Shown here in pieces: positions 1 to 64,000 of a DNA stretch of 64,000 bases. The translations under genes were made by a program, and so were the position numbers. The DNA is from Mariniphaga sediminis (GTDB taxonomy: Bacteria; Bacteroidota; Bacteroidia; Bacteroidales; Prolixibacteraceae): the NCBI RefSeq assembly GCF_003573545.1, contig NZ_QWET01000020.1:1-64000 (forward strand), read 5' to 3'. Within the stretch, counting starts at the first letter, position 1; every line of letters begins with the position of its first letter. The notes below the pieces were generated by a model, which saw only the letters and a list, made by a program, of their open reading frames with translations, was not told the DNA's origin and made no database searches.

Positions 1-354
1 TTCCCAAGATCCATACTTGGATGTAGAAATTACTTTATTCCAATAAGAAAAACGGACTTTTTGCCGGCCTTGATTAATGCTACAAGTTATCTCTTTTGAT
101 GTTAGGTTTCCAAACCTTGCACACTTGATAAGAAAAGTAAACAAAAGAATCAAGAAGAAAACAAAGCTATCCTCGCGCTCTTGCCATTTTTAACGGCTTT
201 CGTATTACGGCTACTACAGCCTAAATGTCAATTCACCCCTACCCTTGCCCGCATTTTCTTCTTGCCAGCACCATAACTATCAAAATATCAATCGATTTAA
301 TGATGTTTACTATTTATTTCCAAAGAAATAATTTCTGAATTTAGATAGCAATTG
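1..354. other. Gene-free left edge
   Basis: I see no convincing coding frame, RNA gene or strong hairpin here. The stretch lies downstream of the DUF6527 gene, which is transcribed toward it. It is AT-rich, like the accessory genes that follow, and may hold the end of the same transferred segment, but no repeat or attachment site is visible. Confidence 0.5.
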
Positions 355-717
355 CTACTTACTACTTTTACTTTCAAGTTTTTCGAAATACAATTTTCTT
401 CTTATTTCTTCTGCTGAATTTCCAGCCGCTATTTCTTCCTCCGACCATTGATAAGACCATTTAATTTCACCATTGCGAATCCAATAATGAGACTTACATG
501 GTAACTGCCAATTGCCTATAGAAGGATATAAACTTGGTTTATCTTTTTTAATAGTTAATTGCCATTCTGTTGAATCGAGCGGAGTTATAATTTTATTTCC
601 ACATCCACATGGACACAAATGACCTGCAATACCGTATTTTTTCGAAACATATAAAATACCTGTTTCCAATTTATTAGGTAAGTATTTTACTTTCAGTAAT
701 TTAATACTATTTATCAT
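355..717 (-). CDS. DUF6527 family protein, probable zinc-binding partner of a Ubl system
   Basis: A 120-residue protein matching the pattern I know for DUF6527: an H-L-C-P-C-G-C-G cluster (His33, Cys35, Cys37, Cys39), then P-S-I-G-N-W near residue 66 and C-K-S-H-Y-W-I near 74-80 (Cys74, His77). The Cys/His pairs suggest a bound metal, probably zinc. DUF6527 genes recur beside ThiF/E1-like and ubiquitin-like genes in bacteria. From memory, unchecked, members have been proposed to act as peptidases on the ubiquitin-like protein. Its ATG overlaps the stop of the E1 gene by 4 bases (ATGA), so it is probably translationally coupled and last in the operon. Family call good; peptidase role is inference. 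Confidence 0.8.
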   Translation of the reverse strand: MINSIKLLKVKYLPNKLETGILYVSKKYGIAGHLCPCGCGNKIITPLDSTEWQLTIKKDKPSLYPSIGNWQLPCKSHYWIRNGEIKWSYQWSEEEIAAGNSAEEIRRKLYFEKLESKSSK

Positions 718-1889
718 TCACCTACACAATTAAACCCGTCAAGAGTGAATAACTGATGATAAAATTTTTCATCATCAGCATAAAAGCCTTTTAATTGCTT
801 GTACTTTATTATTGCCATACATGCATTTAAAGCATTTAATTCAGAAATTTGAATGTTATTCTTATAAATATCATCAGGCAGATCATCAAGAGGTGCCAAC
901 CTTTTATCAATTAATTCCTCTGAATTTTCTTTCGAATAAAAAGTTGTTCGGACAGTACCACTAATTTTATCATTCTCCCTCTCAAGCCCCATCCCAACAT
1001 CAATAAATGGTATTTTCATTTCGATTAAAAGCTTAAAAATTTCTCCACGAGATTTTCCTTTGTCAACACAAACAAATGCAAATGAGACTCCATTTAAATC
1101 ATCAAAAGAATCTGCTAAGATGTATTTGGATTTAATATTCAGATTAATCCTAAATCCTTCATACCGTTTCTGATAAACTTCTGATTTTCTTTTGCCTAAC
1201 TCTTCATCCTCTAATTTCCCGGGAGAACGAAAAGCATTATGGACATGGAACCAATCAAGATCAAATCCACGAATCTCTTTTACAGGAGTTTTAACCATAA
1301 AATCCAGAAGATATGCTCCAGTTCCTCCTAAACCTATGATAGCAACTACTTCCTCTTTAAACTTTGCTGAGAGATCTCCAATTTCCGCTCTACTTGTTAA
1401 GGTGTCACTATACTTGAAAATAGATTCCTCATTTACTTCAACATTTCTAAATGTCAAAGGATTGGCATCATATAATTCAATTGCAGGACCAGCTATAATG
1501 TTTACATAGCTTTCTATTTTCTCAAAATAGTCTCTGAAGCCATTTAAGGGTTTATTTGAAAATGACCGTTGTACCACAATATCTGCTGATACTAGCTGTA
1601 ATTTCGTTGGTCCCCCTCCGAGATTCCTAATCAAACTTCCATCAAGTTGACATGGGTGTGTCCCGCAAAAGAATATTTGATGATCTTCTTGTTTTACTTT
1701 TTTCTCATCAACATATACCAACTTAGACACAATTGCACCTATTTGAAGATTCTTTTTTTCATCTAAGTACGGTATGTCCCTTATTGCGAGATAACCACTA
1801 TCAACTGAAAGGGCGTATCCTTTTTCATAAAGCTGTCTGATATCCTGATTATGATTGACCAGTATGCTTAACTTTGAATTCCATTCCAT
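714..1889 (-). CDS. DUF6791-ThiF fusion, E2-like plus E1-like ubiquitin activation enzyme
   Basis: 391 residues in two parts. Residues about 15-160 match DUF6791, with I-P-Y-L near 39-42, the D-H-Q-I-F-F-C-G-T-H-P-C run near 69-80 and S-F-S-N-K-P near 109-114; I infer an E2-like role. Residues about 165-391 are a ThiF/E1 adenylation domain: G-L-G-G-T-G at 186-191, D-L-D near 210-212, then N and R-S-P-G near 218-224, and C-V-D-K-G-K-S-R near 274-281. The family activates the C-terminus of a ubiquitin-like protein with ATP. There is no cysteine where the E1 crossover loop is expected (about 311-330); cysteines are at 75, 80, 274, 357 and 388. The start overlaps the Ubl gene by 41 bases in another frame. 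No CxxC zinc pair is visible. Confidence 0.85.
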   Translation of the reverse strand: MEWNSKLSILVNHNQDIRQLYEKGYALSVDSGYLAIRDIPYLDEKKNLQIGAIVSKLVYVDEKKVKQEDHQIFFCGTHPCQLDGSLIRNLGGGPTKLQLVSADIVVQRSFSNKPLNGFRDYFEKIESYVNIIAGPAIELYDANPLTFRNVEVNEESIFKYSDTLTSRAEIGDLSAKFKEEVVAIIGLGGTGAYLLDFMVKTPVKEIRGFDLDWFHVHNAFRSPGKLEDEELGKRKSEVYQKRYEGFRINLNIKSKYILADSFDDLNGVSFAFVCVDKGKSRGEIFKLLIEMKIPFIDVGMGLERENDKISGTVRTTFYSKENSEELIDKRLAPLDDLPDDIYKNNIQISELNALNACMAIIKYKQLKGFYADDEKFYHQLFTLDGFNCVGE

Positions 1890-2094
1890 CTTTTACTTGT
1901 ACGTTACTTCCTGGTGATAAAATACCAGTAGGTTTGTTTCCTTGACCTCTTTTGTATGTAACCGAATATGTTCTCTCTGGATGTTGGGGAAAGTCAGGGA
2001 AAGCAAGGGTTACAACCTCGTCATAAGTTATTTTTTCTTTTTCAACTTCATGTGGTGTTCCATTTACCACGATTGTTACTTCTTTTTTTGCCAT
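1849..2094 (-). CDS. Ubiquitin-like (multiubiquitin-type) single-domain protein
   Basis: 81 residues with a beta-grasp pattern: a first strand-turn-strand (V-T-I-V-V-N-G-T-P-H-E-V), a helix around 24-32, the Y-S-V-T-Y-K-R-G strand at 43-50, and a closing G-S-N-V-Q-V-K-D-G-M-E-F-K-V strand. It resembles the multiubiquitin family (PF14452 by memory), but with one domain instead of tandem copies. It ends T-G-Q-S, so Gly79 would become the C-terminal residue if two residues were removed. It sits directly before the E1 gene and overlaps it by 41 bases, and is followed by a DUF6527 gene; this order fits a substrate, its activating enzyme and a processing factor. Confidence 0.8.
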   Translation of the reverse strand: MAKKEVTIVVNGTPHEVEKEKITYDEVVTLAFPDFPQHPERTYSVTYKRGQGNKPTGILSPGSNVQVKDGMEFKVKHTGQS

Positions 2095-2168
2095 GATTCT
2101 AAATATTTAATTGTTTAACCATTATTTGTTCTGTTATACTTTGGATTTTGACCTCCATGATTTTTTCT

Positions 2169-2366
2169 TTAATTATTTAATTGCCTAGCTTCTTCACTTT
2201 TAGCTCCATATTCAGTTTTTGCTTTTCCAACTTGTTGAATGTGTGAGAATTTTTTCCTGTCTGCTTCGTGTTCTTTTGCTCTCTTTTCAAGGTCATTTGT
2301 AGTACCTTTGTAAACAATCTTCTGTCCTAACTTAAGATTGTAATTGTATGTATTTCTTTTTGTCAT
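2169..2366 (-). CDS. Small GIY-YIG-like protein, possibly truncated by a stop codon
   Basis: 65 residues containing K-I-V-Y-K-G-T-T-N-D-L-E-K-R-A-K-E-H, which resembles the first half of a GIY-YIG module (Y...G.T.dle.R...H). The second catalytic half is absent, so nuclease activity is doubtful. After the TAA at 2169-2171 the same frame continues for 17 codons to a second TAA at 2115-2117 and encodes a tail with H-G-G-Q-N-P-K-Y-N, which looks protein-like. One base change of the stop to TAT would restore an 83-residue protein. It is first in the operon, 74 bases before the Ubl gene and downstream of a good promoter box. Confidence 0.6.
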   Translation of the reverse strand: MTKRNTYNYNLKLGQKIVYKGTTNDLEKRAKEHEADRKKFSHIQQVGKAKTEYGAKSEEARQLNN

Positions 2367-2407
2367 ATCAAAATTAATAATTACATTAGTGAAACAATTT
2401 GTTACAC

Positions 2408-2435
2408 CAAAGATACGTTAAACTTATGAAACAAA
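2408..2435 (-). promoter_or_regulatory. Probable promoter of the Ubl operon
   Basis: On the minus strand 2415-2408 reads TATCTTTG, an exact match to the Bacteroidota -7 element TAnnTTTG, and TTTG lies at 2435-2432 with a 16-base spacer (shorter than the usual 19-20). The start of the first gene is about 42 bases downstream. Short inverted pieces (CGTTA/TAACG, GTTAC/GTAAC) surround it between about 2400 and 2445 and could be repressor half-sites for the divergent XRE protein; that is a guess. Confidence 0.5.
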
Positions 2436-2468
2436 GCGTAACGACAAAGAAACATTTATAAACAAATT

Positions 2469-2792
2469 ATGAACAGCGAGCTTAAAATTGACTTGTTATC
2501 CCGAATGATCAAAGAAAAACGAGGAAGTACTGGTTTAAGAACTTCAGCCCAAGAAATTGGTGGAATAAGTGCTCCAACGTTGTCAAGAATTGAAAAGGGC
2601 AATGTGCCAGACGTAGATACATTCATTAAAATCTGTAAATGGTTGGGAGTATCAACCGATACTTTCATTAATTCTGAACATAGTAATTCAAGACAGAAAC
2701 TAATTGGACATTTGAGAGCAGATAGAGAACTTGAACCAGATACTATCGAGATGCTTGTTAAATTAATAGATATGGCCTATAAAAAGTTGTGA
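2469..2792 (+). CDS. XRE-family helix-turn-helix repressor
   Basis: 107 residues with a Cro/C1-type helix-turn-helix over about residues 8-68 (recognition part near S-A-P-T-L-S-R-I-E-K-G) and a helical tail of about 35 residues. Such proteins are usually dimeric repressors. It is divergent from the Ubl operon, about 100 bases away, and its stop overlaps the GTG start of the ImmA/IrrE gene by 4 bases (GTGA). In this arrangement the partner peptidase normally cleaves or destabilises the repressor. Likely targets are its own promoter and the divergent operon, by inference. Confidence 0.85.
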   Translation: MNSELKIDLLSRMIKEKRGSTGLRTSAQEIGGISAPTLSRIEKGNVPDVDTFIKICKWLGVSTDTFINSEHSNSRQKLIGHLRADRELEPDTIEMLVKLIDMAYKKL

Positions 2793-3355
2793 GTACTAAA
2801 AAGAACATATTAAAAAGGGGATTCAAGGCTGAAGCTGAGCGTATTTCCGAGCAATTGAGAATAGAATTAAATGTTCCCATTTATGATGAACTCTGTGCCT
2901 TCAAATTAGCGAAATATTTAGGTGTTGAAATTTTTATACCCCGAGAGCTTGGTTGTTCGGGACATGAAGAGAAGAAGTTATTATTGGAATCAGGCTGGTC
3001 AGCATTTACATCAAATAAGGAAGGTCAATACTTTATTATTCATAATAATTCACATAGTCCCAAAAGACAACAAAGTAATTTGATGCATGAACTCGCTCAT
3101 ATTATTCGTAAACATGAAATCTCGGAAGAAATAAAAAATTTACCATACTTCATGCGCTATTACAATCCAGAACAAGAAGCGGAGGCTGAGTATTTAGGAG
3201 CGGCTCTTCAATTACCACGTAAAGGGCTGCTGTACCATTTAAAATATGGAAAATCAACACATGAAATTGCAGATCATTTTAGAGCTAGTTACAAAATGAC
3301 CAATTTTAGAATTAATAATTCAGGATTGAAAAAACAAATTAGTTATTGGAAATAG
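2789..3355 (+). CDS. ImmA/IrrE family metallopeptidase
   Basis: 188 residues with the zinc peptidase motif H-E-L-A-H at 100-104 and an acidic stretch E-Q-E-A-E-A-E-Y-L-G-A-A-L-Q-L-P near 128-143 that supplies the third ligand, as in the COG2856 (ImmA/IrrE) family. It begins with GTG inside the XRE stop codon, so the two are co-translated. Family members cut a partner repressor after a stress signal: ImmA with ImmR, IrrE with DdrO, CapP with CapH in CBASS loci. Placement beside a Ubl operon suggests it releases that operon from repression. Confidence 0.85.
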   Translation: MSTKKNILKRGFKAEAERISEQLRIELNVPIYDELCAFKLAKYLGVEIFIPRELGCSGHEEKKLLLESGWSAFTSNKEGQYFIIHNNSHSPKRQQSNLMHELAHIIRKHEISEEIKNLPYFMRYYNPEQEAEAEYLGAALQLPRKGLLYHLKYGKSTHEIADHFRASYKMTNFRINNSGLKKQISYWK

Positions 3356-3704
3356 CACTCCACACCCATTTGCTCCGTTACTCTCCGCAAAAGAGTGTTC
3401 CGTTTAGGAAGTTCAGAATTCCAAAACTTTTTGCCAACCCACTAGATCGTGCTAAAACTGAGTTTTTATAAAGAAGGAAAAACCAGAAAAATATAGCCAA
3501 AGCTATATTAATATAATGCACCACATTATAGGACAAACGTATTTATATTATATTTTGGAATACCAGGCATATTTACGTCCAGCTCTGCTGGTTTGCATAA
3601 AATCAGTTATCGCGACGTTTAAGTCCGATATCGGTAAAGATTTTATGTAAAAGTTTATACAGTAAATCTTGTGTACGCTTGCTTTTGTATAGGTTTCCAA
3701 ATGA
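3356..3704. other. Non-coding stretch with several palindromes
   Basis: No gene is seen. It contains CCAGC-tct-GCTGG (3579-3591), a perfect 9-base inverted pair CATAAAATC (3596-3604)/GATTTTATG (3639-3647), and between them a perfect 10-base palindrome CCGATATCGG (3625-3634). Near 3388-3412 there is weak similarity to the IS3 fragment at 5169-5192. It separates the ImmA gene from the end of the converging PP-loop gene and could be a recombination site or a degraded insertion end. Confidence 0.4.
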
Positions 3705-4850
3705 TTAACAGTTGGATACCCCATTAAATATAATTTTTTTCATAACATCCAGAGCAGGTCTAATATCAAGATCTTCACTTTGAAAATAATTTTTCAAAAA
3801 CTCAATCTCCTTCTTTTCCTTTTTTAATGCTTCGTCTCTTGAAATCATGTCATTTCGGGCAAGTACTGCAAGCTTAAATCCTGAATCGGTCAATCCCGTT
3901 CTTTTCAAGCAAGTAAAATTTGAAAAATCGTGCAGTAAGCAATCCATTTTGGCTTCTCTGTCCGCTGGTGCTTTCCAGCCCACATTTTCTTCCAATATTT
4001 TTATTTGATAAAATGGATCGTACGGTATATAATCATAAAAATACAGCGTTTCGGTTTTTTTATTTCTAAATGAAACTTGCAAATAAGGTGTAAATTTATA
4101 AAAACCACCGGGTGCATTAAGCTTAATGTTATCCAGTACCATATTTTTTAGAAACATCATATAATGAAACAATGCACTAACTTTTGATTTAACAGATATT
4201 TTATCTCTTAAAATTATTTTTCCGATAGAAATTAGAGTGCTATACATTTGCTTTCTAATTAATTTAAAACTTGCAAATTCATCCCTGAAGTGAGAAGCAG
4301 AAGGTTTAAGTAAACTTGATGCACTGTCTTCATAATCAGTAGATCCCCAAATTATATACTTGGTTCCTTGCTTTTTTGCCTCGTTAATTGCTACTGTACG
4401 AATATTATTTTCACAATTCGTACAATAAGAACCAACCCTTCCAGTATAGTATGATACTTTCCAAGCATGCTGAACGATTTTCCTACGGTAAGGAGATGCA
4501 TATTTTATGACCAAATCAACATTTAACTTTTCACAGATTCCTTTTACGTTGTTTTTAGCTTCTTCAGTAGCAAATCCACTATCGAAGTAAACCGCTAAAG
4601 GATTTAATCCCATTTTTTTAACAAGATAATATAATATATAAGAACTGTCTTTACCTCCACTTATGGGTACAATACAATTATATTTTTCTTCTTTACCAAG
4701 TTCTAGTGTTGATTGTAAAATTTTATCTTGATTGGTCTTCGACTTATTTCCCAAAATTTTTGAGTTCGATTGACAAAATGAACATTCACCATTTTGTATC
4801 TTAACATTTGGATAGCTATCTGGTACAATACACTTTGAACAAATTGCCAT
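3705..4850 (-). CDS. PP-loop N-acetyl-sugar amidotransferase-like protein
   Basis: 381 residues. The N-terminus has two Cys pairs (C4-x2-C7 and C23-x2-C26) with I-V-P-D-S-Y-P between them, like the C-x-x-C-v-m-P-D start of the WbpG/PseA-type N-acetyl sugar amidotransferases. The PP-loop S-G-G-K-D-S at 64-69 binds ATP. A further C-T-N-C near 143-146 precedes an I-R-T-V-A helix. Family members use ammonia to convert an acetamido sugar in surface polysaccharide synthesis, normally with a HisH/HisF-like pair. No such partner or sugar gene is here, so the gene looks orphaned or transferred. Confident on PP-loop, less so on the substrate. Confidence 0.7.
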   Translation of the reverse strand: MAICSKCIVPDSYPNVKIQNGECSFCQSNSKILGNKSKTNQDKILQSTLELGKEEKYNCIVPISGGKDSSYILYYLVKKMGLNPLAVYFDSGFATEEAKNNVKGICEKLNVDLVIKYASPYRRKIVQHAWKVSYYTGRVGSYCTNCENNIRTVAINEAKKQGTKYIIWGSTDYEDSASSLLKPSASHFRDEFASFKLIRKQMYSTLISIGKIILRDKISVKSKVSALFHYMMFLKNMVLDNIKLNAPGGFYKFTPYLQVSFRNKKTETLYFYDYIPYDPFYQIKILEENVGWKAPADREAKMDCLLHDFSNFTCLKRTGLTDSGFKLAVLARNDMISRDEALKKEKKEIEFLKNYFQSEDLDIRPALDVMKKIIFNGVSNC

Positions 4851-5051
4851 ATTTCAGTATTTTAATAGAATACTATTGTCTGGAATATAATTCTTAATTT
4901 TATTGTAACTACAATTTACAACTTTAAATGAATTCTACCTTGACAGATTTATAAATTCTTCATTCCTATGTAATTTCCCCTTTTTCAATGTGATAATATG
5001 GTTCTGTCAAGGGCGACTGAGGAATGAAGTCGTTCATATACTTTGTCAGAT

Positions 5052-5201
5052 TCATGAATCATATTTTTCTTTACTTTTCAGTTTTTTATTTGTTTCCTCC
5101 CGGACTTTATCCAACGATTGGAACAGGTAACCATCCAAAACAGTTCTTCTGTATATTCCGTTTAGGTGTTCAACAAAAGCGTTCTGTGTAGGAAGCTTTT
5201 A
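5052..5201 (-). pseudogene. IS3-family transposase fragment
   Basis: Read on the minus strand, 5192-5052 encodes [15 protein letters not shown], then [15 protein letters not shown] and a stop. This is the C-terminal rve/integrase-core segment of IS3-type OrfB transposases (usual form K-P-T-Q-N-A-F-I-E-R-F-N). The catalytic glutamate region and everything upstream is missing, and the tail after V-R-E is not the usual W-x-x-x-Y-N. It is a dead remnant, with no intact terminal repeats seen in 4851-5357, which otherwise appears gene-free. Confidence 0.75.
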
Positions 5202-5357
5202 AACTGCCCGGAAATATTAATAGTTTACTGTTCATAACTTGTAATCATCCCGAATTATCCTGTACCGGGAGTTCTAAAATTATACTTATTTTAGCAGTTT
5301 ATAATATTTGAAGTTTAACTTCGTTTTTGTTTTAAATTTTAAAGAATAGAAAAACCC

Positions 5358-6050
5358 ATGCTGAAACTTTTAACGATTCAGGCCGATTTAACAACTGAAT
5401 TAGATACATTGGCCGCAGAACCAGGAGGAATCTCAACAAAGTTTATCGATTTGGCTTTTAAAGGCGGATGGATTATGATTCCTATTATTTTACTGTCGAT
5501 TATTGCGGTATATATCTTTTTCGACCGGTATTTCGCCATAAAAAAGGCCGGCAAATTTGACACCGGGCTTTTGGAGAAGATTAAAGTTTACATTACCAGC
5601 GGAAAAATAGACGAAGCTTTAATGCTTTGCCGGGGCAGTTCTAACCCGGCATCGCGGATGCTTGAAAAAGGGATCAGCCGCATTGGCAGGCCTTTAACCG
5701 ATGTAAATGCAGCCATTGAAAACGTGGGGAACCTGGAAATTTCCAAGCTGGAAAAAGGACTTCCGGTGCTGGCGTCGGTAGCTGGCGGTGCACCCATGCT
5801 CGGATTTCTTGGAACTGTAATGGGGATGATTCAGGCTTTTTATGACATGGCAAATGCCGGAAACAACATCGATGTAACTCTTTTGTCTACAGGCATTTAT
5901 CAGGCTATGGTGACTACGGTTGCCGGACTTATTGTCGGGATTATCGCCTATTTTGCCTACAATATTTTGGTAACAAATGTTGAGAAAGTGGTTTTCAAAA
6001 TGGAAGCTACCACTTCAGAATTTATGGATCTACTGAATGAACCTGCATAA
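5358..6050 (+). CDS. exbB: MotA/TolQ/ExbB proton channel protein
   Basis: 230 residues. A first membrane segment at about 35-52 follows a short periplasmic N-terminus. Two further segments, A-S-V-A-G-G-A-P-M-L-G-F-L-G-T-V-M-G-M near 138-156 and a Gly/Ala-rich one near 180-200, form the MotA_ExbB core. With ExbD it makes the inner-membrane motor that uses the proton gradient to energise TonB. The gene starts an exbB-exbD-tonB operon (10 bases to exbD). The window has three TonB-dependent systems that such a motor could drive. Confidence 0.92.
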   Translation: MLKLLTIQADLTTELDTLAAEPGGISTKFIDLAFKGGWIMIPIILLSIIAVYIFFDRYFAIKKAGKFDTGLLEKIKVYITSGKIDEALMLCRGSSNPASRMLEKGISRIGRPLTDVNAAIENVGNLEISKLEKGLPVLASVAGGAPMLGFLGTVMGMIQAFYDMANAGNNIDVTLLSTGIYQAMVTTVAGLIVGIIAYFAYNILVTNVEKVVFKMEATTSEFMDLLNEPA

Positions 6051-6060
6051 TCACTAAAAA

Positions 6061-6471
6061 ATGGCTTTAAAACGCAGAAACAAAGTAAATGCAGCCTTCA
6101 GCATGTCGTCTATGACGGATATTGTATTTTTGCTATTGATATTTTTTATGGTGACATCTACCCTGGTGGCTCCCAATGCCTTAAAGCTTTTGTTGCCGCA
6201 AAGCAACAACCAGACTGCTGCCAAGCCGATAACCACCATTTCCATTACAAAGGATTTGAAGTACTATATCAATGACGAAGGGAAAATACGGCGTATTGAA
6301 TTCAGGGAAATCGAATCTTTTTTACAAAACCGGTATGGTGTTGGCAATGATGATATTTACATTTCACTTCATGCTGAAAAATCGGTTCCGTGGGACGAAG
6401 TGGTAAAAATTATGAACATCGCACGGAAGAATAAATATAAAATGATAGCTGCTACAGCTCCCGAAAGCTAA
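6061..6471 (+). CDS. exbD: ExbD/TolR biopolymer transport protein
   Basis: 136 residues: short cytoplasmic N-terminus, one membrane helix at about 18-38 with the conserved aspartate in S-M-T-D-I-V-F (proton-carrying residue of ExbD/TolR), then a periplasmic domain. It follows exbB by 10 bases, and tonB starts directly after its stop codon. Only one ExbD is present; many Bacteroidota have two in tandem. Confidence 0.92.
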   Translation: MALKRRNKVNAAFSMSSMTDIVFLLLIFFMVTSTLVAPNALKLLLPQSNNQTAAKPITTISITKDLKYYINDEGKIRRIEFREIESFLQNRYGVGNDDIYISLHAEKSVPWDEVVKIMNIARKNKYKMIAATAPES

Positions 6472-7500
6472 ATGAATTATATCCGACAACATAAGAAAGG
6501 AATTATCGGGACAACTATATTTCATCTCATTGTCCTGCTATTGCTTATTTTCATGGGTTTTTTTACTCCGCTTCCGTTGCCGGGTGAAGAAGGTATTCTG
6601 GTTAATTTTGGTACAAGCGACCAGGGATTGGGCGAAAGGGAACCCAGTCCGCCGCAGCGCCAACCGAGGCCATCGCCTCCCGTTCAGCAAGAAGAACAGA
6701 CAACTCCCCCACCTCCGCAACAGGTTACTCCTCCCCCTGCAAGTCAGCCAGAACCGGCTGAAGAAGTTGCTATGACGCAGGATTACGAGGAAACTGCCGC
6801 CATTGATGCTGCAGAAAAAAAACGACAGGAAGAAGCAGAGCGTAAACGCCGGATTGAAGAACAACGGCGCAAACAGCAACAGGCGGAACAACAGAGAAAA
6901 GCTGAGGCTGAAAGGCAAAAGCAAGCTGAAATTGAGCGTCAGCGTCAGGCCGAACTGGAGAGGCAACGACAGGCTGAGTTGGAACGCCAGCGGCGGGAAG
7001 AAGCTGAACGAAAAAGAAAAGAGGAAGAGCAGCGACGAATTGCCGAAATTAATTCGCGCGCCCAAGGGGCTTTTGGTGACAATAAAAGCGGCTCTGAAGG
7101 ACAGGGAACCAGCGACAGTCAAGGTCAGGGTGTAACTTTTCCCGGTGGAAACCAGGGGGTTCCCACCGGAGATCCGAATGCCGGAACTTATGGCCCCGGA
7201 GGTAGTGGATCCGGCAATCAGGGAGCAGGGATTTCTTATAACCTGTCAGGACGAAGCGCCCGTTCTTTGCCTAAGCCTGTTTATCCCGGAGATGATGAAG
7301 GCCTGGTTGTGGTGAAGGTTACGGTTGATAAAAATGGAAATGTAACAGCAGCAGATCCCGGTGCAAGGGGAACGACCATTATGAATCAGAAATTCTGGAA
7401 TGAAGCCAGACAAGCTGCTTTAAAGGCAAAATTCAATGTGGATGAAAGTGCCCCCGCTTTCCAGCAGGGGACAATTTCATACCGTTTCAGACTGAATTAA
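6472..7500 (+). CDS. tonB: TonB energy transducer with long charged linker
   Basis: 342 residues. An N-terminal membrane anchor (about 10-30) is followed by a Pro-rich segment (about 55-95), a long Arg/Glu/Gln/Lys-rich coiled-coil-like segment (about 110-190), a Gly-rich stretch (about 195-250) and a TonB C-terminal domain (about 255-342, with L-P-K-P-V-Y-P and ending Y-R-F-R-L-N). It spans the periplasm and passes energy to outer-membrane receptors. It begins at the base after the exbD stop. The linker resembles TolA-type linkers, but the C-terminal domain reads as TonB. Confidence 0.88.
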   Translation: MNYIRQHKKGIIGTTIFHLIVLLLLIFMGFFTPLPLPGEEGILVNFGTSDQGLGEREPSPPQRQPRPSPPVQQEEQTTPPPPQQVTPPPASQPEPAEEVAMTQDYEETAAIDAAEKKRQEEAERKRRIEEQRRKQQQAEQQRKAEAERQKQAEIERQRQAELERQRQAELERQRREEAERKRKEEEQRRIAEINSRAQGAFGDNKSGSEGQGTSDSQGQGVTFPGGNQGVPTGDPNAGTYGPGGSGSGNQGAGISYNLSGRSARSLPKPVYPGDDEGLVVVKVTVDKNGNVTAADPGARGTTIMNQKFWNEARQAALKAKFNVDESAPAFQQGTISYRFRLN

Positions 7501-7518
7501 TTTCTTTCCCGGTGAGTT

Positions 7519-7869
7519 TCAATGACTATGGCCTTGGCCTTGCTTTTTACTCGCCGTTACAATTTCGTCATACTTAGCCTTGCTGATTTTCTCCGCTTTA
7601 TAGCCTTTCTTTTCGATGGCTTTGGCAAGATCTTTTTCTGTGTTTTTATTGGCTTTATACTCAATTAAAATAGTATTGGAGGCGTGATCTACTTTCAGAT
7701 CTTTCACCCCTTTCTCAAATTTAAGGTATTCCGTGAGTGTCGACTCACAATTTGCACAATCCATGCTGCTTTTAAAACACGCAACTGCCATGTCTTTCTT
7801 TTGTGCTAAAGCTTCGTTGGCAAAAGCGCCAACCAGCAAAATAAAAAATAAGATACTTACCTGTTTCAT
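7519..7869 (-). CDS. Secreted heavy-metal-associated (HMA) domain protein
   Basis: 116 residues with a signal peptide ending near A-L-A-Q (about residue 23), an HMA fold over about 27-95 with the metal site M-D-C-A-N-C (Cys38, Cys41), and a His-containing tail G-Q-G-H-S-H. Such proteins bind copper or similar ions, here in the periplasm. It is the last gene of a minus-strand run: His/Cys-rich protein, TonB receptor, HMA. It lies 21 bases after the receptor stop, so co-transcription is likely. The metal identity cannot be read from the sequence. Confidence 0.85.
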   Translation of the reverse strand: MKQVSILFFILLVGAFANEALAQKKDMAVACFKSSMDCANCESTLTEYLKFEKGVKDLKVDHASNTILIEYKANKNTEKDLAKAIEKKGYKAEKISKAKYDEIVTASKKQGQGHSH

Positions 7870-7890
7870 TATTGATAATTTTAAAGTTAG

Positions 7891-10113
7891 TTATTGATAA
7901 TTAAGTGTAAAACGTAATCCTGCATAAATCCTTTGGCCTTTTACAGGTCCCCACACATTGGTGGCATCAAACTGCGGCCCAAAAGGATTATCCGCCCCGG
8001 CTACCGGATTTTTTTGCCTGAAATCAGTTAAGTTTTCGGCTCCAACGTATATGTTCCAGTACCTGAAATATTTTGTAACCTGTGCATTCATAACGGTAAA
8101 AGGCGAAAATTCATAGAATCCTTCCGGAATCTGCTCTCCACCTTCTCCCGGGTAACGGGGAATTCGTCCGCCTCCATTGAACTGAATGGTGTAGTCGAAC
8201 ATCCATTTTTTCAGGTTGGTGGTGTAATTAAAATTTATTAGCCCTTTGTACCGGCTCGTAAGAGGCTTCTCCAGTAATTGGCCTCCGATGGTTTGCTGCA
8301 CATCATTAAGCCGGTAAGCCAGGAGCATATCAAGACGCTTGACTGGCTGATAACGCAGATCGAACTGAATACTGTTTGAAAAGGATTTTCCATCCAGCGG
8401 GGCCAGAATAATATGAGAGGCAGAAGTTTCCCTGTCCACCACCAGTTTACTTTGAAAATCGGTGCGAAAGTATTCGGCATTCAGCTGTAGTTCGCGGCCC
8501 CATAAAGTATAATACTGTACCAAAGCAAATCCGTAATTCCAGGCTTTCTCCTGAAATACATCGTCAGACCATTGTAACGGGCGGGCGCTGGCCAGCAGGT
8601 AATTGTTTTCGGAAAGTACATTGGCTGTTCTGTATCCTTTCCCCGCACTGCCCCTAATGGTAATATGCTCTCCCATATTGTACCTGAAATGCATTCGCGG
8701 TGTAATAAATGTTCCGAAAAGATTGTGAAAGTCAGCCCTAATTCCTGTCATAAAGGTGAAATTATGATTCGGTTTGAATGTGTACTCGGAAAAAATTCCG
8801 GGAACCTGCTCCGTCCGGTCTATTACATTGGTATATAAACTCTCGGAAAAATCATTGTAAATAAAGCTAAAGCCTGAGTTCAGCGAATGAGTGGCTGCTA
8901 CATTAAGGTCGCGGGTAAACACTGCGCTGCCATAAAAACGTGTTTCTTTTGCATCGTAATCATTCAATCCATAAAAAGAATTGGTTTCATGCCGGGAAAA
9001 GTTTGACAACCAGGCCAGGGCAGTACGATTATTTGGCCATACATAGCCGGTCTTAAAAAATCCTTCAATCCGGTTGTTTTCTATGTTAATGCCATAAGGA
9101 TTGGTGGGCAGGGGCTGCATCGTACGCCTGAAGGATGATTGTCCTCCCAGGCGATCTTCCGTGAGCAAAGTTATTCCGGCCTGGGCCATATAACCCTTAT
9201 GGTTGTTAAACTTCCAGCGATTGAATACCTGTAACTGCCGGGACAGGGGTTCATCCAGAAAACCGTCACTGTTTTCATCATTGCGTCGTGACTGGTCAGA
9301 AGCATGGACAAAAATTCCGGTGGAAAGTTTGTCTTTGTACACACGGATATTTCCGTTTCCGTTGAATTCAAGTCTTCCGCTGGCGCCGGCAAACGTATTC
9401 AGAAATAATTTTTCATCTCCGTCCGGCTTTTTGTACTCTGCATTTATTTGTCCGGCAATAGATTCATACCCGTTTAAAACAGAGGCAGCCCCTTTTGACA
9501 CCTGAATGGATTCCATCCACGGTCCCGGCACATAAGTAAGTCCGAAATTGGTTGCCAGCCCCCTTAGATTTGGCATGTTTTCTATCTGCAAAAGAGAATA
9601 GGTCCCCTCTAATCCCAGTAACCGTATTTGTTTGGCACCTGTCACGGCATCACTGTAACTCACATCCACAGAGGGATTTGTTTCGAAGCTCTCTGCCAGG
9701 TTGCAGCAGGCCGCTTTATGCAATTCGGCGCTATTTATCCGTTCGGTTTGAATGGGATCAATAGCCGATAAATAGGTGCCGCGGTTTTTATGTACTACCT
9801 TTACTTCGCCAAGTTCCAGGTTGGGTTCGAGTACCACATCCAGAGATGCCAATTCATTTATATGCAGTTCTTTTTGCTGGTACCCAACAAAACTGAAAAC
9901 CAAAACATGGTCTCCGTTCCCCTTTTTTATTTTAAAGTTTCCTTCATTGTCTGAAGCAACCCCTTTATTGGTTCCCTGCCAGTAGATATTTACGCCGGGT
10001 AAGGGATGTTTTTCGTTTTTCTCTTTGCCGTAAACGACTCCTTCCAAAATCTGAGCGCCGGCAATAAAAGGTAAGATTAGTAATATCAAGATTAAAAATC
10101 CGATCGATCTCAT
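7891..10113 (-). CDS. TonB-dependent receptor, probably metal-related
   Basis: About 740 residues. Signal peptide, then a carboxypeptidase-regulatory-like beta domain (about 20-100, L-P-G-V-N-I-Y-W), a plug (about 120-230, with C-C-N-L-A-E-S-F-E near its start) and an outer-membrane barrel ending in Phe-x-Leu-x-Tyr-Gln. I chose the ATG at 10113, since it begins a standard signal peptide; the in-frame start at 10146 only adds residues before it. Neighbours on both sides are Cys/His metal-type proteins, which suggests transport of copper or another transition metal rather than glycan. It has no SusD partner and is shorter than the SusC proteins. Confidence 0.85.
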   Translation of the reverse strand: MRSIGFLILILLILPFIAGAQILEGVVYGKEKNEKHPLPGVNIYWQGTNKGVASDNEGNFKIKKGNGDHVLVFSFVGYQQKELHINELASLDVVLEPNLELGEVKVVHKNRGTYLSAIDPIQTERINSAELHKAACCNLAESFETNPSVDVSYSDAVTGAKQIRLLGLEGTYSLLQIENMPNLRGLATNFGLTYVPGPWMESIQVSKGAASVLNGYESIAGQINAEYKKPDGDEKLFLNTFAGASGRLEFNGNGNIRVYKDKLSTGIFVHASDQSRRNDENSDGFLDEPLSRQLQVFNRWKFNNHKGYMAQAGITLLTEDRLGGQSSFRRTMQPLPTNPYGINIENNRIEGFFKTGYVWPNNRTALAWLSNFSRHETNSFYGLNDYDAKETRFYGSAVFTRDLNVAATHSLNSGFSFIYNDFSESLYTNVIDRTEQVPGIFSEYTFKPNHNFTFMTGIRADFHNLFGTFITPRMHFRYNMGEHITIRGSAGKGYRTANVLSENNYLLASARPLQWSDDVFQEKAWNYGFALVQYYTLWGRELQLNAEYFRTDFQSKLVVDRETSASHIILAPLDGKSFSNSIQFDLRYQPVKRLDMLLAYRLNDVQQTIGGQLLEKPLTSRYKGLINFNYTTNLKKWMFDYTIQFNGGGRIPRYPGEGGEQIPEGFYEFSPFTVMNAQVTKYFRYWNIYVGAENLTDFRQKNPVAGADNPFGPQFDATNVWGPVKGQRIYAGLRFTLNYQ

Positions 10114-10184
10114 ACTTAAGATTTTAATATAAACAGTGTTATGCAATAAGAGCTATGTGTCAGGAGATTACACAGAAAAAAATC

Positions 10185-10667
10185 TTAAGCCAGACAGGGA
10201 ATTTTAAGTTGTTGAATAGAGATAAGAAAGTGAAGGGATGTGTGAACGCGTTTGGGGGGATCTGTATAAATTAATTCAACCTCCGGGACTTTATCCGGAA
10301 AACCCAGTAATATGGAGGCTATTTCCAGTATTTTTAGCTGAACCGGTTGTATTTTTTCGACCCGAACTTTTTTATGAATTACCTGGTCTTCGAGCTTTAC
10401 AAATTTAACATTCAGTATATTACATCCACATTCATCTGTGTGAGGAGTACATTCGTGGCAGTCGTCTTCCGAAACCGGCTCCTCTTCCCCACCCTCATGT
10501 TTATGATGAATATGGATAGTCTCTTCGCATGTTTCCGGGCTAACATAAACAGAAATCTGATCTCCCCCTGTACAGAAACAATGCGAATGAAAAACCAGAA
10601 TACCACTCGCCGATAACAAAAACGCTACCGTCAGAATGTAAACCGATATGTTTCTGAATAATTTCAC
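10185..10667 (-). CDS. His/Cys-rich membrane-anchored protein (HYC_CC_PP-like)
   Basis: About 160 residues: an N-terminal hydrophobic segment, then H-S-H-C-F-C-T-G-G, a His-rich run I-H-I-H-H-K-H, and further Cys pairs (C-H-E-C, C-G-C). This fits the small Bacteroidota HYC_CC_PP group found upstream of metal-type TonB receptors. A -7 box TACATTTG lies at 10679-10672 within the longer open frame that begins at 10697, so I favour the GTG at 10667, which would leave almost no leader. Its role is probably metal binding in the periplasm, as first gene of this locus. Confidence 0.65.
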   Translation of the reverse strand: MKLFRNISVYILTVAFLLSASGILVFHSHCFCTGGDQISVYVSPETCEETIHIHHKHEGGEEEPVSEDDCHECTPHTDECGCNILNVKFVKLEDQVIHKKVRVEKIQPVQLKILEIASILLGFPDKVPEVELIYTDPPKRVHTSLHFLISIQQLKIPCLA

Positions 10668-10671
10668 ATCG

Positions 10672-10705
10672 CAAATGTAGTAAATCAAACTAAACATATT
10701 GCAAA
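10672..10705 (-). promoter_or_regulatory. Promoter of the metal receptor locus
   Basis: The minus strand carries TACATTTG at 10679-10672 (matches TAnnTTTG) and TTTG at 10705-10702, with a spacer of 22 bases, slightly long. It lies just before the proposed GTG start of the His/Cys-rich gene. Confidence 0.5.
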
Positions 10706-10730
10706 CGAAATGTTAAAGCGATGTCAATAA

Positions 10731-10765
10731 AAAGGATGACATCGGTATTATTCGTGTCATCCTTT
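10731..10765 (-). terminator. Terminator after the M49-like gene
   Basis: Perfect 10-base stem AAAGGATGAC/GTCATCCTTT (10731-10740 and 10756-10765) with a 15-base loop. On the minus strand it is followed by a T-rich run, and it lies about 20 bases after the stop of the peptidase gene. Confidence 0.8.
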
Positions 10766-10786
10766 CTCAAAATATACGTTTAAAAC

Positions 10787-12430
10787 CTATTTAATACCAA
10801 GTACTTCTGCGCCTTGTTCAAATACAATGTCACGAGGGATACCTTCTTCTTCAATGCGATCGAGATCCTTTTGTAACTCTTCGCGAATAAACCCTTTTTC
10901 ATCAATCATATTTTTGGCTGTTGCGTAATCGCCATCTCCCTGTATTTTTAAAACAAGCCCGGAGAGGCTAAATATCGCCTCTTTCATTTTTTCATAATCT
11001 ACGCGGTAGGTCCCGGTTACCGGATCACGTTCAAATGCACCAACTTCCTGGAAATAATAAAAACGCATCATATTGGCTTTGCCATGGGCACTGGCTGCCC
11101 CAAACCGCACAGAACGGAATATTCCCGCCATAAATGTGACAAAATTATCCATCATTTCTTTTTCCCCCAATTCGCCCATTTCATTTAACTGAAGAACGCA
11201 CCACAAGCCCAAAATATCGGCTTTACTCTCTTCAATGGAAGTGTAAGTGTCCTTCAGGGCTTCGCGTACGGTAGAACTTTTATCTACCGTATTTCCAAGC
11301 CCCAGGCCATGTGACACCTCGTGAAACATGGTATTTTCGAAAAAGGCATCGAACTTAACATGTTTACGCTGGTCTTCGGCAATCAGTAAATCGGCAATGG
11401 GAACCAGAATTTTATCGAATTTAGCCTGCATGGAATTTTTCAACTGCAATTTGCGGCTTCCTTTATCTGCGCGTACTTTTTCATCGTTTGGCAGGTTGAT
11501 GGCAATGGTTTTGCTGCCTGCATTACAATCTCCGGCATAATAAACGGCATCATACACATTCATATCCGATTCCGTTCCCGGTGTCTCGTCTTTATACGGT
11601 TGCGGACAGGGAAGAGCCTCCTGCAACCCGGGAAGTAAAGCGGCATATTTCTCCAGCTTTTCACTCCACTCTTTATCCTTTATCAGGATATATGACTCGT
11701 GAGCCGTTTTGTATCCGTAAAGCTGATCCTCGTAATTTTCAATGGGGCCGACAATAAAATCGATGGTGTTGTTTTTCATTTCCATCCAGGCCACATCGCT
11801 CTCGTAATATTCGTCGGTAAGCAATGCCTCTGCCCTTTTTTCCAGATATGTTTTCAACCCCGGCTCTTCTGCCAGTAAAGCTGCCTGCTTAATAAGTTCA
11901 GCCGCAGCAGACACCTGCTCCTTGTATGCAACATGGTATGGAACAGAAATCAGTTTTCCGTTTTCATCTCTTCTGATTAACGTATACTGACTGTTTTTAG
12001 ATGCTTCGTCCCAGGCTTCAAACTCTGCTTTAGTCATATCTGCCGGATAAAAATTAGCACCTGCCGGTTTGGGGCCGTACTCCGGCAAAAAAGATTCATT
12101 GTCGTTCAGGCGTTCCCACGGACCATAATTTATTTTTATAAATTGTTTTATGTATTCATCCGTAATATTTGCGAGTAGTTCACTTTTATCGCCATAAGCC
12201 TGAGTCCAGAAAATATTATCCATAATTTGAGCCGCTTCCAGCAACAACGGGAGCATTTGTTTCTCTTTTTCAGTTAGAACACTCAAATCGGTTGTAAGTC
12301 TGAATGTGGCAAACTCTTCTACTTTCTGCTGAATCTCTGTTTTCTCTTGCATGTTTTCCCCTTTTTTAGAAGCCGATGTGCAACCCCAGACAAGGGCAGC
12401 CATCAGAATTATAAATACTATCTGTTTCAT
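10787..12430 (-). CDS. Secreted zinc peptidase, dipeptidyl-peptidase III (M49)-like
   Basis: 547 residues with a lipoprotein signal ending V-W-G-C-T (Cys17), so exported and lipid-anchored. The zinc site is H-E-V-S-H at 370-374 with a second motif E-E-S-K-A-D at 400-405, as in M49-type proteins. M49 enzymes usually carry H-E-x-x-G-H; here the spacing is the shorter H-E-x-x-H. The Y-Y-x-S-D-V-A-W region near 209-215 also fits the family. It stands alone between terminators, so a housekeeping role in peptide turnover is likely. The substrate is unknown. Confidence 0.8.
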   Translation of the reverse strand: MKQIVFIILMAALVWGCTSASKKGENMQEKTEIQQKVEEFATFRLTTDLSVLTEKEKQMLPLLLEAAQIMDNIFWTQAYGDKSELLANITDEYIKQFIKINYGPWERLNDNESFLPEYGPKPAGANFYPADMTKAEFEAWDEASKNSQYTLIRRDENGKLISVPYHVAYKEQVSAAAELIKQAALLAEEPGLKTYLEKRAEALLTDEYYESDVAWMEMKNNTIDFIVGPIENYEDQLYGYKTAHESYILIKDKEWSEKLEKYAALLPGLQEALPCPQPYKDETPGTESDMNVYDAVYYAGDCNAGSKTIAINLPNDEKVRADKGSRKLQLKNSMQAKFDKILVPIADLLIAEDQRKHVKFDAFFENTMFHEVSHGLGLGNTVDKSSTVREALKDTYTSIEESKADILGLWCVLQLNEMGELGEKEMMDNFVTFMAGIFRSVRFGAASAHGKANMMRFYYFQEVGAFERDPVTGTYRVDYEKMKEAIFSLSGLVLKIQGDGDYATAKNMIDEKGFIREELQKDLDRIEEEGIPRDIVFEQGAEVLGIK

Positions 12431-12575
12431 TTTTATGATTTTTCAAATTGAATTCAAAAATACAAAATGAGAGAAGAAAAAGGGAACAATGAATGTCATG
12501 TTTTTTGGAGGATTGATGAACAAGACAAATACTTTTTATCTCAAATCATCATAAGTCACTGATATTAAAACAACA

Positions 12576-12606
12576 AAAGCCTTTCGTCTGACAAACGAAA
12601 GGCTTT
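12576..12606 (-). terminator. Terminator after the sialic-acid locus SusD gene
   Basis: Perfect 12-base stem AAAGCCTTTCGT/ACGAAAGGCTTT with a 7-base loop, followed on the minus strand by TTTTGTTGTTTT. It lies 70 bases downstream of the SusD stop. Confidence 0.85.
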
Positions 12607-12675
12607 ATGTTCCGCGAGGCAAATCTTTTTTGCGGAAGGTAATTCCTATTCAGATTTGCATCCTGTTATAAACTG

Positions 12676-14136
12676 CTATTTTATTCCTGTAACATCGGTT
12701 TCCCTTTGCGGAATCGGATAATAGTACTGGTCGCGGCTTGTAAAGTTTGCAGCTGCTCCATATTGAGCCAGGAAAGTTTTCATGATATCCATTGCCTTAT
12801 CAGTCCTCACCAAATCAAACCAGCGTTGATTTTCAAAACAAAATTCTTTTCGCCGCTCTCTGAGAAGCATGTCAACAAATTCATCTTCCGTGTCAATATC
12901 AGCGGCCTGCAATTCAATTAAGCCGGCACGTTTACGAACTTTATTAAGAATATTCAAGGCTTCCGTTTTTTCATTCTGGTAATACTGAGCCTCGGCATAA
13001 AGCATATAAACATCGGTGTACCGCAGTAGAATCCAGTCGATGTCCCAATCATAGCTGACTGAAACAGGTCCATTTTTATATTTTTGACAGAAGGGCCAGT
13101 TGGTGATGGTATCTCCCGACTTTTCGAGCCACTCGGTTTGTACCGAATATCCAAATCTTACATCATTGGGTTCATCAAAAATGCTTCCTAAAATATAGTC
13201 ATCGAGAAATAACTGGTAGGGACTTCCGCCATAAGGAATCATCAGCGGATCATTTCCCGGGTTCATACCATTTGGTGCATTTCGGGTTGGAAACGGGTTC
13301 CCCTCCCCTTCGGCACCCGATTTACATCCAATAGAAAATATGGCCTGTTCGCCTCCTTCGAAATTATAATCAAAAATATCATTGTAATTATCAAAAAAGC
13401 CTTCATCCCCAACACCATCAAGCACTGCTTTTAATTCGGTACCTGCCAGTCCCCATTCATTTTTATTAAGAGGGTAACCACTTCTGAATACATATACCTT
13501 CCCAAGAACACCTCTTGCCGCCAGGGCAGTTGCCCTGTTTGGGTTTGCTGAGGGTTTTACATCCGGAAGCAATTCTGCCGCCCGTTTTAAGTCGGATACT
13601 ATAAAATCATAAATACTTTCAATACTTGATTTCTGCATGGCATAGCCTTCCTTTATGCTTAATACCTTATCGACGAGGGGAACCTCGCCAAAAAAGCGTA
13701 CCAGTTCGAAATAGAAAAGAGCGCGCATAAAAAGAGCCTCGCCTTCAAACTGAGCTTTTACATCGGCCTCTAATTCGGTGTTACCTTCCAAAGATTGAAT
13801 AACATTATTGCACCTGGCTATATAATTGTATAACCCGGCCCAGGCAGAATTCAGTACTGTCAAGTCTGCGTCGTCTGTAAAACGACTGATTCGCCCGTCA
13901 TCGTAATCAACTTCCTGCCAGGCGTTATCGCTTCTTGATTCGGTCATCATATACGAAAAGCTTGCCTTTAACATGGCACTCTGCAGCCCATCGTAACATC
14001 CCATAACAGCCTGATAGAACTGATTTTCTGTTTTATAGAAATTGTCCACATTCTTTTGCGATACCGGACTAAGTTCCAGTTTATCTTCACAGGAGAAAAT
14101 AAAAATGACCAGTAGAATATATACTATTTTTTTCAT
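12676..14136 (-). CDS. SusD/RagB-type glycan-binding lipoprotein
   Basis: 486 residues. Lipobox I-F-S-C (Cys16) after a short signal; N-terminal SusD-like region (N-F-Y-K-T-E-N-Q-F-Y-Q-A-V near 31-43), TPR-like helices, and the C-terminal R-R-K-E-F-C-F-E-N-Q-R-W-F-D-L-V-R motif typical of the RagB/SusD family. It caps the SusC channel on the outer surface and binds the oligosaccharide. It follows SusC by 3 bases and is last in the operon. Given the lyase and sialidase upstream, a sialylated glycan is the likely ligand. Confidence 0.92.
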   Translation of the reverse strand: MKKIVYILLVIFIFSCEDKLELSPVSQKNVDNFYKTENQFYQAVMGCYDGLQSAMLKASFSYMMTESRSDNAWQEVDYDDGRISRFTDDADLTVLNSAWAGLYNYIARCNNVIQSLEGNTELEADVKAQFEGEALFMRALFYFELVRFFGEVPLVDKVLSIKEGYAMQKSSIESIYDFIVSDLKRAAELLPDVKPSANPNRATALAARGVLGKVYVFRSGYPLNKNEWGLAGTELKAVLDGVGDEGFFDNYNDIFDYNFEGGEQAIFSIGCKSGAEGEGNPFPTRNAPNGMNPGNDPLMIPYGGSPYQLFLDDYILGSIFDEPNDVRFGYSVQTEWLEKSGDTITNWPFCQKYKNGPVSVSYDWDIDWILLRYTDVYMLYAEAQYYQNEKTEALNILNKVRKRAGLIELQAADIDTEDEFVDMLLRERRKEFCFENQRWFDLVRTDKAMDIMKTFLAQYGAAANFTSRDQYYYPIPQRETDVTGIK

Positions 14137-14139
14137 TGT

Positions 14140-17100
14140 TTAGAATTTTAAATTTAGACCAATTCTGTAGGTTCTTGCCAACGGATAACCGCTGTCAAAA
14201 TCCATTCCTTGCAAAGTATTACTGTTAGAGAAAGTTGCCGTTTGCGACATATGGTTGTAGTGGTCATACATATAAACATTTTCTACACTTCCATATATTT
14301 TTAACGCGCCAATTCCTTTTAATTTGTTTACCACTTTTTGAGGAACCTGGTAACTCAGGTTTATATTCCTTATCCTCCAAAAGCTTGCATCTTCCAGGAA
14401 CCAGTCAGAAGGGGTTGTCAGGTTATCTGTTGTTACCGCACGAGGAACTTTCCCGTTTCCGGGATTTTCTGCCGATCTCCAGCGATCTCTCCATTCTCCC
14501 CTGACATTGGCCCTCGACTGGGAGTTTTGTCCTTTGGCCACATTTAGCAGGTAATTGCCGGTTTGTCCATCCATAAATATGGACAAACCTATTCCTTTAT
14601 ACGAAAAGGTATTTGTTAAACCCCAGATGAAATCCGGTTGGTTGTTGCCCATAGGAATTTTATCTTCTTCTGTTATTTCACCGTCGTTGGTCTGATCTTT
14701 ATATTTCAAATCGCCTGGTTGTGGTTTTTTATTCCGGTAAGCCAATGCTCCGTTGGCATCCACATCCGCTTGATCTTTAAAAATTCCGTCGGTTTCATAA
14801 AGATAATATTCACCTATTTCGCCTCCGATTTGTGTAATGGTTTTTACCTCCTGGTAAATATTGGTGATAATCGGGCTTCCGTCTGGTCCCAGCTCTTTTA
14901 CTTCGTTTTTATTGTGCGAAATATTAAAAGCGGTTGTCCATTTGAATGTGCCTACCACGTTTTTGGTTAATAATTCCACTTCGTATCCTTTATTCTGCAC
15001 CTTCCCTATATTTTGCAAGGCAGAATTAAACCCGGTTATTTGCGGAACCGGTACATTTAAAAGAAGATCACGGGTGTTAGCCACATAGTAATCCAGCGTA
15101 AGGTTAATCCGGTTATTAAGAAATCCCATATCGAGCCCCACATCGGCTGTAGATACCATCTCCCATCCAAGATCTTTGTTTCCAAAGGAAGCCGGTTGGT
15201 AACCGCCTTCTTTCATATCGCCTACAATATAATTGGCAGAACTTAAAAGGGCAATGGCAGAATAGTTCCCAATATTATTATTACCCACCGTTCCGAAACT
15301 GGCCCTTAATTTTAGGTTACTTACTTCTTTTTTTATGCTTTGCATGAATGACTCTTCGGAAAGAATCCATCCCAAAGAAGCAGAAGGAAATATTCCCCAA
15401 CGATTATCTTTTCCAAAACGGGAGCAGCCGTCGCGCCGTATACTTGCTGTGGCCACATATTTATTCCGATAGGAAAAATTGGCACGGGCCAGATAAGAAA
15501 TTAAACTCCACTTTGATTCAGTTGATGTACCACTATCCAACTGTGTCCCGGCATTTAAAGTTTGAATTTCTTCATCCGGAAATCCTGATTTTTTCAGGTA
15601 TGAATATTCGTAGTTTTCTTCCTGGTAGGTAAATCCACCCAGGAGGTTCAACGTCCAGTTGTCCCTGGATAAATCATAAGTTACAGTATTTTCGCTCAGG
15701 TAATTCTGGATTAGCCTGTTCGTAACAGAGCCAAAACTTCCGTTTCCCCTGTTAATATTATTGGGTTTAAAATACTGATTTTTATCGGAGTTAATGTTTG
15801 CACCAACGGAAGCTTTGAATACCAAATTCTTAACGGGAATAAATTCCGCATAAAAATTAGACATAACATCGTTTCTTTTGGTTTCATTTACTATCTCTTC
15901 CGCCATAGCAATTGGATTCAGGTAAAAGTGGGCGTGATAATAGTAGTTACCTCCTGCAACGGTTTGCTGGTCTACTCCAACAATAGGTGCCATTAGAATT
16001 GAGCGGCTAATAGGACCGCCGTTTGTATCTGTATCCGGATCGTTCCTCCTTGAATTTGCTACAGACAGATTCATGCCCATTGCAACCCAGTCTTTTAACT
16101 GCGTTTGAACATTCGCACGGGCTGTATACCTTTTATAAAAGCTGTTAAGAATAATCCCGTTTTGATCGTAAAAATTGCTGGCAATAAAATAGCGGGTTTT
16201 GTCATTTCCTCCGGAGGCCGACAAAGAATAGCTTTGAACCGGAGCAACCCGGTCGATCAAATCCTGCCAGTCATTATCCGGGAACGATTCCGGATTCGTT
16301 CTCCACAACGGGTCAATCGCGTACTTATAGTTATGTCTTTCACTTTCGGGAACAGAAAGGTCGCTGCCGCTGTATGCATAGCTGTTGATACGTTCTTCTA
16401 TAGCATATTCAATGTACTCATCCCGGTTTAATACATCTATTTTACTAAAACGTTCCTGCAATCCGTAAAAAGCATCTATTTCAATTGTATTTTTTCCAGC
16501 CGTGCCCCCTTTGGTGGTAATAAGAATTACCCCGTTTGATCCCCGTGAACCGTAAATCGCAGCAGAGGCGGCATCTTTTAAAACTTCGATAGATTCAATA
16601 TCCCCCGGATTGATACTGTTTAAATCTCCGGAAATCGGAAAACCGTCAACTACGTAAAGTGGATTACTTGAGTAGTTTATAGAACCTACTCCACGTACCT
16701 TTACGTTAAGAGAGGCTCCGGGACTTCCGGATACCTCCTGCACCTGCACGCCGGCAATTTTCCCCTGAATGGCCTGATCAATACGGGCAACGGCACGTTC
16801 TGTAATATCTTCAGACGAAACCTTTGAAATGGAGCTGGACACCTGACTGCTTTTTAGTTTGCCATATCCGATGGCAACTACTTCGTCCAGATTTACCACT
16901 GATTCTTCGAGAACAACATTGATAACTTCCGTGTTAACAGTAACTTCCTTCGTTGTAAAACCGATAAAAGAAAATACCAATGTAGAACCTTGCGGTGCCT
17001 CAACCGTATATTTGCCATCCGCATCTGTAACAGTCCCGTTTGTTGTTCCTTTTTGTATGATACTAACTCCCGGAAGCGGTGTCCCGTTTTCCTCGGTAAC

Positions 17101-17256
17101 AACGCCTGTTACTGGATTTTGTCTGGTGTCATTAAAAGGAGCTGACGCATAGGTAAAGCTTGGGTTTACCCATAAAAGCTGAAATGCAAAAAAGAAGAAG
17201 GCTATAATGCGGCACCTCCTTTTTGCATGTTTTTTCAATAGATTCATTTTTTTCAT
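14140..17256 (-). CDS. SusC/RagA-type TonB-linked outer-membrane transporter
   Basis: 1038 residues: signal peptide, carboxypeptidase-regulatory-like domain (about 48-120, L-P-G-V-S-I-I-Q-K-G-T), SusC signature plug with V-R-G-V-G-S-I-N near 188-195 and V-D-G-F-P-I, and a large barrel ending G-L-N-L-K-F. It has no STN domain, so it is not expected to signal through an anti-sigma factor; control probably comes from the FCD regulator at the head of the locus. It pairs with the SusD gene 3 bases downstream. Confidence 0.93.
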   Translation of the reverse strand: MKKMNLLKKHAKRRCRIIAFFFFAFQLLWVNPSFTYASAPFNDTRQNPVTGVVTEENGTPLPGVSIIQKGTTNGTVTDADGKYTVEAPQGSTLVFSFIGFTTKEVTVNTEVINVVLEESVVNLDEVVAIGYGKLKSSQVSSSISKVSSEDITERAVARIDQAIQGKIAGVQVQEVSGSPGASLNVKVRGVGSINYSSNPLYVVDGFPISGDLNSINPGDIESIEVLKDAASAAIYGSRGSNGVILITTKGGTAGKNTIEIDAFYGLQERFSKIDVLNRDEYIEYAIEERINSYAYSGSDLSVPESERHNYKYAIDPLWRTNPESFPDNDWQDLIDRVAPVQSYSLSASGGNDKTRYFIASNFYDQNGIILNSFYKRYTARANVQTQLKDWVAMGMNLSVANSRRNDPDTDTNGGPISRSILMAPIVGVDQQTVAGGNYYYHAHFYLNPIAMAEEIVNETKRNDVMSNFYAEFIPVKNLVFKASVGANINSDKNQYFKPNNINRGNGSFGSVTNRLIQNYLSENTVTYDLSRDNWTLNLLGGFTYQEENYEYSYLKKSGFPDEEIQTLNAGTQLDSGTSTESKWSLISYLARANFSYRNKYVATASIRRDGCSRFGKDNRWGIFPSASLGWILSEESFMQSIKKEVSNLKLRASFGTVGNNNIGNYSAIALLSSANYIVGDMKEGGYQPASFGNKDLGWEMVSTADVGLDMGFLNNRINLTLDYYVANTRDLLLNVPVPQITGFNSALQNIGKVQNKGYEVELLTKNVVGTFKWTTAFNISHNKNEVKELGPDGSPIITNIYQEVKTITQIGGEIGEYYLYETDGIFKDQADVDANGALAYRNKKPQPGDLKYKDQTNDGEITEEDKIPMGNNQPDFIWGLTNTFSYKGIGLSIFMDGQTGNYLLNVAKGQNSQSRANVRGEWRDRWRSAENPGNGKVPRAVTTDNLTTPSDWFLEDASFWRIRNINLSYQVPQKVVNKLKGIGALKIYGSVENVYMYDHYNHMSQTATFSNSNTLQGMDFDSGYPLARTYRIGLNLKF

Positions 17257-17323
17257 AGTTTTGTAATATCAAGTTTTTAATTAAAGTTATTGCCTGAAGA
17301 GTCAGGTATAACTGGATTTAAGG

Positions 17324-17345
17324 GGGAAGCTTTTTAAAGCTTCCC
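17324..17345. terminator. Stem-loop between sialidase and susC
   Basis: Perfect stem GGGAAGCTTT/AAAGCTTCCC with a 2-base loop. The T-run follows it on the plus strand, while transcription here is on the minus strand, so it is not a standard terminator for the operon. It could set the relative amount of upstream and downstream messages or protect the susC transcript end. Confidence 0.5.
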
Positions 17346-17386
17346 TTTTTTAAAATGCTTTCTTACAATAATTTATATATCCATAT

Positions 17387-18439
17387 TTATTTGACATCTA
17401 AAGCCTGAAGGGGGATTTCGGCAATATATATCGCTGCTTTATCTTCATGCGAAGAATAATAAGAAACCAGCAGCCGGTCTTTTTCAACTACCAGTCCGGG
17501 ATAACTATTGTCTTTACCTGAAGGAAGATGAATCACTTCCCTGAAATCACCTTTTTTCGTTCCGATGTGAATCCCTGTATAAACATCGGGTTCGTACATG
17601 CGCGTGCCAAGAACAATCTTTTTATTATTCAGGAAGACGAAATTCGGTCCTCCCAGCCGGAAGTCCAGCTTCTTAAAATTCCATTGGGTATATGGTGGTT
17701 TACTGTGAGCCCAAACGCCCATTTTATCCTCCAACTCACGTCTGATAAGTACGTACATGGTTCCTTTCTTATCCAAACGAACAGTCGATTCGTTGGGGAA
17801 ACCATCTACCTCAATTTTCGAAACTTTTTCAAATTTTTTTCCATCGGTTGTTTTAACGAGATACATTGCGGTGGGACCTCTTCTCTCCTCCGGGCCAATC
17901 TGGTAGTCGATGGCATAACCTGCTCCTTTATACCATGTAACCCTCCAGATCCAGTCACCCCATGAAGCAATTTCAGGATCGATGATTACTTTTTCAGGGT
18001 TGGAAAACTGCTCTCCTGATTTATCCGAAAATGACACCTGCGGTTCGCGCCCCAACAATTTTCCGTCTTTATAAACAGAGCCTCCGATGATAACCATCAA
18101 TCTTCCGTCAGGTGTAACCGATAATTTGGGATCGCGCAGGTCAATTCCTTCCTTTTTTAAAAGGGCCACACTTTTCCAGTTTTCCGCATCCGAAGATTTT
18201 AAAATTCTGACGTTTCCATCCGTACCGGGTACATGGCCCGAGCCTTCTCTGAAAGAGCAGTAGTAATTCCCGTTAAAACTGATAAGGTCGGTAAATGCGT
18301 TGTGTTTGGCTGAATCCCATATCTTCGTTATTTTAACACTACTGGGAAGATCCTCTGACATGGCCTGCAACGAAGCCGTAAGAGGAAACAAAAGAAACAG
18401 CAACATTTTAACTTTCCATTTTTTCATTTCTATTTTCAT
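17387..18439 (-). CDS. Exported sialidase-like (BNR beta-propeller) protein
   Basis: 350 residues: signal peptide, then a propeller with sialidase-type features: an early C-S-F-R-E-G (possible arginine of the substrate triad), R-D-P-K-L-S-V-T-P-D-G-R, a second S-T-V-R-L-D-K-K-G-T, and a late tyrosine-rich strand (L-L-V-S-Y-Y-S-S-H-E). Repeats of the Asp-box type (S-x-D-x-G-x-x-W) are weak, with S-S-D-A-E-N-W closest. It probably cleaves or recognises terminal sialic acid. The start at 18439 overlaps the symporter gene by 32 bases; the ATG at 18427 is equally possible. Neighbours (symporter, lyase) support the sialic-acid role. Confidence 0.72.
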   Translation of the reverse strand: MKIEMKKWKVKMLLFLLFPLTASLQAMSEDLPSSVKITKIWDSAKHNAFTDLISFNGNYYCSFREGSGHVPGTDGNVRILKSSDAENWKSVALLKKEGIDLRDPKLSVTPDGRLMVIIGGSVYKDGKLLGREPQVSFSDKSGEQFSNPEKVIIDPEIASWGDWIWRVTWYKGAGYAIDYQIGPEERRGPTAMYLVKTTDGKKFEKVSKIEVDGFPNESTVRLDKKGTMYVLIRRELEDKMGVWAHSKPPYTQWNFKKLDFRLGGPNFVFLNNKKIVLGTRMYEPDVYTGIHIGTKKGDFREVIHLPSGKDNSYPGLVVEKDRLLVSYYSSHEDKAAIYIAEIPLQALDVK

Positions 18440-20846
18440 TTTGATTATTAAAAAAGAATATTTCGACTGCGCTTAAAATGCACGCTAAACTTATTCCGGC
18501 GATAAAAGCAATAGGCATAATCCATAAAACCTGAAGTCCAAACATTTCGAAAAAGGCTATGGCAATGGCTACCGCTACACTTACAAGTCCACCGGCTATG
18601 GTGGCAAACTGTGTTGAAAACGGAATAAATAGAGCCATAAAAAACAGAACAAAAAGCGGGGCTACAAAAAGGTTGACCACCTTAATAACCACCTCCAGCA
18701 GGTTTCCCTGAACATATCCAACCAGCAGGCACAATAAGGTTACAACTCCTCCGATGATAACTGATATTGTACGTGCCTGTTTCAGAAAATCTACATTCTT
18801 TTTTGAAGGAAAGAACCGTTTAATTATGTCTTCAGAAATAACGGATGAAGAAGAGTTCAATCCTGACGAAAGACTCGACATGGCGGCAGAAATTAATCCC
18901 GCTGTAACAAGTCCGGTAACACCAACCGGTAGCCCTACAACAATAAACCAGGGAAACAATGAATCGGCATAGTTAAAAATGACTTCGCCGGCTGGTAACT
19001 CGTACGGTTTTTTTGTAAAATAAGCCAAAAGAGCCAGGCCAACAAGGGCCAGCAACACCTGAACCGTAAAGTTGGTTACCAGTGAAATTCCAAACGTTTT
19101 TCTTGCCGAACGCACATCTTTTGTGGCTAGGTAACGCTGAATGGCCATTTGGTCGGAGCCGGCTGTGCATATATACCAGACAAATACCATTAAAATGGCA
19201 TTCCCCACGGTCATCCTTTTTCCGGCATCCAGCCCCCAGGTTACCGGTTCCCAATGGGCAGGCATTTCTTGCGGAAAAATGGATTGAAAAGATCCCAGGT
19301 GCATACTGATAATAAAAAGCGTCAGCAAGGCTCCCATAATCAGGATTACGGTTTGCAACACATCCGTAATTACTACCGCTTTCAATCCTCCCATGGAAGT
19401 GTAAACAACGGTTATCACTGCCATAATCAGGCATATTAGCGGCACAAGACTTTTTTGTATCCCAAAAATAGAAATGATGGCTGTATTGACTGTAGCATAA
19501 ATAATTGTTGCCATCCACAACAATCGCAGCGACAAAAAGAAAAACGTCCCCAAAACCCTGACCCCTGTTCCAATCTTGATTTCAAGGATTTCGTAGGCGC
19601 TGGTCACTTTCATTTTCATAAAACGGGGAATAAGCAGCCAGCCTACAATAAAATAGATCAGGGGAAAAGAAACCAGACTGGTAAAAATAACCGGTCCGAA
19701 TTTTATCATTTCTCCCGGATACGAAAGGTAACTCAATGTACTCAGTATTGTTGCAAACAGCGAGAGTCCAACCATAATTGGATTCATTGAGCGGCCGCCC
19801 AGAAGGTAATCTTCCGCGTTTTTATTTTTCTTTGAGTAGAAGAAACCAATAGCCAACATTACCAAAGCATAAGCTCCGATGATTAGCCAATCGGGGAAAG
19901 CCATTTTCCCTCCTCCCCGTTGGGTTATTTTTAAAATGGCATACGCTGCGGTGGCACGAATATCTGTCACTTCTCTTTCTGTGAAAGTGTGTTGACTACC
20001 CGGATACTCTTCTGCCAATATTTTCTTCAGCAGGGGCAAATCTCCGGAGCTTCCTCTTTCTGCCAAAGCAAGCAAAGCCTCAATCCTCGCAAACTTTTCT
20101 GTCGATGAAAGAAAATGAACCGATTTTTCTTTTAACAATGCTGTGGTTGAATCATCATCAGAAAATAACAACGCCGCTTTTAACAGATAAACCTTTGCCT
20201 TTGAGCTTTCCGGCTCGGCCAATGCGTTCTCAACCAGCACGCTGCGAAAATCAGTTGGTAAATCAGGATAAAATCCCAACGCATAGGCGCCAACACGCCG
20301 GAAAGTTTCGATCGGTGAAGTAATCATCGATATAAGAGAATGGTAATCAATGCTGTCGGGATTTGTTGCAACGGAACTTCCCCAGGTAACAAAAGCCTGC
20401 ATTGTAGTATCCTTACTGTTTAAGTCGTTGCAAACCAAAGCCGGAGCAACTTTTTGCAGGTTGATATTCAGTTTTGCCAGGCTCTCGGCTGCGTGTAAGC
20501 GATCGGGTTGCGTTGGAGAGGCATATACCTGGGCAATTTTATTTTCCCATGCTTTGCGCTCCTCGTCGGTTTGAGCTTCCCGGGCCAGCACACGCCAGAT
20601 ACCAATCCTGTACTGTGGCGTCTCTTTATGCTCTTCCAGTTCATGCAAAAATTGTTCTTTTATCCCTGTTGAATAGCCAAACGATAAAAGCTCTTCAGCC
20701 GCATGAACTTTTTCCCATCCGCTGGTAGTTTCAAGTGTATTTACCAGAAATTCGTGTGCCTTTTCAGCCGTGTTTTTCTGGTCGCCTTTATCGGAACAGG
20801 AACTGATGGAAATGACAACAAATAGTATGACAAGAACCCTTTTCAT
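18408..20846 (-). CDS. HEAT-repeat lipoprotein domain fused to a sodium:solute symporter
   Basis: 812 residues. The N-terminus is a lipoprotein-like signal (I-S-I-S-S-C, Cys17), followed by about 300 residues of helical HEAT-like repeats, and then from about residue 317 a full SSS-family transporter (about 14 membrane helices, with S-Y-P-G-E-M, T-A-G-S-D-Q-M-A-I-Q-R and A-A-M-S-S-L-S-S-G-L-N-S). The domain order implies the repeats lie outside the cytoplasm. In this locus it most likely brings in N-acetylneuraminate with sodium. Its start overlaps the stop of the lyase gene by 4 bases (ATGA). Confidence 0.85.
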   Translation of the reverse strand: MKRVLVILFVVISISSCSDKGDQKNTAEKAHEFLVNTLETTSGWEKVHAAEELLSFGYSTGIKEQFLHELEEHKETPQYRIGIWRVLAREAQTDEERKAWENKIAQVYASPTQPDRLHAAESLAKLNINLQKVAPALVCNDLNSKDTTMQAFVTWGSSVATNPDSIDYHSLISMITSPIETFRRVGAYALGFYPDLPTDFRSVLVENALAEPESSKAKVYLLKAALLFSDDDSTTALLKEKSVHFLSSTEKFARIEALLALAERGSSGDLPLLKKILAEEYPGSQHTFTEREVTDIRATAAYAILKITQRGGGKMAFPDWLIIGAYALVMLAIGFFYSKKNKNAEDYLLGGRSMNPIMVGLSLFATILSTLSYLSYPGEMIKFGPVIFTSLVSFPLIYFIVGWLLIPRFMKMKVTSAYEILEIKIGTGVRVLGTFFFLSLRLLWMATIIYATVNTAIISIFGIQKSLVPLICLIMAVITVVYTSMGGLKAVVITDVLQTVILIMGALLTLFIISMHLGSFQSIFPQEMPAHWEPVTWGLDAGKRMTVGNAILMVFVWYICTAGSDQMAIQRYLATKDVRSARKTFGISLVTNFTVQVLLALVGLALLAYFTKKPYELPAGEVIFNYADSLFPWFIVVGLPVGVTGLVTAGLISAAMSSLSSGLNSSSSVISEDIIKRFFPSKKNVDFLKQARTISVIIGGVVTLLCLLVGYVQGNLLEVVIKVVNLFVAPLFVLFFMALFIPFSTQFATIAGGLVSVAVAIAIAFFEMFGLQVLWIMPIAFIAGISLACILSAVEIFFFNNQNENRNEKMES

Positions 20847-21760
20847 TGGTTCTGAATCTCAAAATAACCGATCTTTTCCAACTCTTTTTGAAGGTCTGCC
20901 TCCTGCGCTGAGGAAATTATTGAAATCGGCAGCCGGCAAGGGCCACAGTCGATTCCGCTCATTTTCATAATTGCCTTTCCTCCGGATATGGGACTTCCGG
21001 TTGAAAGCATCAGGGCCACAATTTTGTTTACTTCCTTTTGTATTGTAAGCGCTTCGTCTGTATTTTTTTGATGGAAAGCCCGAATCATTTTATTAAAAAG
21101 TGGTGCAATAAAATTGAATGTAGTACCTATTGCGGCATTTGCTCCCAATGTCATGCCCGCCAGCAGAGTTTCATCGTGTCCATGTAAAATATCGTATTTC
21201 CCGTTTTCAAGGCTCATACATTCCATCATATCCATCATATCATTATTCGTATATTTGATTCCTGCCAGATTCGGAATTACTTTTCCTGCTACCTGAAGAA
21301 AATGGTTCATTTTAATATGGACACCCGAGGTTGTCGGGATGTGATAATAGTAAAACGGTAGTTCCGGGGCGGCAGCAGCAATTTCTGCACAAAAAGCCGC
21401 AAGGCTGTGTGCATCGCGCGGCTGAAAACAGCAGGGTCCCATACACCCAATGGAAGCTGCACCAATGGAAGCTGCATGTGCTGCCAACTCTTTTGCGATT
21501 TTCTGACTCGTACTCCCCACATGTACAATAACCTGAAATTGTTCATCGGCAAAAGGCATCCACGCCTCTGCCACTGCCTTTCTTTCTTCTGTATCCATTA
21601 ACAATCCTTCGCCCGAAGAACCGCAAACAAAAATTCCTTTTACTCCGTCTTCTTTTAACCGATGGGCATATTCAGGAATGACTCCCAGGTTTAACTCCCC
21701 GTTGGGATAAAATGGGGTGAAAGTGGCAGCAATCAGCCCCTCAAAATGTTTGTATTCCAT
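20843..21760 (-). CDS. nanA: N-acetylneuraminate lyase
   Basis: 305 residues of the DapA/NanA TIM-barrel family. G-S-S-G-E-G at 47-52 binds the carboxylate, Y-Y-Y-H-I-P near 137-142 holds the catalytic tyrosine, and A-G-I-K-Y-T gives the Schiff-base lysine Lys169. G-I-K-Y-T plus Y-Y-H-I-P is the neuraminate-lyase form rather than DapA. It splits sialic acid into N-acetylmannosamine and pyruvate in the cytoplasm. It lies between regulator (11 bases) and symporter (4-base overlap), so it is co-transcribed with both. Confidence 0.88.
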   Translation of the reverse strand: MEYKHFEGLIAATFTPFYPNGELNLGVIPEYAHRLKEDGVKGIFVCGSSGEGLLMDTEERKAVAEAWMPFADEQFQVIVHVGSTSQKIAKELAAHAASIGAASIGCMGPCCFQPRDAHSLAAFCAEIAAAAPELPFYYYHIPTTSGVHIKMNHFLQVAGKVIPNLAGIKYTNNDMMDMMECMSLENGKYDILHGHDETLLAGMTLGANAAIGTTFNFIAPLFNKMIRAFHQKNTDEALTIQKEVNKIVALMLSTGSPISGGKAIMKMSGIDCGPCRLPISIISSAQEADLQKELEKIGYFEIQNQ

Positions 21761-21771
21761 GTACTTCTGTA

Positions 21772-22485
21772 TTATTTAATATTTCTGGTTTGTTTAATAT
21801 ATTCTGAATAGGCTTTCAGGTGGTTGTAAATTGCGTTTCTGTATCCATCTACATCCCTGGCTTTTAAAAGAGGAATCAAATCTTCGTGTTTTACCAACTT
21901 CTCTTTGTTTTTTTGGTTTAACGGTTTGAAGTCCTCATATTTTTCGTTTACATAACTAAACAAGGGTAAAATCATTTCCAGCAGATCAATAACGGCCTGA
22001 TTTTTTGTAATCCGGTATAACTTGGAATGGAACTCAATTTCATTCTCCACTTTCAGTTTCATGTCATCCTGATAAGTGTGCCTTGAAATAATGGATTCCA
22101 ATTCTGTTATATCTTCATCCGTAATATTACTCAGAATTAATTCGGCAATGCCTGACTCTATTGACACCCTCAAGTCGAGAAGATCAAGGATACTTTGTTT
22201 GCTCAGTAAATAAGGATTTACAACTTTCGTGAAACATTTCATTACATCCGGTTCCCTGACAACCATGCCTTTGTGTTTCCTGCTTTCAACAATGCCCAGC
22301 ATTCGTAACCGGCTGAGTGCCTCCCGCACCACATTTCGCCCAACATTTAAATTTTCAGCAAGAGTCAGTTCCGAAGGGATTTCGTTGCCCAAGGTTAATT
22401 TATTCTCTACAATGTAACTGAGAATCTGTTCTTCAACCTGGTCGACCAACGTTACTGCTTTTACTGCAACTTTATTAAATTTCAT
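21772..22485 (-). CDS. GntR/FadR (FCD) family transcription regulator
   Basis: 237 residues: GntR winged helix over about 12-78 (I-P-S-E-L-T-L-A-E-N-L-N-V-G-R-N-V-V-R-E-A near 38-57) and an all-helical FCD ligand domain over about 95-225 with metal-type histidines (H-S-K-L-Y near 152, H-L-K-A near 222). FadR-subfamily proteins of this type, such as NanR, respond to sugar acids or sialic acid. First gene of the locus and probably its regulator. A GGTATATGACC element lies at 22503-22513, just upstream of its start. Confidence 0.88.
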   Translation of the reverse strand: MKFNKVAVKAVTLVDQVEEQILSYIVENKLTLGNEIPSELTLAENLNVGRNVVREALSRLRMLGIVESRKHKGMVVREPDVMKCFTKVVNPYLLSKQSILDLLDLRVSIESGIAELILSNITDEDITELESIISRHTYQDDMKLKVENEIEFHSKLYRITKNQAVIDLLEMILPLFSYVNEKYEDFKPLNQKNKEKLVKHEDLIPLLKARDVDGYRNAIYNHLKAYSEYIKQTRNIK

Positions 22486-22740
22486 TTTTTTGATAATTAT
22501 ATGGTATATGACCGTTATGTCCTACAAATGTAAATATATTTTTATTTTAAAAAAGTGTTGCAGCTAAATTTTTTGATTTACTTTTTCTACGGGTTAAATG
22601 CAGTCGTTAATCCAAAGAGGAATTATCGTTTTTCAACAAGCCATAGTTCGGGGTTAATTGACTCACAAACAAAACAGTAAGTGTTTTTTATTTTTCAAAC
22701 AGTTATATCAGATATGAAAAAAGGAAGTTGATATTTAGAA

Positions 22741-22780
22741 AAAAAGCGAATTGACCCGGTTTTGTGTCAACTCGCTTTTT
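22741..22780. terminator. Stem-loop with A-run and T-run
   Basis: AAAAAGCGA-a-TTGAC pairs with GTCAA-c-TCGCTTTTT (one mismatch, 10-base loop). It has a T-run on either strand and lies between the tRNA-Arg gene (minus strand, 22813-22886) and the head of the sialic-acid locus. On the minus strand it would end the tRNA transcript. Confidence 0.75.
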
Positions 22781-22812
22781 TTAACAAAGTGTTCTTTTTT
22801 GTAACTTTTTTG

Positions 22813-22886
22813 TACCCCGGACGGGATTCGAACCCATGACCTACTGCTTAGAAGGCAGTTGCTCTATCCAGCTGAGCTACCGGGGC
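22813..22886 (-). tRNA. tRNA-Arg (anticodon TCT)
   Basis: The minus strand gives a full cloverleaf. The acceptor GCCCCGG pairs with CCGGGGT (G-U at the end), the D-arm AGCTCAGCTGGATAGAGC, the anticodon stem ACTGC/GCAGT with loop CTTCTAA (anticodon TCT, reads AGA), and the T-arm with GGTTCGAATCC. The discriminator is A, and no CCA is encoded. A terminator-like hairpin lies about 33 bases downstream. Confidence 0.95.
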
Positions 22887-22965
22887 AGCCTTTGTTTTTT
22901 TGCGTGGCAAAGATAGAACTCATATTACAATTTACAAATGCAAAAAAACAAATTCCTAAAAAAAA

Positions 22966-23002
22966 CAAGTATCAAATAACAAAAAATGCTATTTGATACT
23001 TG
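22966..23002 (-). terminator. Terminator of asnA
   Basis: Perfect 13-base stem CAAGTATCAAATA/TATTTGATACTTG with an 11-base loop. On the minus strand it is followed by eight T, and it lies 26 bases after the asnA stop. Confidence 0.88.
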
Positions 23003-23028
23003 AAATTTGGAGTATCCGGCCAATATTT

Positions 23029-24063
23029 TTAAAGCAGATGAATTCCGTTTGCCTTGCACTTTTCAATCATCTCGTCAGGCCAGATGCTTGATTGAATCTC
23101 GCCAATATGGGCTTTGCGAAGGAAATACATACACAGTCTGGACTGCCCTATTCCGCCTCCAATGGTAAGTGGTAGTTCGCCGTTGAGCAACATTTTGTGC
23201 CACATCAGTTCTTTACGCTCTTCCATTCCCCTTATTTTTAGCTGTTCGAGCATGGCATTGCTATCAACCCGAATCCCCATGGATGAAATCTCAAAAGCAC
23301 GGTTCAATACATCATTCCACAGAATAAGGTCGCCGTTAAGTCCTCTGTAACCGTTTACCGTTAAAGTATTCCAGTCATCGTAATCGGGAGCGCGCCCGTC
23401 GTGAATTTCTCCGTTGGGCATTTGTCCGCCAATACCAATGACAAAAATGGCCCCGTATTTTTTTGCTGCGCGTGCTTCCCGCTCAAAAGGGGTTAAATCC
23501 GGGTATTGCTCTGCCAGTTCTTCCGAATGCAAAAACGTAATTTCTTCGGGCAATTCAGGCTTAATTTCAGGATAATTATCCGACATATAAAACTCCGTGT
23601 TTACCAACACAGAATAAATTTTACGAACTATTTTTTTCAGGAAGTCCAGGTTACGTTCCTCTTTCGAGATAACACGTTCCCAGTCCCATTGGTCCACATA
23701 GAGGGAATGGATATTGGTCAGTTCTTCATCCGGCCTGATGGCATTCATGTCGGTGTACAAACCATACCCTTCCTGCATTTCCAAATCAGCCAGGGCCAGC
23801 CTTTTCCATTTTGCCAGCGACTGTACAATCTCAGCCACCTGATCGTTCATTTCTTTCATGGGAAATGACACAGGACGTTCCACTCCATTCAGATCGTCAT
23901 TAATACCCGTACCTTTTTTAACAAACAACGGAGCCGTAACCCTTCGCAGCCTCAATTCTGCCGCAAGGTTTAACTGGAAAAAATCTTTAATCAGTTTTAT
24001 GGCCTGTTCCGTTTGGTTAACATTCAAGATTGACTTGTAATTGTCAGGAAAAAATAACTTCAT
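23029..24063 (-). CDS. asnA: Aspartate-ammonia ligase (asparagine synthetase A)
   Basis: 344 residues, usual length. Family motifs include L-R-R-V-T-A-P-L-F near 39-47, G-V-E-R-P-V-S-F near 61-68, the class-II-synthetase-like D-Q-W-D-W-E-R-V-I near 128-136, and the C-terminal G-G-G-I-G-Q-S-R-L-C-M motif 3. It makes asparagine from aspartate, ammonia and ATP. It is monocistronic: own promoter box at 24096-24089 and own terminator. Confidence 0.95.
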   Translation of the reverse strand: MKLFFPDNYKSILNVNQTEQAIKLIKDFFQLNLAAELRLRRVTAPLFVKKGTGINDDLNGVERPVSFPMKEMNDQVAEIVQSLAKWKRLALADLEMQEGYGLYTDMNAIRPDEELTNIHSLYVDQWDWERVISKEERNLDFLKKIVRKIYSVLVNTEFYMSDNYPEIKPELPEEITFLHSEELAEQYPDLTPFEREARAAKKYGAIFVIGIGGQMPNGEIHDGRAPDYDDWNTLTVNGYRGLNGDLILWNDVLNRAFEISSMGIRVDSNAMLEQLKIRGMEERKELMWHKMLLNGELPLTIGGGIGQSRLCMYFLRKAHIGEIQSSIWPDEMIEKCKANGIHLL

Positions 24064-24088
24064 GCTTGTTTTTTTTATCTATTGTCTG

Positions 24089-24096
24089 CAAAAATA
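24089..24096 (-). promoter_or_regulatory. Promoter -7 box of asnA
   Basis: The minus strand reads TATTTTTG, an exact TAnnTTTG match, 26 bases before the asnA ATG. The -33 region is TTTC with an 18-base spacer, one base off TTTG. Confidence 0.6.
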
Positions 24097-24212
24097 CAAA
24101 TGGACTTGCAATTTGAAAGAAAAATTCTTAAAAAATGCTCAAAAAAGTAATTTTTTCGCTAAAAAATGAATTATTGCAAGAAAATTAAAAAAATGCTTTT
24201 CTTTTTGATTTG

Positions 24213-24220
24213 TATTTTTG
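24213..24220 (+). promoter_or_regulatory. Promoter -7 box of the MFS gene
   Basis: TATTTTTG on the plus strand, 15 bases before the ATG of the transporter, implies a very short leader. The divergent asnA box is about 115 bases away. Confidence 0.55.
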
Positions 24221-24235
24221 CAGCTTATTTAAAAA

Positions 24236-25405
24236 ATGGCACGATTCAGCAAAAATATCAGTCGGCTTTATCTCGTAAAAATTTCAAAATGGTTTAACCT
24301 GGTTATGCCAGTTGTGGTTCTGTTTTATCAGGACAACGGAATGGGGATGCACGAGATTTTTGTTTTAAAGGCGATCTATTCCCTGGCCATTGTGTTTCTC
24401 GAAATACCTTCAGGATGGATGGCAGACGTTTGGGGCCGTAAAAAAACCTTAATACTCGGAACCATTCTGGGAAGCGCCGGATTTTTAATGTACAGTTTTT
24501 CCTATGGTTTTTGGGCTTTTGTGGCAGCTGAGATTGTACTGGGAGCCGGTCATTCATTTGTTTCCGGGGCTGATTCGGCCATGCTGTATGAAAGCCTGAA
24601 AGCTGACCGTAAGTCGGGCAGCTATGTAAAGCACGAAGGGCGCATCACTTCTGCCGGCAATTTTGCCGAAGCCATTGCCGGAATTACAGCCGGATTTCTA
24701 GCAGCTGTCAGCCTGCGTACCCCGTTTTATTTCCAGTTTGCCGTGGCAGCTCTTGCTATTCCGGCGGCTTTTACCCTGACAGAACCCCAAATTAAAGCAA
24801 CAACCCACATACACTCTGTAAAAAAAATAGTGGGAGATATTAAAAATACGTTCCTGAAAGAAACGAACCTGCGTGTTTCAATTCTTCTCTCGGCTGTAAC
24901 AGGTACTGCCACGCTTACTTTTGCCTGGCTGGTGCAACCCTATTTTAAAATCATTGGTTTGCCTGTGGAATTATTTGGTCTTCTGTGGACTGTGTTGAAT
25001 CTGAGCGTAGGTGTTTCTTCTGCATTTGCCTACCGGTTTGAAGGACGTTTCAGCAGGCGAAACGAGGTATTGTTTATAGTAATACTCCTAGCACTGGGAT
25101 ATTTTTCATCCGGGCTGCTGATTAGTCGCGAAGGATTGGTATTTTTGCTTTTGTTTTATATTGTTCGCGGCCTGGCTACCCCCGTTTTCAAAAACTATAT
25201 AAACCTGTACACACCGGATGAAATAAGAGCGACCATTTTATCAGTACGGAACCTGATTATCCGTATCAGTTTTGCCGTGATTGGCCCGTTACTTGGCTGG
25301 ATGACTGATCATGTGAGTCTGAATACAGCTTTTATTCTGGCTGGTGGAATTTACCTTATTGCCGCATTGGCTGTGGTCTCGCCCTGGATGAAATCCGGTA
25401 AATAG
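24236..25405 (+). CDS. Major facilitator superfamily transporter
   Basis: 389 residues with about 12 hydrophobic segments and the MFS loop motif between helices 2 and 3 (G-W-M-A-D-V-W-G-R-K-K near 60-70). An acidic/serine stretch (S-G-A-D-S-A-M-L-Y-E-S-L) in helix 4-5 is like that of a drug/sugar exporter subgroup. The cargo cannot be told. Single gene with its own promoter, ending close to the converging MBL gene. Confidence 0.85.
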   Translation: MARFSKNISRLYLVKISKWFNLVMPVVVLFYQDNGMGMHEIFVLKAIYSLAIVFLEIPSGWMADVWGRKKTLILGTILGSAGFLMYSFSYGFWAFVAAEIVLGAGHSFVSGADSAMLYESLKADRKSGSYVKHEGRITSAGNFAEAIAGITAGFLAAVSLRTPFYFQFAVAALAIPAAFTLTEPQIKATTHIHSVKKIVGDIKNTFLKETNLRVSILLSAVTGTATLTFAWLVQPYFKIIGLPVELFGLLWTVLNLSVGVSSAFAYRFEGRFSRRNEVLFIVILLALGYFSSGLLISREGLVFLLLFYIVRGLATPVFKNYINLYTPDEIRATILSVRNLIIRISFAVIGPLLGWMTDHVSLNTAFILAGGIYLIAALAVVSPWMKSGK

Positions 25406-25429
25406 GAGAAAACGTCAACTGTACATCAT

Positions 25430-26203
25430 TTATATACTTTCATTCAGCACGATTTTCTCTCCATCGTATGCAATAAATACATTTTCGGGTAATTGCAACT
25501 GAATTTCTTCATGTGTTCCAAAATTGTGACTTACATGAGTTAGGTATGCTTTTTCGGGTTTTAGCCTGCTGATTACTTCCAAAGCCCCTTCCAGGTTAAA
25601 ATGTGAAATATGTTTTTCTTTCCGGAGGGAATTAATAATCAGAATGCGGGTCCCCCGGAGTTTTTCCATCTCTTCTTCGGGAATAAAGTTTGTATCGGTA
25701 ATGTAACTAAGCTCTCCTGTCCGAAATCCAAAAACCGGTAGTTTGTGGTGGTAACAGCGGATTGGCAAAAACTCAACTCCTTCAATAACAAAAGGTTTAT
25801 TATCAATTACGTGCAGTTTCATCTTGGGGATCCCGGGATATTTATGATCCGCAAAAACGTAATGAAAAATCCGCTTAATGGATTCCTGCACCCGTTTTTC
25901 AGCGTAAATGTCGGTTGGGTGTTTTTGTACCCAGTTGAATGAACGGATGTCGTCAAGGCCGAAAATATGATCTACATGTTCGTGAGTAATAAGAATGGCC
26001 CGGAGCCTCTGAACCTGTTCACGCAACATTTGCTGGCGAAAATCAGGCCCGGCATCAATAACATAATTTTGCTCTCCGATTTTCAATAATAATGACGACC
26101 GCAGCCGCTTATCCCTGGGATCATCGGAAAGGCAAACCGGGCAGTCGCACGCTATTACCGGAACACCCTGTGAGGTACCCGTACCGAGAAAGGTTGCTTC
26201 CAT
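25430..26203 (-). CDS. MBL-fold metallo-hydrolase, PhnP-like
   Basis: About 257 residues: T-F-L-G-T-G-T-S-Q-G-V-P at the start, C-x-C-x-x-C (C-D-C-P-V-C) that may bind zinc, the H-E-H-V-D-H metal motif, and later histidines (C-Y-H-H-K-L, T-H-V-S-H). The set resembles PhnP-type phosphoribosyl cyclic phosphodiesterases and related Bacteroidota housekeeping hydrolases. I favour the ATG at 26203, since TAAATTTG at 26239-26232 would otherwise place the transcript start at the longer start codon (26227). The substrate is uncertain. Confidence 0.8.
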   Translation of the reverse strand: MEATFLGTGTSQGVPVIACDCPVCLSDDPRDKRLRSSLLLKIGEQNYVIDAGPDFRQQMLREQVQRLRAILITHEHVDHIFGLDDIRSFNWVQKHPTDIYAEKRVQESIKRIFHYVFADHKYPGIPKMKLHVIDNKPFVIEGVEFLPIRCYHHKLPVFGFRTGELSYITDTNFIPEEEMEKLRGTRILIINSLRKEKHISHFNLEGALEVISRLKPEKAYLTHVSHNFGTHEEIQLQLPENVFIAYDGEKIVLNESI

Positions 26204-26291
26204 TCTGGTTTTTTCATTATTTGGCATAGGACAAATTTAACAAAAGCGATGGTGAAAAGTTGAATATCGCTATTTTTACAAAAAATTTAAA

Positions 26292-26993
26292 ATGGCTCAG
26301 CTATTTCTGATACCGAATGTTTTAAGCGAAGGCGATTGGCAGAACGTTTTACCGGCCAGTGTTTTCCCTGTTCTTACCGATACAAAATATTTTATTGTTG
26401 AGAAGATACGCACAGCACGACGTTTCTTAAAACAAGTGAATAAAGACATTGATATAGACAGTTTGACTTTTTTTGAGTTAAACAAACATACACTGCCCTC
26501 CGAGTTCCACCGTTTTCTGGAACCGGCTGAAAAGGGGGCTGATATTGCTGTAATTTCGGAAGCCGGTTGCCCGGGAGTGGCAGATCCGGGCGCCGACATT
26601 GTAAAAATTGCCCATCAAAAAAGGATAAAAGTTGTGCCATTGGTGGGTCCCTCGTCTGTTTTACTGGCTTTAATGGCATCCGGAATGAACGGCCAGAGTT
26701 TTGCTTTTAACGGCTATTTACCTGTAAAACCGAATGAACGTTCGCGGGCTGTTTTGGCGTTGGAAAAAAAGGCGGTACATGAAAAGCAAACGCAGATATT
26801 CATTGAAACCCCTTATCGTAACAATCAGTTGGCAGCTGCCCTGGTTAAAATCTGCTCCCCTTCTACCCTGCTTTGTATCGCGGCCAATCTTACCGGTGAG
26901 AATGAGTTTATATCTACCAGAACAATCGGACAATGGAAAAAAACATTACCCGATTTACACAAACAACCGGCTATTTTTTTGATTGGGGAATAA
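26292..26993 (+). CDS. RsmI-like SAM-dependent methyltransferase
   Basis: 233 residues of the tetrapyrrole-methylase fold as in RsmI (16S rRNA 2'-O-methyltransferase at C1402): S-E-A-G-C-P-G-V-A-D-P-G near 95-106, V-P-L-V-G-P-S-S-V-L-L-A-L near 118-130, and F-I-E-T-P-Y-R-N near 168-175. It is the short form with a different N-terminus (no D-T-R-x-T motif) that Bacteroidota carry besides RsmI. The rRNA target is assumed, not shown. Divergent from the MBL gene. Confidence 0.78.
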   Translation: MAQLFLIPNVLSEGDWQNVLPASVFPVLTDTKYFIVEKIRTARRFLKQVNKDIDIDSLTFFELNKHTLPSEFHRFLEPAEKGADIAVISEAGCPGVADPGADIVKIAHQKRIKVVPLVGPSSVLLALMASGMNGQSFAFNGYLPVKPNERSRAVLALEKKAVHEKQTQIFIETPYRNNQLAAALVKICSPSTLLCIAANLTGENEFISTRTIGQWKKTLPDLHKQPAIFLIGE

Positions 26994-27040
26994 CCGGACT
27001 TTTACTTTCTAAATAAAGGAATTGTAACCGACTCCCAATG

Positions 27041-28111
27041 TTACAGAAGTCCTTTCTTTTTCAGCATTTGAAATTCATGTTCAAAATTGGGGGTAAGCAA
27101 TTCCGACCCCAGTTGCTTTTCAATTTGTTTTGCAGTCCAGAAGCGGGCTTCTTCTACTTCATCAGTAGTAGATACCTGAAAATTTTTGTGATCGTAGGTT
27201 ACAAAAAGGTAAACCAATTCTGTTTCAATGTCCGACTCCCATTGGTATACTTCAACAAGCCTTGCCGAAAAATCTTTTAATCCAATTTCTTCAAAGGCCT
27301 CTTTTTTTAAGGCTTCTTCAAGGTTTTCTCCGGCAGAAATATGTCCTCCCACAGCCGTATCCCATTTCCCGGGTTGAATGAGTTTTGATCGGGAACGCTT
27401 TTGAAGTAAAACAGCCTTTTGGGGAGTCAGAACCTGCATGTGAACAACGGGGTGCAGTAGTTTGCTGCCATCGTGAACCTTACTGCGCGGAGCCTGGCCG
27501 GTAACATTTCCTTTTTCGTCAACCAGCGGAACCCATTCTTCTCCGGCATATTTTTTTTGTTTTCTTTTTTGAACGAAAATTCCAAAAAGAAAATAAATGC
27601 CAAATAAAATGTAAAACAATCCCCCACTGATAAATGCCCAGGCTTCTTTACTCATGTAAAAAGTGGAATAGAAAACCAATGCCGTGTGTACACTGAAAAT
27701 GTAAAAAAGCGATTTCAGGCTTTTGCGCATTCGTTTTACCTGTGCTTCATCGAACTGCACATCTTTCAGGTAGCGTTTGCCCATCAGGCCTACAAGGTTT
27801 ACATTAGAAAAGGCGGAAACGGCAAGTATTGTTACCAGGATGAGTTCAATCAGGCCGGGTTTGAGTTTAAAGAAAAGATCATTTTCAAGCAGAATGGAAA
27901 TGGCTCCAAGCGAAACTAGTAAGAGGGTATCGAATAATATAAACTTGTCGATCTTTTTTTCTCTGATCCATACCCAAACCAGTTCGAGCATGCCTACACC
28001 CACAGCCACAAACAACCCGATTTTAGTTCCCCATATTTCATCGGCCGCAATAAAAACAAAAAGCGGGATAAATCCGGGTAGCAGTTTTTTTAGGAGTTCG
28101 ATCCTGGTCAT
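27041..28111 (-). CDS. YciB/IspZ-like membrane domain fused to a Nudix hydrolase
   Basis: 356 residues. The first about 190 hold five or six membrane helices with the pattern of the YciB/IspZ septation family (F-V-A-x-G-V-G-M-L-E-L-V-W-V-W and L-F-F-K-L-K-P-G-L-I-E). Residues about 205-356 are a Nudix domain whose box G-H-I-S-A-G-E-x7-K-E-A-F-E-E-I-G-L has Lys in place of the usual Arg before Glu. The Nudix part is most like the IPP-isomerase-like YfcD group (L-Q-K-R-S, G-K-W-D). The hydrolase would lie on the cytoplasmic face. Alone between converging and diverging neighbours. Confidence 0.8.
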   Translation of the reverse strand: MTRIELLKKLLPGFIPLFVFIAADEIWGTKIGLFVAVGVGMLELVWVWIREKKIDKFILFDTLLLVSLGAISILLENDLFFKLKPGLIELILVTILAVSAFSNVNLVGLMGKRYLKDVQFDEAQVKRMRKSLKSLFYIFSVHTALVFYSTFYMSKEAWAFISGGLFYILFGIYFLFGIFVQKRKQKKYAGEEWVPLVDEKGNVTGQAPRSKVHDGSKLLHPVVHMQVLTPQKAVLLQKRSRSKLIQPGKWDTAVGGHISAGENLEEALKKEAFEEIGLKDFSARLVEVYQWESDIETELVYLFVTYDHKNFQVSTTDEVEEARFWTAKQIEKQLGSELLTPNFEHEFQMLKKKGLL

Positions 28112-28137
28112 TCGTAAAAAAAATCAGGATGTTATGT

Positions 28138-28689
28138 CTACTCCTCTTCTTCCTCTTCCGGAACCGGAACCGGAATAACTTTATATACTTCCACTTCCAT
28201 AATCAGGGAAGAAAAGCCGGAAATACCAGTCGTTCCGTATTGCCCGAAGCCAAGCGCAGAGTCAAAAATAAGCCGTGACCGGGCCCCCTTTTTCATGTAA
28301 GTAAGGGCTTCGTGTAAAGCCAGTAATTCTTCCACATAAGTGGCAGATGAACTTAATTGGGTAGGAGGAAGTACAACCAATTTTACAGGATCATACCGAT
28401 GTCCTTCTGAATAACCGGTGGTTTGGGCAACAACAGAACTGTCTAACCTTTGAATTTGATAATAGATTTGCACCTCGTCCCCAATCTTTATGGAATCGCC
28501 AGTGCCTTCATCTAAAGGGAAATAATATAAACCAGAAGGTTTGGGATCCACCCCAGAGTAATTGTCGGCCATATATTCATTCAGCCTCTTCAACTCATTT
28601 TCCCGTTGTTTTTCCAGGTCATTTTCCTTGCATGCAAAGAAAGTAACAGCCAGCAGTGTGATTGCCAATACGGTTATTATGCGTTTCAT
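28138..28689 (-). CDS. Lipoprotein with degenerate FKBP-type domain
   Basis: About 183 residues. Signal with lipobox F-F-A-C, a helical linker with K-x-N-E-L-K-R-L-N, then an FKBP-like domain (G-D-E-V-Q-I-Y-Y, G-A-R-S-R-L-I-F-D-S-A-L-G-F-G) and a tail of Glu after P-V-P-V-P. Several prolyl-isomerase residues are replaced (no V-x-x-x-x-T-G-x-L), so it may be structural, as with GldI-like proteins. I use the ATG at 28689, since the in-frame codon at 28704 is TTG. It follows the other FKBP gene by 11 bases. Confidence 0.72.
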   Translation of the reverse strand: MKRIITVLAITLLAVTFFACKENDLEKQRENELKRLNEYMADNYSGVDPKPSGLYYFPLDEGTGDSIKIGDEVQIYYQIQRLDSSVVAQTTGYSEGHRYDPVKLVVLPPTQLSSSATYVEELLALHEALTYMKKGARSRLIFDSALGFGQYGTTGISGFSSLIMEVEVYKVIPVPVPEEEEEE

Positions 28690-28700
28690 GTTCTTCTGTT

Positions 28701-29213
28701 TCAATTTTGTGGAGATTTAATGTCAAACAATTCTATTACAAACAACAAGGTCTGGTATGGCGGAACACCCCTCTCACCTTTATATCCGTATGCCAACTCT
28801 GAGGGGATAATAAATTCCACAACCGATCCTTCATTCATTACTTTCATCCCATCATTCCACCCTTGAATCAAAGAGGAAACATCCAGTACAAATTCATATT
28901 TGCCATCTTCGTAGTGATATTGGGAGGCATCGAATAAAGTGCCATCAATAAAATACCCCGCATAAGCAACGGTAAGTGTATCACCCGATTGGGCAAACGG
29001 ACCTTCTCCTTCTTCCCTGATTACATAGTAAACGCCACTTGCAGTTGTGTCAATATCTTTCCCATTTTCGATGAGAGCGTCAAGGTAAGCCTCGCGCAAC
29101 TGAATTTCTTCGGCTGCAGTGTACTCTTTTTCATCTTCATTTTTCAGGCATGACGAGAAAATAAGCGTCAAAATGGTAATAAGGATAACATTGTTTACAA
29201 TTTTTATCTTCAT
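28701..29213 (-). CDS. FKBP-type peptidyl-prolyl isomerase lipoprotein
   Basis: 170 residues: lipobox F-S-S-C (Cys22), then an FKBP domain from about 75 with Y-A-G-Y-F-I-D-G-T-L-F-D-A-S, S-L-I-Q-G-W-N-D-G-M near 113-122 and the I-P-S-E-L-A-Y-G-Y-K-G loop, all typical of active isomerases. It assists folding of exported proteins in the cell envelope. It lies between the NrnA-like gene (11 bases) and the second FKBP gene, a grouping common in Bacteroidota near gldI. Confidence 0.85.
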   Translation of the reverse strand: MKIKIVNNVILITILTLIFSSCLKNEDEKEYTAAEEIQLREAYLDALIENGKDIDTTASGVYYVIREEGEGPFAQSGDTLTVAYAGYFIDGTLFDASQYHYEDGKYEFVLDVSSLIQGWNDGMKVMNEGSVVEFIIPSELAYGYKGERGVPPYQTLLFVIELFDIKSPQN

Positions 29214-29224
29214 TTTTTTCTTAA

Positions 29225-30265
29225 TTATATTATCGTTTCTTTTAATTGATGCTCATATTGCTTTAAAAGTTGCTTAAACTTTTCGACTGATTCTTCCAAC
29301 GAAAGTTTTGATTCCCCTCCGGCCGCATTTCGGTGACCTCCCCCGGAAAAATGATCCCGGGAGAATTCATTAACCGGGAAATTCCCTTTGGATCGAAACG
29401 AAGCCTTTACATGATCTTTCTTTTCAATAAACAACGCACTGAAAACAATATTATTTATTGAAAGGGGATAATTAACAAATCCTTCGGTGTCGCCCGGCTG
29501 AAAATCATAATCTTCCAGTTCTTTCTGCGATATCCAAATAATGGCAGACCTGAATTCAGGGAAAACTTCCATTTTTTGGCCCAAACAATGCCCTAAAAGT
29601 TTCATCCGGTTTTCTGAAAAATTGTGATATATGGCAGCGTGTATTTTATCGGTATCAATGCCCCACTCCATCAAACTGGATACCACACTAAAAGGACCGG
29701 GGCGCGAAATGTTGTGGCTGAAAGAACCGGTATCGGTCATAATCCCTGTAAAAAGAGCTTCAGCAGCATTGTAATTGATATAATCTTTCAGACCGATTTT
29801 TTTTACTACTTCAAATACCAATTCGGCTGTAGAACTGAATTCCGTTTCTGAAATGGAGTAATCGCAAAATCCGGAAGGGTTTGGATGGTGGTCAATAAGT
29901 ACTTTGGGCTTTGAAAACTCAAGCAACTTTTTTTCCATTTTTGCAGCCCGCTTTGGCTCATTAAAATCCAGGCAAATCAATACATCCGTCTCTTTAAGAA
30001 GGCTTTTGACCTGATTCTTTTTCCGTTCATAAATGAGTATTTCAAGGTCGGAGGAAAACCACTGCAAAAACGCCGGATAGTCGTTGGGGACAACAATTAT
30101 AACCTCGTGTCCAAAGTTTCGGAGTATTTCGCCCAAACCAATGGCAGAGCCAATAGCATCGCCGTCGGGGTTTTCATGTGTTACCAGCAGCATTTTCTGA
30201 TGCTTTTGTCCCAGCAACTCCTTTAAAGAGTTAAAAATCTCATTCCCAGTGTTTTTCAAAACCAT
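29225..30265 (-). CDS. DHH/DHHA1 phosphoesterase, NrnA-like (oligoribonuclease/pAp phosphatase)
   Basis: About 346 residues. The DHH part has T-H-E-N-P-D-G-D-A-I-G-S near 32-43, D-F-N-E near 99, the D-H-H-P-N-P motif near 122-127 and a later D-T-G-S-F (about 176). The DHHA1 part ends with S-G-G-G-H-R-N-A-A-G-G near 312-322. Such enzymes degrade short RNAs or 3'-phosphoadenosine 5'-phosphate. I use the ATG at 30265, since a near-perfect promoter (30310-30281) lies inside the longer open frame that begins at 30325. Confidence 0.85.
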   Translation of the reverse strand: MVLKNTGNEIFNSLKELLGQKHQKMLLVTHENPDGDAIGSAIGLGEILRNFGHEVIIVVPNDYPAFLQWFSSDLEILIYERKKNQVKSLLKETDVLICLDFNEPKRAAKMEKKLLEFSKPKVLIDHHPNPSGFCDYSISETEFSSTAELVFEVVKKIGLKDYINYNAAEALFTGIMTDTGSFSHNISRPGPFSVVSSLMEWGIDTDKIHAAIYHNFSENRMKLLGHCLGQKMEVFPEFRSAIIWISQKELEDYDFQPGDTEGFVNYPLSINNIVFSALFIEKKDHVKASFRSKGNFPVNEFSRDHFSGGGHRNAAGGESKLSLEESVEKFKQLLKQYEHQLKETII

Positions 30266-30280
30266 AAAAATTTGAATGGA

Positions 30281-30310
30281 CAAAGATAAGAAATCTGCAT
30301 CGCGCGCAAA
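30281..30310 (-). promoter_or_regulatory. Promoter of the NrnA-FKBP operon
   Basis: Minus strand: TTTG at 30310-30307, an 18-base spacer, and TATCTTTG at 30288-30281. Both match the Bacteroidota consensus. It fixes the start codon at 30265 with a leader of roughly 10 bases and would drive the NrnA-like and both FKBP genes. Confidence 0.75.
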
Positions 30311-30371
30311 GGCATCTTTCCTCAAATTTTGTTAATATTGCGGCTGTTTTAAATTTAAAAATATTCAGAAA

Positions 30372-30791
30372 ATGGCAGGAAACCAGACTTTCACAATGAT
30401 TAAGCCCACCGCTTTTAAAAAGAATTATGCCGGTGCAATTTTAAAAATGATTACAGAAGCAGGCTTTCAGGTTAAGGCGATGAAGCTTACCCGTCTGACC
30501 GCAGAACAGGCCGGGACTTTTTACGCGGTTCACAAGGGAAAACCGTTCTACCAGGCGCTGGTTGAGTTTATGAGTTCCGGCCCCATTGTGGCAGTCATTC
30601 TCGAAAAAGAAAATGCAGTAGAGGCCTTCCGCAATTTTATCGGGGCTACCAACCCGGAAAATGCCGCTGAAGGTACTATTCGCAAATTATATGGCACCAG
30701 TCTGCAACAAAATGCCGTACATGGTTCCGACAGCGACGAAAATGCGGTGATTGAAGCCGATTTTTTCTTCTCTAAAATGGAACGATTTTGA
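30372..30791 (+). CDS. ndk: Nucleoside diphosphate kinase
   Basis: 139 residues. F-T-M-I-K-P near 7-12 (substrate lysine), the catalytic histidine in N-A-V-H-G-S-D-S near 113-120, and [13 protein letters not shown] near 94-106. It moves the terminal phosphate among nucleoside triphosphates. Divergent from the NrnA operon; a typical single gene of normal length. Confidence 0.95.
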
Positions 30792-30846
30792 AATAAAGGA
30801 AAACGGGAAATTCTTCCGTTTTTCGCTTCCGTGACTTGATACTTAC

Positions 30847-30943
30847 CGGGTTCGAATTATTCAAAATTGACAATGAAGTATTGACATTGTCAAAATAAAC
30901 ACTTAATTTTAAGTGTTTTATAAGTAAAAATAATTCGAACCCG
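30847..30943. repeat. Nested inverted repeat (15-base arms enclosing two hairpins)
   Basis: Outer arms CGGGTTCGAATTATT (30847-30861) and AATAATTCGAACCCG (30929-30943) are perfectly complementary. Inside lie two perfect hairpins: TTGACAATG/CATTGTCAA (30867-30875, 30885-30893, 9-base loop) and AAACACTTAA/TTAAGTGTTT (30897-30906, 30909-30918, 2-base loop). The whole could fold as a three-way junction. The right arm ends 5 bases before the ATG at 30949. No flanking target duplication is evident. It may be a MITE-like element or a regulatory leader. Confidence 0.8.
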
Positions 30944-30948
30944 ATTTT

Positions 30949-31428
30949 ATGAAAAAGCTAAACCAACAACAGGTCAGCTCCCGCCTGTTTTTTCTGTTGA
31001 CCATTCTGAGCCTGTTTTATCTGGCCTCATGCCGGGTAGCATTTATCCCAAACTACAATGCCACTATTTCAAAAAACATTGAAACCACAGCCAAACAGGT
31101 AGACAAATTTTACCTTACCATGCTGGAAAAGACCACCGAAGAAGATGGAGGCAGAAATTACGATAAATTCACAGAAGAATATGTTGAGATTGAGGTGGAA
31201 ATCAATTTCATACTAAATCAAAACAAAGTGAGGCCCCTGAATAAAAATTCCACCCGGATTTGCGAAATAACGCTTGAGTTGTGGCAGAAATACAAAAAAG
31301 AACACAAAACCGATAATACGTTAAGCAACGGGCTGATCAGGCTCAACCGGAAATCATTTTCCGACCTGTTTTATGCTATGCAGGTAGCCGAAGAGGGTAA
31401 AAAAATTGCAGCCAATCCGCCACAATAG
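30949..31428 (+). CDS. Lipoprotein of unknown function
   Basis: 159 residues. Signal with lipobox L-A-S-C-R (Cys28), then a predicted mostly helical body with no motif I recognise. Its start lies just after the nested inverted repeat, so the leader structure may control it. It is followed 19 bases later by another unknown gene, probably in the same operon. The envelope location follows from the lipobox; nothing more can be said. Confidence 0.7.
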   Translation: MKKLNQQQVSSRLFFLLTILSLFYLASCRVAFIPNYNATISKNIETTAKQVDKFYLTMLEKTTEEDGGRNYDKFTEEYVEIEVEINFILNQNKVRPLNKNSTRICEITLELWQKYKKEHKTDNTLSNGLIRLNRKSFSDLFYAMQVAEEGKKIAANPPQ

Positions 31429-31447
31429 CAAACTTAAATTTTGTCTT

Positions 31448-31774
31448 ATGAGTTTTAATATAGACGCAGTCGTTTCCGACATGGCATCTGCCATAAAAGA
31501 TGTAACAGGCAGTCACTGGAATAAAGTAAAAGGGACAGCAGACCAGTTTCTTCAAAACAGAAAAGAAAGCCTTGCCCTGATAGCCGAGTTAAGGATAACC
31601 GGAGAGCTTAGTGAGGAAAAATTTAAGAGCCGGTTGCAGGATGAAAAGTTAATTGCTGAAGCGCAACTGAATGCCCTGGCTGTAATTTCTAAGGCCATTG
31701 CACAAAAGGCTGCCAATGCTGCCATCGAAGTATTGGAAAAAGCGGCAAAAACAGCCTTAGGATCCATACTCTGA
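31448..31774 (+). CDS. Small helical protein of unknown function
   Basis: 108 residues without signal peptide, rich in Ala, Glu and Lys, with long amphipathic helices (A-I-A-Q-K-A-A-N-A-A-I-E-V-L-E-K-A-A). I use the ATG at 31448; the longer open frame from 31406 starts inside the preceding lipoprotein gene. Its 3' end overlaps the end of the converging formimidoyltransferase gene by 18 bases. It may work with the lipoprotein encoded just before. Confidence 0.65.
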   Translation: MSFNIDAVVSDMASAIKDVTGSHWNKVKGTADQFLQNRKESLALIAELRITGELSEEKFKSRLQDEKLIAEAQLNALAVISKAIAQKAANAAIEVLEKAAKTALGSIL

Positions 31775-32830
31775 GCCCAGTACATATTCAATTATTTTTT
31801 CCCTGGGATTGAAAGGGCGTAACTCATCGAGCCCTAACGATTTGACAGCCATCTGAATAATTTCTTCTTCAGAAACCTTACCTGAATGCTGTTGCTTTTT
31901 CAAAAAATATTTACCGGCATCAAGCATAGCCTTTAGCGGAATGAGCCCAATCAATTCCGAACCGGTAACCCGAACGCCTCGTTCATGGGCTTTTTTACAC
32001 ACTTCTTCAAATGCAATATGCACGGGTGTAACGGTAATGTCAGTCAGGTTTATAGAAACCTGCGACTTTCCATACTCCTCGATAAACCACCCGATGGCAC
32101 GAATTTTTTTCAATGTCCCGGCGATACGAAGCGGCTCGCCTGATTTATCGAAAATAATTTTTCCCGTCTTCGGATCGTGTGCAACATGGCCCGATTCACG
32201 TACATCCGATGCAATCTCGTTGGCAACAGAGGCAGAAGTTGTATCAAGATTTATATTATAAGCCACCAGAAAATTCCGGGCTCCAATAACCGTTGCACCC
32301 GTTCTGGCAACTGATTCCGACCATTGCCCGGGCCCAAAATCAGGCTTCCCGTTTTCCGATGTAATTTTTAGCTTTAGCTTTTCATACTCTCCCGAACGAC
32401 AGTTCGCGAGGCTTCGCCTTTCTTCTCTGAATGCGGCATTTTCGTAACAGTAAACGGGAACAGCCAACTCCTCTCCCACCCGCTGAGCCAGCTTGCGGGC
32501 CAGCCCAATAGTTTCTTCCATTGATATACCGCTTACCGGAACCAGTGGGCACACATCGGTAGCGCCAAGCCGCGGATGTTCGCCGTGATGTTTTGCCATG
32601 TCAATAACTTGAGCAGCCATTTTTATTCCCTGAAATGCCGCTTCCACAACAGCCGAAGGATTGCCTGCAAATGTTACCACGGTACGATTCGCATCCTTGC
32701 CGGATTCGGTATTCAGCAGCTTGACACCCTCTACCCCTTCAATAGCATTGGTAATGGCATTTATGGCTTCCTGATTTCGTCCTTCCGAGAAATTCGGCAC
32801 ACATTCCAGTATTTGTTTTGCTTTATCCAA
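31757..32830 (-). CDS. ftcD: Glutamate formimidoyltransferase
   Basis: About 357 residues: E-C-V-P-N-F-S-E-G at the start, H-H-G-E-H-P-R-L-G-A-T-D-V with the catalytic histidine, V-I-G-A-R-N-F-L-V-A-Y-N, then the C-terminal FTCD subdomain to G-L-I-P-L-K-A-M-L. It moves the formimino group from N-formimidoylglutamate to tetrahydrofolate in histidine breakdown. No cyclodeaminase part is fused and no hut gene is nearby. No in-frame ATG precedes the conserved start, so I propose TTG at 32830; the open frame to 32899 runs into the ferredoxin terminator. Confidence 0.88.
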   Translation of the reverse strand: MDKAKQILECVPNFSEGRNQEAINAITNAIEGVEGVKLLNTESGKDANRTVVTFAGNPSAVVEAAFQGIKMAAQVIDMAKHHGEHPRLGATDVCPLVPVSGISMEETIGLARKLAQRVGEELAVPVYCYENAAFREERRSLANCRSGEYEKLKLKITSENGKPDFGPGQWSESVARTGATVIGARNFLVAYNINLDTTSASVANEIASDVRESGHVAHDPKTGKIIFDKSGEPLRIAGTLKKIRAIGWFIEEYGKSQVSINLTDITVTPVHIAFEEVCKKAHERGVRVTGSELIGLIPLKAMLDAGKYFLKKQQHSGKVSEEEIIQMAVKSLGLDELRPFNPREKIIEYVLGSEYGS

Positions 32831-32880
32831 ACTGCATGATTTTTGGAGTTTTAAGGTACAAATAATTTTGCTACAAAAAG

Positions 32881-32914
32881 TTAAAGCCTGTCTCTTCAAA
32901 GAAACAGGCTTTAA
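32881..32914 (-). terminator. Terminator of the ferredoxin gene
   Basis: TTAAAGCCTGT pairs with ACAGGCTTTAA (11 bases) around a short loop with two further pairs. On the minus strand it is followed by CTTTTTG, and it lies 20 bases after the ferredoxin stop. Confidence 0.8.
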
Positions 32915-32934
32915 TTCAATTTATGTCGTCCGGT

Positions 32935-33123
<189 letters not shown>

Positions 33124-33138
33124 TTAAAATGTCAGACG

Positions 33139-33168
33139 CAAAAGTACAAAGTTTGATAAAATATCAAA
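33139..33168 (-). promoter_or_regulatory. Promoter of the ferredoxin gene
   Basis: Minus strand: TTTG (33168-33165), an 18-base spacer, TACTTTTG (33146-33139). A close match to the Bacteroidota -33/-7 consensus, about 33 bases before the ATG. Confidence 0.75.
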
Positions 33169-33277
33169 GATCCATGACAATATAATTCCTATACTACAAC
33201 ATTAAATTCATACAAAAGGAAAAACAAAAATCCGGGATGATTTTATTTTCTTCCAATTGATTTAATAAGCTTTTTGC

Positions 33278-33285
33278 TAATTTTG
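33278..33285 (+). promoter_or_regulatory. Promoter -7 box of the ZIP transporter gene
   Basis: TAATTTTG matches TAnnTTTG, with TTG 18 bases upstream. It overlaps the first codons of the longest open frame (TTG at 33274), which shows that the true start is the ATG at 33304. Confidence 0.65.
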
Positions 33286-33303
33286 AGCGCAAAACAAATA
33301 TTT

Positions 33304-34128
33304 ATGACTACATCCAACGTATTGTATGCATTACTTCTCACGGCATTCGCAGGCTTATCTACCGGAATAGGCAGTACGATTGCACTTATGGCCCGAAAAA
33401 CAAACACCAAGCTGCTTACCGTTTCACTGGGCTTTTCAGCCGGAGTTATGATCTACATTTCGTTTGTAGAAATATTTTTCGATGCCAAAGAAAGTTTTGT
33501 GGCAGGATACGGAGAATTTACCGGGACTTTGTTTACTATCCTTGCATTTTTTGGCGGTATTTTATTGATAGGACTTATCGACAGATTTATTCCCTCTTTT
33601 GAAAACCCACACGAAATGCGGGCAGTGGAAGAAATGACTGATCAGAAAAGGAAAAAATCCAATCATAAACTTTACCGGACAGGAATTTTAACGGCGGTGG
33701 TGGTTGCATTTCATAACTTTCCGGAAGGAATAGCCACATTTATTTCTGCATTGAATGATCCGACAGTGGGTATTGCCATTGCCATTGCCGTTGCCATTCA
33801 CAACATTCCGGAAGGAATAGCCGTTTCCGTTCCCATTTTTTATGCCACCGGCAGCAGGCGAAAAGCTTTTTTATATTCTTTTCTTTCCGGATTAGCAGAG
33901 CCGGTGGGCGCTATTCTGGCCTATTTTTTACTTTTGCCGTTTTTAACCGCTGCAAATTCAGAAGTTTTCTTTGCTTCTTCCCTTGCTTTTATCGCCGGAA
34001 TTATGGTTTTCATTTCCCTTGACGAACTATTGCCTTCCGCGGAAGAATACGGGGAACACCACTGGGGAATTTACGGATTAGTAGGGGGAATGGCCGTAAT
34101 GGCTGTCAGCCTGCTATTTCTTAACTGA
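33304..34128 (+). CDS. zupT: ZIP-family zinc transporter, ZupT-like
   Basis: 274 residues, eight membrane helices. Helices 4 and 5 carry the metal-binding motifs H-N-F-P-E-G-I-A and H-N-I-P-E-G-I-A, each conserved in the ZupT subgroup. A charged, Lys-rich loop lies at about 115-130. It imports zinc and other divalent metals. The first 10 residues of the longer open frame fall on a promoter box and are left out. The gene end overlaps the end of nth by 15 bases (converging). Confidence 0.9.
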   Translation: MTTSNVLYALLLTAFAGLSTGIGSTIALMARKTNTKLLTVSLGFSAGVMIYISFVEIFFDAKESFVAGYGEFTGTLFTILAFFGGILLIGLIDRFIPSFENPHEMRAVEEMTDQKRKKSNHKLYRTGILTAVVVAFHNFPEGIATFISALNDPTVGIAIAIAVAIHNIPEGIAVSVPIFYATGSRRKAFLYSFLSGLAEPVGAILAYFLLLPFLTAANSEVFFASSLAFIAGIMVFISLDELLPSAEEYGEHHWGIYGLVGGMAVMAVSLLFLN

Positions 34129-34758
34129 TTCCATATAATATTTACACACCGAAGTGAGTCCACATTTTTCGCATTTTGGTTTGCGGGCCACGCAAACATA
34201 CCTTCCATGCAAAATCAGCCAGTGATGCGCTTTGGGAACAAGTTCTTCAGGAATATATTTTATCAGTTGCATTTCGGCAGCCAACGGAGTTTTGGCGCCG
34301 GTTGTCAGGCCAATGCGTGCCGCGACTCTAAACACATGAGTATCGACAGCCAGCGCCGGTTTGTTGTAAACCACTGAAGCAATCACATTGGCTGTTTTCC
34401 GGCCCACTCCCGGGAGCTTTTGCAGATCATCCACATCATCTGGTACTTTGCCATCAAACAGCTCCATTAACTTGCGGGCCATTCCTACCAAATGTTTCGA
34501 TTTATTATTAGGATAAGAACAACTTTTGATGTATTCGAAAACCTCGGCAGGTTCGGCTTCTGCCATTTTATCCGGAGTTGGAAACCGCCTGAGCAGTTCG
34601 GGAGTTATCTGGTTTACTCTTTTGTCTGTGCACTGGGCTGAAAGAATAACGGCCACAATTAGCTGAAAAGGGTTTTCATACGCTAACTCTGTCTCTGCAA
34701 CCGGCATATTTTTCTCAAAATACCGAATGACCTCTTCAAACAACTGTTTCTTTTGCAT
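34114..34758 (-). CDS. nth: Endonuclease III
   Basis: About 214 residues: helix-hairpin-helix L-P-G-V-G-R-K-T-A-N with the catalytic lysine, the catalytic aspartate in A-V-D-T-H-V-F-R-V, and the C-terminal [4Fe-4S] ligands C-x6-C-x2-C-x5-C. It removes oxidised pyrimidines and cuts abasic sites. I use the ATG at 34758 (M-Q-K-K-Q-L-F), the usual N-terminus; the longer frame to 34821 lies in the promoter region (TTCTTTTG, one base off the -7 consensus). Confidence 0.93.
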   Translation of the reverse strand: MQKKQLFEEVIRYFEKNMPVAETELAYENPFQLIVAVILSAQCTDKRVNQITPELLRRFPTPDKMAEAEPAEVFEYIKSCSYPNNKSKHLVGMARKLMELFDGKVPDDVDDLQKLPGVGRKTANVIASVVYNKPALAVDTHVFRVAARIGLTTGAKTPLAAEMQLIKYIPEELVPKAHHWLILHGRYVCVARKPKCEKCGLTSVCKYYMESVKK

Positions 34759-34910
34759 TGATCTGTATTTTGTTACAAAAGAAATAATTTTTTTTGCAAA
34801 AGGAATGTAACAATATAGCAATTTACGAGTCCTACTATTAGGAAATATTGAGAACTGTTTCTCTCCCTTAAAAAGAAATAGTTTGAGGTTAGCAAATTAA
34901 ACAGATTTTG

Positions 34911-34936
34911 AAAAGCCGGTGAATGCCGGCTTTTTT
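34911..34936 (+). terminator. Terminator-like hairpin between divergent promoters
   Basis: AAAAGCCGG pairs with CCGGCTTTT (loop TGAATG), followed by TTC on the plus strand. It lies between nth (minus) and the ABC-F gene (plus), upstream of the latter's promoter, where no gene is expected to end. It may end a short unrecognised transcript or insulate the ABC-F promoter. Confidence 0.65.
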
Positions 34937-34949
34937 CATTCGCAATTGT

Positions 34950-34957
34950 TATTTTTG
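34950..34957 (+). promoter_or_regulatory. Promoter -7 box of the ABC-F gene
   Basis: TATTTTTG, an exact TAnnTTTG match, 14 bases before the ATG at 34972. It implies a short leader without room for a translation-attenuation structure. Confidence 0.6.
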
Positions 34958-34971
34958 TCAAAATTTTTTAC

Positions 34972-36858
34972 ATGAGACCATACATTCAGGCAGAGAGTCT
35001 TTCAAAACGGTGGGGAGAGTTGATGCTTTTTGAAAATATTTCGTTCACTGTTTCCGAAGGGCAAAAGGTGGCATTGATTGCCCGTAATGGAACCGGAAAA
35101 TCGACACTGCTCGATATACTGGCAGGTAAAGATTCACCAGATGGCGGCTCTGTTACTGTAACAAATAATATAAAAATTGGCTATTTCGAGCAAATTCCAA
35201 AGTTAAACCCGGAGCTGACTGTATTGGAAGAGGTTTTTGAAGCAGACAGTGAAAAGCTGCAAACAGTAAAGGAATTTGAACTGGCGGTTGCACAAAATAA
35301 CCAGCAGAAGATTACTGAGATTTCTGCCAAAATGGATGAATTGGCTGCGTGGGACTCTGAAGTGGAAATTAAGCAGGTCCTTACCCAACTCAATATTACC
35401 AACTTCGAACAGCTTGTAGGCGAACTTTCGGGAGGCCAGAAAAAAAGACTGGCATTGGCCAAGGTATTGATTCATAACCCGGATCTCCTGATTCTTGATG
35501 AGCCAACCAACCATCTCGACCTGGAAATGATTGAGTGGCTGGAATCTTACCTCGGAAAATCCAAATCCACTTTGCTGATGGTCACCCACGATCGCTATTT
35601 TCTTGACCGGGTTTGCAATGAAATCATCGAAATGGAAGATAACAAGATTTACCGGTATGAGGGAAATTATTCCTGGTTCCTGGAAAAACGGAATGATCGG
35701 ATTAAATCACAGCAGGCCTCGGTAACCAAAGCAAAAAACCTGCTTCGTACCGAGTTGGAATGGATGCGCCGAATGCCCAAAGCCCGCGGGCATAAAGCAA
35801 AATACCGCGTTGATTCATTCTACGAAATAAAAGAAAAATCCACCCGGAAATTTGAGGAAGGAAGTATCGACATCAATATAAAATCGGCCCGGTTGGGTAA
35901 AAAAATAGTGGAGATAGAGCATCTTTCCAAATCATTTCCCGGCATGAACCTGGTGGATAATTTTACTTATAAATTCTCACGTTTCGAAAAGGTGGGAATT
36001 GTAGGAAAAAATGGAACGGGTAAAACGACTTTTTTGAACCTGATAACCGGAATTTTGCAGCCGGATAAGGGAAAGATAGAAATTGGGCAAACCGTTCAAT
36101 TTGGATATTACCGACAGGATGGAATCAATTTCAACCCGCAGGAAAGAGTAATTGATGCAGTAAATAAAATTGCCGAATACATAATTTTTGAGGATGGTAC
36201 GCGCATGACCAGCACGCAATTGCTTACCCGGTTTTTATTTCCACCCGAAACTCAATACAATTACATTGAAAAACTTAGCGGCGGCGAACAACGGCGGCTC
36301 TACCTTTGTACCGTTTTAATGCAGAACCCTAATTTTCTGATTCTTGACGAGCCGACCAACGACCTTGATATTCTGACATTGAATGTGCTTGAGGAGTACC
36401 TCAGAGCTTTTGAAGGATGTGTAGTAGTGGTTTCGCACGACCGGTTTTTTATGGATAAAATTGTGGAGCACCTCTTTGTTTTCGAAGGAAACGGTATCAT
36501 AAGTGATTTTCCCGGTAGTTATACGATTTATCGACACCAGCAACAAAAACAAACCAGGGAAGAAGTTTCAAAGATTTCAGCAAAAAATGTAGCAGGAAAA
36601 ACCAACCGGAAAAGCAGTTCGGACAGTGGCCGGGAAGACACAAAAAAGAAGCTTTCGTTTAAAGAGAAGCGGGAAATGGAACTCCTGGAAAATGAAATAG
36701 AAACCCTCGAATTACAAAGGAAACAATTGGAAGATACCCTTAATTCAGGGACACTTGGCCATGAAGAACTCCACCAAAAATCGGAAGAGTTAGTAAGGGT
36801 TAAGTCTTTAATGGATGAAAAAGAGTTACGCTGGCTGGAACTAAGCGACCGGGCTTAA
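34972..36858 (+). CDS. ABC-F family ATPase (Uup/EttA group)
   Basis: 628 residues with two ABC domains and no membrane segments. Domain 1: A-R-N-G-T-G-K-S-T near 36-44 and signature L-S-G-G-Q-K-K-R near 153; domain 2: G-K-N-G-T-G-K-T-T near 345 and L-S-G-G-E-Q-R-R near 430. An arm/linker of charged helices (about 235-300) joins them, and a Lys/Glu coiled coil forms the tail (about 545-628), as in Uup. Such proteins bind ribosomes or branched DNA. Its stop overlaps the end of the converging PUR gene. Confidence 0.88.
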   Translation: MRPYIQAESLSKRWGELMLFENISFTVSEGQKVALIARNGTGKSTLLDILAGKDSPDGGSVTVTNNIKIGYFEQIPKLNPELTVLEEVFEADSEKLQTVKEFELAVAQNNQQKITEISAKMDELAAWDSEVEIKQVLTQLNITNFEQLVGELSGGQKKRLALAKVLIHNPDLLILDEPTNHLDLEMIEWLESYLGKSKSTLLMVTHDRYFLDRVCNEIIEMEDNKIYRYEGNYSWFLEKRNDRIKSQQASVTKAKNLLRTELEWMRRMPKARGHKAKYRVDSFYEIKEKSTRKFEEGSIDINIKSARLGKKIVEIEHLSKSFPGMNLVDNFTYKFSRFEKVGIVGKNGTGKTTFLNLITGILQPDKGKIEIGQTVQFGYYRQDGINFNPQERVIDAVNKIAEYIIFEDGTRMTSTQLLTRFLFPPETQYNYIEKLSGGEQRRLYLCTVLMQNPNFLILDEPTNDLDILTLNVLEEYLRAFEGCVVVVSHDRFFMDKIVEHLFVFEGNGIISDFPGSYTIYRHQQQKQTREEVSKISAKNVAGKTNRKSSSDSGREDTKKKLSFKEKREMELLENEIETLELQRKQLEDTLNSGTLGHEELHQKSEELVRVKSLMDEKELRWLELSDRA

Positions 36859-37277
36859 ATATCGTCAAATTCAAGGTCGCTAAAATTTTTATCTGCTACA
36901 GCTGCCGACTCTACAGAAATTTCTTCCTGCTCTTCTACCTTGTTTTCCTCTACTGCTTTCGATGTAACATCAGGCTCATCCGCTTTTATTTCCGGCTGAT
37001 TCTCATGAATATAGCCAATTACATCTTCCAGCGTTTCGGAAAATTTCTCAAAATCTTCGGGATACAGGAAAAGCTTGTGCTTTTCATAACGAAAATTTCC
37101 GTCCTCCCCAAATTTCTTTTTACTTTCGGTGATGGTTAAATAGTACTCATCGTTTCGCGTGCTTTTGACATCGAAAAAATAAGTCCGCTTTCCAGCCCGA
37201 ATGGTTTTTGAATGAATCCCTTGTTTGGGATTGATTTCCGGTTTCTTTTTTTCCCCCTTGTAATCAACGTTTTCCAT
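36855..37277 (-). CDS. PUR-domain (DUF3276) nucleic-acid-binding protein
   Basis: 140 residues. Residues about 22-95 form a PUR-alpha-like whirly fold (I-R-A-G-K-R-T-Y-F-F-D-V-K-S-T-R-N-D-E, then L-T-I-T-E-S-K-K). The rest is an acidic tail with many Glu, ending L-E-F-D-D-I. PUR proteins bind single-stranded DNA or RNA; the bacterial ones are common in Bacteroidota and spirochaetes, with unknown targets. Confidence 0.82.
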   Translation of the reverse strand: MENVDYKGEKKKPEINPKQGIHSKTIRAGKRTYFFDVKSTRNDEYYLTITESKKKFGEDGNFRYEKHKLFLYPEDFEKFSETLEDVIGYIHENQPEIKADEPDVTSKAVEENKVEEQEEISVESAAVADKNFSDLEFDDI

Positions 37278-37387
37278 ACCTTGTGATTTTCGATTTCCCT
37301 GGTTAGCGAATCAAAAATAGAAAATAATTATTAAAAAACACTTCCGGTCGCCATTAAACCACCGCTGTCCAATAAAAAAATGTTCTT

Positions 37388-38260
37388 TTAATATATTTTA
37401 CCGGTTGCGGCCAGCAGCGTATTATGCAGTAGCGAAACACGGGTCATGGGCCCCACTCCACCCGGAACCGGGGTAATATAGGAGCATTTTGAAGCCACTT
37501 CATCGAACAGTACGTCGCCTTTCAGCTTCCAGCCAGACTTGGTCTGATCCGATTTCACCCGGGTAGTTCCCACATCAATAACTACTGCACCTTCCTTCAC
37601 CATATTCTTTTTTACAAATTCAGGTACACCAATGGCTGCAACGAGGATATCGGCATTGCGGCAAACTTCCTCCAGGTTTTGCGTCCGGCTGTGGGCAACG
37701 GTTACTGTGGCATTTATCGCTTTTTGAGATAAAAGTACGCTCAATGGCCGGCCAACAATATTACTACGGCCTACAATGACACAGTTTTTTCCGTTCGTTT
37801 CAATATTATAGCGTTTCAAAAGTTCCACAATTCCAAAAGGGGTGGCAGAAACAAAGGATGGTAACCCGATAACCATGCGTCCTACATTTTCAGGGTGAAA
37901 TCCGTCAACATCTTTTTTTGGATCGATGGCTTCTATTACCTTTTGTTCCGAAATATGACCGGGCAGCGGCAACTGAACAATAAAGCCATCAATGTCGGTA
38001 TCCTCATTCAGTTCCTGCACTTTGGAAAGAAGTTCCTCTTCCGTTACGTCATCTTCATAACGGACAAGCGACGATTTGAACCCCACGGCTTCACAATCTT
38101 TTATTTTGTAAGCGACATAGGTTTCGCTGCCTCCATCATGTCCAACCAAAACAGCAGCCAGATGAGGAGTTTTTCCGCCTTTTTCTTTTAATTCCAAAAC
38201 TTTGGCAGCAATTTCCTGTTTCATTTCAGCCGCCACTTTTTTGCCATCAATCAATATCAT
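37388..38260 (-). CDS. folD: Methylenetetrahydrofolate dehydrogenase/cyclohydrolase
   Basis: 290 residues, family length. Y-V-A-Y-K near 49-53 (active-site Tyr and Lys), Q-L-P-L-P-G-H near 97-103, the Rossmann segment [10 protein letters not shown] near 163-172, and [10 protein letters not shown] near 266-275. It converts 5,10-methylene- to 10-formyl-tetrahydrofolate. It lies just after ffh (37 bases), a linkage seen in other Bacteroidota. Confidence 0.96.
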
Positions 38261-38297
38261 GTTGTTGTTTTTAGTATCGGGTTATTTTGTGCCTTTA

Positions 38298-39635
38298 TTA
38301 TCTTCCTCCGGGCTGCCTCATTCCTCCCATCATACGTTGAATATTTTTTCCCTGCGAAACCATTTTCATCATTTTCCGGGTTTCGGAAAACTGTTTGAGT
38401 AGGCGGTTCACCTCCTGAATGCTGGTTCCCGATCCTCCGGCAATACGCTTACGGCGGCTGCCATTAATGAGAGATGGATCTTCCCGTTCGGCTGGCGTCA
38501 TGGAGTAAATAATCGCTTCAATATGTTTGAAGGCATCATCATCAAGGTCCATGTTTTTCATAGCCTTGCCCATTCCGGGAATCATCGAAACCACATCTTT
38601 CAGATCACCCATTTTTTTGATTTGGTTGATCTGTTTCAGAAAATCGTTGAAGTTGAAAGTATTTTTAGCCAGCTTTTTTTGCAGTTTGCGGGCCTCTTCT
38701 TCATCATACTGTTCCTGGGCCTTTTCAACCAACGAAACAATGTCTCCCATACCGAGAATACGATCGGCCATTCTGGAAGGATGGAATACATCGATGGCAT
38801 CCAATTTTTCGCCTGTTCCTACAAATTTGATAGGTTTTTCCACCACAGCCCGGATAGAAAGAGCCGCACCACCACGGGTGTCACCGTCGAGTTTGGTAAG
38901 CACAACTCCGGTGAAGTCGAGCCTGTCATTAAACTCTTTGGCGGTGTTCACTGCGTCCTGGCCCGTCATGGAATCAACAACAAACAGAATGTCGTTTGGC
39001 TGTACCGCTTTTTTGATGGAAGAAATTTCTTTCATCATCTGCTCGTCGATGGCCAACCTACCGGCAGTATCGATAATTACCACATCATGCCCCTGCTTTT
39101 TAGCTTCCTTAATAGCAGCCTGGGCAATTTTTACCGGATCCATGTTCCCCTCTTCGGTGTAGACGGGTACATTGATTTGTTCTCCCAGCACTTTCAACTG
39201 GTCGATTGCAGCAGGCCGGTAAACGTCGCAAGCCACCAATAACGGGTGCCTTCCTCTTTTGCGTTTAAGCATATTGGCCAGTTTGCCCGAGAAGGTGGTT
39301 TTACCAGATCCCTGGAGCCCGGCCATCAGGATAACAGAAGGAGAACCGCTCAGGTCGATGTCGGCTGATTCGCCGCCCATCAGTCCGGACAGTTCGTCTT
39401 TCACAATTTTCACCATTAACTGTCCCGGCTTCACAGCAGACAGTACTTGCTGGCCTAATGCTTTCTCTTTTACTTCGTCAGTAAATGTTTTGGCTATTTT
39501 AAAGTTGACGTCGGCATCGAGCAATGCACGGCGAATATCTTTCAGGGTCTCAGCTACATTTATCTCAGTGATTTTACCCTGCCCTTTAAGCAGTTTAAAT
39601 GATCGCTCCAGCCTGTCGGTTAAGTTCTCAAACAT
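38298..39635 (-). CDS. ffh: Signal recognition particle protein Ffh
   Basis: 445 residues. N domain, G domain with G-L-Q-G-S-G-K-T-T near 108-116, D-T-A-G-R near 190-194 and T-K-L-D-G-D near 247-252, then a Met-rich M domain from about 300 that binds 4.5S RNA and signal sequences ([10 protein letters not shown], and the I[15 protein letters not shown] motif). It sends membrane proteins to the translocon. Followed by folD. Confidence 0.97.
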
Positions 39636-39755
39636 AGATATAACATTTCATTTGAAAATGAGTCGCAAAAATACAAGGAAAAAGTGAAAAGGCAAAAGGT
39701 AAAAACAGCGGACTACTCATTTCCATTTTACAGAAATAAAAAATCCGATCCTGTT

Positions 39756-40133
39756 TTATTTTATCGCCACGGTTTCTATTTCTACCAAAGCGCCCAACGG
39801 GAGTTCCTTTACAGCAAAGGCAGCCCGTGCAGGTGGATTTTCCGGGTAGTACTTTCCGTAAACTTCATTCATTTCCTTGAAGTATTTCATATCGGCCAAC
39901 AAACAGGTTGACTTTGCCACATCCCAGAAGCTATATCCGGCTGCGTCCAAAATGGCGCCAATATTTTTCATTACCTGCTCAGTCTGCTCTTTAATTCCAC
40001 CTTCCACCAACTTCATATTTTCAGGATTCAGCGGAACCTGTCCCGAAATATAAAGGGTTCCTTCTATCTCTACGGCCTGACTGTAAGGTCCGATTGCCTG
40101 TGGCGCTTTGCCGGTTGAAATAATTCGTTTCAT
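39756..40133 (-). CDS. ridA: RidA family reactive-intermediate deaminase
   Basis: 125 residues with A-P-Q-A-I-G-P-Y-S-Q-A near 10-20, Y-I-S-G-Q-V-P near 29-35, the conserved Arg in N-P-P-A-R-A-A-F near 99-106 and the closing L-V-E-I-E-T-V-A. These residues fit the RidA group that breaks down enamine/imine intermediates from PLP enzymes. It follows lptD by 11 bases and so is probably co-transcribed with it. Confidence 0.93.
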   Translation of the reverse strand: MKRIISTGKAPQAIGPYSQAVEIEGTLYISGQVPLNPENMKLVEGGIKEQTEQVMKNIGAILDAAGYSFWDVAKSTCLLADMKYFKEMNEVYGKYYPENPPARAAFAVKELPLGALVEIETVAIK

Positions 40134-40144
40134 AATTATCAGAT

Positions 40145-42820
40145 TTAGAAATTATCGTAGTGACTCTGGCGTTTCTGTATTTTAAGGTCTTTAAGCATCG
40201 ATGATTTGGCGTTGATGGTGAAGCTGTAACTTTTCATATACCCAAACGGTACAAAGTTAAATGCCATGGACCAGCAGTGAAGATCGCGGTTTACATTGAA
40301 GGTGGTGAAAGAAAATTCTCCGGCCATAATATCGTAGTTGGTATTCATGCTGATCCTCCATTTATCGGTAAGGCTCAGGTTTCCGCGGACCCCAATAGTT
40401 TGTGTTATCCTTCCTTTTTCTGAAGGTCTTCGCGGCCCGGCATAATTAAAGCTATAGTCAAACCCAAAATCCCAGGGGATATTAAAATCAGCATAATGAC
40501 TATAGTCTCCCGGCAATACATTTTCTTCCTCTATCAACTCCTTGTTCCGTTCGGCCTGTTCTTCACCCTTTTTCGATCTGAAATTCATTCCAAATGAAAG
40601 GTTTGCACGGGTAAGTCGTCCTAGTTTGGCCAAACCCGATTTTTCATTCCAAACATATTTATGAATTTTTGTCCCGTTTTCATTCGTCATATACGGATCG
40701 AGCACACCACCCATATTTATATTTACACCGGCAACAGTAGTCCGCGCCCTGATATTTATCGGCGACAGGTTTAACGAGTCGGCAATCAGATTGTAAGATG
40801 TGCTGAAACTCAGGTTATCGATAATTTTTACCTTTTTAAATTTTTCTTCTTCCCCCTCCATTTGAGTGGTATCCTTTCTATCAATCATCTTCATCTCAAG
40901 GTTATTATTGAGTGAAAACGAGATAGCTCCCGAGGCCCCCCTCCCAGGCGAACCACCGTAAATTCCCCCATCATTCACATCCAAAAAGCGGGTAGCACCG
41001 GTTGTATCCACCTGCACTTCTTTCCAGTAGCCAAACCGTTCGGCCCCAAAATCGGGCCGGTAGCTGATGCTAAATGAAGGTGTCATTTTATGCCGGATAC
41101 CTTTCACCCTCGATTGCGGGTTAACCGGAAGAAACATCCCGTAAATATTGGTAGAGGCGCTTAAACTGTAAGAATAGTCATAAACCCTGTTTAACCCGGT
41201 AATGGTATCTATCCGGATGTCATCCGAGAAATTACCCGGATTGTTGAAATTTCCGTCTTTAACATACGTATAATCATATCTTTTAAAATACCACTTTTCG
41301 TTGTAGTTGAAACCGGGACTAAAATTAATATGGCTAAGCAAGTTAAAGCTGGGCAATGAAATCGGGATATTATGACGGATACCATTTTTCCAGTCGCGGG
41401 CAAACGACTTTTGCAAAATTTCTGACTCGTGGGCAGTAATTGAATTTCTAAGGTTTCCCGTATAATTTATACCAAATTTTTCGTACCATTTCAATGCACC
41501 AGACCTAACTTTTTTCCGCAACGGATAAACTTTTGCCATACTGAAGGTCATTTCAGGAAGCGATAACGTGAGAGAAGAATCGGTGGAATTTTGCGAATGC
41601 CTCAGGTTTACAGACAAATTGTAAGGCGTATTTTCAAACTTTTTGGAGAATGCAATACTTGATGACTTTTGACTTCTCAGGTAATTCTCGGCAGAAATGG
41701 CGTTTTGCTTGTCATACCCGCTGGTAGAAAAGTTTACGCTGGCCGAAAAAGTCTGGTTGGGGTTCGCCTTGGCATCCTGACTATGGTTCCAGGTAATCGC
41801 AAATTGTTTTGACGGATTATAATCGGGATCACCCTTTTCCTTATAAACATTTAAATTATAACGAAAATCGAATCCCCCGTTATATTTGTATCTTTTACGG
41901 TAATTGGTATGCAACTTGGTAGCCCACGAACCTTTGGAATAAATATCGCCCTGCACCGCCAAATCAAAATATTCACTGGCGGCCCAGTAGTAACCACCTT
42001 CCCTTAGGAAAAAACCCCGGTTATTCTCCTCGCCGTATGTAGGGATTAAAATCCCGGAAGAGTATGAAGGTGTATTGGGAAAATAGCCAAAAGGCAGGAT
42101 GGGAAAATAGAGAGGAAAATCCTCCAGAACCATGTATGCCGGACCTGTAATAATCTTATTTTTTGAAATAACCTTTGCTTTGGTCAGGTGCAGGTAAAAA
42201 TGAGGATGTGGTGCATCGCAGGTAGTATATTTCCCATCTTTTAAAACAAAAGCATCTTTCGATATCTTTTTTGTTCGCTGGCTGTGTACAAAACCTTCCC
42301 CCTGCTCCGTTACTACATCGGTAATAATTCCCTTTTCACTTTCAAAATTATACCGCAATGTATTCGATTCAAACTCATCGTTTCCGTCTTTAAAAATGGG
42401 CTTTTGAATCAAAGTTCCTGTGGAATCCTTAATGCCTTCAGCATACACTTCTTTGGTTTCCAAATCAAGTTCGATATAATAGGCTGTCAGTTCAATCTGC
42501 TGATACGTAACCTTTGCATTATTGTAGAGATACACTTTCTGCCCGTCGAATGAGCCTATAATTGAGTCTTCGGCATTGTAATCAATTGGCGCTTCAATGA
42601 CAGGGGCCTTCTCCATAGCCATTGTGTCAGTCGAAAGGGAATCCGGAACAAAGAAGTCAGACTCAAGCAGACTTGGCACTATGGTATCCCGCCGGTCAGG
42701 CATGGTGCTGGTGGTATCAATCCCTGATAAATTTAAATTATCCGGCCTTGTCTCTGTTTGCTGGCCTAAAGTTATCAGTGGCAATACAGCAAGAAAGTAT
42801 GTTATCAATAATTTGTACAA
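40145..42820 (-). CDS. lptD: LPS-assembly protein LptD-like outer-membrane barrel
   Basis: About 891 residues: signal peptide, an OstA-type periplasmic jellyroll (about 75-180, I-E-L-T-A-Y-Y-I-E-L-D near 108), then the LptD barrel (P-Y-F-P-I-L-P-F-G-Y-F-P and the S-S-G-I-L-I-P-T-Y-G segment near 245-260, long beta-rich remainder). It inserts lipopolysaccharide in the outer membrane. No in-frame ATG precedes the signal peptide. I propose TTG at 42820, since the first in-frame codon of the open frame (42865) sits on a TATTTTTG promoter box. Confidence 0.85.
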   Translation of the reverse strand: MYKLLITYFLAVLPLITLGQQTETRPDNLNLSGIDTTSTMPDRRDTIVPSLLESDFFVPDSLSTDTMAMEKAPVIEAPIDYNAEDSIIGSFDGQKVYLYNNAKVTYQQIELTAYYIELDLETKEVYAEGIKDSTGTLIQKPIFKDGNDEFESNTLRYNFESEKGIITDVVTEQGEGFVHSQRTKKISKDAFVLKDGKYTTCDAPHPHFYLHLTKAKVISKNKIITGPAYMVLEDFPLYFPILPFGYFPNTPSYSSGILIPTYGEENNRGFFLREGGYYWAASEYFDLAVQGDIYSKGSWATKLHTNYRKRYKYNGGFDFRYNLNVYKEKGDPDYNPSKQFAITWNHSQDAKANPNQTFSASVNFSTSGYDKQNAISAENYLRSQKSSSIAFSKKFENTPYNLSVNLRHSQNSTDSSLTLSLPEMTFSMAKVYPLRKKVRSGALKWYEKFGINYTGNLRNSITAHESEILQKSFARDWKNGIRHNIPISLPSFNLLSHINFSPGFNYNEKWYFKRYDYTYVKDGNFNNPGNFSDDIRIDTITGLNRVYDYSYSLSASTNIYGMFLPVNPQSRVKGIRHKMTPSFSISYRPDFGAERFGYWKEVQVDTTGATRFLDVNDGGIYGGSPGRGASGAISFSLNNNLEMKMIDRKDTTQMEGEEEKFKKVKIIDNLSFSTSYNLIADSLNLSPINIRARTTVAGVNINMGGVLDPYMTNENGTKIHKYVWNEKSGLAKLGRLTRANLSFGMNFRSKKGEEQAERNKELIEEENVLPGDYSHYADFNIPWDFGFDYSFNYAGPRRPSEKGRITQTIGVRGNLSLTDKWRISMNTNYDIMAGEFSFTTFNVNRDLHCWSMAFNFVPFGYMKSYSFTINAKSSMLKDLKIQKRQSHYDNF

Positions 42821-42923
42821 AATGTTTTCTGCATTTAATGCTTCTCCTCCTGGCTCGAGGTGCAAAAATAAAAATAAGGGTTATACCTGAGCCCTAATAA
42901 ATGCAAAATAATTCTAATATTTC

Positions 42924-42931
42924 TATTTTTG
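42924..42931 (+). promoter_or_regulatory. Promoter -7 box of the amidase gene
   Basis: TATTTTTG on the plus strand, 21 bases before the ATG at 42953. The TTG at the start of the longest open frame (42929) falls inside it, so that start can be excluded. Confidence 0.65.
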
Positions 42932-42952
42932 TTCCGGAAACAGGAAACGATT

Positions 42953-44089
42953 ATGAAAGTAGTGCCATACATCTGTGCATTTTTGTTTATTAATTGCGGG
43001 TTGCCGGGCGTAGTCCGTGCGGGCCCGCCAGTGGATGAATCGCATGTTCGTACCGTAGTCATTGACCCGGGCCACGGAGGCAGGGATCCCGGAGCCGTAC
43101 ATGGCCGTGCACGCGAAAAGGATATTGTTCTGGATATTTCATTAAGACTTGGGAAATACATTCAGCAGAACTTTCCCGAAGTTAAAGTAATATATACCCG
43201 CGACCGGGACGTTTTTGTCCCTCTCTACCGGCGGGCAGCCATTGCCAATGAAAATGATGCCGATTTGTTCATCTCGATACATGTAAACGCTGTTCAGCGG
43301 GGGTTGGTACAGGGAACGGAAACCTATATTTTGGGACAACATCGTACAAAAGATAATTTAGAGGTTGCTAAAAAAGAGAATGCTGTTATTTTGCTGGAAG
43401 ACGATTACCGTACCACTTACGAAGGATTCGATCCTAACTCCTCCGAATCGTATATTATGTTTGAACTGGTTCAGGACGAATACCTGGAACAAAGCGCCAT
43501 GCTTGCCTCTGCCATACAAGACCAGTTCAGGGAGCGGGCCAAACGCATCGACAGGAGCGTAAAACAAGCGGGTTTTTTGGTATTGCGACAAACCACCATG
43601 CCCAGCATTCTGGTCGAAACCGGTTTTTTGAGCCATCCCTCCGAACGGAATTTTCTAATGAGTGAACCGGGCAGGGATTACCTGGCATCGGCAATCTACA
43701 GGGCATTCCGGGATTATAAAAAAAAGGTGGAGGCCAAAAGCAGTTTCAACCTGGTAACAGTTCCTTCTGCCCCACTATCGCCCGGGAATGTCAACGGAAG
43801 TGAGAGCAGAGAAAATCAAGTTGCTCAAAAACCAGATATCATTTTTTCGGTGCAGGTAGCTTCACTTGCAAGTCCGGTAGAAATAAAACCCTCGAATTTT
43901 AACGGGGAAAGTGAAATATTCATGCAGAACAGCGGTAAAACGTACCGTTATTTTTGTGGGAAGTATAGTACAATTGAGCAGGCCAAAGCAGAAAGGAAAC
44001 GGCTTCGGTCCAGGTTTAACGGGGCATTTGTGGTTGCCTTCGAAAACGGAGAATTGATTCCGGTAGATGTTGCCCTGCAAAAAATGTAG
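42953..44089 (+). CDS. N-acetylmuramoyl-L-alanine amidase with C-terminal SPOR-like domain
   Basis: About 378 residues: signal peptide, Amidase_3 domain (about 30-260) with zinc ligands in V-I-D-P-G-H-G-G-R-D-P-G, E near 60, and I-S-I-H-V-N-A; the catalytic Glu is in V-E-T-G-F-L near 220. A linker is followed by a C-terminal domain (about 295-378) that starts I-I-F-S-V-Q-V-A-S and ends V-A-F-E-N-G-E-L-I-P-V-D-V-A-L. It cuts septal peptidoglycan. The same type of C-terminal domain is on the MCE protein encoded next. Confidence 0.9.
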   Translation: MKVVPYICAFLFINCGLPGVVRAGPPVDESHVRTVVIDPGHGGRDPGAVHGRAREKDIVLDISLRLGKYIQQNFPEVKVIYTRDRDVFVPLYRRAAIANENDADLFISIHVNAVQRGLVQGTETYILGQHRTKDNLEVAKKENAVILLEDDYRTTYEGFDPNSSESYIMFELVQDEYLEQSAMLASAIQDQFRERAKRIDRSVKQAGFLVLRQTTMPSILVETGFLSHPSERNFLMSEPGRDYLASAIYRAFRDYKKKVEAKSSFNLVTVPSAPLSPGNVNGSESRENQVAQKPDIIFSVQVASLASPVEIKPSNFNGESEIFMQNSGKTYRYFCGKYSTIEQAKAERKRLRSRFNGAFVVAFENGELIPVDVALQKM

Positions 44090-44182
44090 CCATTAAAAAA
44101 ATGTTTTTCCGGTATATTTTAGGTAATTCCTGTTTGAATTCCCTAATTTTACTTCACTTATTGTTCATTAAATGACAGCAAA

Positions 44183-45430
44183 ATGAAAGTTTCAAAGTAT
44201 ACCCGGTTGGGAATTTTAATTGTTTTATCTATAACCGCACTAATCTGGGGCCTGAGCTACCTGAAAGGAAATGACATCTTTAAGAAAAGCAATGAATACC
44301 ATGTTATTTATAATCGGGTGGATGGCCTTTCCGGATCCAATGAAGTGATACTGAGTGGTTTTAAGATTGGCCATGTAAAAGAAATAAAATTTTTACCCGA
44401 CAACAGTGGCAGGCTTTTGGTTACTGTTATAATTGATTCATCTGTAAAAATACCCGTAAATTCGGTAGCACAGATTGCAAGCAGCGATATTATGGGAACC
44501 CGAACTATCCGGATAAACTTAAGCGAAGAAAGTGAATTTTATAACGATAATGACACAATTCCCGGGGATGTGGAACGTGATCTGAAAGAACAGGTAAGTA
44601 TGCAGGTACTTCCTATAAAAAATAAAGCCGAGGAGCTGCTCGGCACGATCGACTCGGCAATCACCGTGCTTACCGTAATTCTGAACGAAGATGCACGAAG
44701 AAACCTCTCCGAAAGTTTTGAAAACATCAACCAAACAATTTATAATATTGAAAGAACTACCGCCGACCTGCAGGAAATCGTATCATCGGAAAAGGAAAGC
44801 ATGAAAAATGTTATCACAAACCTTGACACAATAACAACTGTTTTAAACCGGAACTCCGGGGAATTTGAAAACACCTTACAAAATTTATCTGCATTTAGCG
44901 ATACGCTGGCTCAAATAACGGTATCTCCCCTACTCGGCACGATTCACGAATCAACGGAAAAAATCAATCTGTTACTGACGAAACTCAATAGTACAGACAA
45001 TACCGCCGGGCGACTCTTTAACGATGATGAACTCTACCAGTCCGTAAACCTGCTCACTGAAAATCTAAATCTTTTAATGACTGATATCCGGGCCAATCCC
45101 GAACGATACCTTAGTTTTTCTGCAATCGATTTGGGCCGGAAAGTTTACGTGAATGCCTCCGGAGAAAAGGCTGGCGATATTATTTTTAAAGTACATTTGA
45201 TATCGAGCGAGAACCGGATTCCGCTTGATTCTGAAAAGTTCAAAGGCTTTCAACCAGAAGAATATGAAGCCAGCGGAGCTTTTACATACCTGACCGGCAC
45301 GTCAAACTCTTTTTCCGAAATTCTGGATCTGCATAAAAAAGCGCTAAAACAATTTCCGGATGCGTCTATTGTAGCTTTTAAAAATGGCCGGCTTATAAAA
45401 CTGGAAAAAGCACTCAAATCGCTCCGGTAA
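44183..45430 (+). CDS. MCE/MlaD lipid-transport protein with extra C-terminal domain
   Basis: 415 residues. Membrane anchor (about 8-25), MCE domain (about 36-118, with V-D-G-L-S-G-S-N-E-V and V-A-Q-I-A-S-S-D-I-M-G-T-R-T-I-R-I), a helical/coiled part (about 140-300), and a C-terminal domain (about 330-415) that resembles the SPOR-like end of the amidase upstream (both close with V-A-F-x-N-G-x-L-I). MCE proteins form rings that carry lipids between membranes. MlaE/MlaF partners are not in the window. Confidence 0.85.
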   Translation: MKVSKYTRLGILIVLSITALIWGLSYLKGNDIFKKSNEYHVIYNRVDGLSGSNEVILSGFKIGHVKEIKFLPDNSGRLLVTVIIDSSVKIPVNSVAQIASSDIMGTRTIRINLSEESEFYNDNDTIPGDVERDLKEQVSMQVLPIKNKAEELLGTIDSAITVLTVILNEDARRNLSESFENINQTIYNIERTTADLQEIVSSEKESMKNVITNLDTITTVLNRNSGEFENTLQNLSAFSDTLAQITVSPLLGTIHESTEKINLLLTKLNSTDNTAGRLFNDDELYQSVNLLTENLNLLMTDIRANPERYLSFSAIDLGRKVYVNASGEKAGDIIFKVHLISSENRIPLDSEKFKGFQPEEYEASGAFTYLTGTSNSFSEILDLHKKALKQFPDASIVAFKNGRLIKLEKALKSLR

Positions 45431-45714
45431 TTAACGGATAATTGTTAATAGTGTTCTTTATGAAAAATTAATACCTACTACTACCTACCAGTTAGCCTGC
45501 TACTAATCAAAATGTTAAAAGCAACACACTCATTTACAGGGCATTAATTAATTTTAGAAAATTATATATTTTAAAGTCCTCATAACGAAAACAATAAACA
45601 GTTTTTAAAAAAGTCAAGTGAAAACGGATTTTTTTTTTAACTTTTTTTTCGCAATTTTTGCTTTCGGGAATTAAAAAGGGAATTTAGTAGAACCTCAAAA
45701 TCCAGCGAGTATAA
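45431..45714. other. AT-rich region upstream of dnaA, no clear origin
   Basis: 284 bases without a gene. Long T- and A-runs lie near 45600-45660, and short imperfect repeats CTACTACCTACCAG/CCTGCTACTAA lie near 45473-45505. I looked for TTATCCACA-type DnaA boxes on both strands and saw no cluster, so I do not call an origin. It should contain the dnaA promoter, but no exact TAnnTTTG was seen. Confidence 0.45.
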
Positions 45715-47160
45715 ATGAACAGCGAATATCAATCTGCGTGGGCTAAGTGTCTTGACATTATCAGGGATAATGTACCAGGGAGCAGTTATAAAACCTGGTT
45801 TGAACCCATCGAACCCGTCAAACTTGAAAACAAAGTACTAACCATTCAGGTCCCGAGTGCCTTTTTTTATGAGTACTTGGAGGAGCAGTTTATTGATATT
45901 TTACGAAAAACACTTCGGATGGTGCTGGGAAACGGCGCCAAACTGGAATATAATGTAGTGATGGGACCGGCCAACGGAGAAGCACGTGGAGGAAACGGGA
46001 CTCCCTTTACCGTAAGCTATCCTACCAACAACAATTTAAAAATTCAAAACCAGCCAATGACCATTCCCCTGAAGGGAGATGAAAAGAAAGCCATTAAAAA
46101 CCCATTTATTATACCTGGAATACAAAAATTGCAAATAGATCCGCAATTAAAACCCGATAATACCTTCGATAATTTTGTGGAAGGCGATTGTAACCGTCTG
46201 GCTCGGAGTGCCGGTTTTGCTGTGGCACGAAACCCTGGCGGAACTGCTTTTAATCCCCTGATGATTTATGGAAATTCCGGGTTGGGCAAAACTCATCTGG
46301 CACAGGCAATTGGAATTGAAGTGAAAGAACAGATGCCCGACAAGGTGGTACTGTATGTTAATGCCAATAAATTTCAAACACAGTTTACCGAGGCTACCCG
46401 GAACAATAACCGGAACGACTTTTTGCATTTCTACCAAATGATAGATGTACTTATTCTGGACGATGTACAGGAATTTGCGGGAAAAGAAAAAACACAGGAA
46501 ACATTTTTCCACATTTTTAATCACCTTCATCAAACAGGAAAGCAACTCATATTAACTTCCGACAAGCCGCCCATCGAACTGAAAGGGATGGAACAAAGGC
46601 TGTTGTCGCGCTTCAAATGGGGCTTGACTGCTGATCTGCAAACGCCTGACTTTGAAACCCGCATGGAAATACTTCGCAGGAAAGTATATAAAGATGGTAT
46701 TGATCTTACAGAAGATATATTGGAATATATTGCATCACATGTAACCAACAACGTTCGTGAACTGGAGGGTGCCCTTGTTTCGCTGCTGGCACAATCCATG
46801 CTTAACAGACGTGAAATTACACTTGACCTTACTTCGAAGCTTATCAACAAGTTGGTGAAAAATTCGAGAAGGGAACTCTCCATTGAGTATATTTCAAAAG
46901 TGGTGTGCGATTATTTCAACATGCCGGTAGAGTCGCTTCAGACCAAAACCCGGAAGCGTGAAATTGTGCAGGCAAGGCAAATTACAATGTACTTTTCGAA
47001 GAGCCTGACCAAATATTCACTGGCAAGTATCGGGGCGCAAATCGGGAATAAAGATCATGCTACCGTGCTCCATGCATGTAAAACCGTAAATAACCTAAAA
47101 GATACCGATAAAAATTTCAGGCAATACGTTGAAGATATCGAGAAAAAATTGACTATGTAG
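45715..47160 (+). CDS. dnaA: Chromosomal replication initiator DnaA
   Basis: 481 residues, standard. Domain I (about 1-85, W-F-E-P-I near 24), short linker, AAA+ domain with G-N-S-G-L-G-K-T-H near 183-191, L-I-L-D-D-V-Q near 246, and the arginine finger in R-L-L-S-R-F near 294; domain IV has D-H-A-T-V-L-H-A near 446. It opens the origin. The next gene starts with the last base of its stop codon. dnaN, recF and gyrB are absent, so this is not the classical dnaA-dnaN cluster. Confidence 0.97.
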   Translation: MNSEYQSAWAKCLDIIRDNVPGSSYKTWFEPIEPVKLENKVLTIQVPSAFFYEYLEEQFIDILRKTLRMVLGNGAKLEYNVVMGPANGEARGGNGTPFTVSYPTNNNLKIQNQPMTIPLKGDEKKAIKNPFIIPGIQKLQIDPQLKPDNTFDNFVEGDCNRLARSAGFAVARNPGGTAFNPLMIYGNSGLGKTHLAQAIGIEVKEQMPDKVVLYVNANKFQTQFTEATRNNNRNDFLHFYQMIDVLILDDVQEFAGKEKTQETFFHIFNHLHQTGKQLILTSDKPPIELKGMEQRLLSRFKWGLTADLQTPDFETRMEILRRKVYKDGIDLTEDILEYIASHVTNNVRELEGALVSLLAQSMLNRREITLDLTSKLINKLVKNSRRELSIEYISKVVCDYFNMPVESLQTKTRKREIVQARQITMYFSKSLTKYSLASIGAQIGNKDHATVLHACKTVNNLKDTDKNFRQYVEDIEKKLTM

Positions 47161-47759
47161 TGACAGATACCTACAAAACCATAAAAAGCAAAAGCGAAGG
47201 AAGCTTCAAAGACAAAGGAAGTAAATTCTTCGCTTTTGTTTTTCCTGTAAAAAATGAAGAAGAAGTTAAAGAGCTGTTAACCCAAATAAAAAAAGAACAT
47301 CATAGCGCCCGTCATCATTGTTACGCCTGGCGATTAGGTACGGAAGACATCCTTTTTCGTGCGAATGATGACGGAGAACCCTCCTCTACTGCCGGAAAAC
47401 CCATTCTGGGGCAATTGCAGAGCTTTGAGGTTACTAATGTTTTCCTGGTGGTTGTACGTTACTTTGGCGGGACATTGCTCGGTACAAGCGGTCTGATTAA
47501 CGCCTACCGGACAGCTGCAGCCGAAGCGCTTAAAAACGCTGACATTGTAACCCGAATTATAGAAGAGAACTTCCGGCTGAAATTCACCTACAAAGAGATG
47601 AATGACGTAATGCAGATAGTTAAGCAGGAAAATCTGCATATCACAGATACCCGCTTCGAACTGGACTGCCAGCTCAATTTTTCTGTCCGGAAATCAGAAG
47701 CTTCCCGGATAGAAGAGCTGTTCCGCAATTTTTACGGCGTAGAAATAGAAAGTACTTAA
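47160..47759 (+). CDS. YigZ/IMPACT family protein
   Basis: 199 residues starting with GTG that shares its first base with the dnaA stop codon. N-terminal UPF0029/IMPACT domain with H-H-S-A-R-H-H-C-Y-A-W near 44-54, D-D-G-E-P-S-S-T-A-G-K-P near 66-77 and R-Y-F-G-G-T-L-L-G-T-S-G-L near 101-113, followed by a short ferredoxin-like C-terminal domain (DUF1949-like). Cellular function not established; related to a translation-control regulator in eukaryotes. Confidence 0.88.
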   Translation: MTDTYKTIKSKSEGSFKDKGSKFFAFVFPVKNEEEVKELLTQIKKEHHSARHHCYAWRLGTEDILFRANDDGEPSSTAGKPILGQLQSFEVTNVFLVVVRYFGGTLLGTSGLINAYRTAAAEALKNADIVTRIIEENFRLKFTYKEMNDVMQIVKQENLHITDTRFELDCQLNFSVRKSEASRIEELFRNFYGVEIEST

Positions 47760-47830
47760 AATGGTGAAAAGTGTTAATAAATTGGTTAAAAAAACTGCCC
47801 TGGCTTCGCTTTCATTTTTCAGAAACCTTT

Positions 47831-48064
47831 TACATTTGAACTCATGATGCATCGCCAAAAAAATCACCGACTTTTTTGTGGCAGTATCGCCTGCCAAAAA
47901 ACCAATATTTTCATTTTCCGGCGCCTGGTCAGACTATTCCTTTCATGTTTCGACAAAATAAAAAGCACTATTGCTTTTCCAGAAAGCCGAAAGCCAATAT
48001 TTTATTTTTCTGAAATATTGGCTTTTTTTCTGCAAAAAACGGACATTCAATATATATCAAAATA
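47831..48064 (+). promoter_or_regulatory. pyrBI leader with candidate attenuator
   Basis: A -7 box TACATTTG (47831-47838) is followed by a leader of about 220 bases. It contains U-rich stretches, a small hairpin AAAAGCA/TGCTTTT (47961-47967, 47972-47978), then a strong terminator (47991-48029), 35 bases before pyrB. An open frame (47844-48065) runs through the terminator and ends with TAATG at the pyrB start. This layout is like the UTP-sensing attenuator of enterobacterial pyrBI. Confidence 0.6.
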
Positions 48065-48065
48065 A
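47844..48065 (+). CDS. Candidate pyrBI leader peptide
   Basis: 73 codons, starting ATG-ATG directly after the promoter box and ending with a TAA that overlaps the pyrB ATG (TAATG). It encodes a basic, aromatic-rich sequence with no known domain. It runs across the terminator hairpin, as PyrL does in Escherichia coli. The leader may be very short or absent, and the frame could be chance; I report it because of its position. Confidence 0.35.
47991..48029 (+). terminator. Intrinsic terminator in the pyrBI leader
   Basis: Perfect 12-base stem AAGCCAATATTT (47991-48002)/AAATATTGGCTT (48013-48024), 10-base loop, then TTTTT. It lies between the putative promoter and pyrB, so it can only serve pyrB as an attenuator, unless it simply ends the YigZ-family transcript. 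Confidence 0.8.
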
Positions 48066-48973
48066 TGAAACGAGATTTAATTTCTATTACGGATTATTCG
48101 AAGGATGAATACCTGGAAATAATGAAACTGGCTGCGGAGTTTGAAAAAAATCCGAACCAAAACCTGTTGGAAGGGAAAGTAGTCGCTTCCCTTTTTTTTG
48201 AGCCATCTACCCGTACCCGGCTGAGTTTCGAAACTGCAATCAGCCGGCTGGGAGGAAGAATTATCGGAATTGCCGATCCTGGCAGTTCCAGTACGTCAAA
48301 AGGCGAAACATTACATGATACGATTAAAATGGTGAGCAACTATGCCGACCTGATTGTTATGCGGCATTCGTTGGAAGGAGCGGCACGATATGCAGCCGAG
48401 GTATCCCCGGTACCGGTAATCAATGCCGGTGATGGTGCCAATCAGCATCCCACCCAAACCCTGCTCGACATGTATTCCATTCTAAAAACACAGGGTTCGC
48501 TCGATAATATCAATATTTTTATGGTGGGCGATTTAAAATACGGGCGGACAGTACATTCTTTGCTCATGGCCATGTCGGAATTTGAAAATCCAATTTTCAA
48601 TTTTATTGCGCCTCCTGAGCTGCAGATGCCTGCCGAGTACAAAATGTTCCTGCGGGAAAAAGGAATTCGTTTTTTTGAGCACCGTGAGTTTACCGATATT
48701 ATCAGCGAAGCAGATATTATTTACATGACGCGTGTTCAGAAAGAGCGGTTTTCCGATCCGATTGAATATGAACAGGTGAAAAATGTGTACATCCTGCGTA
48801 ACGAGATGTTGGCCAAAACCAAGCCCAACCTCAAAATTCTGCATCCGCTGCCCCGTGTAAACGAAATTCACACTGATGTGGATAAAAATGAAAAAGCCTA
48901 TTACTTTACCCAAGCCCTAAACGGGGTTTATACACGCGAAGCTATCATTTCCCATATTATGAACCTCAAGTAG
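48065..48973 (+). CDS. pyrB: Aspartate carbamoyltransferase catalytic subunit
   Basis: 302 residues. [13 protein letters not shown] near 44-56 binds carbamoyl phosphate; H-P-T-Q-T-L-L-D near 127-134 and H-P-L-P-R-V near 259-264 complete the site. It makes carbamoyl aspartate in pyrimidine synthesis. Followed 6 bases later by pyrI, so the allosteric holoenzyme form is encoded. Confidence 0.97.
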
Positions 48974-48979
48974 AAAATC

Positions 48980-49450
48980 ATGAAGGACAACAATAAGAAA
49001 AAACTGAAACTCAAAGTCAGCGCCATAAAAGACGGTACTGTAATAGATCACATTCCCACACAAAACCTGTTTAAGGTTATCTCCATTTTGGGGCTCGACA
49101 AAATAGAGAACCAGATTACCTTTGGCGCGAATCTCGAAAGTGGAAAACTGGGCAGTAAAGCCATTATTAAAGTTTCCGACAGATTTTTCGAAGATGACGA
49201 AATCAATAAAATCGCCCTTATTGCACCACATGCCAAGCTGAATATTATTCGTGATTACGAAGTGGCAGAAAAAAAAGTGGTCGGGGTACCGAAAGAAATT
49301 ACAGGTATTGTTAAATGCTTTAATCCTAAGTGTATTACCAATCATGAAAAAATGACTACCCGGTTTAGGGTGGTAGCTACTTCACCCATCGCATTAAGAT
49401 GTAAGTATTGTGAAAAACATACTGTAGGGGACCAAATAAAAATGCTGTAA
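48980..49450 (+). CDS. pyrI: Aspartate carbamoyltransferase regulatory subunit
   Basis: 156 residues. N-terminal allosteric domain with G-T-V-I-D-H-I-P near 19-26 (nucleotide-binding histidine), and a C-terminal zinc domain with C-F-N-P-K-C and C-K-Y-C (four cysteine ligands, near 113-118 and 142-145). It binds ATP, CTP and UTP and adjusts PyrB activity. A terminator follows immediately. Confidence 0.96.
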   Translation: MKDNNKKKLKLKVSAIKDGTVIDHIPTQNLFKVISILGLDKIENQITFGANLESGKLGSKAIIKVSDRFFEDDEINKIALIAPHAKLNIIRDYEVAEKKVVGVPKEITGIVKCFNPKCITNHEKMTTRFRVVATSPIALRCKYCEKHTVGDQIKML

Positions 49451-49455
49451 AAAAA

Positions 49456-49489
49456 TCACCGGGATGTGTCTTCCCGGTGACGTTTTTTT
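49456..49489 (+). terminator. Terminator of pyrBI
   Basis: Stem TCACCGGG/CCCGGTGA (49456-49463, 49473-49480), 9-base loop, then a run of seven T. It starts 6 bases after the pyrI stop. Confidence 0.88.
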
Positions 49490-49490
49490 A

Positions 49491-49498
49491 TATATTTG
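49491..49498 (+). promoter_or_regulatory. Promoter -7 box of tRNA-Leu
   Basis: TATATTTG followed by CACC, an exact match to the Bacteroidota -7 element, about 48 bases before the mature tRNA. It directly follows the T-run of the pyrBI terminator. Confidence 0.65.
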
Positions 49499-49546
49499 CA
49501 CCTCGAAATCGAGCTGAGTACAGTTCAACCGTTCTTTTAAAAATCA

Positions 49547-49630
49547 GCCCGGATGGCGGAATTGGTAGACGCGCTAGTTTCAGGGACTAGTGTCCGCATG
49601 GACGTGCAGGTTCGAGTCCTGTTCCGGGCA
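49547..49630 (+). tRNA. tRNA-Leu (anticodon CAG)
   Basis: A class II tRNA. Acceptor GCCCGGA/TCCGGGC, D-arm with GGCGGAATTGGTAGACGC, anticodon stem CTAGT/ACTAG with loop TTCAGGG (anticodon CAG, reads CUG), a long variable arm (TGTCCGCATGGACG), and T-arm GGTTCGAGTCC. The discriminator is A; CCA is not encoded in full. Confidence 0.95.
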
Positions 49631-49633
49631 CAA

Positions 49634-49661
49634 AAAGAGGAGCTTTAGGGCTCCTTTTTTT
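49634..49661 (+). terminator. Terminator of tRNA-Leu
   Basis: AGGAGC (49638-49643) pairs with GCTCCT (49650-49655), followed by a T-run; it begins 4 bases after the tRNA. Confidence 0.8.
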
Positions 49662-49716
49662 GTATTATGTCCTGCTTACTGCCCAAATATTTTCAGCCGT
49701 TACAATGACAAAAAAA

Positions 49717-49747
49717 AGCCGGCAGGCTTTTAACAAACCCACCGGCT
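49717..49747 (-). terminator. Terminator of the second SusC/SusD operon
   Basis: On the minus strand AGCCGG pairs with CCGGCT, with two further G-C pairs inside, followed by TTTTTTT. It lies about 110 bases after the SusD stop. Confidence 0.7.
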
Positions 49748-49855
49748 ACTTTAACCCAAATTCTTCAGAAAAGCCTCTGCTCTGAACACGAAAACATTTA
49801 TTAAAATACTATATTCGTTTTCCATCGCGAGGCAAACCAGTCAGAACAGACTGTT

Positions 49856-51526
49856 TTAATAAGGCTTACCTGTATTTTGTAGTAACCACATTCGCGAGCG
49901 AATATCGTCTTTTGATCCTATCTGCACATATTCAGTTTTCTCCAATCTGTCAACAGCTTCATTGTACTTTTCAATATACGTAGGATCCGGTGGATCAGGG
50001 TTATTATAAGAATACCTAATGGGCAATAAAGGCTGACTTGCGTCCATTGGCGCATCAAAATCAGGATACCCTGTTCTACGCCAGTCGAACCATGGTTCTG
50101 GCCTGAACCACATTGATATATACTTTTGATGAATAATGCGTTTTTGCTTATTGGTGGCTTGATTTAAGTCAACCAATTCCTGACTATAAAAATTATCAAA
50201 ATCAAAACCTCCAACATAGTCATCGAATATGTCCCATTCCTCCATAGAAGCTGCTATGGCGTTTTTATAATGCGTTTCTGCACCAGTGATACCAAAGGCT
50301 CCAATAGCCGCAGCTTCTGCAAGAATAAATTCAACCTCAGAATAGGTAATAATCGTCATAGAAATTAATGGATTCGCATTTTCAAAATACATTTCTGTAA
50401 GTCGCGATAAGTAAGGGGAATATTTAGGCTCAACACTTTTATCGGGACCAGCATTATATTCCGTCCATGAATCTTTTCTACCAATTGGTAATCCAACATA
50501 CAGATGTGTATCTATATCGAAGCCGGTAGGATAAGGCAATACGTCAACAGAAAAGGTTTGTCCAAGTGGGTCGGTAAAATCGATAGTCGTTTCTGTACTA
50601 ACCTCCGTACTCCAATTTTTTTCTACGGGTCGTATCCACCTATACAATCTCGGGTCGTTTTGGTTTCTTAAAGTGTTCAGAAAAGGTTGACCCATTCTTC
50701 TGGCATAAGAAAGTTCAGAAGAGTTAAACGGCCCTCCTCGAAAAGAAGTACCTGCAGAAGTTCCAAGATAATACAAAAGAGCATTATCATCACTACTTGT
50801 GAAAACATTTTGAGCCGCATCCTGAAATTCCGCGTCTATATCTACACCTAAATCTGCCTTTTTATTGTTTAACAATAAACACATCCTGATCCTGAGAGAG
50901 TTAATAAACTTTATCCACTTGCCTTTATCTCCGTCGTACAACAAATCATATCCATCCAAAACGGGAAGTTCAGGGCCAGAAATTCCCTCCATCATATTCT
51001 TTGCTGTTTTTAAATCAATTAATATGGTTTCATAAATCTCTTTCTGTGTATCATATTTCGGGAAAATAAGACCTTCATCCAGTTTATTTGTCTCCGAAAA
51101 GGGAGCATCACCATAAACCTTCGTAACAAGATCCATAAGCACAGCCCTGTAAACCAACGCTGCTGCCTCAATAAAAACGTTACCTTCTTCCACGCTAAGA
51201 TCGGACATTGCTTGAACTTGTACTAAACTACTGTATATATCTTCCCATGGACTATGGCCTCCTGGCTGCCAATATAAAGCATTAAATTCCTCTGCTTTAT
51301 AACCGTCACCTACCTGGTAATACTGTAATAAGGAAGGCATCCTTGAATTCCAATAGCCAAAATCACTATATATAGATGCAACATTTTTAGTGCAAGTGGT
51401 CAATAAAAAGTTTGGTGAAAGCTCACTCACATTATTAGGACTCACATTTATTTCCTCAAAATCATCACATGAATTGACGATGGGAATGAGAGCTATTGTT
51501 AATAGAATTATAAATATTTTCTTCAT
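49856..51526 (-). CDS. SusD/RagB-like lipoprotein (SusD-like_2 type)
   Basis: 556 residues. Lipobox V-N-S-C-D (Cys20), then F-E-E-I-N-V-S-P-N-N near 24-33, the usual beginning of the SusD-like subgroup that pairs with STN-containing SusC proteins. The C-terminal part has W-F-R-P-E-P-W-F-D-W-R-R-T-G-Y-P-D, a subgroup hallmark. It binds the cargo at the cell surface. 11 bases after the SusC gene. The cargo may be a peptide or glycan; nothing nearby decides. Confidence 0.9.
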   Translation of the reverse strand: MKKIFIILLTIALIPIVNSCDDFEEINVSPNNVSELSPNFLLTTCTKNVASIYSDFGYWNSRMPSLLQYYQVGDGYKAEEFNALYWQPGGHSPWEDIYSSLVQVQAMSDLSVEEGNVFIEAAALVYRAVLMDLVTKVYGDAPFSETNKLDEGLIFPKYDTQKEIYETILIDLKTAKNMMEGISGPELPVLDGYDLLYDGDKGKWIKFINSLRIRMCLLLNNKKADLGVDIDAEFQDAAQNVFTSSDDNALLYYLGTSAGTSFRGGPFNSSELSYARRMGQPFLNTLRNQNDPRLYRWIRPVEKNWSTEVSTETTIDFTDPLGQTFSVDVLPYPTGFDIDTHLYVGLPIGRKDSWTEYNAGPDKSVEPKYSPYLSRLTEMYFENANPLISMTIITYSEVEFILAEAAAIGAFGITGAETHYKNAIAASMEEWDIFDDYVGGFDFDNFYSQELVDLNQATNKQKRIIHQKYISMWFRPEPWFDWRRTGYPDFDAPMDASQPLLPIRYSYNNPDPPDPTYIEKYNEAVDRLEKTEYVQIGSKDDIRSRMWLLQNTGKPY

Positions 51527-51537
51527 GATTATTAGGA

Positions 51538-54500
51538 TTAAAATTCAACGTTTATTTTAAAACCGATACTACGGGTATAGGGAATTACAGAGTAAAACTC
51601 ATATCCCCGTTCCTTACCCGCATCATTATCGTTAACAAGGGTAAAAGCCGTTTCCGGATCGACGAATACATTGTGCTTTGTCCATGCAAACAAATTTTGA
51701 CCTATCAAGGCTAAAGAGAGCTTTTGCAGTTTCATTTTGTTTACTATAGACTTCGGAAGATCATACGTAAGTGACAGCTCTCTTAACTTCACGTAAGTAG
51801 CACTGTAAAGATTAGCTGACGCCAGGTATCTGTCAACGCCCTTGTTCGCATTATACGGACTTAACCATATTGTTCCCGGCCCTCCAAAATTCTCAATATA
51901 TCCTCCTTCTCCATCCTCAATGACTCCAACAATAAAACTGGCATCATTAACATAAACTCTTTCTCCGGATGCGTTCACATAACTTCTATATTCCCTTGTC
52001 TCTTCATTTGGCCAGGGAAATCCCCCATATTGGGAATCGCGTCCTCCAATCCACCTGTTTATGTATTTATCCGGGTTTTCTCTAATTTGTTGTGCTATAT
52101 CTACATTCGGATCATAATCTGCGCCTCCATTAATTGATTCTGGAAACCTTCCATCATTCTTTCCTTGCCTCAAAGTTTCTGAATAGAATTCTCCTCCTGA
52201 TCTCCAATCAAAAACTGCAGTAAGGCTAAAGTTTTTGTATTGTATACTAGGATTTATTCCCATTTCAAAGTCAGGATTGTAGTTTCCAATTTTTTCGAAA
52301 TTATCAGGATTTCGATTTCTTTCAGGCTTGCCGTTGTTATATATTATGGGCATGCCATAATAGGGAGAATTAACATCCTCTACTTTATAGAAAGGAGCTT
52401 GATAAATATCTCCAACTTGGCCACCTGGATAAGTATAAAAATAAGCGTATCCTTTGCTATACCCAAAATATTCAATTCCTTCAGCAAGCTCTACAATGGT
52501 AGATCTGTTTCTGGTAAAATTAAATCCTATATCAAAAGAAAGATCACTTTTTCTTATAATAGATGTGTTAAGAGTCACGTCCCAACCTTTACTTCTTACT
52601 AATCCAGCATTTATAAGCTTACTGTTTGCTCCTGAAGTAATTGGTACATCAATGCCAAGTACCTGATTCTCATTATCCATTACATAATAGGTTGCATCCA
52701 GAGATAACCTGTTATTAAAAAACGACAAGTCAACTCCAATTTCTTTCGATGTTGCTATTTCCGGTTTTAGTTGGGCATTCTTTGCCACTTTGGAAATACT
52801 GGCTCGTTTTGCATCTCCCCAGTCCTCACCAAAAGTATAATACCTTTGAAGTTGATAAGGATCTACATCATTACCTACCTGAGCATAACCTGCACGTACC
52901 TTAGCGAAGGTAACCCATTCGGACATATCAAACATGTCACTTATAAGCATGCTAAGAGAAGCTGATGGATAAAAGTATGAACGGTTATCTTTGGGAAGTG
53001 TACTAGACCAGTCATTTCTCGCCGTTAAATCAAGATATATCATCTTTTTATAGCCTAGAGAAACCTGCCCGAAAAGACTGTTCACTTTCTTTTCACTCCA
53101 GGAATTAGTATATGTGACGGACCCAGGGCCACCATTTTGAACATTATATAAACCGGGAATAACCAGGTTAGTTGTCCCGTTAAAAATGTTATCGCTATAA
53201 TTGTATCGAAGATTTCCACCCAAATTAGCCGATAGGTCCAAATCGTTTAAAATCATTTTGTCATAAGAAAAAAGCCCCTCCCAATTTTGTTCTCTAGAAG
53301 TGGAGTTTTTTATATCAAAATTTCCATAAGGTTGCTTATTTGTATCCCATGGCCTTTGATTTGTAGCTTTTTGTACTGAATAACTTCGTAAATATTTTGC
53401 TGTAAAATGTAGGTCGTTAATAAATTCCCAATCCATTTGCACTTTATTCAATACGTGAGTACGGTTAAAAGCGGTTGTTGCATACTCCTGCATCAGATAA
53501 GGATTATTCCATCTTTCTTTCCATCTGCGTTGCACTACTCCGGTTTGCCCCTCCATCCACCATGTTTCCGGATTCTTATAAGGTGCCATATCAACCTGAG
53601 GCCCAATAGTTAGAATGGCTCTTGTTGGAGTAAGAAAAGAGTCATTAACATTTGGTCTGTTATCTGATTTTGACTCATTTACAGTCGTCATTAGCGTAAC
53701 GTTCAATTTATCGGTAAGTCTCATAGTTCCGTTTATGCCAATATTATTCTTTTTTAGATCTATATTTGGCATAATACCTGTGTTATCGTAATTACCCAGC
53801 GACACACGGAAATTAGCTTTCTCGTAATTCCCGGTAATAGCTAAATTATTTGATTGAGTCCAGCCGACTTGATAAAAATCCTTCTGACGATTTATATTGT
53901 TTTCATGTGAAACCAATTCGCTCGGACTATCCTCATATCTTTGGGTGGCCATAAAGCCATTATCTAACTTAGGCCCCCAGAATTCGTAAGCATCGTTTTC
54001 AAATACAAATGCACCATCTTGCCCTGAAGCAAACTCATTTTGAACAGGAAGATATTTATACGGAACATCAGCAATAACTGATGTATTGAAGCTCACCCCT
54101 ATACCTTTTTCCTTACCTGTACCCGATTTTGTTGTAATAAGTACAACTCCGTTACCTGCGCGTGAACCATAAAGAGCAGCAGCACTGGGGCCTTTTAATA
54201 CTGAAATTGACTCAATATCATCCGTATTTAAATCAGATACAGCATTACCCAGGTCAGCTTCATTAAATTGATTATCTGAAGTATTATTAATCGGTACACC
54301 ATCGACTACAAATAAAGGTTGATTGTCAGAGTTTAACGATGACGCTCCCCTGATTACCATGTTAACAGAAGAACCTCTAACACCGTATGTTTGAGCAATC
54401 TGCACACCAGCAACCTTCCCTTGCATCGAATTGAGAACACCAACCTGAGGTGTTTCATTTAATTCATCACCGCCAACTTCTCCCACTGAATATCCAAGTG

Positions 54501-55212
54501 ATTTTTTATCACGGGTAATGCCAAGTGCAGTGACTACCAGTTCTTCCAAACCAATAACATCATGAATCATTGTTACATTAATGTTTGTTTGGGTTCCGAT
54601 GACAACTTCCTGCATTTGCATCCCAACAAAAGAAAACTGCAAAATTTCAGCATCGATTGGAACGGAAAGAGAAAACTCGCCTTCCGGATTGGTCATCATT
54701 CCAATGTTAGTGCCCTTTACAACTACCGAAACGCCGGGTAGAGGAAGGCCTTTGTTATCGATTACTTTTCCGGTAATTCTCTTTTGCTGAAATTGAATCA
54801 TCCCGGATCCATCATTTTCTGCGGAACTTATTTCCGATGTCGGGGCAGGAAAAACAACTATCTGCCGGCCATAAACTTTAAAGTTGAGGTTTACCCCTTT
54901 TAACGCCAGGTCCAAAATCTTTTCTATAGATGCATCCTTTGCGGTCACATCAACCTCTTGATCCAGGTTAACGTCGCTGTCTTTATAAAAAATAATAAAC
55001 TCGCTTTGTTTTTGAATCTCCTCAAAAAGTTGCCCTATGGTTATGTTCTTCTTGTTAAAAGTAAACTTTACACTTTGCGAATAAGTTGCACTCGCAAAAA
55101 CATGACTTATTCCAAGCAACAACAGAAAAAACGTTACCCTCATAATTTTAAAAAAATGTGCCTCCTTTATCCATTTTAGAAAAATGAGGCAATCCGTTTT
55201 ACTTTTTTTCAT
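51538..55212 (-). CDS. SusC/RagA-type transporter with STN signalling domain
   Basis: About 1224 residues: signal peptide, STN (secretin/TonB short N-terminal) domain at about 45-115 (I-T-I-G-Q-L-F-E-E-I-Q-K-Q-S), carboxypeptidase-regulatory-like domain (about 145-230, L-P-G-V-S-V-V-V-K-G-T), plug and barrel. The STN domain normally contacts a FecR-type anti-sigma factor, and here fecR and an ECF sigma gene lie directly upstream. I use the ATG at 55212, since it precedes a standard signal; the open frame to 55293 adds an improbable extension. Confidence 0.92.
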   Translation of the reverse strand: MKKSKTDCLIFLKWIKEAHFFKIMRVTFFLLLLGISHVFASATYSQSVKFTFNKKNITIGQLFEEIQKQSEFIIFYKDSDVNLDQEVDVTAKDASIEKILDLALKGVNLNFKVYGRQIVVFPAPTSEISSAENDGSGMIQFQQKRITGKVIDNKGLPLPGVSVVVKGTNIGMMTNPEGEFSLSVPIDAEILQFSFVGMQMQEVVIGTQTNINVTMIHDVIGLEELVVTALGITRDKKSLGYSVGEVGGDELNETPQVGVLNSMQGKVAGVQIAQTYGVRGSSVNMVIRGASSLNSDNQPLFVVDGVPINNTSDNQFNEADLGNAVSDLNTDDIESISVLKGPSAAALYGSRAGNGVVLITTKSGTGKEKGIGVSFNTSVIADVPYKYLPVQNEFASGQDGAFVFENDAYEFWGPKLDNGFMATQRYEDSPSELVSHENNINRQKDFYQVGWTQSNNLAITGNYEKANFRVSLGNYDNTGIMPNIDLKKNNIGINGTMRLTDKLNVTLMTTVNESKSDNRPNVNDSFLTPTRAILTIGPQVDMAPYKNPETWWMEGQTGVVQRRWKERWNNPYLMQEYATTAFNRTHVLNKVQMDWEFINDLHFTAKYLRSYSVQKATNQRPWDTNKQPYGNFDIKNSTSREQNWEGLFSYDKMILNDLDLSANLGGNLRYNYSDNIFNGTTNLVIPGLYNVQNGGPGSVTYTNSWSEKKVNSLFGQVSLGYKKMIYLDLTARNDWSSTLPKDNRSYFYPSASLSMLISDMFDMSEWVTFAKVRAGYAQVGNDVDPYQLQRYYTFGEDWGDAKRASISKVAKNAQLKPEIATSKEIGVDLSFFNNRLSLDATYYVMDNENQVLGIDVPITSGANSKLINAGLVRSKGWDVTLNTSIIRKSDLSFDIGFNFTRNRSTIVELAEGIEYFGYSKGYAYFYTYPGGQVGDIYQAPFYKVEDVNSPYYGMPIIYNNGKPERNRNPDNFEKIGNYNPDFEMGINPSIQYKNFSLTAVFDWRSGGEFYSETLRQGKNDGRFPESINGGADYDPNVDIAQQIRENPDKYINRWIGGRDSQYGGFPWPNEETREYRSYVNASGERVYVNDASFIVGVIEDGEGGYIENFGGPGTIWLSPYNANKGVDRYLASANLYSATYVKLRELSLTYDLPKSIVNKMKLQKLSLALIGQNLFAWTKHNVFVDPETAFTLVNDNDAGKERGYEFYSVIPYTRSIGFKINVEF

Positions 55213-55357
55213 ACTTTTGTTTGATTTTAATGTTAATAAATATCGTCCAACGGCGATGTTAATTAATTCAAAGCTTGCAGATGCTGCTACCATCTGCAGG
55301 CTTTTTTATTTTATTAAATGTAAGTTCGTATTTATTTCATAGACACAAAAATTTAAA

Positions 55358-56518
55358 TTAGTGATTAAAATTTTTGTTCTCATACTTCAATGAAAAAGGG
55401 GTTGTTTCAGCAATAACTTTTAAAACTTCATCCGGGGTATTTTTCAGATCCAGGTACCCGGAAAATGTTTCACTTTTAAATTCGGCATTTTGTAATTTAA
55501 TACTCACATTATAATAGCGTTCCAACTTTCTCAAAATACTTCCCAATGGTTCGCCCTTACAGATAATATATCCGTCGCGCCATGAAAAATAATACTCTGT
55601 ATCAACCTGTTGCTCCTGAAATGTTTTTCGAACCGGGTTAAAAGTCACCATATGCCCCGGAAGGATGGTTAGTTTTTCCTTTCGTAAAAAAGAGCGCTCA
55701 TTGGGGCTTAACTCTATTTTTCCTTTCTCCAGAACGGTACTCGATACGTTATCTTCCGGATAGGAACTAACATTAAAAACAGTCCCCATCACTTTAATAT
55801 CAAAATCTTTCGTTCGAACAATAAAAGGGATTTGTGCCGAATGGGCAACCTCAAAAATAGCTTCCCCTTCCAGGTAGACTTCTCTTTTTCCTTTCAAATA
55901 AGTTGCGGGATATATTAGTTTGGAACCGGAATTTAACCATACTTTTGATCCTCCGGCCAAAGATATCTGCGCACGTTTTCCGTATGGAACAACCAATGTA
56001 TTAAACACCTCTTTCTTTTGCTTTACTTCCTGGGAAACCTTTTGGGAGGAATCAATTACAATGTTCATCCCTTTTTCATCATAAACGATTTGGGATTCTT
56101 CTTCTGTAATCAAAACTTTGCGCCCGTCCTGAAGAATGAGATTCGTAACACTATCAGACTTTGTCGGATCGATTGTTTGGGCAAAATCAACAATTGCTGT
56201 TTCCGTTTTTAGATTGTTTCGGATAAGCAATACCGAAAAAATAGCCAATAGCAAAAAGACTGCAGCCACCCATTTTAATAAATATTTTCCTGTTTCAGCC
56301 TTTTGAATGGATTTTTCAAGCCTCTTTTTCGTTTGTTCCCTTTCTACCGGCCAGGAACCTCTTTTCCGGGCATTTAAAAAATCAAAAATAATACGGGCTT
56401 TCCATATCTCTTTTTCATCAGATTTCTCTGTTTTTTTAGTATTGTCTGAAAAATATTCTTCAGTAAACTCATCATCCGATAAAATATCGTGAGCTTCTAT
56501 TTTTTGCTTTTTATTCAT
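55358..56518 (-). CDS. FecR-family anti-sigma factor
   Basis: 386 residues. A cytoplasmic N-terminal part of about 85, one membrane helix (about 84-101), and a periplasmic FecR domain (about 170-275, V-P-Y-G-K-R-A-Q-I-S-L-A-G-G-S-K-V-W-L-N-S-G-S) with the C-terminal DUF4974-like module (about 315-383). It holds the ECF sigma factor until the STN domain of SusC signals that cargo is bound. Encoded between sigma gene and SusC gene. Confidence 0.93.
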   Translation of the reverse strand: MNKKQKIEAHDILSDDEFTEEYFSDNTKKTEKSDEKEIWKARIIFDFLNARKRGSWPVEREQTKKRLEKSIQKAETGKYLLKWVAAVFLLLAIFSVLLIRNNLKTETAIVDFAQTIDPTKSDSVTNLILQDGRKVLITEEESQIVYDEKGMNIVIDSSQKVSQEVKQKKEVFNTLVVPYGKRAQISLAGGSKVWLNSGSKLIYPATYLKGKREVYLEGEAIFEVAHSAQIPFIVRTKDFDIKVMGTVFNVSSYPEDNVSSTVLEKGKIELSPNERSFLRKEKLTILPGHMVTFNPVRKTFQEQQVDTEYYFSWRDGYIICKGEPLGSILRKLERYYNVSIKLQNAEFKSETFSGYLDLKNTPDEVLKVIAETTPFSLKYENKNFNH

Positions 56519-56715
56519 TCACATTCGTTCCTCTCTTTGTAAAGAAAGAGACCAGTACCAAAAACATAGACAAAAAAAAATGATTTTTTTTCACTTTTGT
56601 GCGCAGAAGCTCTGTTTATCAGGAAATAGCACACAGCATTATTGTCACAAAAAGCGGTATAGCCACCTCAATGTTTTGTAGTAGTAAAAATAACAAGAAA
56701 AAACTCAACCCTATT

Positions 56716-57333
56716 TTATAAAATCAGATTCCTGTTACGCAAAAAGATAAAGAGTACCTGCATGGAAAATCCTTTCTTTTTAAGCGCCTTCCGGAGATCT
56801 TTTAAGGCCCGGTAAACAGAAGTCCGGGCTGATTCAACGGATATCCCCAGAATATATGCAATTTCTTTATACGAAAGATTTTGTTCATACTTCAGTAAAA
56901 GTCCCTCGCGTTGCCTGTCCGATAGCACTTTCATTACTTCACCCAAAACCCTGTTATTTTCGCTTTCAGTTTCGATAGCTATCAGGTTATCCTCAAACGC
57001 CATTTGGGGAATATCGTTTTGCATCAATATCTGCTCACCTCGCAAAGCAGAAATTTTCCGCGACTTCTCCTTATGAATTAGTCGACGCAATGAGCGCAAT
57101 AAATAAAAACGGATATTATCGATTTCTGAGAGTTTTTCCCGGTATTTATATAAGTCTAAAAAGAGATCATGAATACAATCCTTTATCAGATCTTTATCCC
57201 GGGAAAAATGTAATCCATAATTGAAAAGCGTATCAAAAAATTTGTCATAAATTGAAAAAAAAGCCTTGTTATCGCCTTTCTTAAATCGTTCCCAGAGAAA
57301 ATAATCCTTGTCAAATTCTCTCTTTTTAGTCAT
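56716..57333 (-). CDS. ECF-type RNA polymerase sigma factor
   Basis: About 205 residues. Region 2 with D-C-I-H-D-L-F-L-D-L-Y near 52-62 and region 4 with L-S-D-R-Q-R-E-G-L-L-L-K-Y near 136-148 and the helix-turn-helix L-S-Y-K-E-I-A-Y-I-L-G-I-S-V-E-S-A. It directs transcription of the linked SusC/SusD genes, under the linked FecR. I use the ATG at 57333; the codon at 57342 is TTG. It has its own promoter box TATTTTTG (57373-57366). Confidence 0.92.
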   Translation of the reverse strand: MTKKREFDKDYFLWERFKKGDNKAFFSIYDKFFDTLFNYGLHFSRDKDLIKDCIHDLFLDLYKYREKLSEIDNIRFYLLRSLRRLIHKEKSRKISALRGEQILMQNDIPQMAFEDNLIAIETESENNRVLGEVMKVLSDRQREGLLLKYEQNLSYKEIAYILGISVESARTSVYRALKDLRKALKKKGFSMQVLFIFLRNRNLIL

Positions 57334-57416
57334 TCGGTTCAAGTAATGTCAGATATAATTAAAGACAAAAATATAGAAAATGATCAGACGGGGCATTTCT
57401 AATCTCAGAATTGCTG

Positions 57417-57445
57417 TATTTTTGTAAAGATTTAGACTAAATTTG
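57417..57445 (+). promoter_or_regulatory. Two -7 boxes upstream of the DUF4412 gene
   Basis: TATTTTTG (57417-57424) and TAAATTTG (57438-57445) on the plus strand, 61 and 40 bases before the ATG. Both fit TAnnTTTG. The minus-strand box for the sigma gene lies 45 bases away. Confidence 0.5.
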
Positions 57446-57484
57446 TAATAAAGTATCATTTTTTATAATCTAAAGTTATTAAAT

Positions 57485-58459
57485 ATGAAGTTTTTACCTC
57501 AAGTTACCTTACTCGTGTTGCTTTCAGTTTTATTTGTTCAACCTGCGCATGGACAACGATTTTTGAAAAAACTCCAGGAAAAAGTTCAGGAGAAAGTGGA
57601 AGAGAAAGTGGAAAAACGTGTAGAAGAAAAAACAGATGAAGCCATTGATAAGCAACTCGATAAAATTGAAGAATCACTCGAAAGTGAGGAACCGGAAAGT
57701 ACATCTGACGGTTCAGGCAGCGATGCCCGCAGCGAGCAACGTATGCAGAATATCCTAAAAGGAATAGGAATGTCAGGCGAACCGGTACCGGTTGCTGACA
57801 GTTACCGTTTCGACCACCTGATTCAGATGCACATTGAATCATATAACAGAAACGGAAAGAAAGAGAGTGAGGGAGAATTTATCACCCATTTCAGCCCCGA
57901 TTCGAGAAGCATGGCCTACCAAATGGTTTCAGGCGATATAGGAAAGCCCGGGCAGGGAATGTTTATTATTGATGCTGAAAATGGCGCAACCATTATTCTG
58001 AGTGAAGAAAAGGGAGAAAAAACAGGTATTGTTTATGGTATGGGGGCCTTCTTCTCTTCGGTTGGTGAAACCTATGAGGAGGAGATTTTGGAAGAAACAC
58101 CGGATGCATACATTGCCAATCCCAATGTGACCAAAACGGGACGTACAAAAACCATTGCAGGGTACAAATGTGAAGAGTACAAATACAGCGATGAAGAGTC
58201 CGAATCGGAAATATGGATCACCAAGGATCTGAAATTGAATACCCGGGATTTTTTCAGTACACTGTTTAAAACCAGTCTTTACTCTCACGGTATTCCCTGG
58301 GGTTATATGATGGAGGCCACTACCACCGATAAGCAAACCGGGGAAAAATCGATTATGCAGGTAACCCGTGTTGATGCCAATTCCAACACCCGTTTTTCAA
58401 TGGCTGATTATAAAGTCACTAACCTGGGGTCGTTTCAGATGCCTGCCAATGAGGAATAA
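57485..58459 (+). CDS. Exported DUF4412-type protein with charged coiled coil
   Basis: 324 residues: signal peptide ending A-H-G-Q (about 24), a Lys/Glu/Val-rich coiled coil (about 28-70), an acidic/Ser linker, and a beta-rich domain from about 100 to the end like DUF4412 (Y-K-C-E-E-Y-K-Y near 227-234, I-W-I-T-K-D-L near 244). DUF4412 proteins are thought to be periplasmic, function unknown. Its end overlaps the next gene by 11 bases, so the two are co-transcribed. Confidence 0.75.
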   Translation: MKFLPQVTLLVLLSVLFVQPAHGQRFLKKLQEKVQEKVEEKVEKRVEEKTDEAIDKQLDKIEESLESEEPESTSDGSGSDARSEQRMQNILKGIGMSGEPVPVADSYRFDHLIQMHIESYNRNGKKESEGEFITHFSPDSRSMAYQMVSGDIGKPGQGMFIIDAENGATIILSEEKGEKTGIVYGMGAFFSSVGETYEEEILEETPDAYIANPNVTKTGRTKTIAGYKCEEYKYSDEESESEIWITKDLKLNTRDFFSTLFKTSLYSHGIPWGYMMEATTTDKQTGEKSIMQVTRVDANSNTRFSMADYKVTNLGSFQMPANEE

Positions 58460-59342
58460 ATATAAGCTAACTGTCATTCTTTTATTGCTAATTACATTTA
58501 CACCGGGCATATCCTTCGGGCAAATACATTTTGGGGTATTTGCCGACTGCCAGTTTTGTGACTGCAAAACAGAAGGATCCCGATATTATCGTGATTCCTC
58601 AGGAAAACTGGCAGATTGTATTGCCCACTTCAACAAAAACAAACAACTCGGATTTGTTGTCAACCTGGGCGATCTTATCGATCGTGATTTTGAAAGTTAT
58701 ACCCTGCTGGAACCTGTTTTGAAACAAATAGAAAAACCATTGTTTCATGTGCCCGGCAATCATGATCTGGAGGTAGAGCCGGCACTTCGCAGCCAGGTTC
58801 CTAAGGAGCTTGGCCTCGCAGAAATGTATCATTCATTCCAAAAGGAAAATTGGCATTTTGTTTTTCTCAATGGAAACGACATCTCTTTTCTTTCTTCTGA
58901 TCCGGATGTGGTAAAGAAGGCAGAAAAGATAACTACCCGGTTGAAAGCTGAAGGTAAGCCTAACTACCATCCCTGGAACGGTGGGTTGGGACAAAAACAA
59001 CTGGAATGGCTGGAAAATCAGTTGCAGGAGGCAGAAAACAACAAACTGAAGGTAGCCGTTTTTTGCCACTACCCTCTCCTTCCGCTGGAATCTCACACAT
59101 TGTGGAACCAGGAAGAAACACTGGCGTTACTCGAAAAATATTCCTGTGTGAAACTCTGGTTAAACGGGCACAACCATACCGGGAATTATGCTTTTCATCA
59201 TGGGATTCATTTCGTAAATCTCAAGGGGATGGTGGAAACCAAATCAGAAAATGCCTTTGCTGAAATTGTCCTTTCTTCCGGTGCCATTGAAATTAAAGGA
59301 TATGGAAGGGAAGAAAGCCGCAAGCTGCCCGTGCAGCAGTGA
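58449..59342 (+). CDS. Exported metallophosphoesterase, ADPRM-like
   Basis: 297 residues from the ATG at 58449, which begins a clear signal peptide (ending F-G-Q). Calcineurin-like motifs: F-A-D-C-Q-F-C-D, N-L-G-D-L-I-D-R-D, P-G-N-H-D-L, C-H-Y-P and G-H-N-H-T-G-N-Y. The first motif uses D-x-Q rather than D-x-H, and R-Y-Y-R-D-S follows; both are features of manganese-dependent ADP-ribose/CDP-alcohol diphosphatases. It therefore may hydrolyse CDP-alcohols or ADP-ribose outside the cytoplasm. Follows the DUF4412 gene with overlap. Confidence 0.78.
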   Translation: MRNKYKLTVILLLLITFTPGISFGQIHFGVFADCQFCDCKTEGSRYYRDSSGKLADCIAHFNKNKQLGFVVNLGDLIDRDFESYTLLEPVLKQIEKPLFHVPGNHDLEVEPALRSQVPKELGLAEMYHSFQKENWHFVFLNGNDISFLSSDPDVVKKAEKITTRLKAEGKPNYHPWNGGLGQKQLEWLENQLQEAENNKLKVAVFCHYPLLPLESHTLWNQEETLALLEKYSCVKLWLNGHNHTGNYAFHHGIHFVNLKGMVETKSENAFAEIVLSSGAIEIKGYGREESRKLPVQQ

Positions 59343-59358
59343 ATAGTGAGGAAGCTGC

Positions 59359-60255
59359 TCAGGCGCCAATAACCATCAGGGCAGCAGGGATAATTTCAGC
59401 CTCTACTAATTCCGTTTTGGGAAGTACCTCACCGTCTACCTGAAACTCCTGAGGGTCTAGCAGCGTAATCCGGGCCTCTGACGCAGAATATACCCTTATG
59501 TATTTCATTTTATGAAGCTTTCCGGTAAAAAAAGCATAGATAAAAGTGGCAACAAACCACCAGGGATAGGGCCGGATGATAATGATTTCGAACTTTCCGT
59601 CATTTAGCTTTCCTGTTGGATTAATAATTGCGCCGGTACCAAAACTTTTTGCATTGGCAATTACGACCATCTCAGCCTTCATTTTTTTACGGCGATGCCC
59701 CGGAACCTGGATATAGAATGAAAATGACGTTTTCCCTTCCGACAACTCTTTGAAAAGCTGTTTCCCGTAACCCAACATTCCTTTGGACCCCTCTTTTTCA
59801 AAGCGCTTTACAATGCGGGCATTCAAGCCGATGTCTCCCAAATGCAGACAGTAATGTTTGCCATTCATTTTTATCACATCTACCGGATTCGCCGCATCCT
59901 GAAGGTTTTTCTTCAGGGCTGCTTCAAAATTTTCCGGGATCCCCAGGTTGTATGCCAGTCCATTGGCCGATCCCGCAGGAATAATACCTAACCTGATGTC
60001 ACTCCCAATAAGTATTTTGGCGACCATATTAACCGTTCCGTCGCCTCCCACGGCAATAATAGTATGAGGCTGAAATTTTTCCAGGTATCGTTTGACCTCT
60101 TTTTCATCTTCTTTCCCGGTTGTCCGATAAACAGCATATTCAAACCCCATTTCTTCCGAAAAGCGAGTCAACATAGAATTTACATCCCCCCTTTCTCCCT
60201 TTCCCGAGGAGGGATTAATCACAAATAAAATTCTGCTTTTCAAGATGGTATTCAA
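59359..60255 (-). CDS. Diacylglycerol/sphingosine-type lipid kinase (YegS/DgkB family)
   Basis: 298 residues. N-P-S-S-G-K-G near 14-20 and V-G-G-D-G-T-V-N near 68-75 are the nucleotide-binding motifs of this family; G-S-A-N-G-L-A near 95-101 and a C-terminal beta domain with F-Q-V-D-G-E follow. It phosphorylates a lipid, probably diacylglycerol. It follows the SDR gene by 6 bases and lies near a phosphatidate-phosphatase-like gene. Confidence 0.87.
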   Translation of the reverse strand: MNTILKSRILFVINPSSGKGERGDVNSMLTRFSEEMGFEYAVYRTTGKEDEKEVKRYLEKFQPHTIIAVGGDGTVNMVAKILIGSDIRLGIIPAGSANGLAYNLGIPENFEAALKKNLQDAANPVDVIKMNGKHYCLHLGDIGLNARIVKRFEKEGSKGMLGYGKQLFKELSEGKTSFSFYIQVPGHRRKKMKAEMVVIANAKSFGTGAIINPTGKLNDGKFEIIIIRPYPWWFVATFIYAFFTGKLHKMKYIRVYSASEARITLLDPQEFQVDGEVLPKTELVEAEIIPAALMVIGA

Positions 60256-60261
60256 TGGAAT

Positions 60262-60972
60262 TTATTTTAATTTTCTGACATCCAAAAAGATTCCGCTCTC
60301 CTCTTTTTTTGCCATTTCTATAGCGGATGAAAATAGAACAGCAGCTTCTCCGGGTGTTGGCATCCCCGGGGTTCCTTTGGCTTGTTTTAACCGTTGAACG
60401 ACAGGATACTTTTCGTTGTCTTCCAGAGAATAAATATAATCCTGCATACCGGTATCGACAAGCCCGGGCGCCAAAGCGCAAAAATGGGTTTCTGTAAATT
60501 CTTTTGCATACAAACTGATAAGCATATTCAGAGCCGCCTTCGAAATCGAATAAGCATTCCACCCCCGCGCACCGCTGACAGAAGCGCCGGAGGAAACAGC
60601 CACTACCTGCCCTATTTTTTTCACCGAATTAAAAAGGGTATCGATTAAAATTTTATTGGCCCACACATTTACGTCCATTACCTTTTTAATCTCTTCCAGG
60701 CTTGTATCTTTCAAATCCTTTATCCCGTTTAAAATCCCTGCATTCAGTATCACCAGATCAAGGTTTTCAACTTCTTTCAGAAAAGAAAAAAGATTGGTTT
60801 CAACCTCGTTAAAATTGGAAATGTCCTGAACCAGAAAATCAAAATTGGGAAAAGCATTCAAATCCGGATTTATTTTTCTGCTTATACCGAATACAGAATG
60901 CCTGTTCTCAAGGTAATGTTTTGCGAGACCAAACCCCAGTCCTGAACTGGTTCCTGTAATAAATATGTTCAT
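60262..60972 (-). CDS. Short-chain dehydrogenase/reductase
   Basis: 236 residues. T-G-T-S-S-G-L-G-F-G near 6-15 (cofactor site), N-A-G near 77-79, the catalytic Ser in V-S-S-G-A-S and Y-x-x-x-K (Y-S-I-S-K near 141-145). Classical SDR; the substrate cannot be read. Upstream of the lipid kinase in the same transcript. Confidence 0.88.
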   Translation of the reverse strand: MNIFITGTSSGLGFGLAKHYLENRHSVFGISRKINPDLNAFPNFDFLVQDISNFNEVETNLFSFLKEVENLDLVILNAGILNGIKDLKDTSLEEIKKVMDVNVWANKILIDTLFNSVKKIGQVVAVSSGASVSGARGWNAYSISKAALNMLISLYAKEFTETHFCALAPGLVDTGMQDYIYSLEDNEKYPVVQRLKQAKGTPGMPTPGEAAVLFSSAIEMAKKEESGIFLDVRKLK

Positions 60973-61139
60973 TTTTCAGACTTTATTCGTTGCTTACTCA
61001 ACCTCTCAGTAAAAAAATTGTTTACTACCAATTTTCAAAAATAATGAATCTCGTTATCTTTATTACTTTCACTGATGCATTAAACGAAACAGCACAGGAT
61101 TGTTAAACCGGTAAAACAGATAGATTTGAAAAAAATGAG

Positions 61140-62234
61140 ATGAAGTATTTCAAACCCTTTATAAAAGGAATCAGGAAGCCATTCAAGCTTTTAAAAGTTT
61201 TTCTGAAACAAAAGGCCGGGTGGCTGGATAAGCCTATCATTGTTCCCTATAACGGATATGGAAACGAAACCGATATATTTATTCAGGGAATGGTAATAGA
61301 AGACAAAGGTTTGTCGAAACCAAAAGATAAACACCGGGTTTGGAAAAATATGCTGGCTACCATAAAACGGTTCTCTGGTGATGAAATCCCCGGGGTTACT
61401 GTGAGAGCTAAATTTTTGGACACCACCCAAACCACAACAACCGATGATTGGGGATTTTTTTTCTTCCATTTTCATTTCGAAAATAAAACAGAGAGTTTAC
61501 AAAGAAAAAAATGGCACCCCGTTCATTTCACACTGTTGGATGAAATTGTTGAAAATCAGTCTCCCATTCATGCAACCGGTCAAGTGCAGATTGTTTCCTG
61601 CCACCAGAAGCTAATAGTGGTTTCCGACATTGATGATACGGTACTGATTTCACACTCTACCCAAACTCTAAAAAAGCTGAAACTCATGCTTTTTAAAAAT
61701 GCTTTCACACGATCACCGTTTCCCGGGATTTCGAAATTTTATAATGCATTGGCAGAAGGAAAAGATAATCAGGTAAGTAACCCGTTTTTTTATGTTTCAA
61801 GCAGCGAATGGAACTTGTACGATCTGCTGGAAGATTTTTTTCATTTCAATCATATTCCCAAAGGGGTTTTTATGCTGAGAAAATTAAAAACAAGTGTCTT
61901 TAAATTCTGGAAATCGGGAGGGGGAAATCATGAGAGTAAATTTGAAAAAATTGAATCGTTACTTCGTTTCTATCCGAAACAAAAATTTATTCTAATAGGC
62001 GACAGTGGTCAGCGGGACCCTGAAATCTATGCCAGGTTGGCGCTTGAGTTTCCGGGACGGGTTGATACTATTTTTATTCGCAGAATCCGTTCTCGCACCT
62101 TCCCCGGAGGAGATAAAAAAATTAAGGGTAAACTGGCTCAGGTGAATACCGGTTATTTTGAAGTAAAATCGACCCATGAAGCGGCACTGATTGCTGCCGG
62201 AAAAGGCTACATCCATAACAGCTACTTTACTTAA
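61140..62234 (+). CDS. App1-like phosphatidate phosphatase family protein (DUF2183)
   Basis: 364 residues. The N-terminal half (about 30-150) is beta-rich. The C-terminal half has V-V-S-D-I-D-D-T-V-L near 160-169 (D-x-D-D-T phosphatase motif), Y-V-S-S-S-E-W-N-L near 221-229 and I-L-I-G-D-S-G-Q-R-D-P-E near 281-292, as in fungal App1 and bacterial DUF2183 proteins. It probably removes phosphate from phosphatidate or a related lipid. Divergent from the SDR-kinase pair. Confidence 0.83.
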   Translation: MKYFKPFIKGIRKPFKLLKVFLKQKAGWLDKPIIVPYNGYGNETDIFIQGMVIEDKGLSKPKDKHRVWKNMLATIKRFSGDEIPGVTVRAKFLDTTQTTTTDDWGFFFFHFHFENKTESLQRKKWHPVHFTLLDEIVENQSPIHATGQVQIVSCHQKLIVVSDIDDTVLISHSTQTLKKLKLMLFKNAFTRSPFPGISKFYNALAEGKDNQVSNPFFYVSSSEWNLYDLLEDFFHFNHIPKGVFMLRKLKTSVFKFWKSGGGNHESKFEKIESLLRFYPKQKFILIGDSGQRDPEIYARLALEFPGRVDTIFIRRIRSRTFPGGDKKIKGKLAQVNTGYFEVKSTHEAALIAAGKGYIHNSYFT

Positions 62235-62431
62235 AGAGTTTGCCAACGCGTTGTGCTTCTGTAATTCACAACATATTCTTCCACTGGCACTTCTTCCAAT
62301 CGGCTTTCCTCAAGTAGACTTTTCTCCAATACCTCCTGGCATTCCTGAGCAATGTCAGTCTTTGCTGAATTAAGGAATTTTTTCTTTATTAGAAATTCCA
62401 AACAGTTCATTATTTTTTTAAGTGCTTTCAT
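62231..62431 (-). CDS. Small unknown protein downstream of rex
   Basis: 66 residues, predicted helical and charged, with the first about 25 residues basic and the remainder Glu-rich. No motif is recognised. It starts 19 bases after the rex stop, and its end overlaps the end of the converging App1-like gene by 4 bases. The ordered spacing makes a real gene likely, but it could be chance. Confidence 0.45.
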   Translation of the reverse strand: MKALKKIMNCLEFLIKKKFLNSAKTDIAQECQEVLEKSLLEESRLEEVPVEEYVVNYRSTTRWQTL

Positions 62432-62450
62432 TTTTTTACGGTTTTAACGG

Positions 62451-63104
62451 TTATTTTTCTGCATCGTTTAATCGCCTTAGTAACACGGCGGCATAAGAGC
62501 TCATTGAAGTATTTTGTACGATAATTTCTTCCGGTAAACTAAGCTTGGCTGAAGTAAAATTCCAGATCGCTTTAATTCCACAGTTTACCAGATCCTCTGC
62601 AACATCTTGTGCAACATGATTGGGAGTGGTAAGTATTCCGATTTTTACGTTAAGCCGATCATAAAGGCTAAACAATTTGTTGTATTCCAAAATGTGAATT
62701 CCCCCGATTGTTTGGCCAATTTTTTTGGAGTCCACGTCGAAAGCAGCGAGAATTCTCAAACCAAGTGACTGGTGTTCCTGGTAAGCCATTAAAGCCGCCC
62801 CCAGGTTACCTGCCCCAACCAGAAAGGCTTCATTTATCCTGTTAAATCCCAAAAAATCTTCCAGGGCATGAATCAACTCGTAGGTATTGTATCCCACCCG
62901 CGGTTTTCCTTTAACGCCTGTAACAGCCAGGTCTTTTACAACCTGTGTAGGATCACAGCCAAGATCTTTGCCAATGGTTGGCGCTGAAATATTGATGGTT
63001 CCTTCTTCTTTGACCTGCTCAAGGTAATACAAATAACCAGGCAACCGTTTCAATGTTGGTTCCGGCACCCGGTCTTTCGTTTTGTATTTCCCTGTTTCGC
63101 TCAT
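62451..63104 (-). CDS. rex: Redox-sensing transcriptional repressor Rex
   Basis: 217 residues: N-terminal winged helix (about 10-75, R-L-P-G-Y-L-Y-Y-L near 20-28), and an NAD(H)-binding Rossmann domain with V-G-A-G-N-L-G-A-A-L near 95-104 and F-D-V-D near 122-125. It represses fermentation or respiration genes when NADH is low. No clear TTGTGAA-type palindrome was seen beside it. Confidence 0.93.
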   Translation of the reverse strand: MSETGKYKTKDRVPEPTLKRLPGYLYYLEQVKEEGTINISAPTIGKDLGCDPTQVVKDLAVTGVKGKPRVGYNTYELIHALEDFLGFNRINEAFLVGAGNLGAALMAYQEHQSLGLRILAAFDVDSKKIGQTIGGIHILEYNKLFSLYDRLNVKIGILTTPNHVAQDVAEDLVNCGIKAIWNFTSAKLSLPEEIIVQNTSMSSYAAVLLRRLNDAEK

Positions 63105-63213
63105 TTAAAGTGATTTTTTTTTAATCCACTTCAAATATAAAAACTAAAACATTAAAGAAATAATTCTTTATTAAAAAGATGTATTTGTTAACTGTAATTT
63201 AAAACTGCATCGG

Positions 63214-63780
63214 TTACTTCCTCTGTTTCACCCAAATGAGTTTATCGGTATTATAACCTCGTTGTGCTGCTAATGCAAGAATATGATCCAATGTTTCCTG
63301 CTCCGGAGCCGGTATGCGGCTTAAAATCCAGAGGTACTTGTCTGACGAACTGCCAATGAGTGCCCACTGGTAATCTTCATCCAGTTCGAGAATAAAATAG
63401 TCAGCATAAAATATCCAGAAAAAGGAAACTTTAAGTTTGCCCGGATCATCCGGATTGGGTTGTTTGGCCTTACCTTCAGCCTGCTTAAATTCGCCGTCGA
63501 GACTATCTTTGTATCCGGCATTTACCACTTTAATTTTCCCGTCAGGACGTAATGAATAATTTGCCGTTACTCCCACCAGGTTACGTTCAAACGAGTGGTC
63601 AAAACGGGCAATTTCATACCAGGTCCCCATATACCTTTCCAGATCGAGATGTTCAATGGTTGAAAAATTTATTTTCTTCTCTTCCTGTGAGTGACAACCT
63701 TTCATTCCTATCAAAAGTACAAAAGAAATTGCCAGCGCCTTTTTAAAAGTAAAAACTGCCATGGTTTTTTTGATTCTCAT
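63214..63780 (-). CDS. Outer-membrane lipocalin (Blc-like)
   Basis: About 188 residues: lipobox I-G-M-K-G-C, then the lipocalin signature Y-M-G-T-W-Y-E-I-A-R-F-D (G-x-W motif), a Y-F-I-L-E-L-D strand and L-I-G-S-S-S-D-K-Y-L-W-I-L-S-R-I-P, as in bacterial Blc. It binds lipids or small hydrophobic molecules at the envelope. I use the ATG at 63780, since the frame beginning at 63795 opens with TTG. Confidence 0.9.
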   Translation of the reverse strand: MRIKKTMAVFTFKKALAISFVLLIGMKGCHSQEEKKINFSTIEHLDLERYMGTWYEIARFDHSFERNLVGVTANYSLRPDGKIKVVNAGYKDSLDGEFKQAEGKAKQPNPDDPGKLKVSFFWIFYADYFILELDEDYQWALIGSSSDKYLWILSRIPAPEQETLDHILALAAQRGYNTDKLIWVKQRK

Positions 63781-63797
63781 TTTACATTGAGGCAATA

Positions 63798-64000
63798 CTA
63801 AAAAAACATTTTTTTATCGTGCTCCGGAAAAAATATTCCTGCGTCAATACGCACCCGGTCCAGGGTCTCAATCAGGTCAAGGCTCATTTGCCAGGTCATT
63901 TTATCACTTTCAATTTTGCCTGCGTCGAGGCATTCCATCACATGAGCCGCCTCATATTGGTAGCCTGTTCCTTCTTTGTGTTCAGAGGGGAAGGTTTCCA
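63798..64000 (-). CDS. Gfo/Idh/MocA family oxidoreductase, C-terminal end (partial)
   Basis: An open frame enters from the right edge and stops at 63798. Its 66 visible residues include G-T-G-Y-Q-Y-E-A-A-H-V-M-E-C-L-D-A-G-K-I-E-S, the conserved end of Gfo/Idh/MocA NAD-dependent dehydrogenases (G-x-G-Y-x-x-E-A-x-x-V-x-x-C-L). The catalytic and cofactor parts lie outside the window. Confidence 0.82.
   Translation of the reverse strand, partial: ETFPSEHKEGTGYQYEAAHVMECLDAGKIESDKMTWQMSLDLIETLDRVRIDAGIFFPEHDKKMFF

Follow-up and report, generated by a model that had tools for sequence, protein, structure and literature searches.

Among the closest described relatives of our locus are the polyUbl operons listed in row 6e of Table 1 by Iyer, Burroughs and Aravind 2006 (PMC1779556), which combine a ubiquitin-like protein (Ubl), an E1-like protein and a metal-binding protein; that paper describes a subset whose E1 begins with a separate domain, X, and not with JAB, reports a solo Ubl in one species, and prints the metal signature C-x3-C-x(35-38)-H-x2-C for row 6e. 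The linkage of M78 peptidases to Ubl operons was published in 2016 as toxin–antitoxin (PMC4963859) and in 2026 as CapH+CapP or CapW (PMC13373217), found at 219 of 544 Bub operons; in the latter paper, CapP is reported as an ssDNA-activated protease that cleaves CapH, and protection against phage by Bub operons is not demonstrated.

Gene content of the locus

The window—the whole 64,000-nucleotide stretch analysed, from contig NZ_QWET01000020.1 of Mariniphaga sediminis—carries two divergent gene sets at 355-3355, as read from open reading frame calls and Pfam:

355..717, minus strand: DUF6527 protein, 120 aa (Pfam DUF6527 2.2e-26, above cut-off)
714..1889, minus strand: DUF6791-ThiF protein, E1-like, 391 aa (Pfam DUF6791 4.8e-46 and ThiF 4.3e-9, above cut-offs; NCBIfam PRK06153.1-2 6.6e-187)
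1849..2094, minus strand: single-domain Ubl, 81 aa, C-terminus TGQS (Pfam Multi_ubiq 7e-16, above cut-off; PDB 9cd2 3.7e-7)
2169..2366, minus strand: GIY-YIG-like frame, 65 aa (Pfam 21.4 bits, cut-off 22.6; in-frame TAA)
2367..2468, no strand: divergent promoter region and presumed operator, 102 nt between the two gene sets
2469..2792, plus strand: XRE-type repressor, 107 aa (Pfam HTH_3 5.6e-8, above cut-off)
2789..3355, plus strand: ImmA/IrrE-type metallopeptidase, 188 aa, HExxH at residue 100 (Pfam Peptidase_M78 1.7e-18, above cut-off; PADLOC capP 1.7e-7)

Coordinates and Pfam matches bear out the overlapping minus-strand Ubl, DUF6791-ThiF and DUF6527 genes described in an earlier, sequence-only reading (overlaps of 41 nt for Ubl/E1, as called, and 4 nt for E1/DUF6527), together with its overlapping XRE and ImmA/IrrE pair (4 nt) some 100 bases away on the opposite strand; the GC content of the operon is 0.333, against 0.411. 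The same reading's GIY-YIG-like gene ahead of the Ubl operon is less secure: the frame scores below the Pfam cut-off, is closed by TAA after residue 65 with 17 open codons following, and has no relatives at E <= 1e-3 in plasmids, phages or the other 198 of the 199 genomes searched. It is probably a remnant, to judge from these features, and a GIY-YIG nuclease effector was set aside on the same grounds; other loci have small genes at this place encoding DUF2188 (L101, L105, L108 and L122), DUF3892 (L118) or DUF1508 (L116). The motif TAnnTTTG, which we take to be the Bacteroidota -7 type promoter motif, occurs on the minus strand at 2415-2408 and 2376-2369; an imperfect palindrome at 2389-2407 was rejected as a candidate operator, since 161 of 1000 shuffles were as good.

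The core of Ubl, DUF6791-ThiF and DUF6527 is found in all 57 loci examined (broken in a few), and the same gene order in named genomes and plasmids from several phyla argues for an arrangement beyond chance. The E1 occurs in 116 plasmid records, and no phage-borne copy was found in the viral contigs or phage records searched. With a Multi_ubiq-fold Ubl adjoining the E1-like gene and an E1 N-terminal domain other than JAB (DUF6791 with ThiF, no JAB match by Pfam), the locus appears to fit the domain-X subset of row 6e, and we infer that domain X is DUF6791. A literature search found no paper under the name DUF6527 or DUF6791.

The DUF6527 protein is a probable metal-binding protein, with the motif C-x-C-G-C ... 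C-x-S-H-Y: S66, C74, S76, H77 and Y78 are present in 47/47 cluster representatives, and H33, C35, C37 and C39 in 46/47. Its signature, C-x3-C-x34-C-x2-H, differs from the one printed for row 6e. DUF6527 is common to DUF6791 operons and Bub operons, and in the cassette of Synechocystis it takes the metal-binding protein's place. Two prophage copies lie, by eye, among lysis or head genes, one of them without the Ser of the C-x-S-H motif; given this setting and the missing Ser, we do not claim phage DUF6527 as a counter-defence.

The E1-like protein and its serine-ended Ubl

Adenylation-type residues of canonical E1 enzymes are retained in the DUF6791-ThiF protein: D210, D212, R221 and K235 in 44/44 representatives, N218 and D276 in 43/44 (the E1 is split in L023, L062 and L066, which were left out of the 47); judging from their spacing, these would match the MoeB residues named in PMC12355090. 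The E1 half is homologous to the E1s of Bub operons (99.3%, 9.3e-21), and it has no conserved catalytic cysteine, C274 being present in 27/44 and C357 in 9/44.

As for the Ubl, all 46 intact representatives end in Ser and none in Gly (L023, whose Ubl is incomplete, was dropped from the 47), a less expected feature when set against the C-terminal glycine usual for canonical ubiquitin-type modifiers. Together, the terminal Ser and the missing E1 cysteine hint at activation of a Ser C-terminus without an E1 thioester. Gly is found at position -3 in just 10 of the 46 tails, that of Mariniphaga sediminis among them, such that trimming to Gly would be possible in those 10 only. The beta-grasp fold attributed to the 81-residue protein is favoured at the sequence level by both Multi_ubiq and PDB 9cd2, a multi-ubiquitin domain protein of 222 residues whose last domain aligns as far as ...TQTDK, one residue short of the chain end.

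In DUF6791, Cys80 is present in 35 of 44 representatives, including the Mariniphaga sediminis protein, and replaced by His or Tyr in the other 9; from the alignment, a thioester at DUF6791 is possible. Local hhalign of DUF6791 against Bub E2 gave probabilities of 2.1% and 6.0%, below significance; for the latter, 1 of 200 column shuffles scored as high and the reversed control reached 12.8 against 21.9. A Pfam scan of 13 domains returned no E2 family, DUF6791 being the only confident match in 13/13, and the single match in a PDB sequence search, 6cja at 0.061, is not an E2. There is, at most, a hint of an E2 in DUF6791.

Linkage to divergent controllers

An M78 gene lies upstream of the core in 24 of 47 clusters, divergent in 23 of these, and downstream in none, a distribution that fits a shared promoter; none was found upstream in the other 23 clusters. 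Among clusters with at least 3.5 kb of sequence on each side, the counts are 21/43 upstream and 0/43 downstream. The 47 include 23 plasmid regions hand-picked for spread from the 116 records, and the ImmA profile used in this first count was seeded partly with the same loci; because of this bias, whole genomes were searched for the linkage again, now with Pfam M78. This independent test, in 33 loci that include genomes picked up through similarity to the Mariniphaga sediminis E1 as well as two phylum samples, placed M78 within 4 kb upstream in 19 and downstream in none (0.047 expected), the 19 including three same-strand matches (in G452, G652 and G708; those of G652 and G708 are embedded in ~1,130-aa open frames) and, in G765, a match that stays below the family cut-off. 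Homologues of the XRE/ImmA pair do, then, co-occur with Ubl genes, contrary to the refuting condition set in the sequence-only reading. Three further loci, all outside these counts, have XRE and ImmA (L127, L128) or an Xre/RES pair (L129) upstream.

Controllers swap freely between related operons, and the XRE/ImmA pair is not an obligate part of them: the nearest two E1 relatives (81-82%) have a sigma-like divergent gene in its place, and in further clusters the upstream position is taken by WYL or sigma-like genes. Of the three plasmid relatives of the Mariniphaga sediminis ImmA that were inspected, two face canonical Bub operons; a search of 4 kb around the third (L125) showed no Ubl operon.

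As in CapH+CapP, a small XRE repressor gene overlaps that of an M78 HExxH peptidase and diverges from the adjoining operon, and the PADLOC capP model matches the latter protein. The peptidase here is shorter than CapP-type proteins (188 aa against 242 model positions), ending 84 residues after HExxH. PprI requires a GAF-like domain for ssDNA activation, according to PMC10904395; for such a domain the 84 residues seem to leave no room.

Proposed mechanism and comparison with known systems

Our overall model, to which we give an even chance, is of a compact Ubl modification operon controlled by repressor and protease. The divergent XRE repressor would keep the operon silent; under stress (DNA damage or infection) the ImmA-type protease would inactivate it, as in CapH+CapP, the operon probably being induced by this cleavage. 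The E1 half, once made, would adenylate the Ubl C-terminus, and the activated Ubl would be handed to targets, perhaps via DUF6791, with DUF6527 serving as an adaptor or as the enzyme by which the tag is shortened or taken off. Repression, cleavage, conjugation and trigger we infer; a role in defence is plausible. That the operon is a mobile, sporadically distributed and compact version of the polyUbl/Bub kind is a part of the explanation we hold just as evenly. The stress- or phage-triggered tagging proposed in the sequence-only reading is partly supported: its putative protease-released repressor is favoured by the upstream M78 linkage and the published control of the sister Bub operons by CapH+CapP or CapW, whilst plain E1–E2 tagging is disfavoured by the lack of a conserved E1 Cys, a terminal Gly on the Ubl and a separate E2 or JAB gene.

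As to the chemistry, we propose tentatively, and with less than even confidence, that the DUF6791 clade follows a pathway without terminal Gly or E1 Cys, in which the E1 half would activate a Ubl whose working C-terminus is Ser (T-x-[KQR]-S-COOH) and pass it on by oxygen ester or directly; DUF6791 would be a remodelled transfer domain and DUF6527 a tag-handling partner, the Ser being kept by selection despite its codon overlapping the E1 gene in another frame. The Bub E1 and E2 reportedly act via oxygen esters (Ye et al.), and Bub operons are said by the same authors to include a Ser-His protease family. Somewhat unlikely, to our minds, is that the E1 half just adenylates, the product being a Ubl that has self-assembled or been altered in some other way, or else a carrier of sulfur or of small molecules (MoaD/ThiS, MccB-like), and no protein conjugate: an E1 half lacking its cysteine, a Ubl lacking its glycine and an operon with no separate E2 or JAB would suit this, as would the oligomers that bacterial Ubls are said to form (Gong 2025), whereas the close homology with the E1s of those Bub operons that have an E2, the weak E2-like signal and frequent Cys80 of DUF6791, and the DUF6527 shared between both operon types speak against it. 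Were DUF6791 instead a diverged E2, bearing an ordinary thioester on a working C80 after the tail had been trimmed to glycine, C80 (35/44) and the -3 Gly (10/46), both present in the Mariniphaga sediminis proteins, would find a use; this we regard as improbable, given the His or Tyr at that position in 9/44, the 36/46 tails without Gly at -3, the sub-significant Bub E2 profile match and the absence of any Pfam E2 family from all 13 domains.

That the XRE/ImmA pair is a toxin–antitoxin module, maintaining the Ubl cassette in the population without regulating it, accords with the exchange of controllers between loci and with the proposal made for the Synechocystis pair in PMC4963859, according to which 70% of multiubiquitin proteins have a COG2856/DUF955 protein as their neighbour. 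We think it very doubtful: the upstream M78 is almost always divergent and never downstream, WYL or sigma-like genes take the same position in other clusters, and CapP is reported to cleave CapH once activated by ssDNA (PMC13373217).

This minimal three-gene cassette, tied to exchangeable stress controllers, offers a small system in which to probe operon function; and if a Ser-ended Ubl is indeed activated and transferred unchanged, it would be an exception, open to a clear biochemical test, to the rule of glycine-ended E1-activated modifiers.

Set beside known systems, the locus shares with Bub operons a Multi_ubiq Ubl, a homologous E1 half, DUF6527 and, in several of them, a divergent repressor with ImmA; it differs in having no Prok-E2_E gene by ORF calls and Pfam (354 bp of contig lie past DUF6527), no JAB fused to its E1 by Pfam, and a Ubl that ends in Ser, as against in or near Gly. 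A second operon in the same genome (L018) has a Prok-JAB that is itself below cut-off (21.3 vs 25 bits). The PADLOC E1–E2 models of Bil and CBASS match in their ThiF part alone (best 2.2e-6), without the E2 part. Slr6056-Slr6057 of Synechocystis pSYSX (PMC4963859) is likewise a divergent pair beside a Ubl operon, its peptidase 31% identical to ours, but it faces a canonical Ubl-E2-E1-DUF6527 cassette. The pairing of Ubl operons with repressor and protease is, then, already published; the Ser-ended tag is the unusual part.

Architecture and distribution of the locus

Open frames and domain matches confirm the layout proposed by the sequence-only reading: at the very start of contig C13 of this 5.8 Mb genome, a minus-strand set encoding a ubiquitin-like protein (Ubl), a DUF6791-ThiF protein (E1) and a DUF6527 protein lies opposite a divergent XRE/ImmA pair, the component features being:

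2366–2169, minus strand: GIY-YIG-like frame, 65 aa; first in transcription order
2094–1849, minus strand: Ubl, 81 aa; second
1889–714, minus strand: E1, 391 aa; third
717–355, minus strand: DUF6527 protein, 120 aa; fourth
2469–2792, plus strand: XRE protein, 107 aa (open frame and domain search)
2789–3355, plus strand: ImmA/IrrE peptidase, 188 aa (open frame and domain search)
3705–4850, minus strand (opposite to ImmA): PP-loop enzyme; next gene past ImmA

The GIY-like frame is probably a truncated gene; across 2366–2095 (minus strand) an in-frame TAA follows 65 codons, after which 17 codons stay open to the next stop. The contig edge lies only 354 bp past DUF6527, so that an extra gene 3′ of it is conceivable; in relatives’ loci no constant gene follows DUF6527. 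Just past ImmA, a 137-bp repeat (3525–3661) has a second copy, 86% identical, elsewhere in this genome on contig C27.

The core is recurrent, with Ubl, E1 and DUF6527 each detected by profile in 57/57 loci examined. The closest named relatives of the window E1 belong to Bacteroidota, and the three genes are adjacent in nine loci of named genomes (E1 identity 58–82%), the Ubl and E1 frames being broken in one, L023. DUF6791 is present in 14 of 395 sampled genomes of the window’s phylum and in 8 of 398 from that of an Afipia (G459), the centre genome being counted in each case. Among 72,556 plasmid records, 116 carry E1, of which 40 are classed as conjugative and 43 as mobilizable; the count for phages is 0 of 50,697 records. 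Two of 59 other related genomes encode full-length E1 relatives (E below 1e-60), and the three genomes from the same genus yielded none. Lateral gain of the operon would fit this sparseness and also the GC content of positions 1–3355, which at 0.333 is lower than in every one of 114 windows elsewhere (mean 0.411, sd 0.018).

Homologues of DUF6527 also stand alone in phages: in 16 IMG/VR contigs of 20–315 kb (L130–L145), with no E1, Ubl or E2 profile match nearby in the stretches examined, and in three of the 50,697 phage records (Erwinia phage pEa_SNUABM_29, L146:5971–6240; Burkholderia phage FLC9; Dulem virus 40). Eleven of twelve bacterial matches of at least 44 bits sit beside an E1; the remaining one, like a further match of lower score, seems on visual inspection to be carried by a prophage.

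The serine-ended Ubl and its enzymes

The last Ubl residue is serine in all 46 intact cluster representatives (one per E1 cluster at 80% identity), preceded at −4 by T or S and at −2 by K, Q or R (each 45/46), with D in 19, G in 10 (window included), N in 9 and others in 8 at −3. At most loci the start of E1, read in another frame, overlaps this Ser codon. It is TCN in 46/46, and changes at its third base (TCA 23, TCG 11, TCT 8, TCC 4) place H, R, L or P at the overlapping position of E1; since TCN is fixed whilst the third base, and with it the E1 residue, varies, selection at this codon seems to act on the Ubl rather than on E1. Where the overlap is shorter (11 nt, L069), the terminal Ser is still present. 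Canonical Bub operons (bacterial ubiquitination-like; Ubl, E2 and E1) differ: of ten such loci, six have a separate Ubl by profile, three an E2-fused one and one no detected Ubl, with five of the six separate proteins carrying TEG or TPG at or near the end (TEG twice, TEGGK, TEGSSVD, TPG); the weakly matching sixth ends in ...NIQFG. Literature searches, whose reach left out key Bub papers (Ye 2026, Gong 2025), returned no prior publication on a serine-ended Ubl.

Within the ThiF half of E1, adenylation-type residues D210, D212, R221 and K235 are found in 44/44 representatives and N218 and D276 in 43/44; from spacing, we infer equivalents of MoeB Arg73, Lys86 and Asp130, as named in PMC12355090. 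No cysteine is conserved in this half among the 44 (best C274 27/44, C357 9/44). Cys80 of DUF6791, present in 35/44 including the window (His or Tyr in the other nine), nonetheless counts against a wholly cysteine-free pathway; H70, S111, K113, K124 and Y128 of the same domain are found in 44/44. Against an E2 profile, 1 of 200 shuffles scored as high as DUF6791; an E2-like fold is hinted at, not established. Bub enzymes reportedly act via oxygen esters, and a Ser-His protease family is reported to be present in Bub operons. DUF6527, with S66, S76 and H77 present in 47/47 representatives, may be related to that family.

Judged from anatomy and conservation, the most likely mechanism is one in which XRE would hold the Ubl operon repressed until a stress signal causes ImmA to inactivate it; the E1 half would adenylate the Ubl C-terminus, DUF6791 would hand the activated Ubl on, and DUF6527 may serve as adaptor or trimming enzyme.

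The divergent controller

The sequence-only reading was to fall if XRE/ImmA homologues never accompanied Ubl genes. The 57 loci form 47 clusters at 80% E1 identity; 24 of the 47 have an M78-like protein with HExxH no more than 3.5 kb upstream (23 divergent), and none has one that close downstream. For clusters with 3.5 kb of sequence on both sides, the counts are 21/43 and 0/43. Because this profile was partly seeded from the same loci, the linkage was tested again by scanning 31 whole genomes with the Pfam M78 model, which gave 49 matches: a match falls within 4 kb upstream of 19 of 33 DUF6791 loci and downstream of none, with 0.047 expected. Both M78 matches in the window’s genome adjoin one of its two Ubl operons each. 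XRE profile matches lie upstream in 16/47 clusters and downstream in two, with WYL and sigma-like genes each upstream in 4/47; at canonical Bub loci, ImmA is upstream in 5/8 (three divergent) and downstream in none.

The XRE/ImmA pair is an exchangeable control cassette common to DUF6791 and Bub operons, because the controller label changes at least 18 times on a quick 49-row E1 tree, many of whose forks are weak, the closest relatives of the window E1 (L019, L020) have a divergent sigma-like gene instead, and some relatives of the window ImmA face Bub operons. These relatives occur on 33 plasmid records, one of which bears a DUF6791 locus (L101); of three inspected, those of Nostoc (L123) and Synechocystis (L124) lie opposite canonical Bub operons, and the third (L125) lacks any Ubl operon within 4 kb.

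Other layouts were also seen. At L062 and L070, the set that diverges from the Ubl operon consists of a sigma-like gene of about 200 aa, an ImmA-type peptidase and usually also a small protein of 110–145 aa, and the same arrangement was recognised by eye at L022, L053, L055 and L060 (the sigma-like labels of these four and of L070 were assigned by eye); at L070 the operon faced is the canonical Bub operon of the window’s own genome. On a Rhizobium plasmid, a Gabija GajA-like ATPase (L100:2047–3441; PADLOC 1.7e-195) adjoins an ImmA and XRE pair and the Ubl operon, and at L103, L106, L107, L109 and L110 a large UvrD-helicase gene, resembling GajB/DRT helicases in L103, lies just upstream on the Ubl operon’s strand.

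Relation to published operons

PMC4963859 describes an XRE/ImmA-type pair adjoining the Synechocystis cassette and finds that 70% of multiubiquitin proteins have a COG2856/DUF955 protein next to them; it interprets these pairs as toxin-antitoxin. PMC13373217 records CapW or CapH+CapP for 219 of the 544 Bub operons, describes CapP as ssDNA-activated and cutting CapH, and states that phage protection by Bub operons has yet to be demonstrated. The main inference of the earlier reading, a stress- or phage-triggered tagging system with protease release of its repressor, is thus in print for sister operons, and finds partial support in the M78 linkage (19/33 upstream against 0.047 expected) and in the published CapH+CapP. 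The trigger may differ: ssDNA activation of PprI requires its GAF-like domain (PMC10904395), whereas the window ImmA has only 84 residues beyond HExxH.

As described in PMC1779556, the polyUbl operons (Iyer 2006, row 6e) comprise a Ubl, an inactive E2/RWD-like protein, a JAB-E1 fusion and a metal-binding protein, with a distinct N-terminal domain X replacing JAB in a subset, and a solo Ubl in one species. The window operon fits the domain-X subset; its DUF6527 reads C-x3-C-x34-C-x2-H, and the signature printed there for the metal-binding protein is slightly different. The second operon of the same genome (L018/L070) has Multi_ubiq (9.1e-12), Prok-E2_E (2.1e-35), DUF6527 (1.6e-21) and an E1 with ThiF (9.2e-31) and JAB below cut-off (21.3 of 25 bits); we call it a Bub operon because its E2 matches ‘Citrobacter BubB’ in the PDB (6.1e-22). 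The window E1 half is itself homologous to the E1s of eight Bub-type loci (99.3%, 9.3e-21). The operon belongs to an already-known type; its own serine-ended Ubl is the feature most worth testing.
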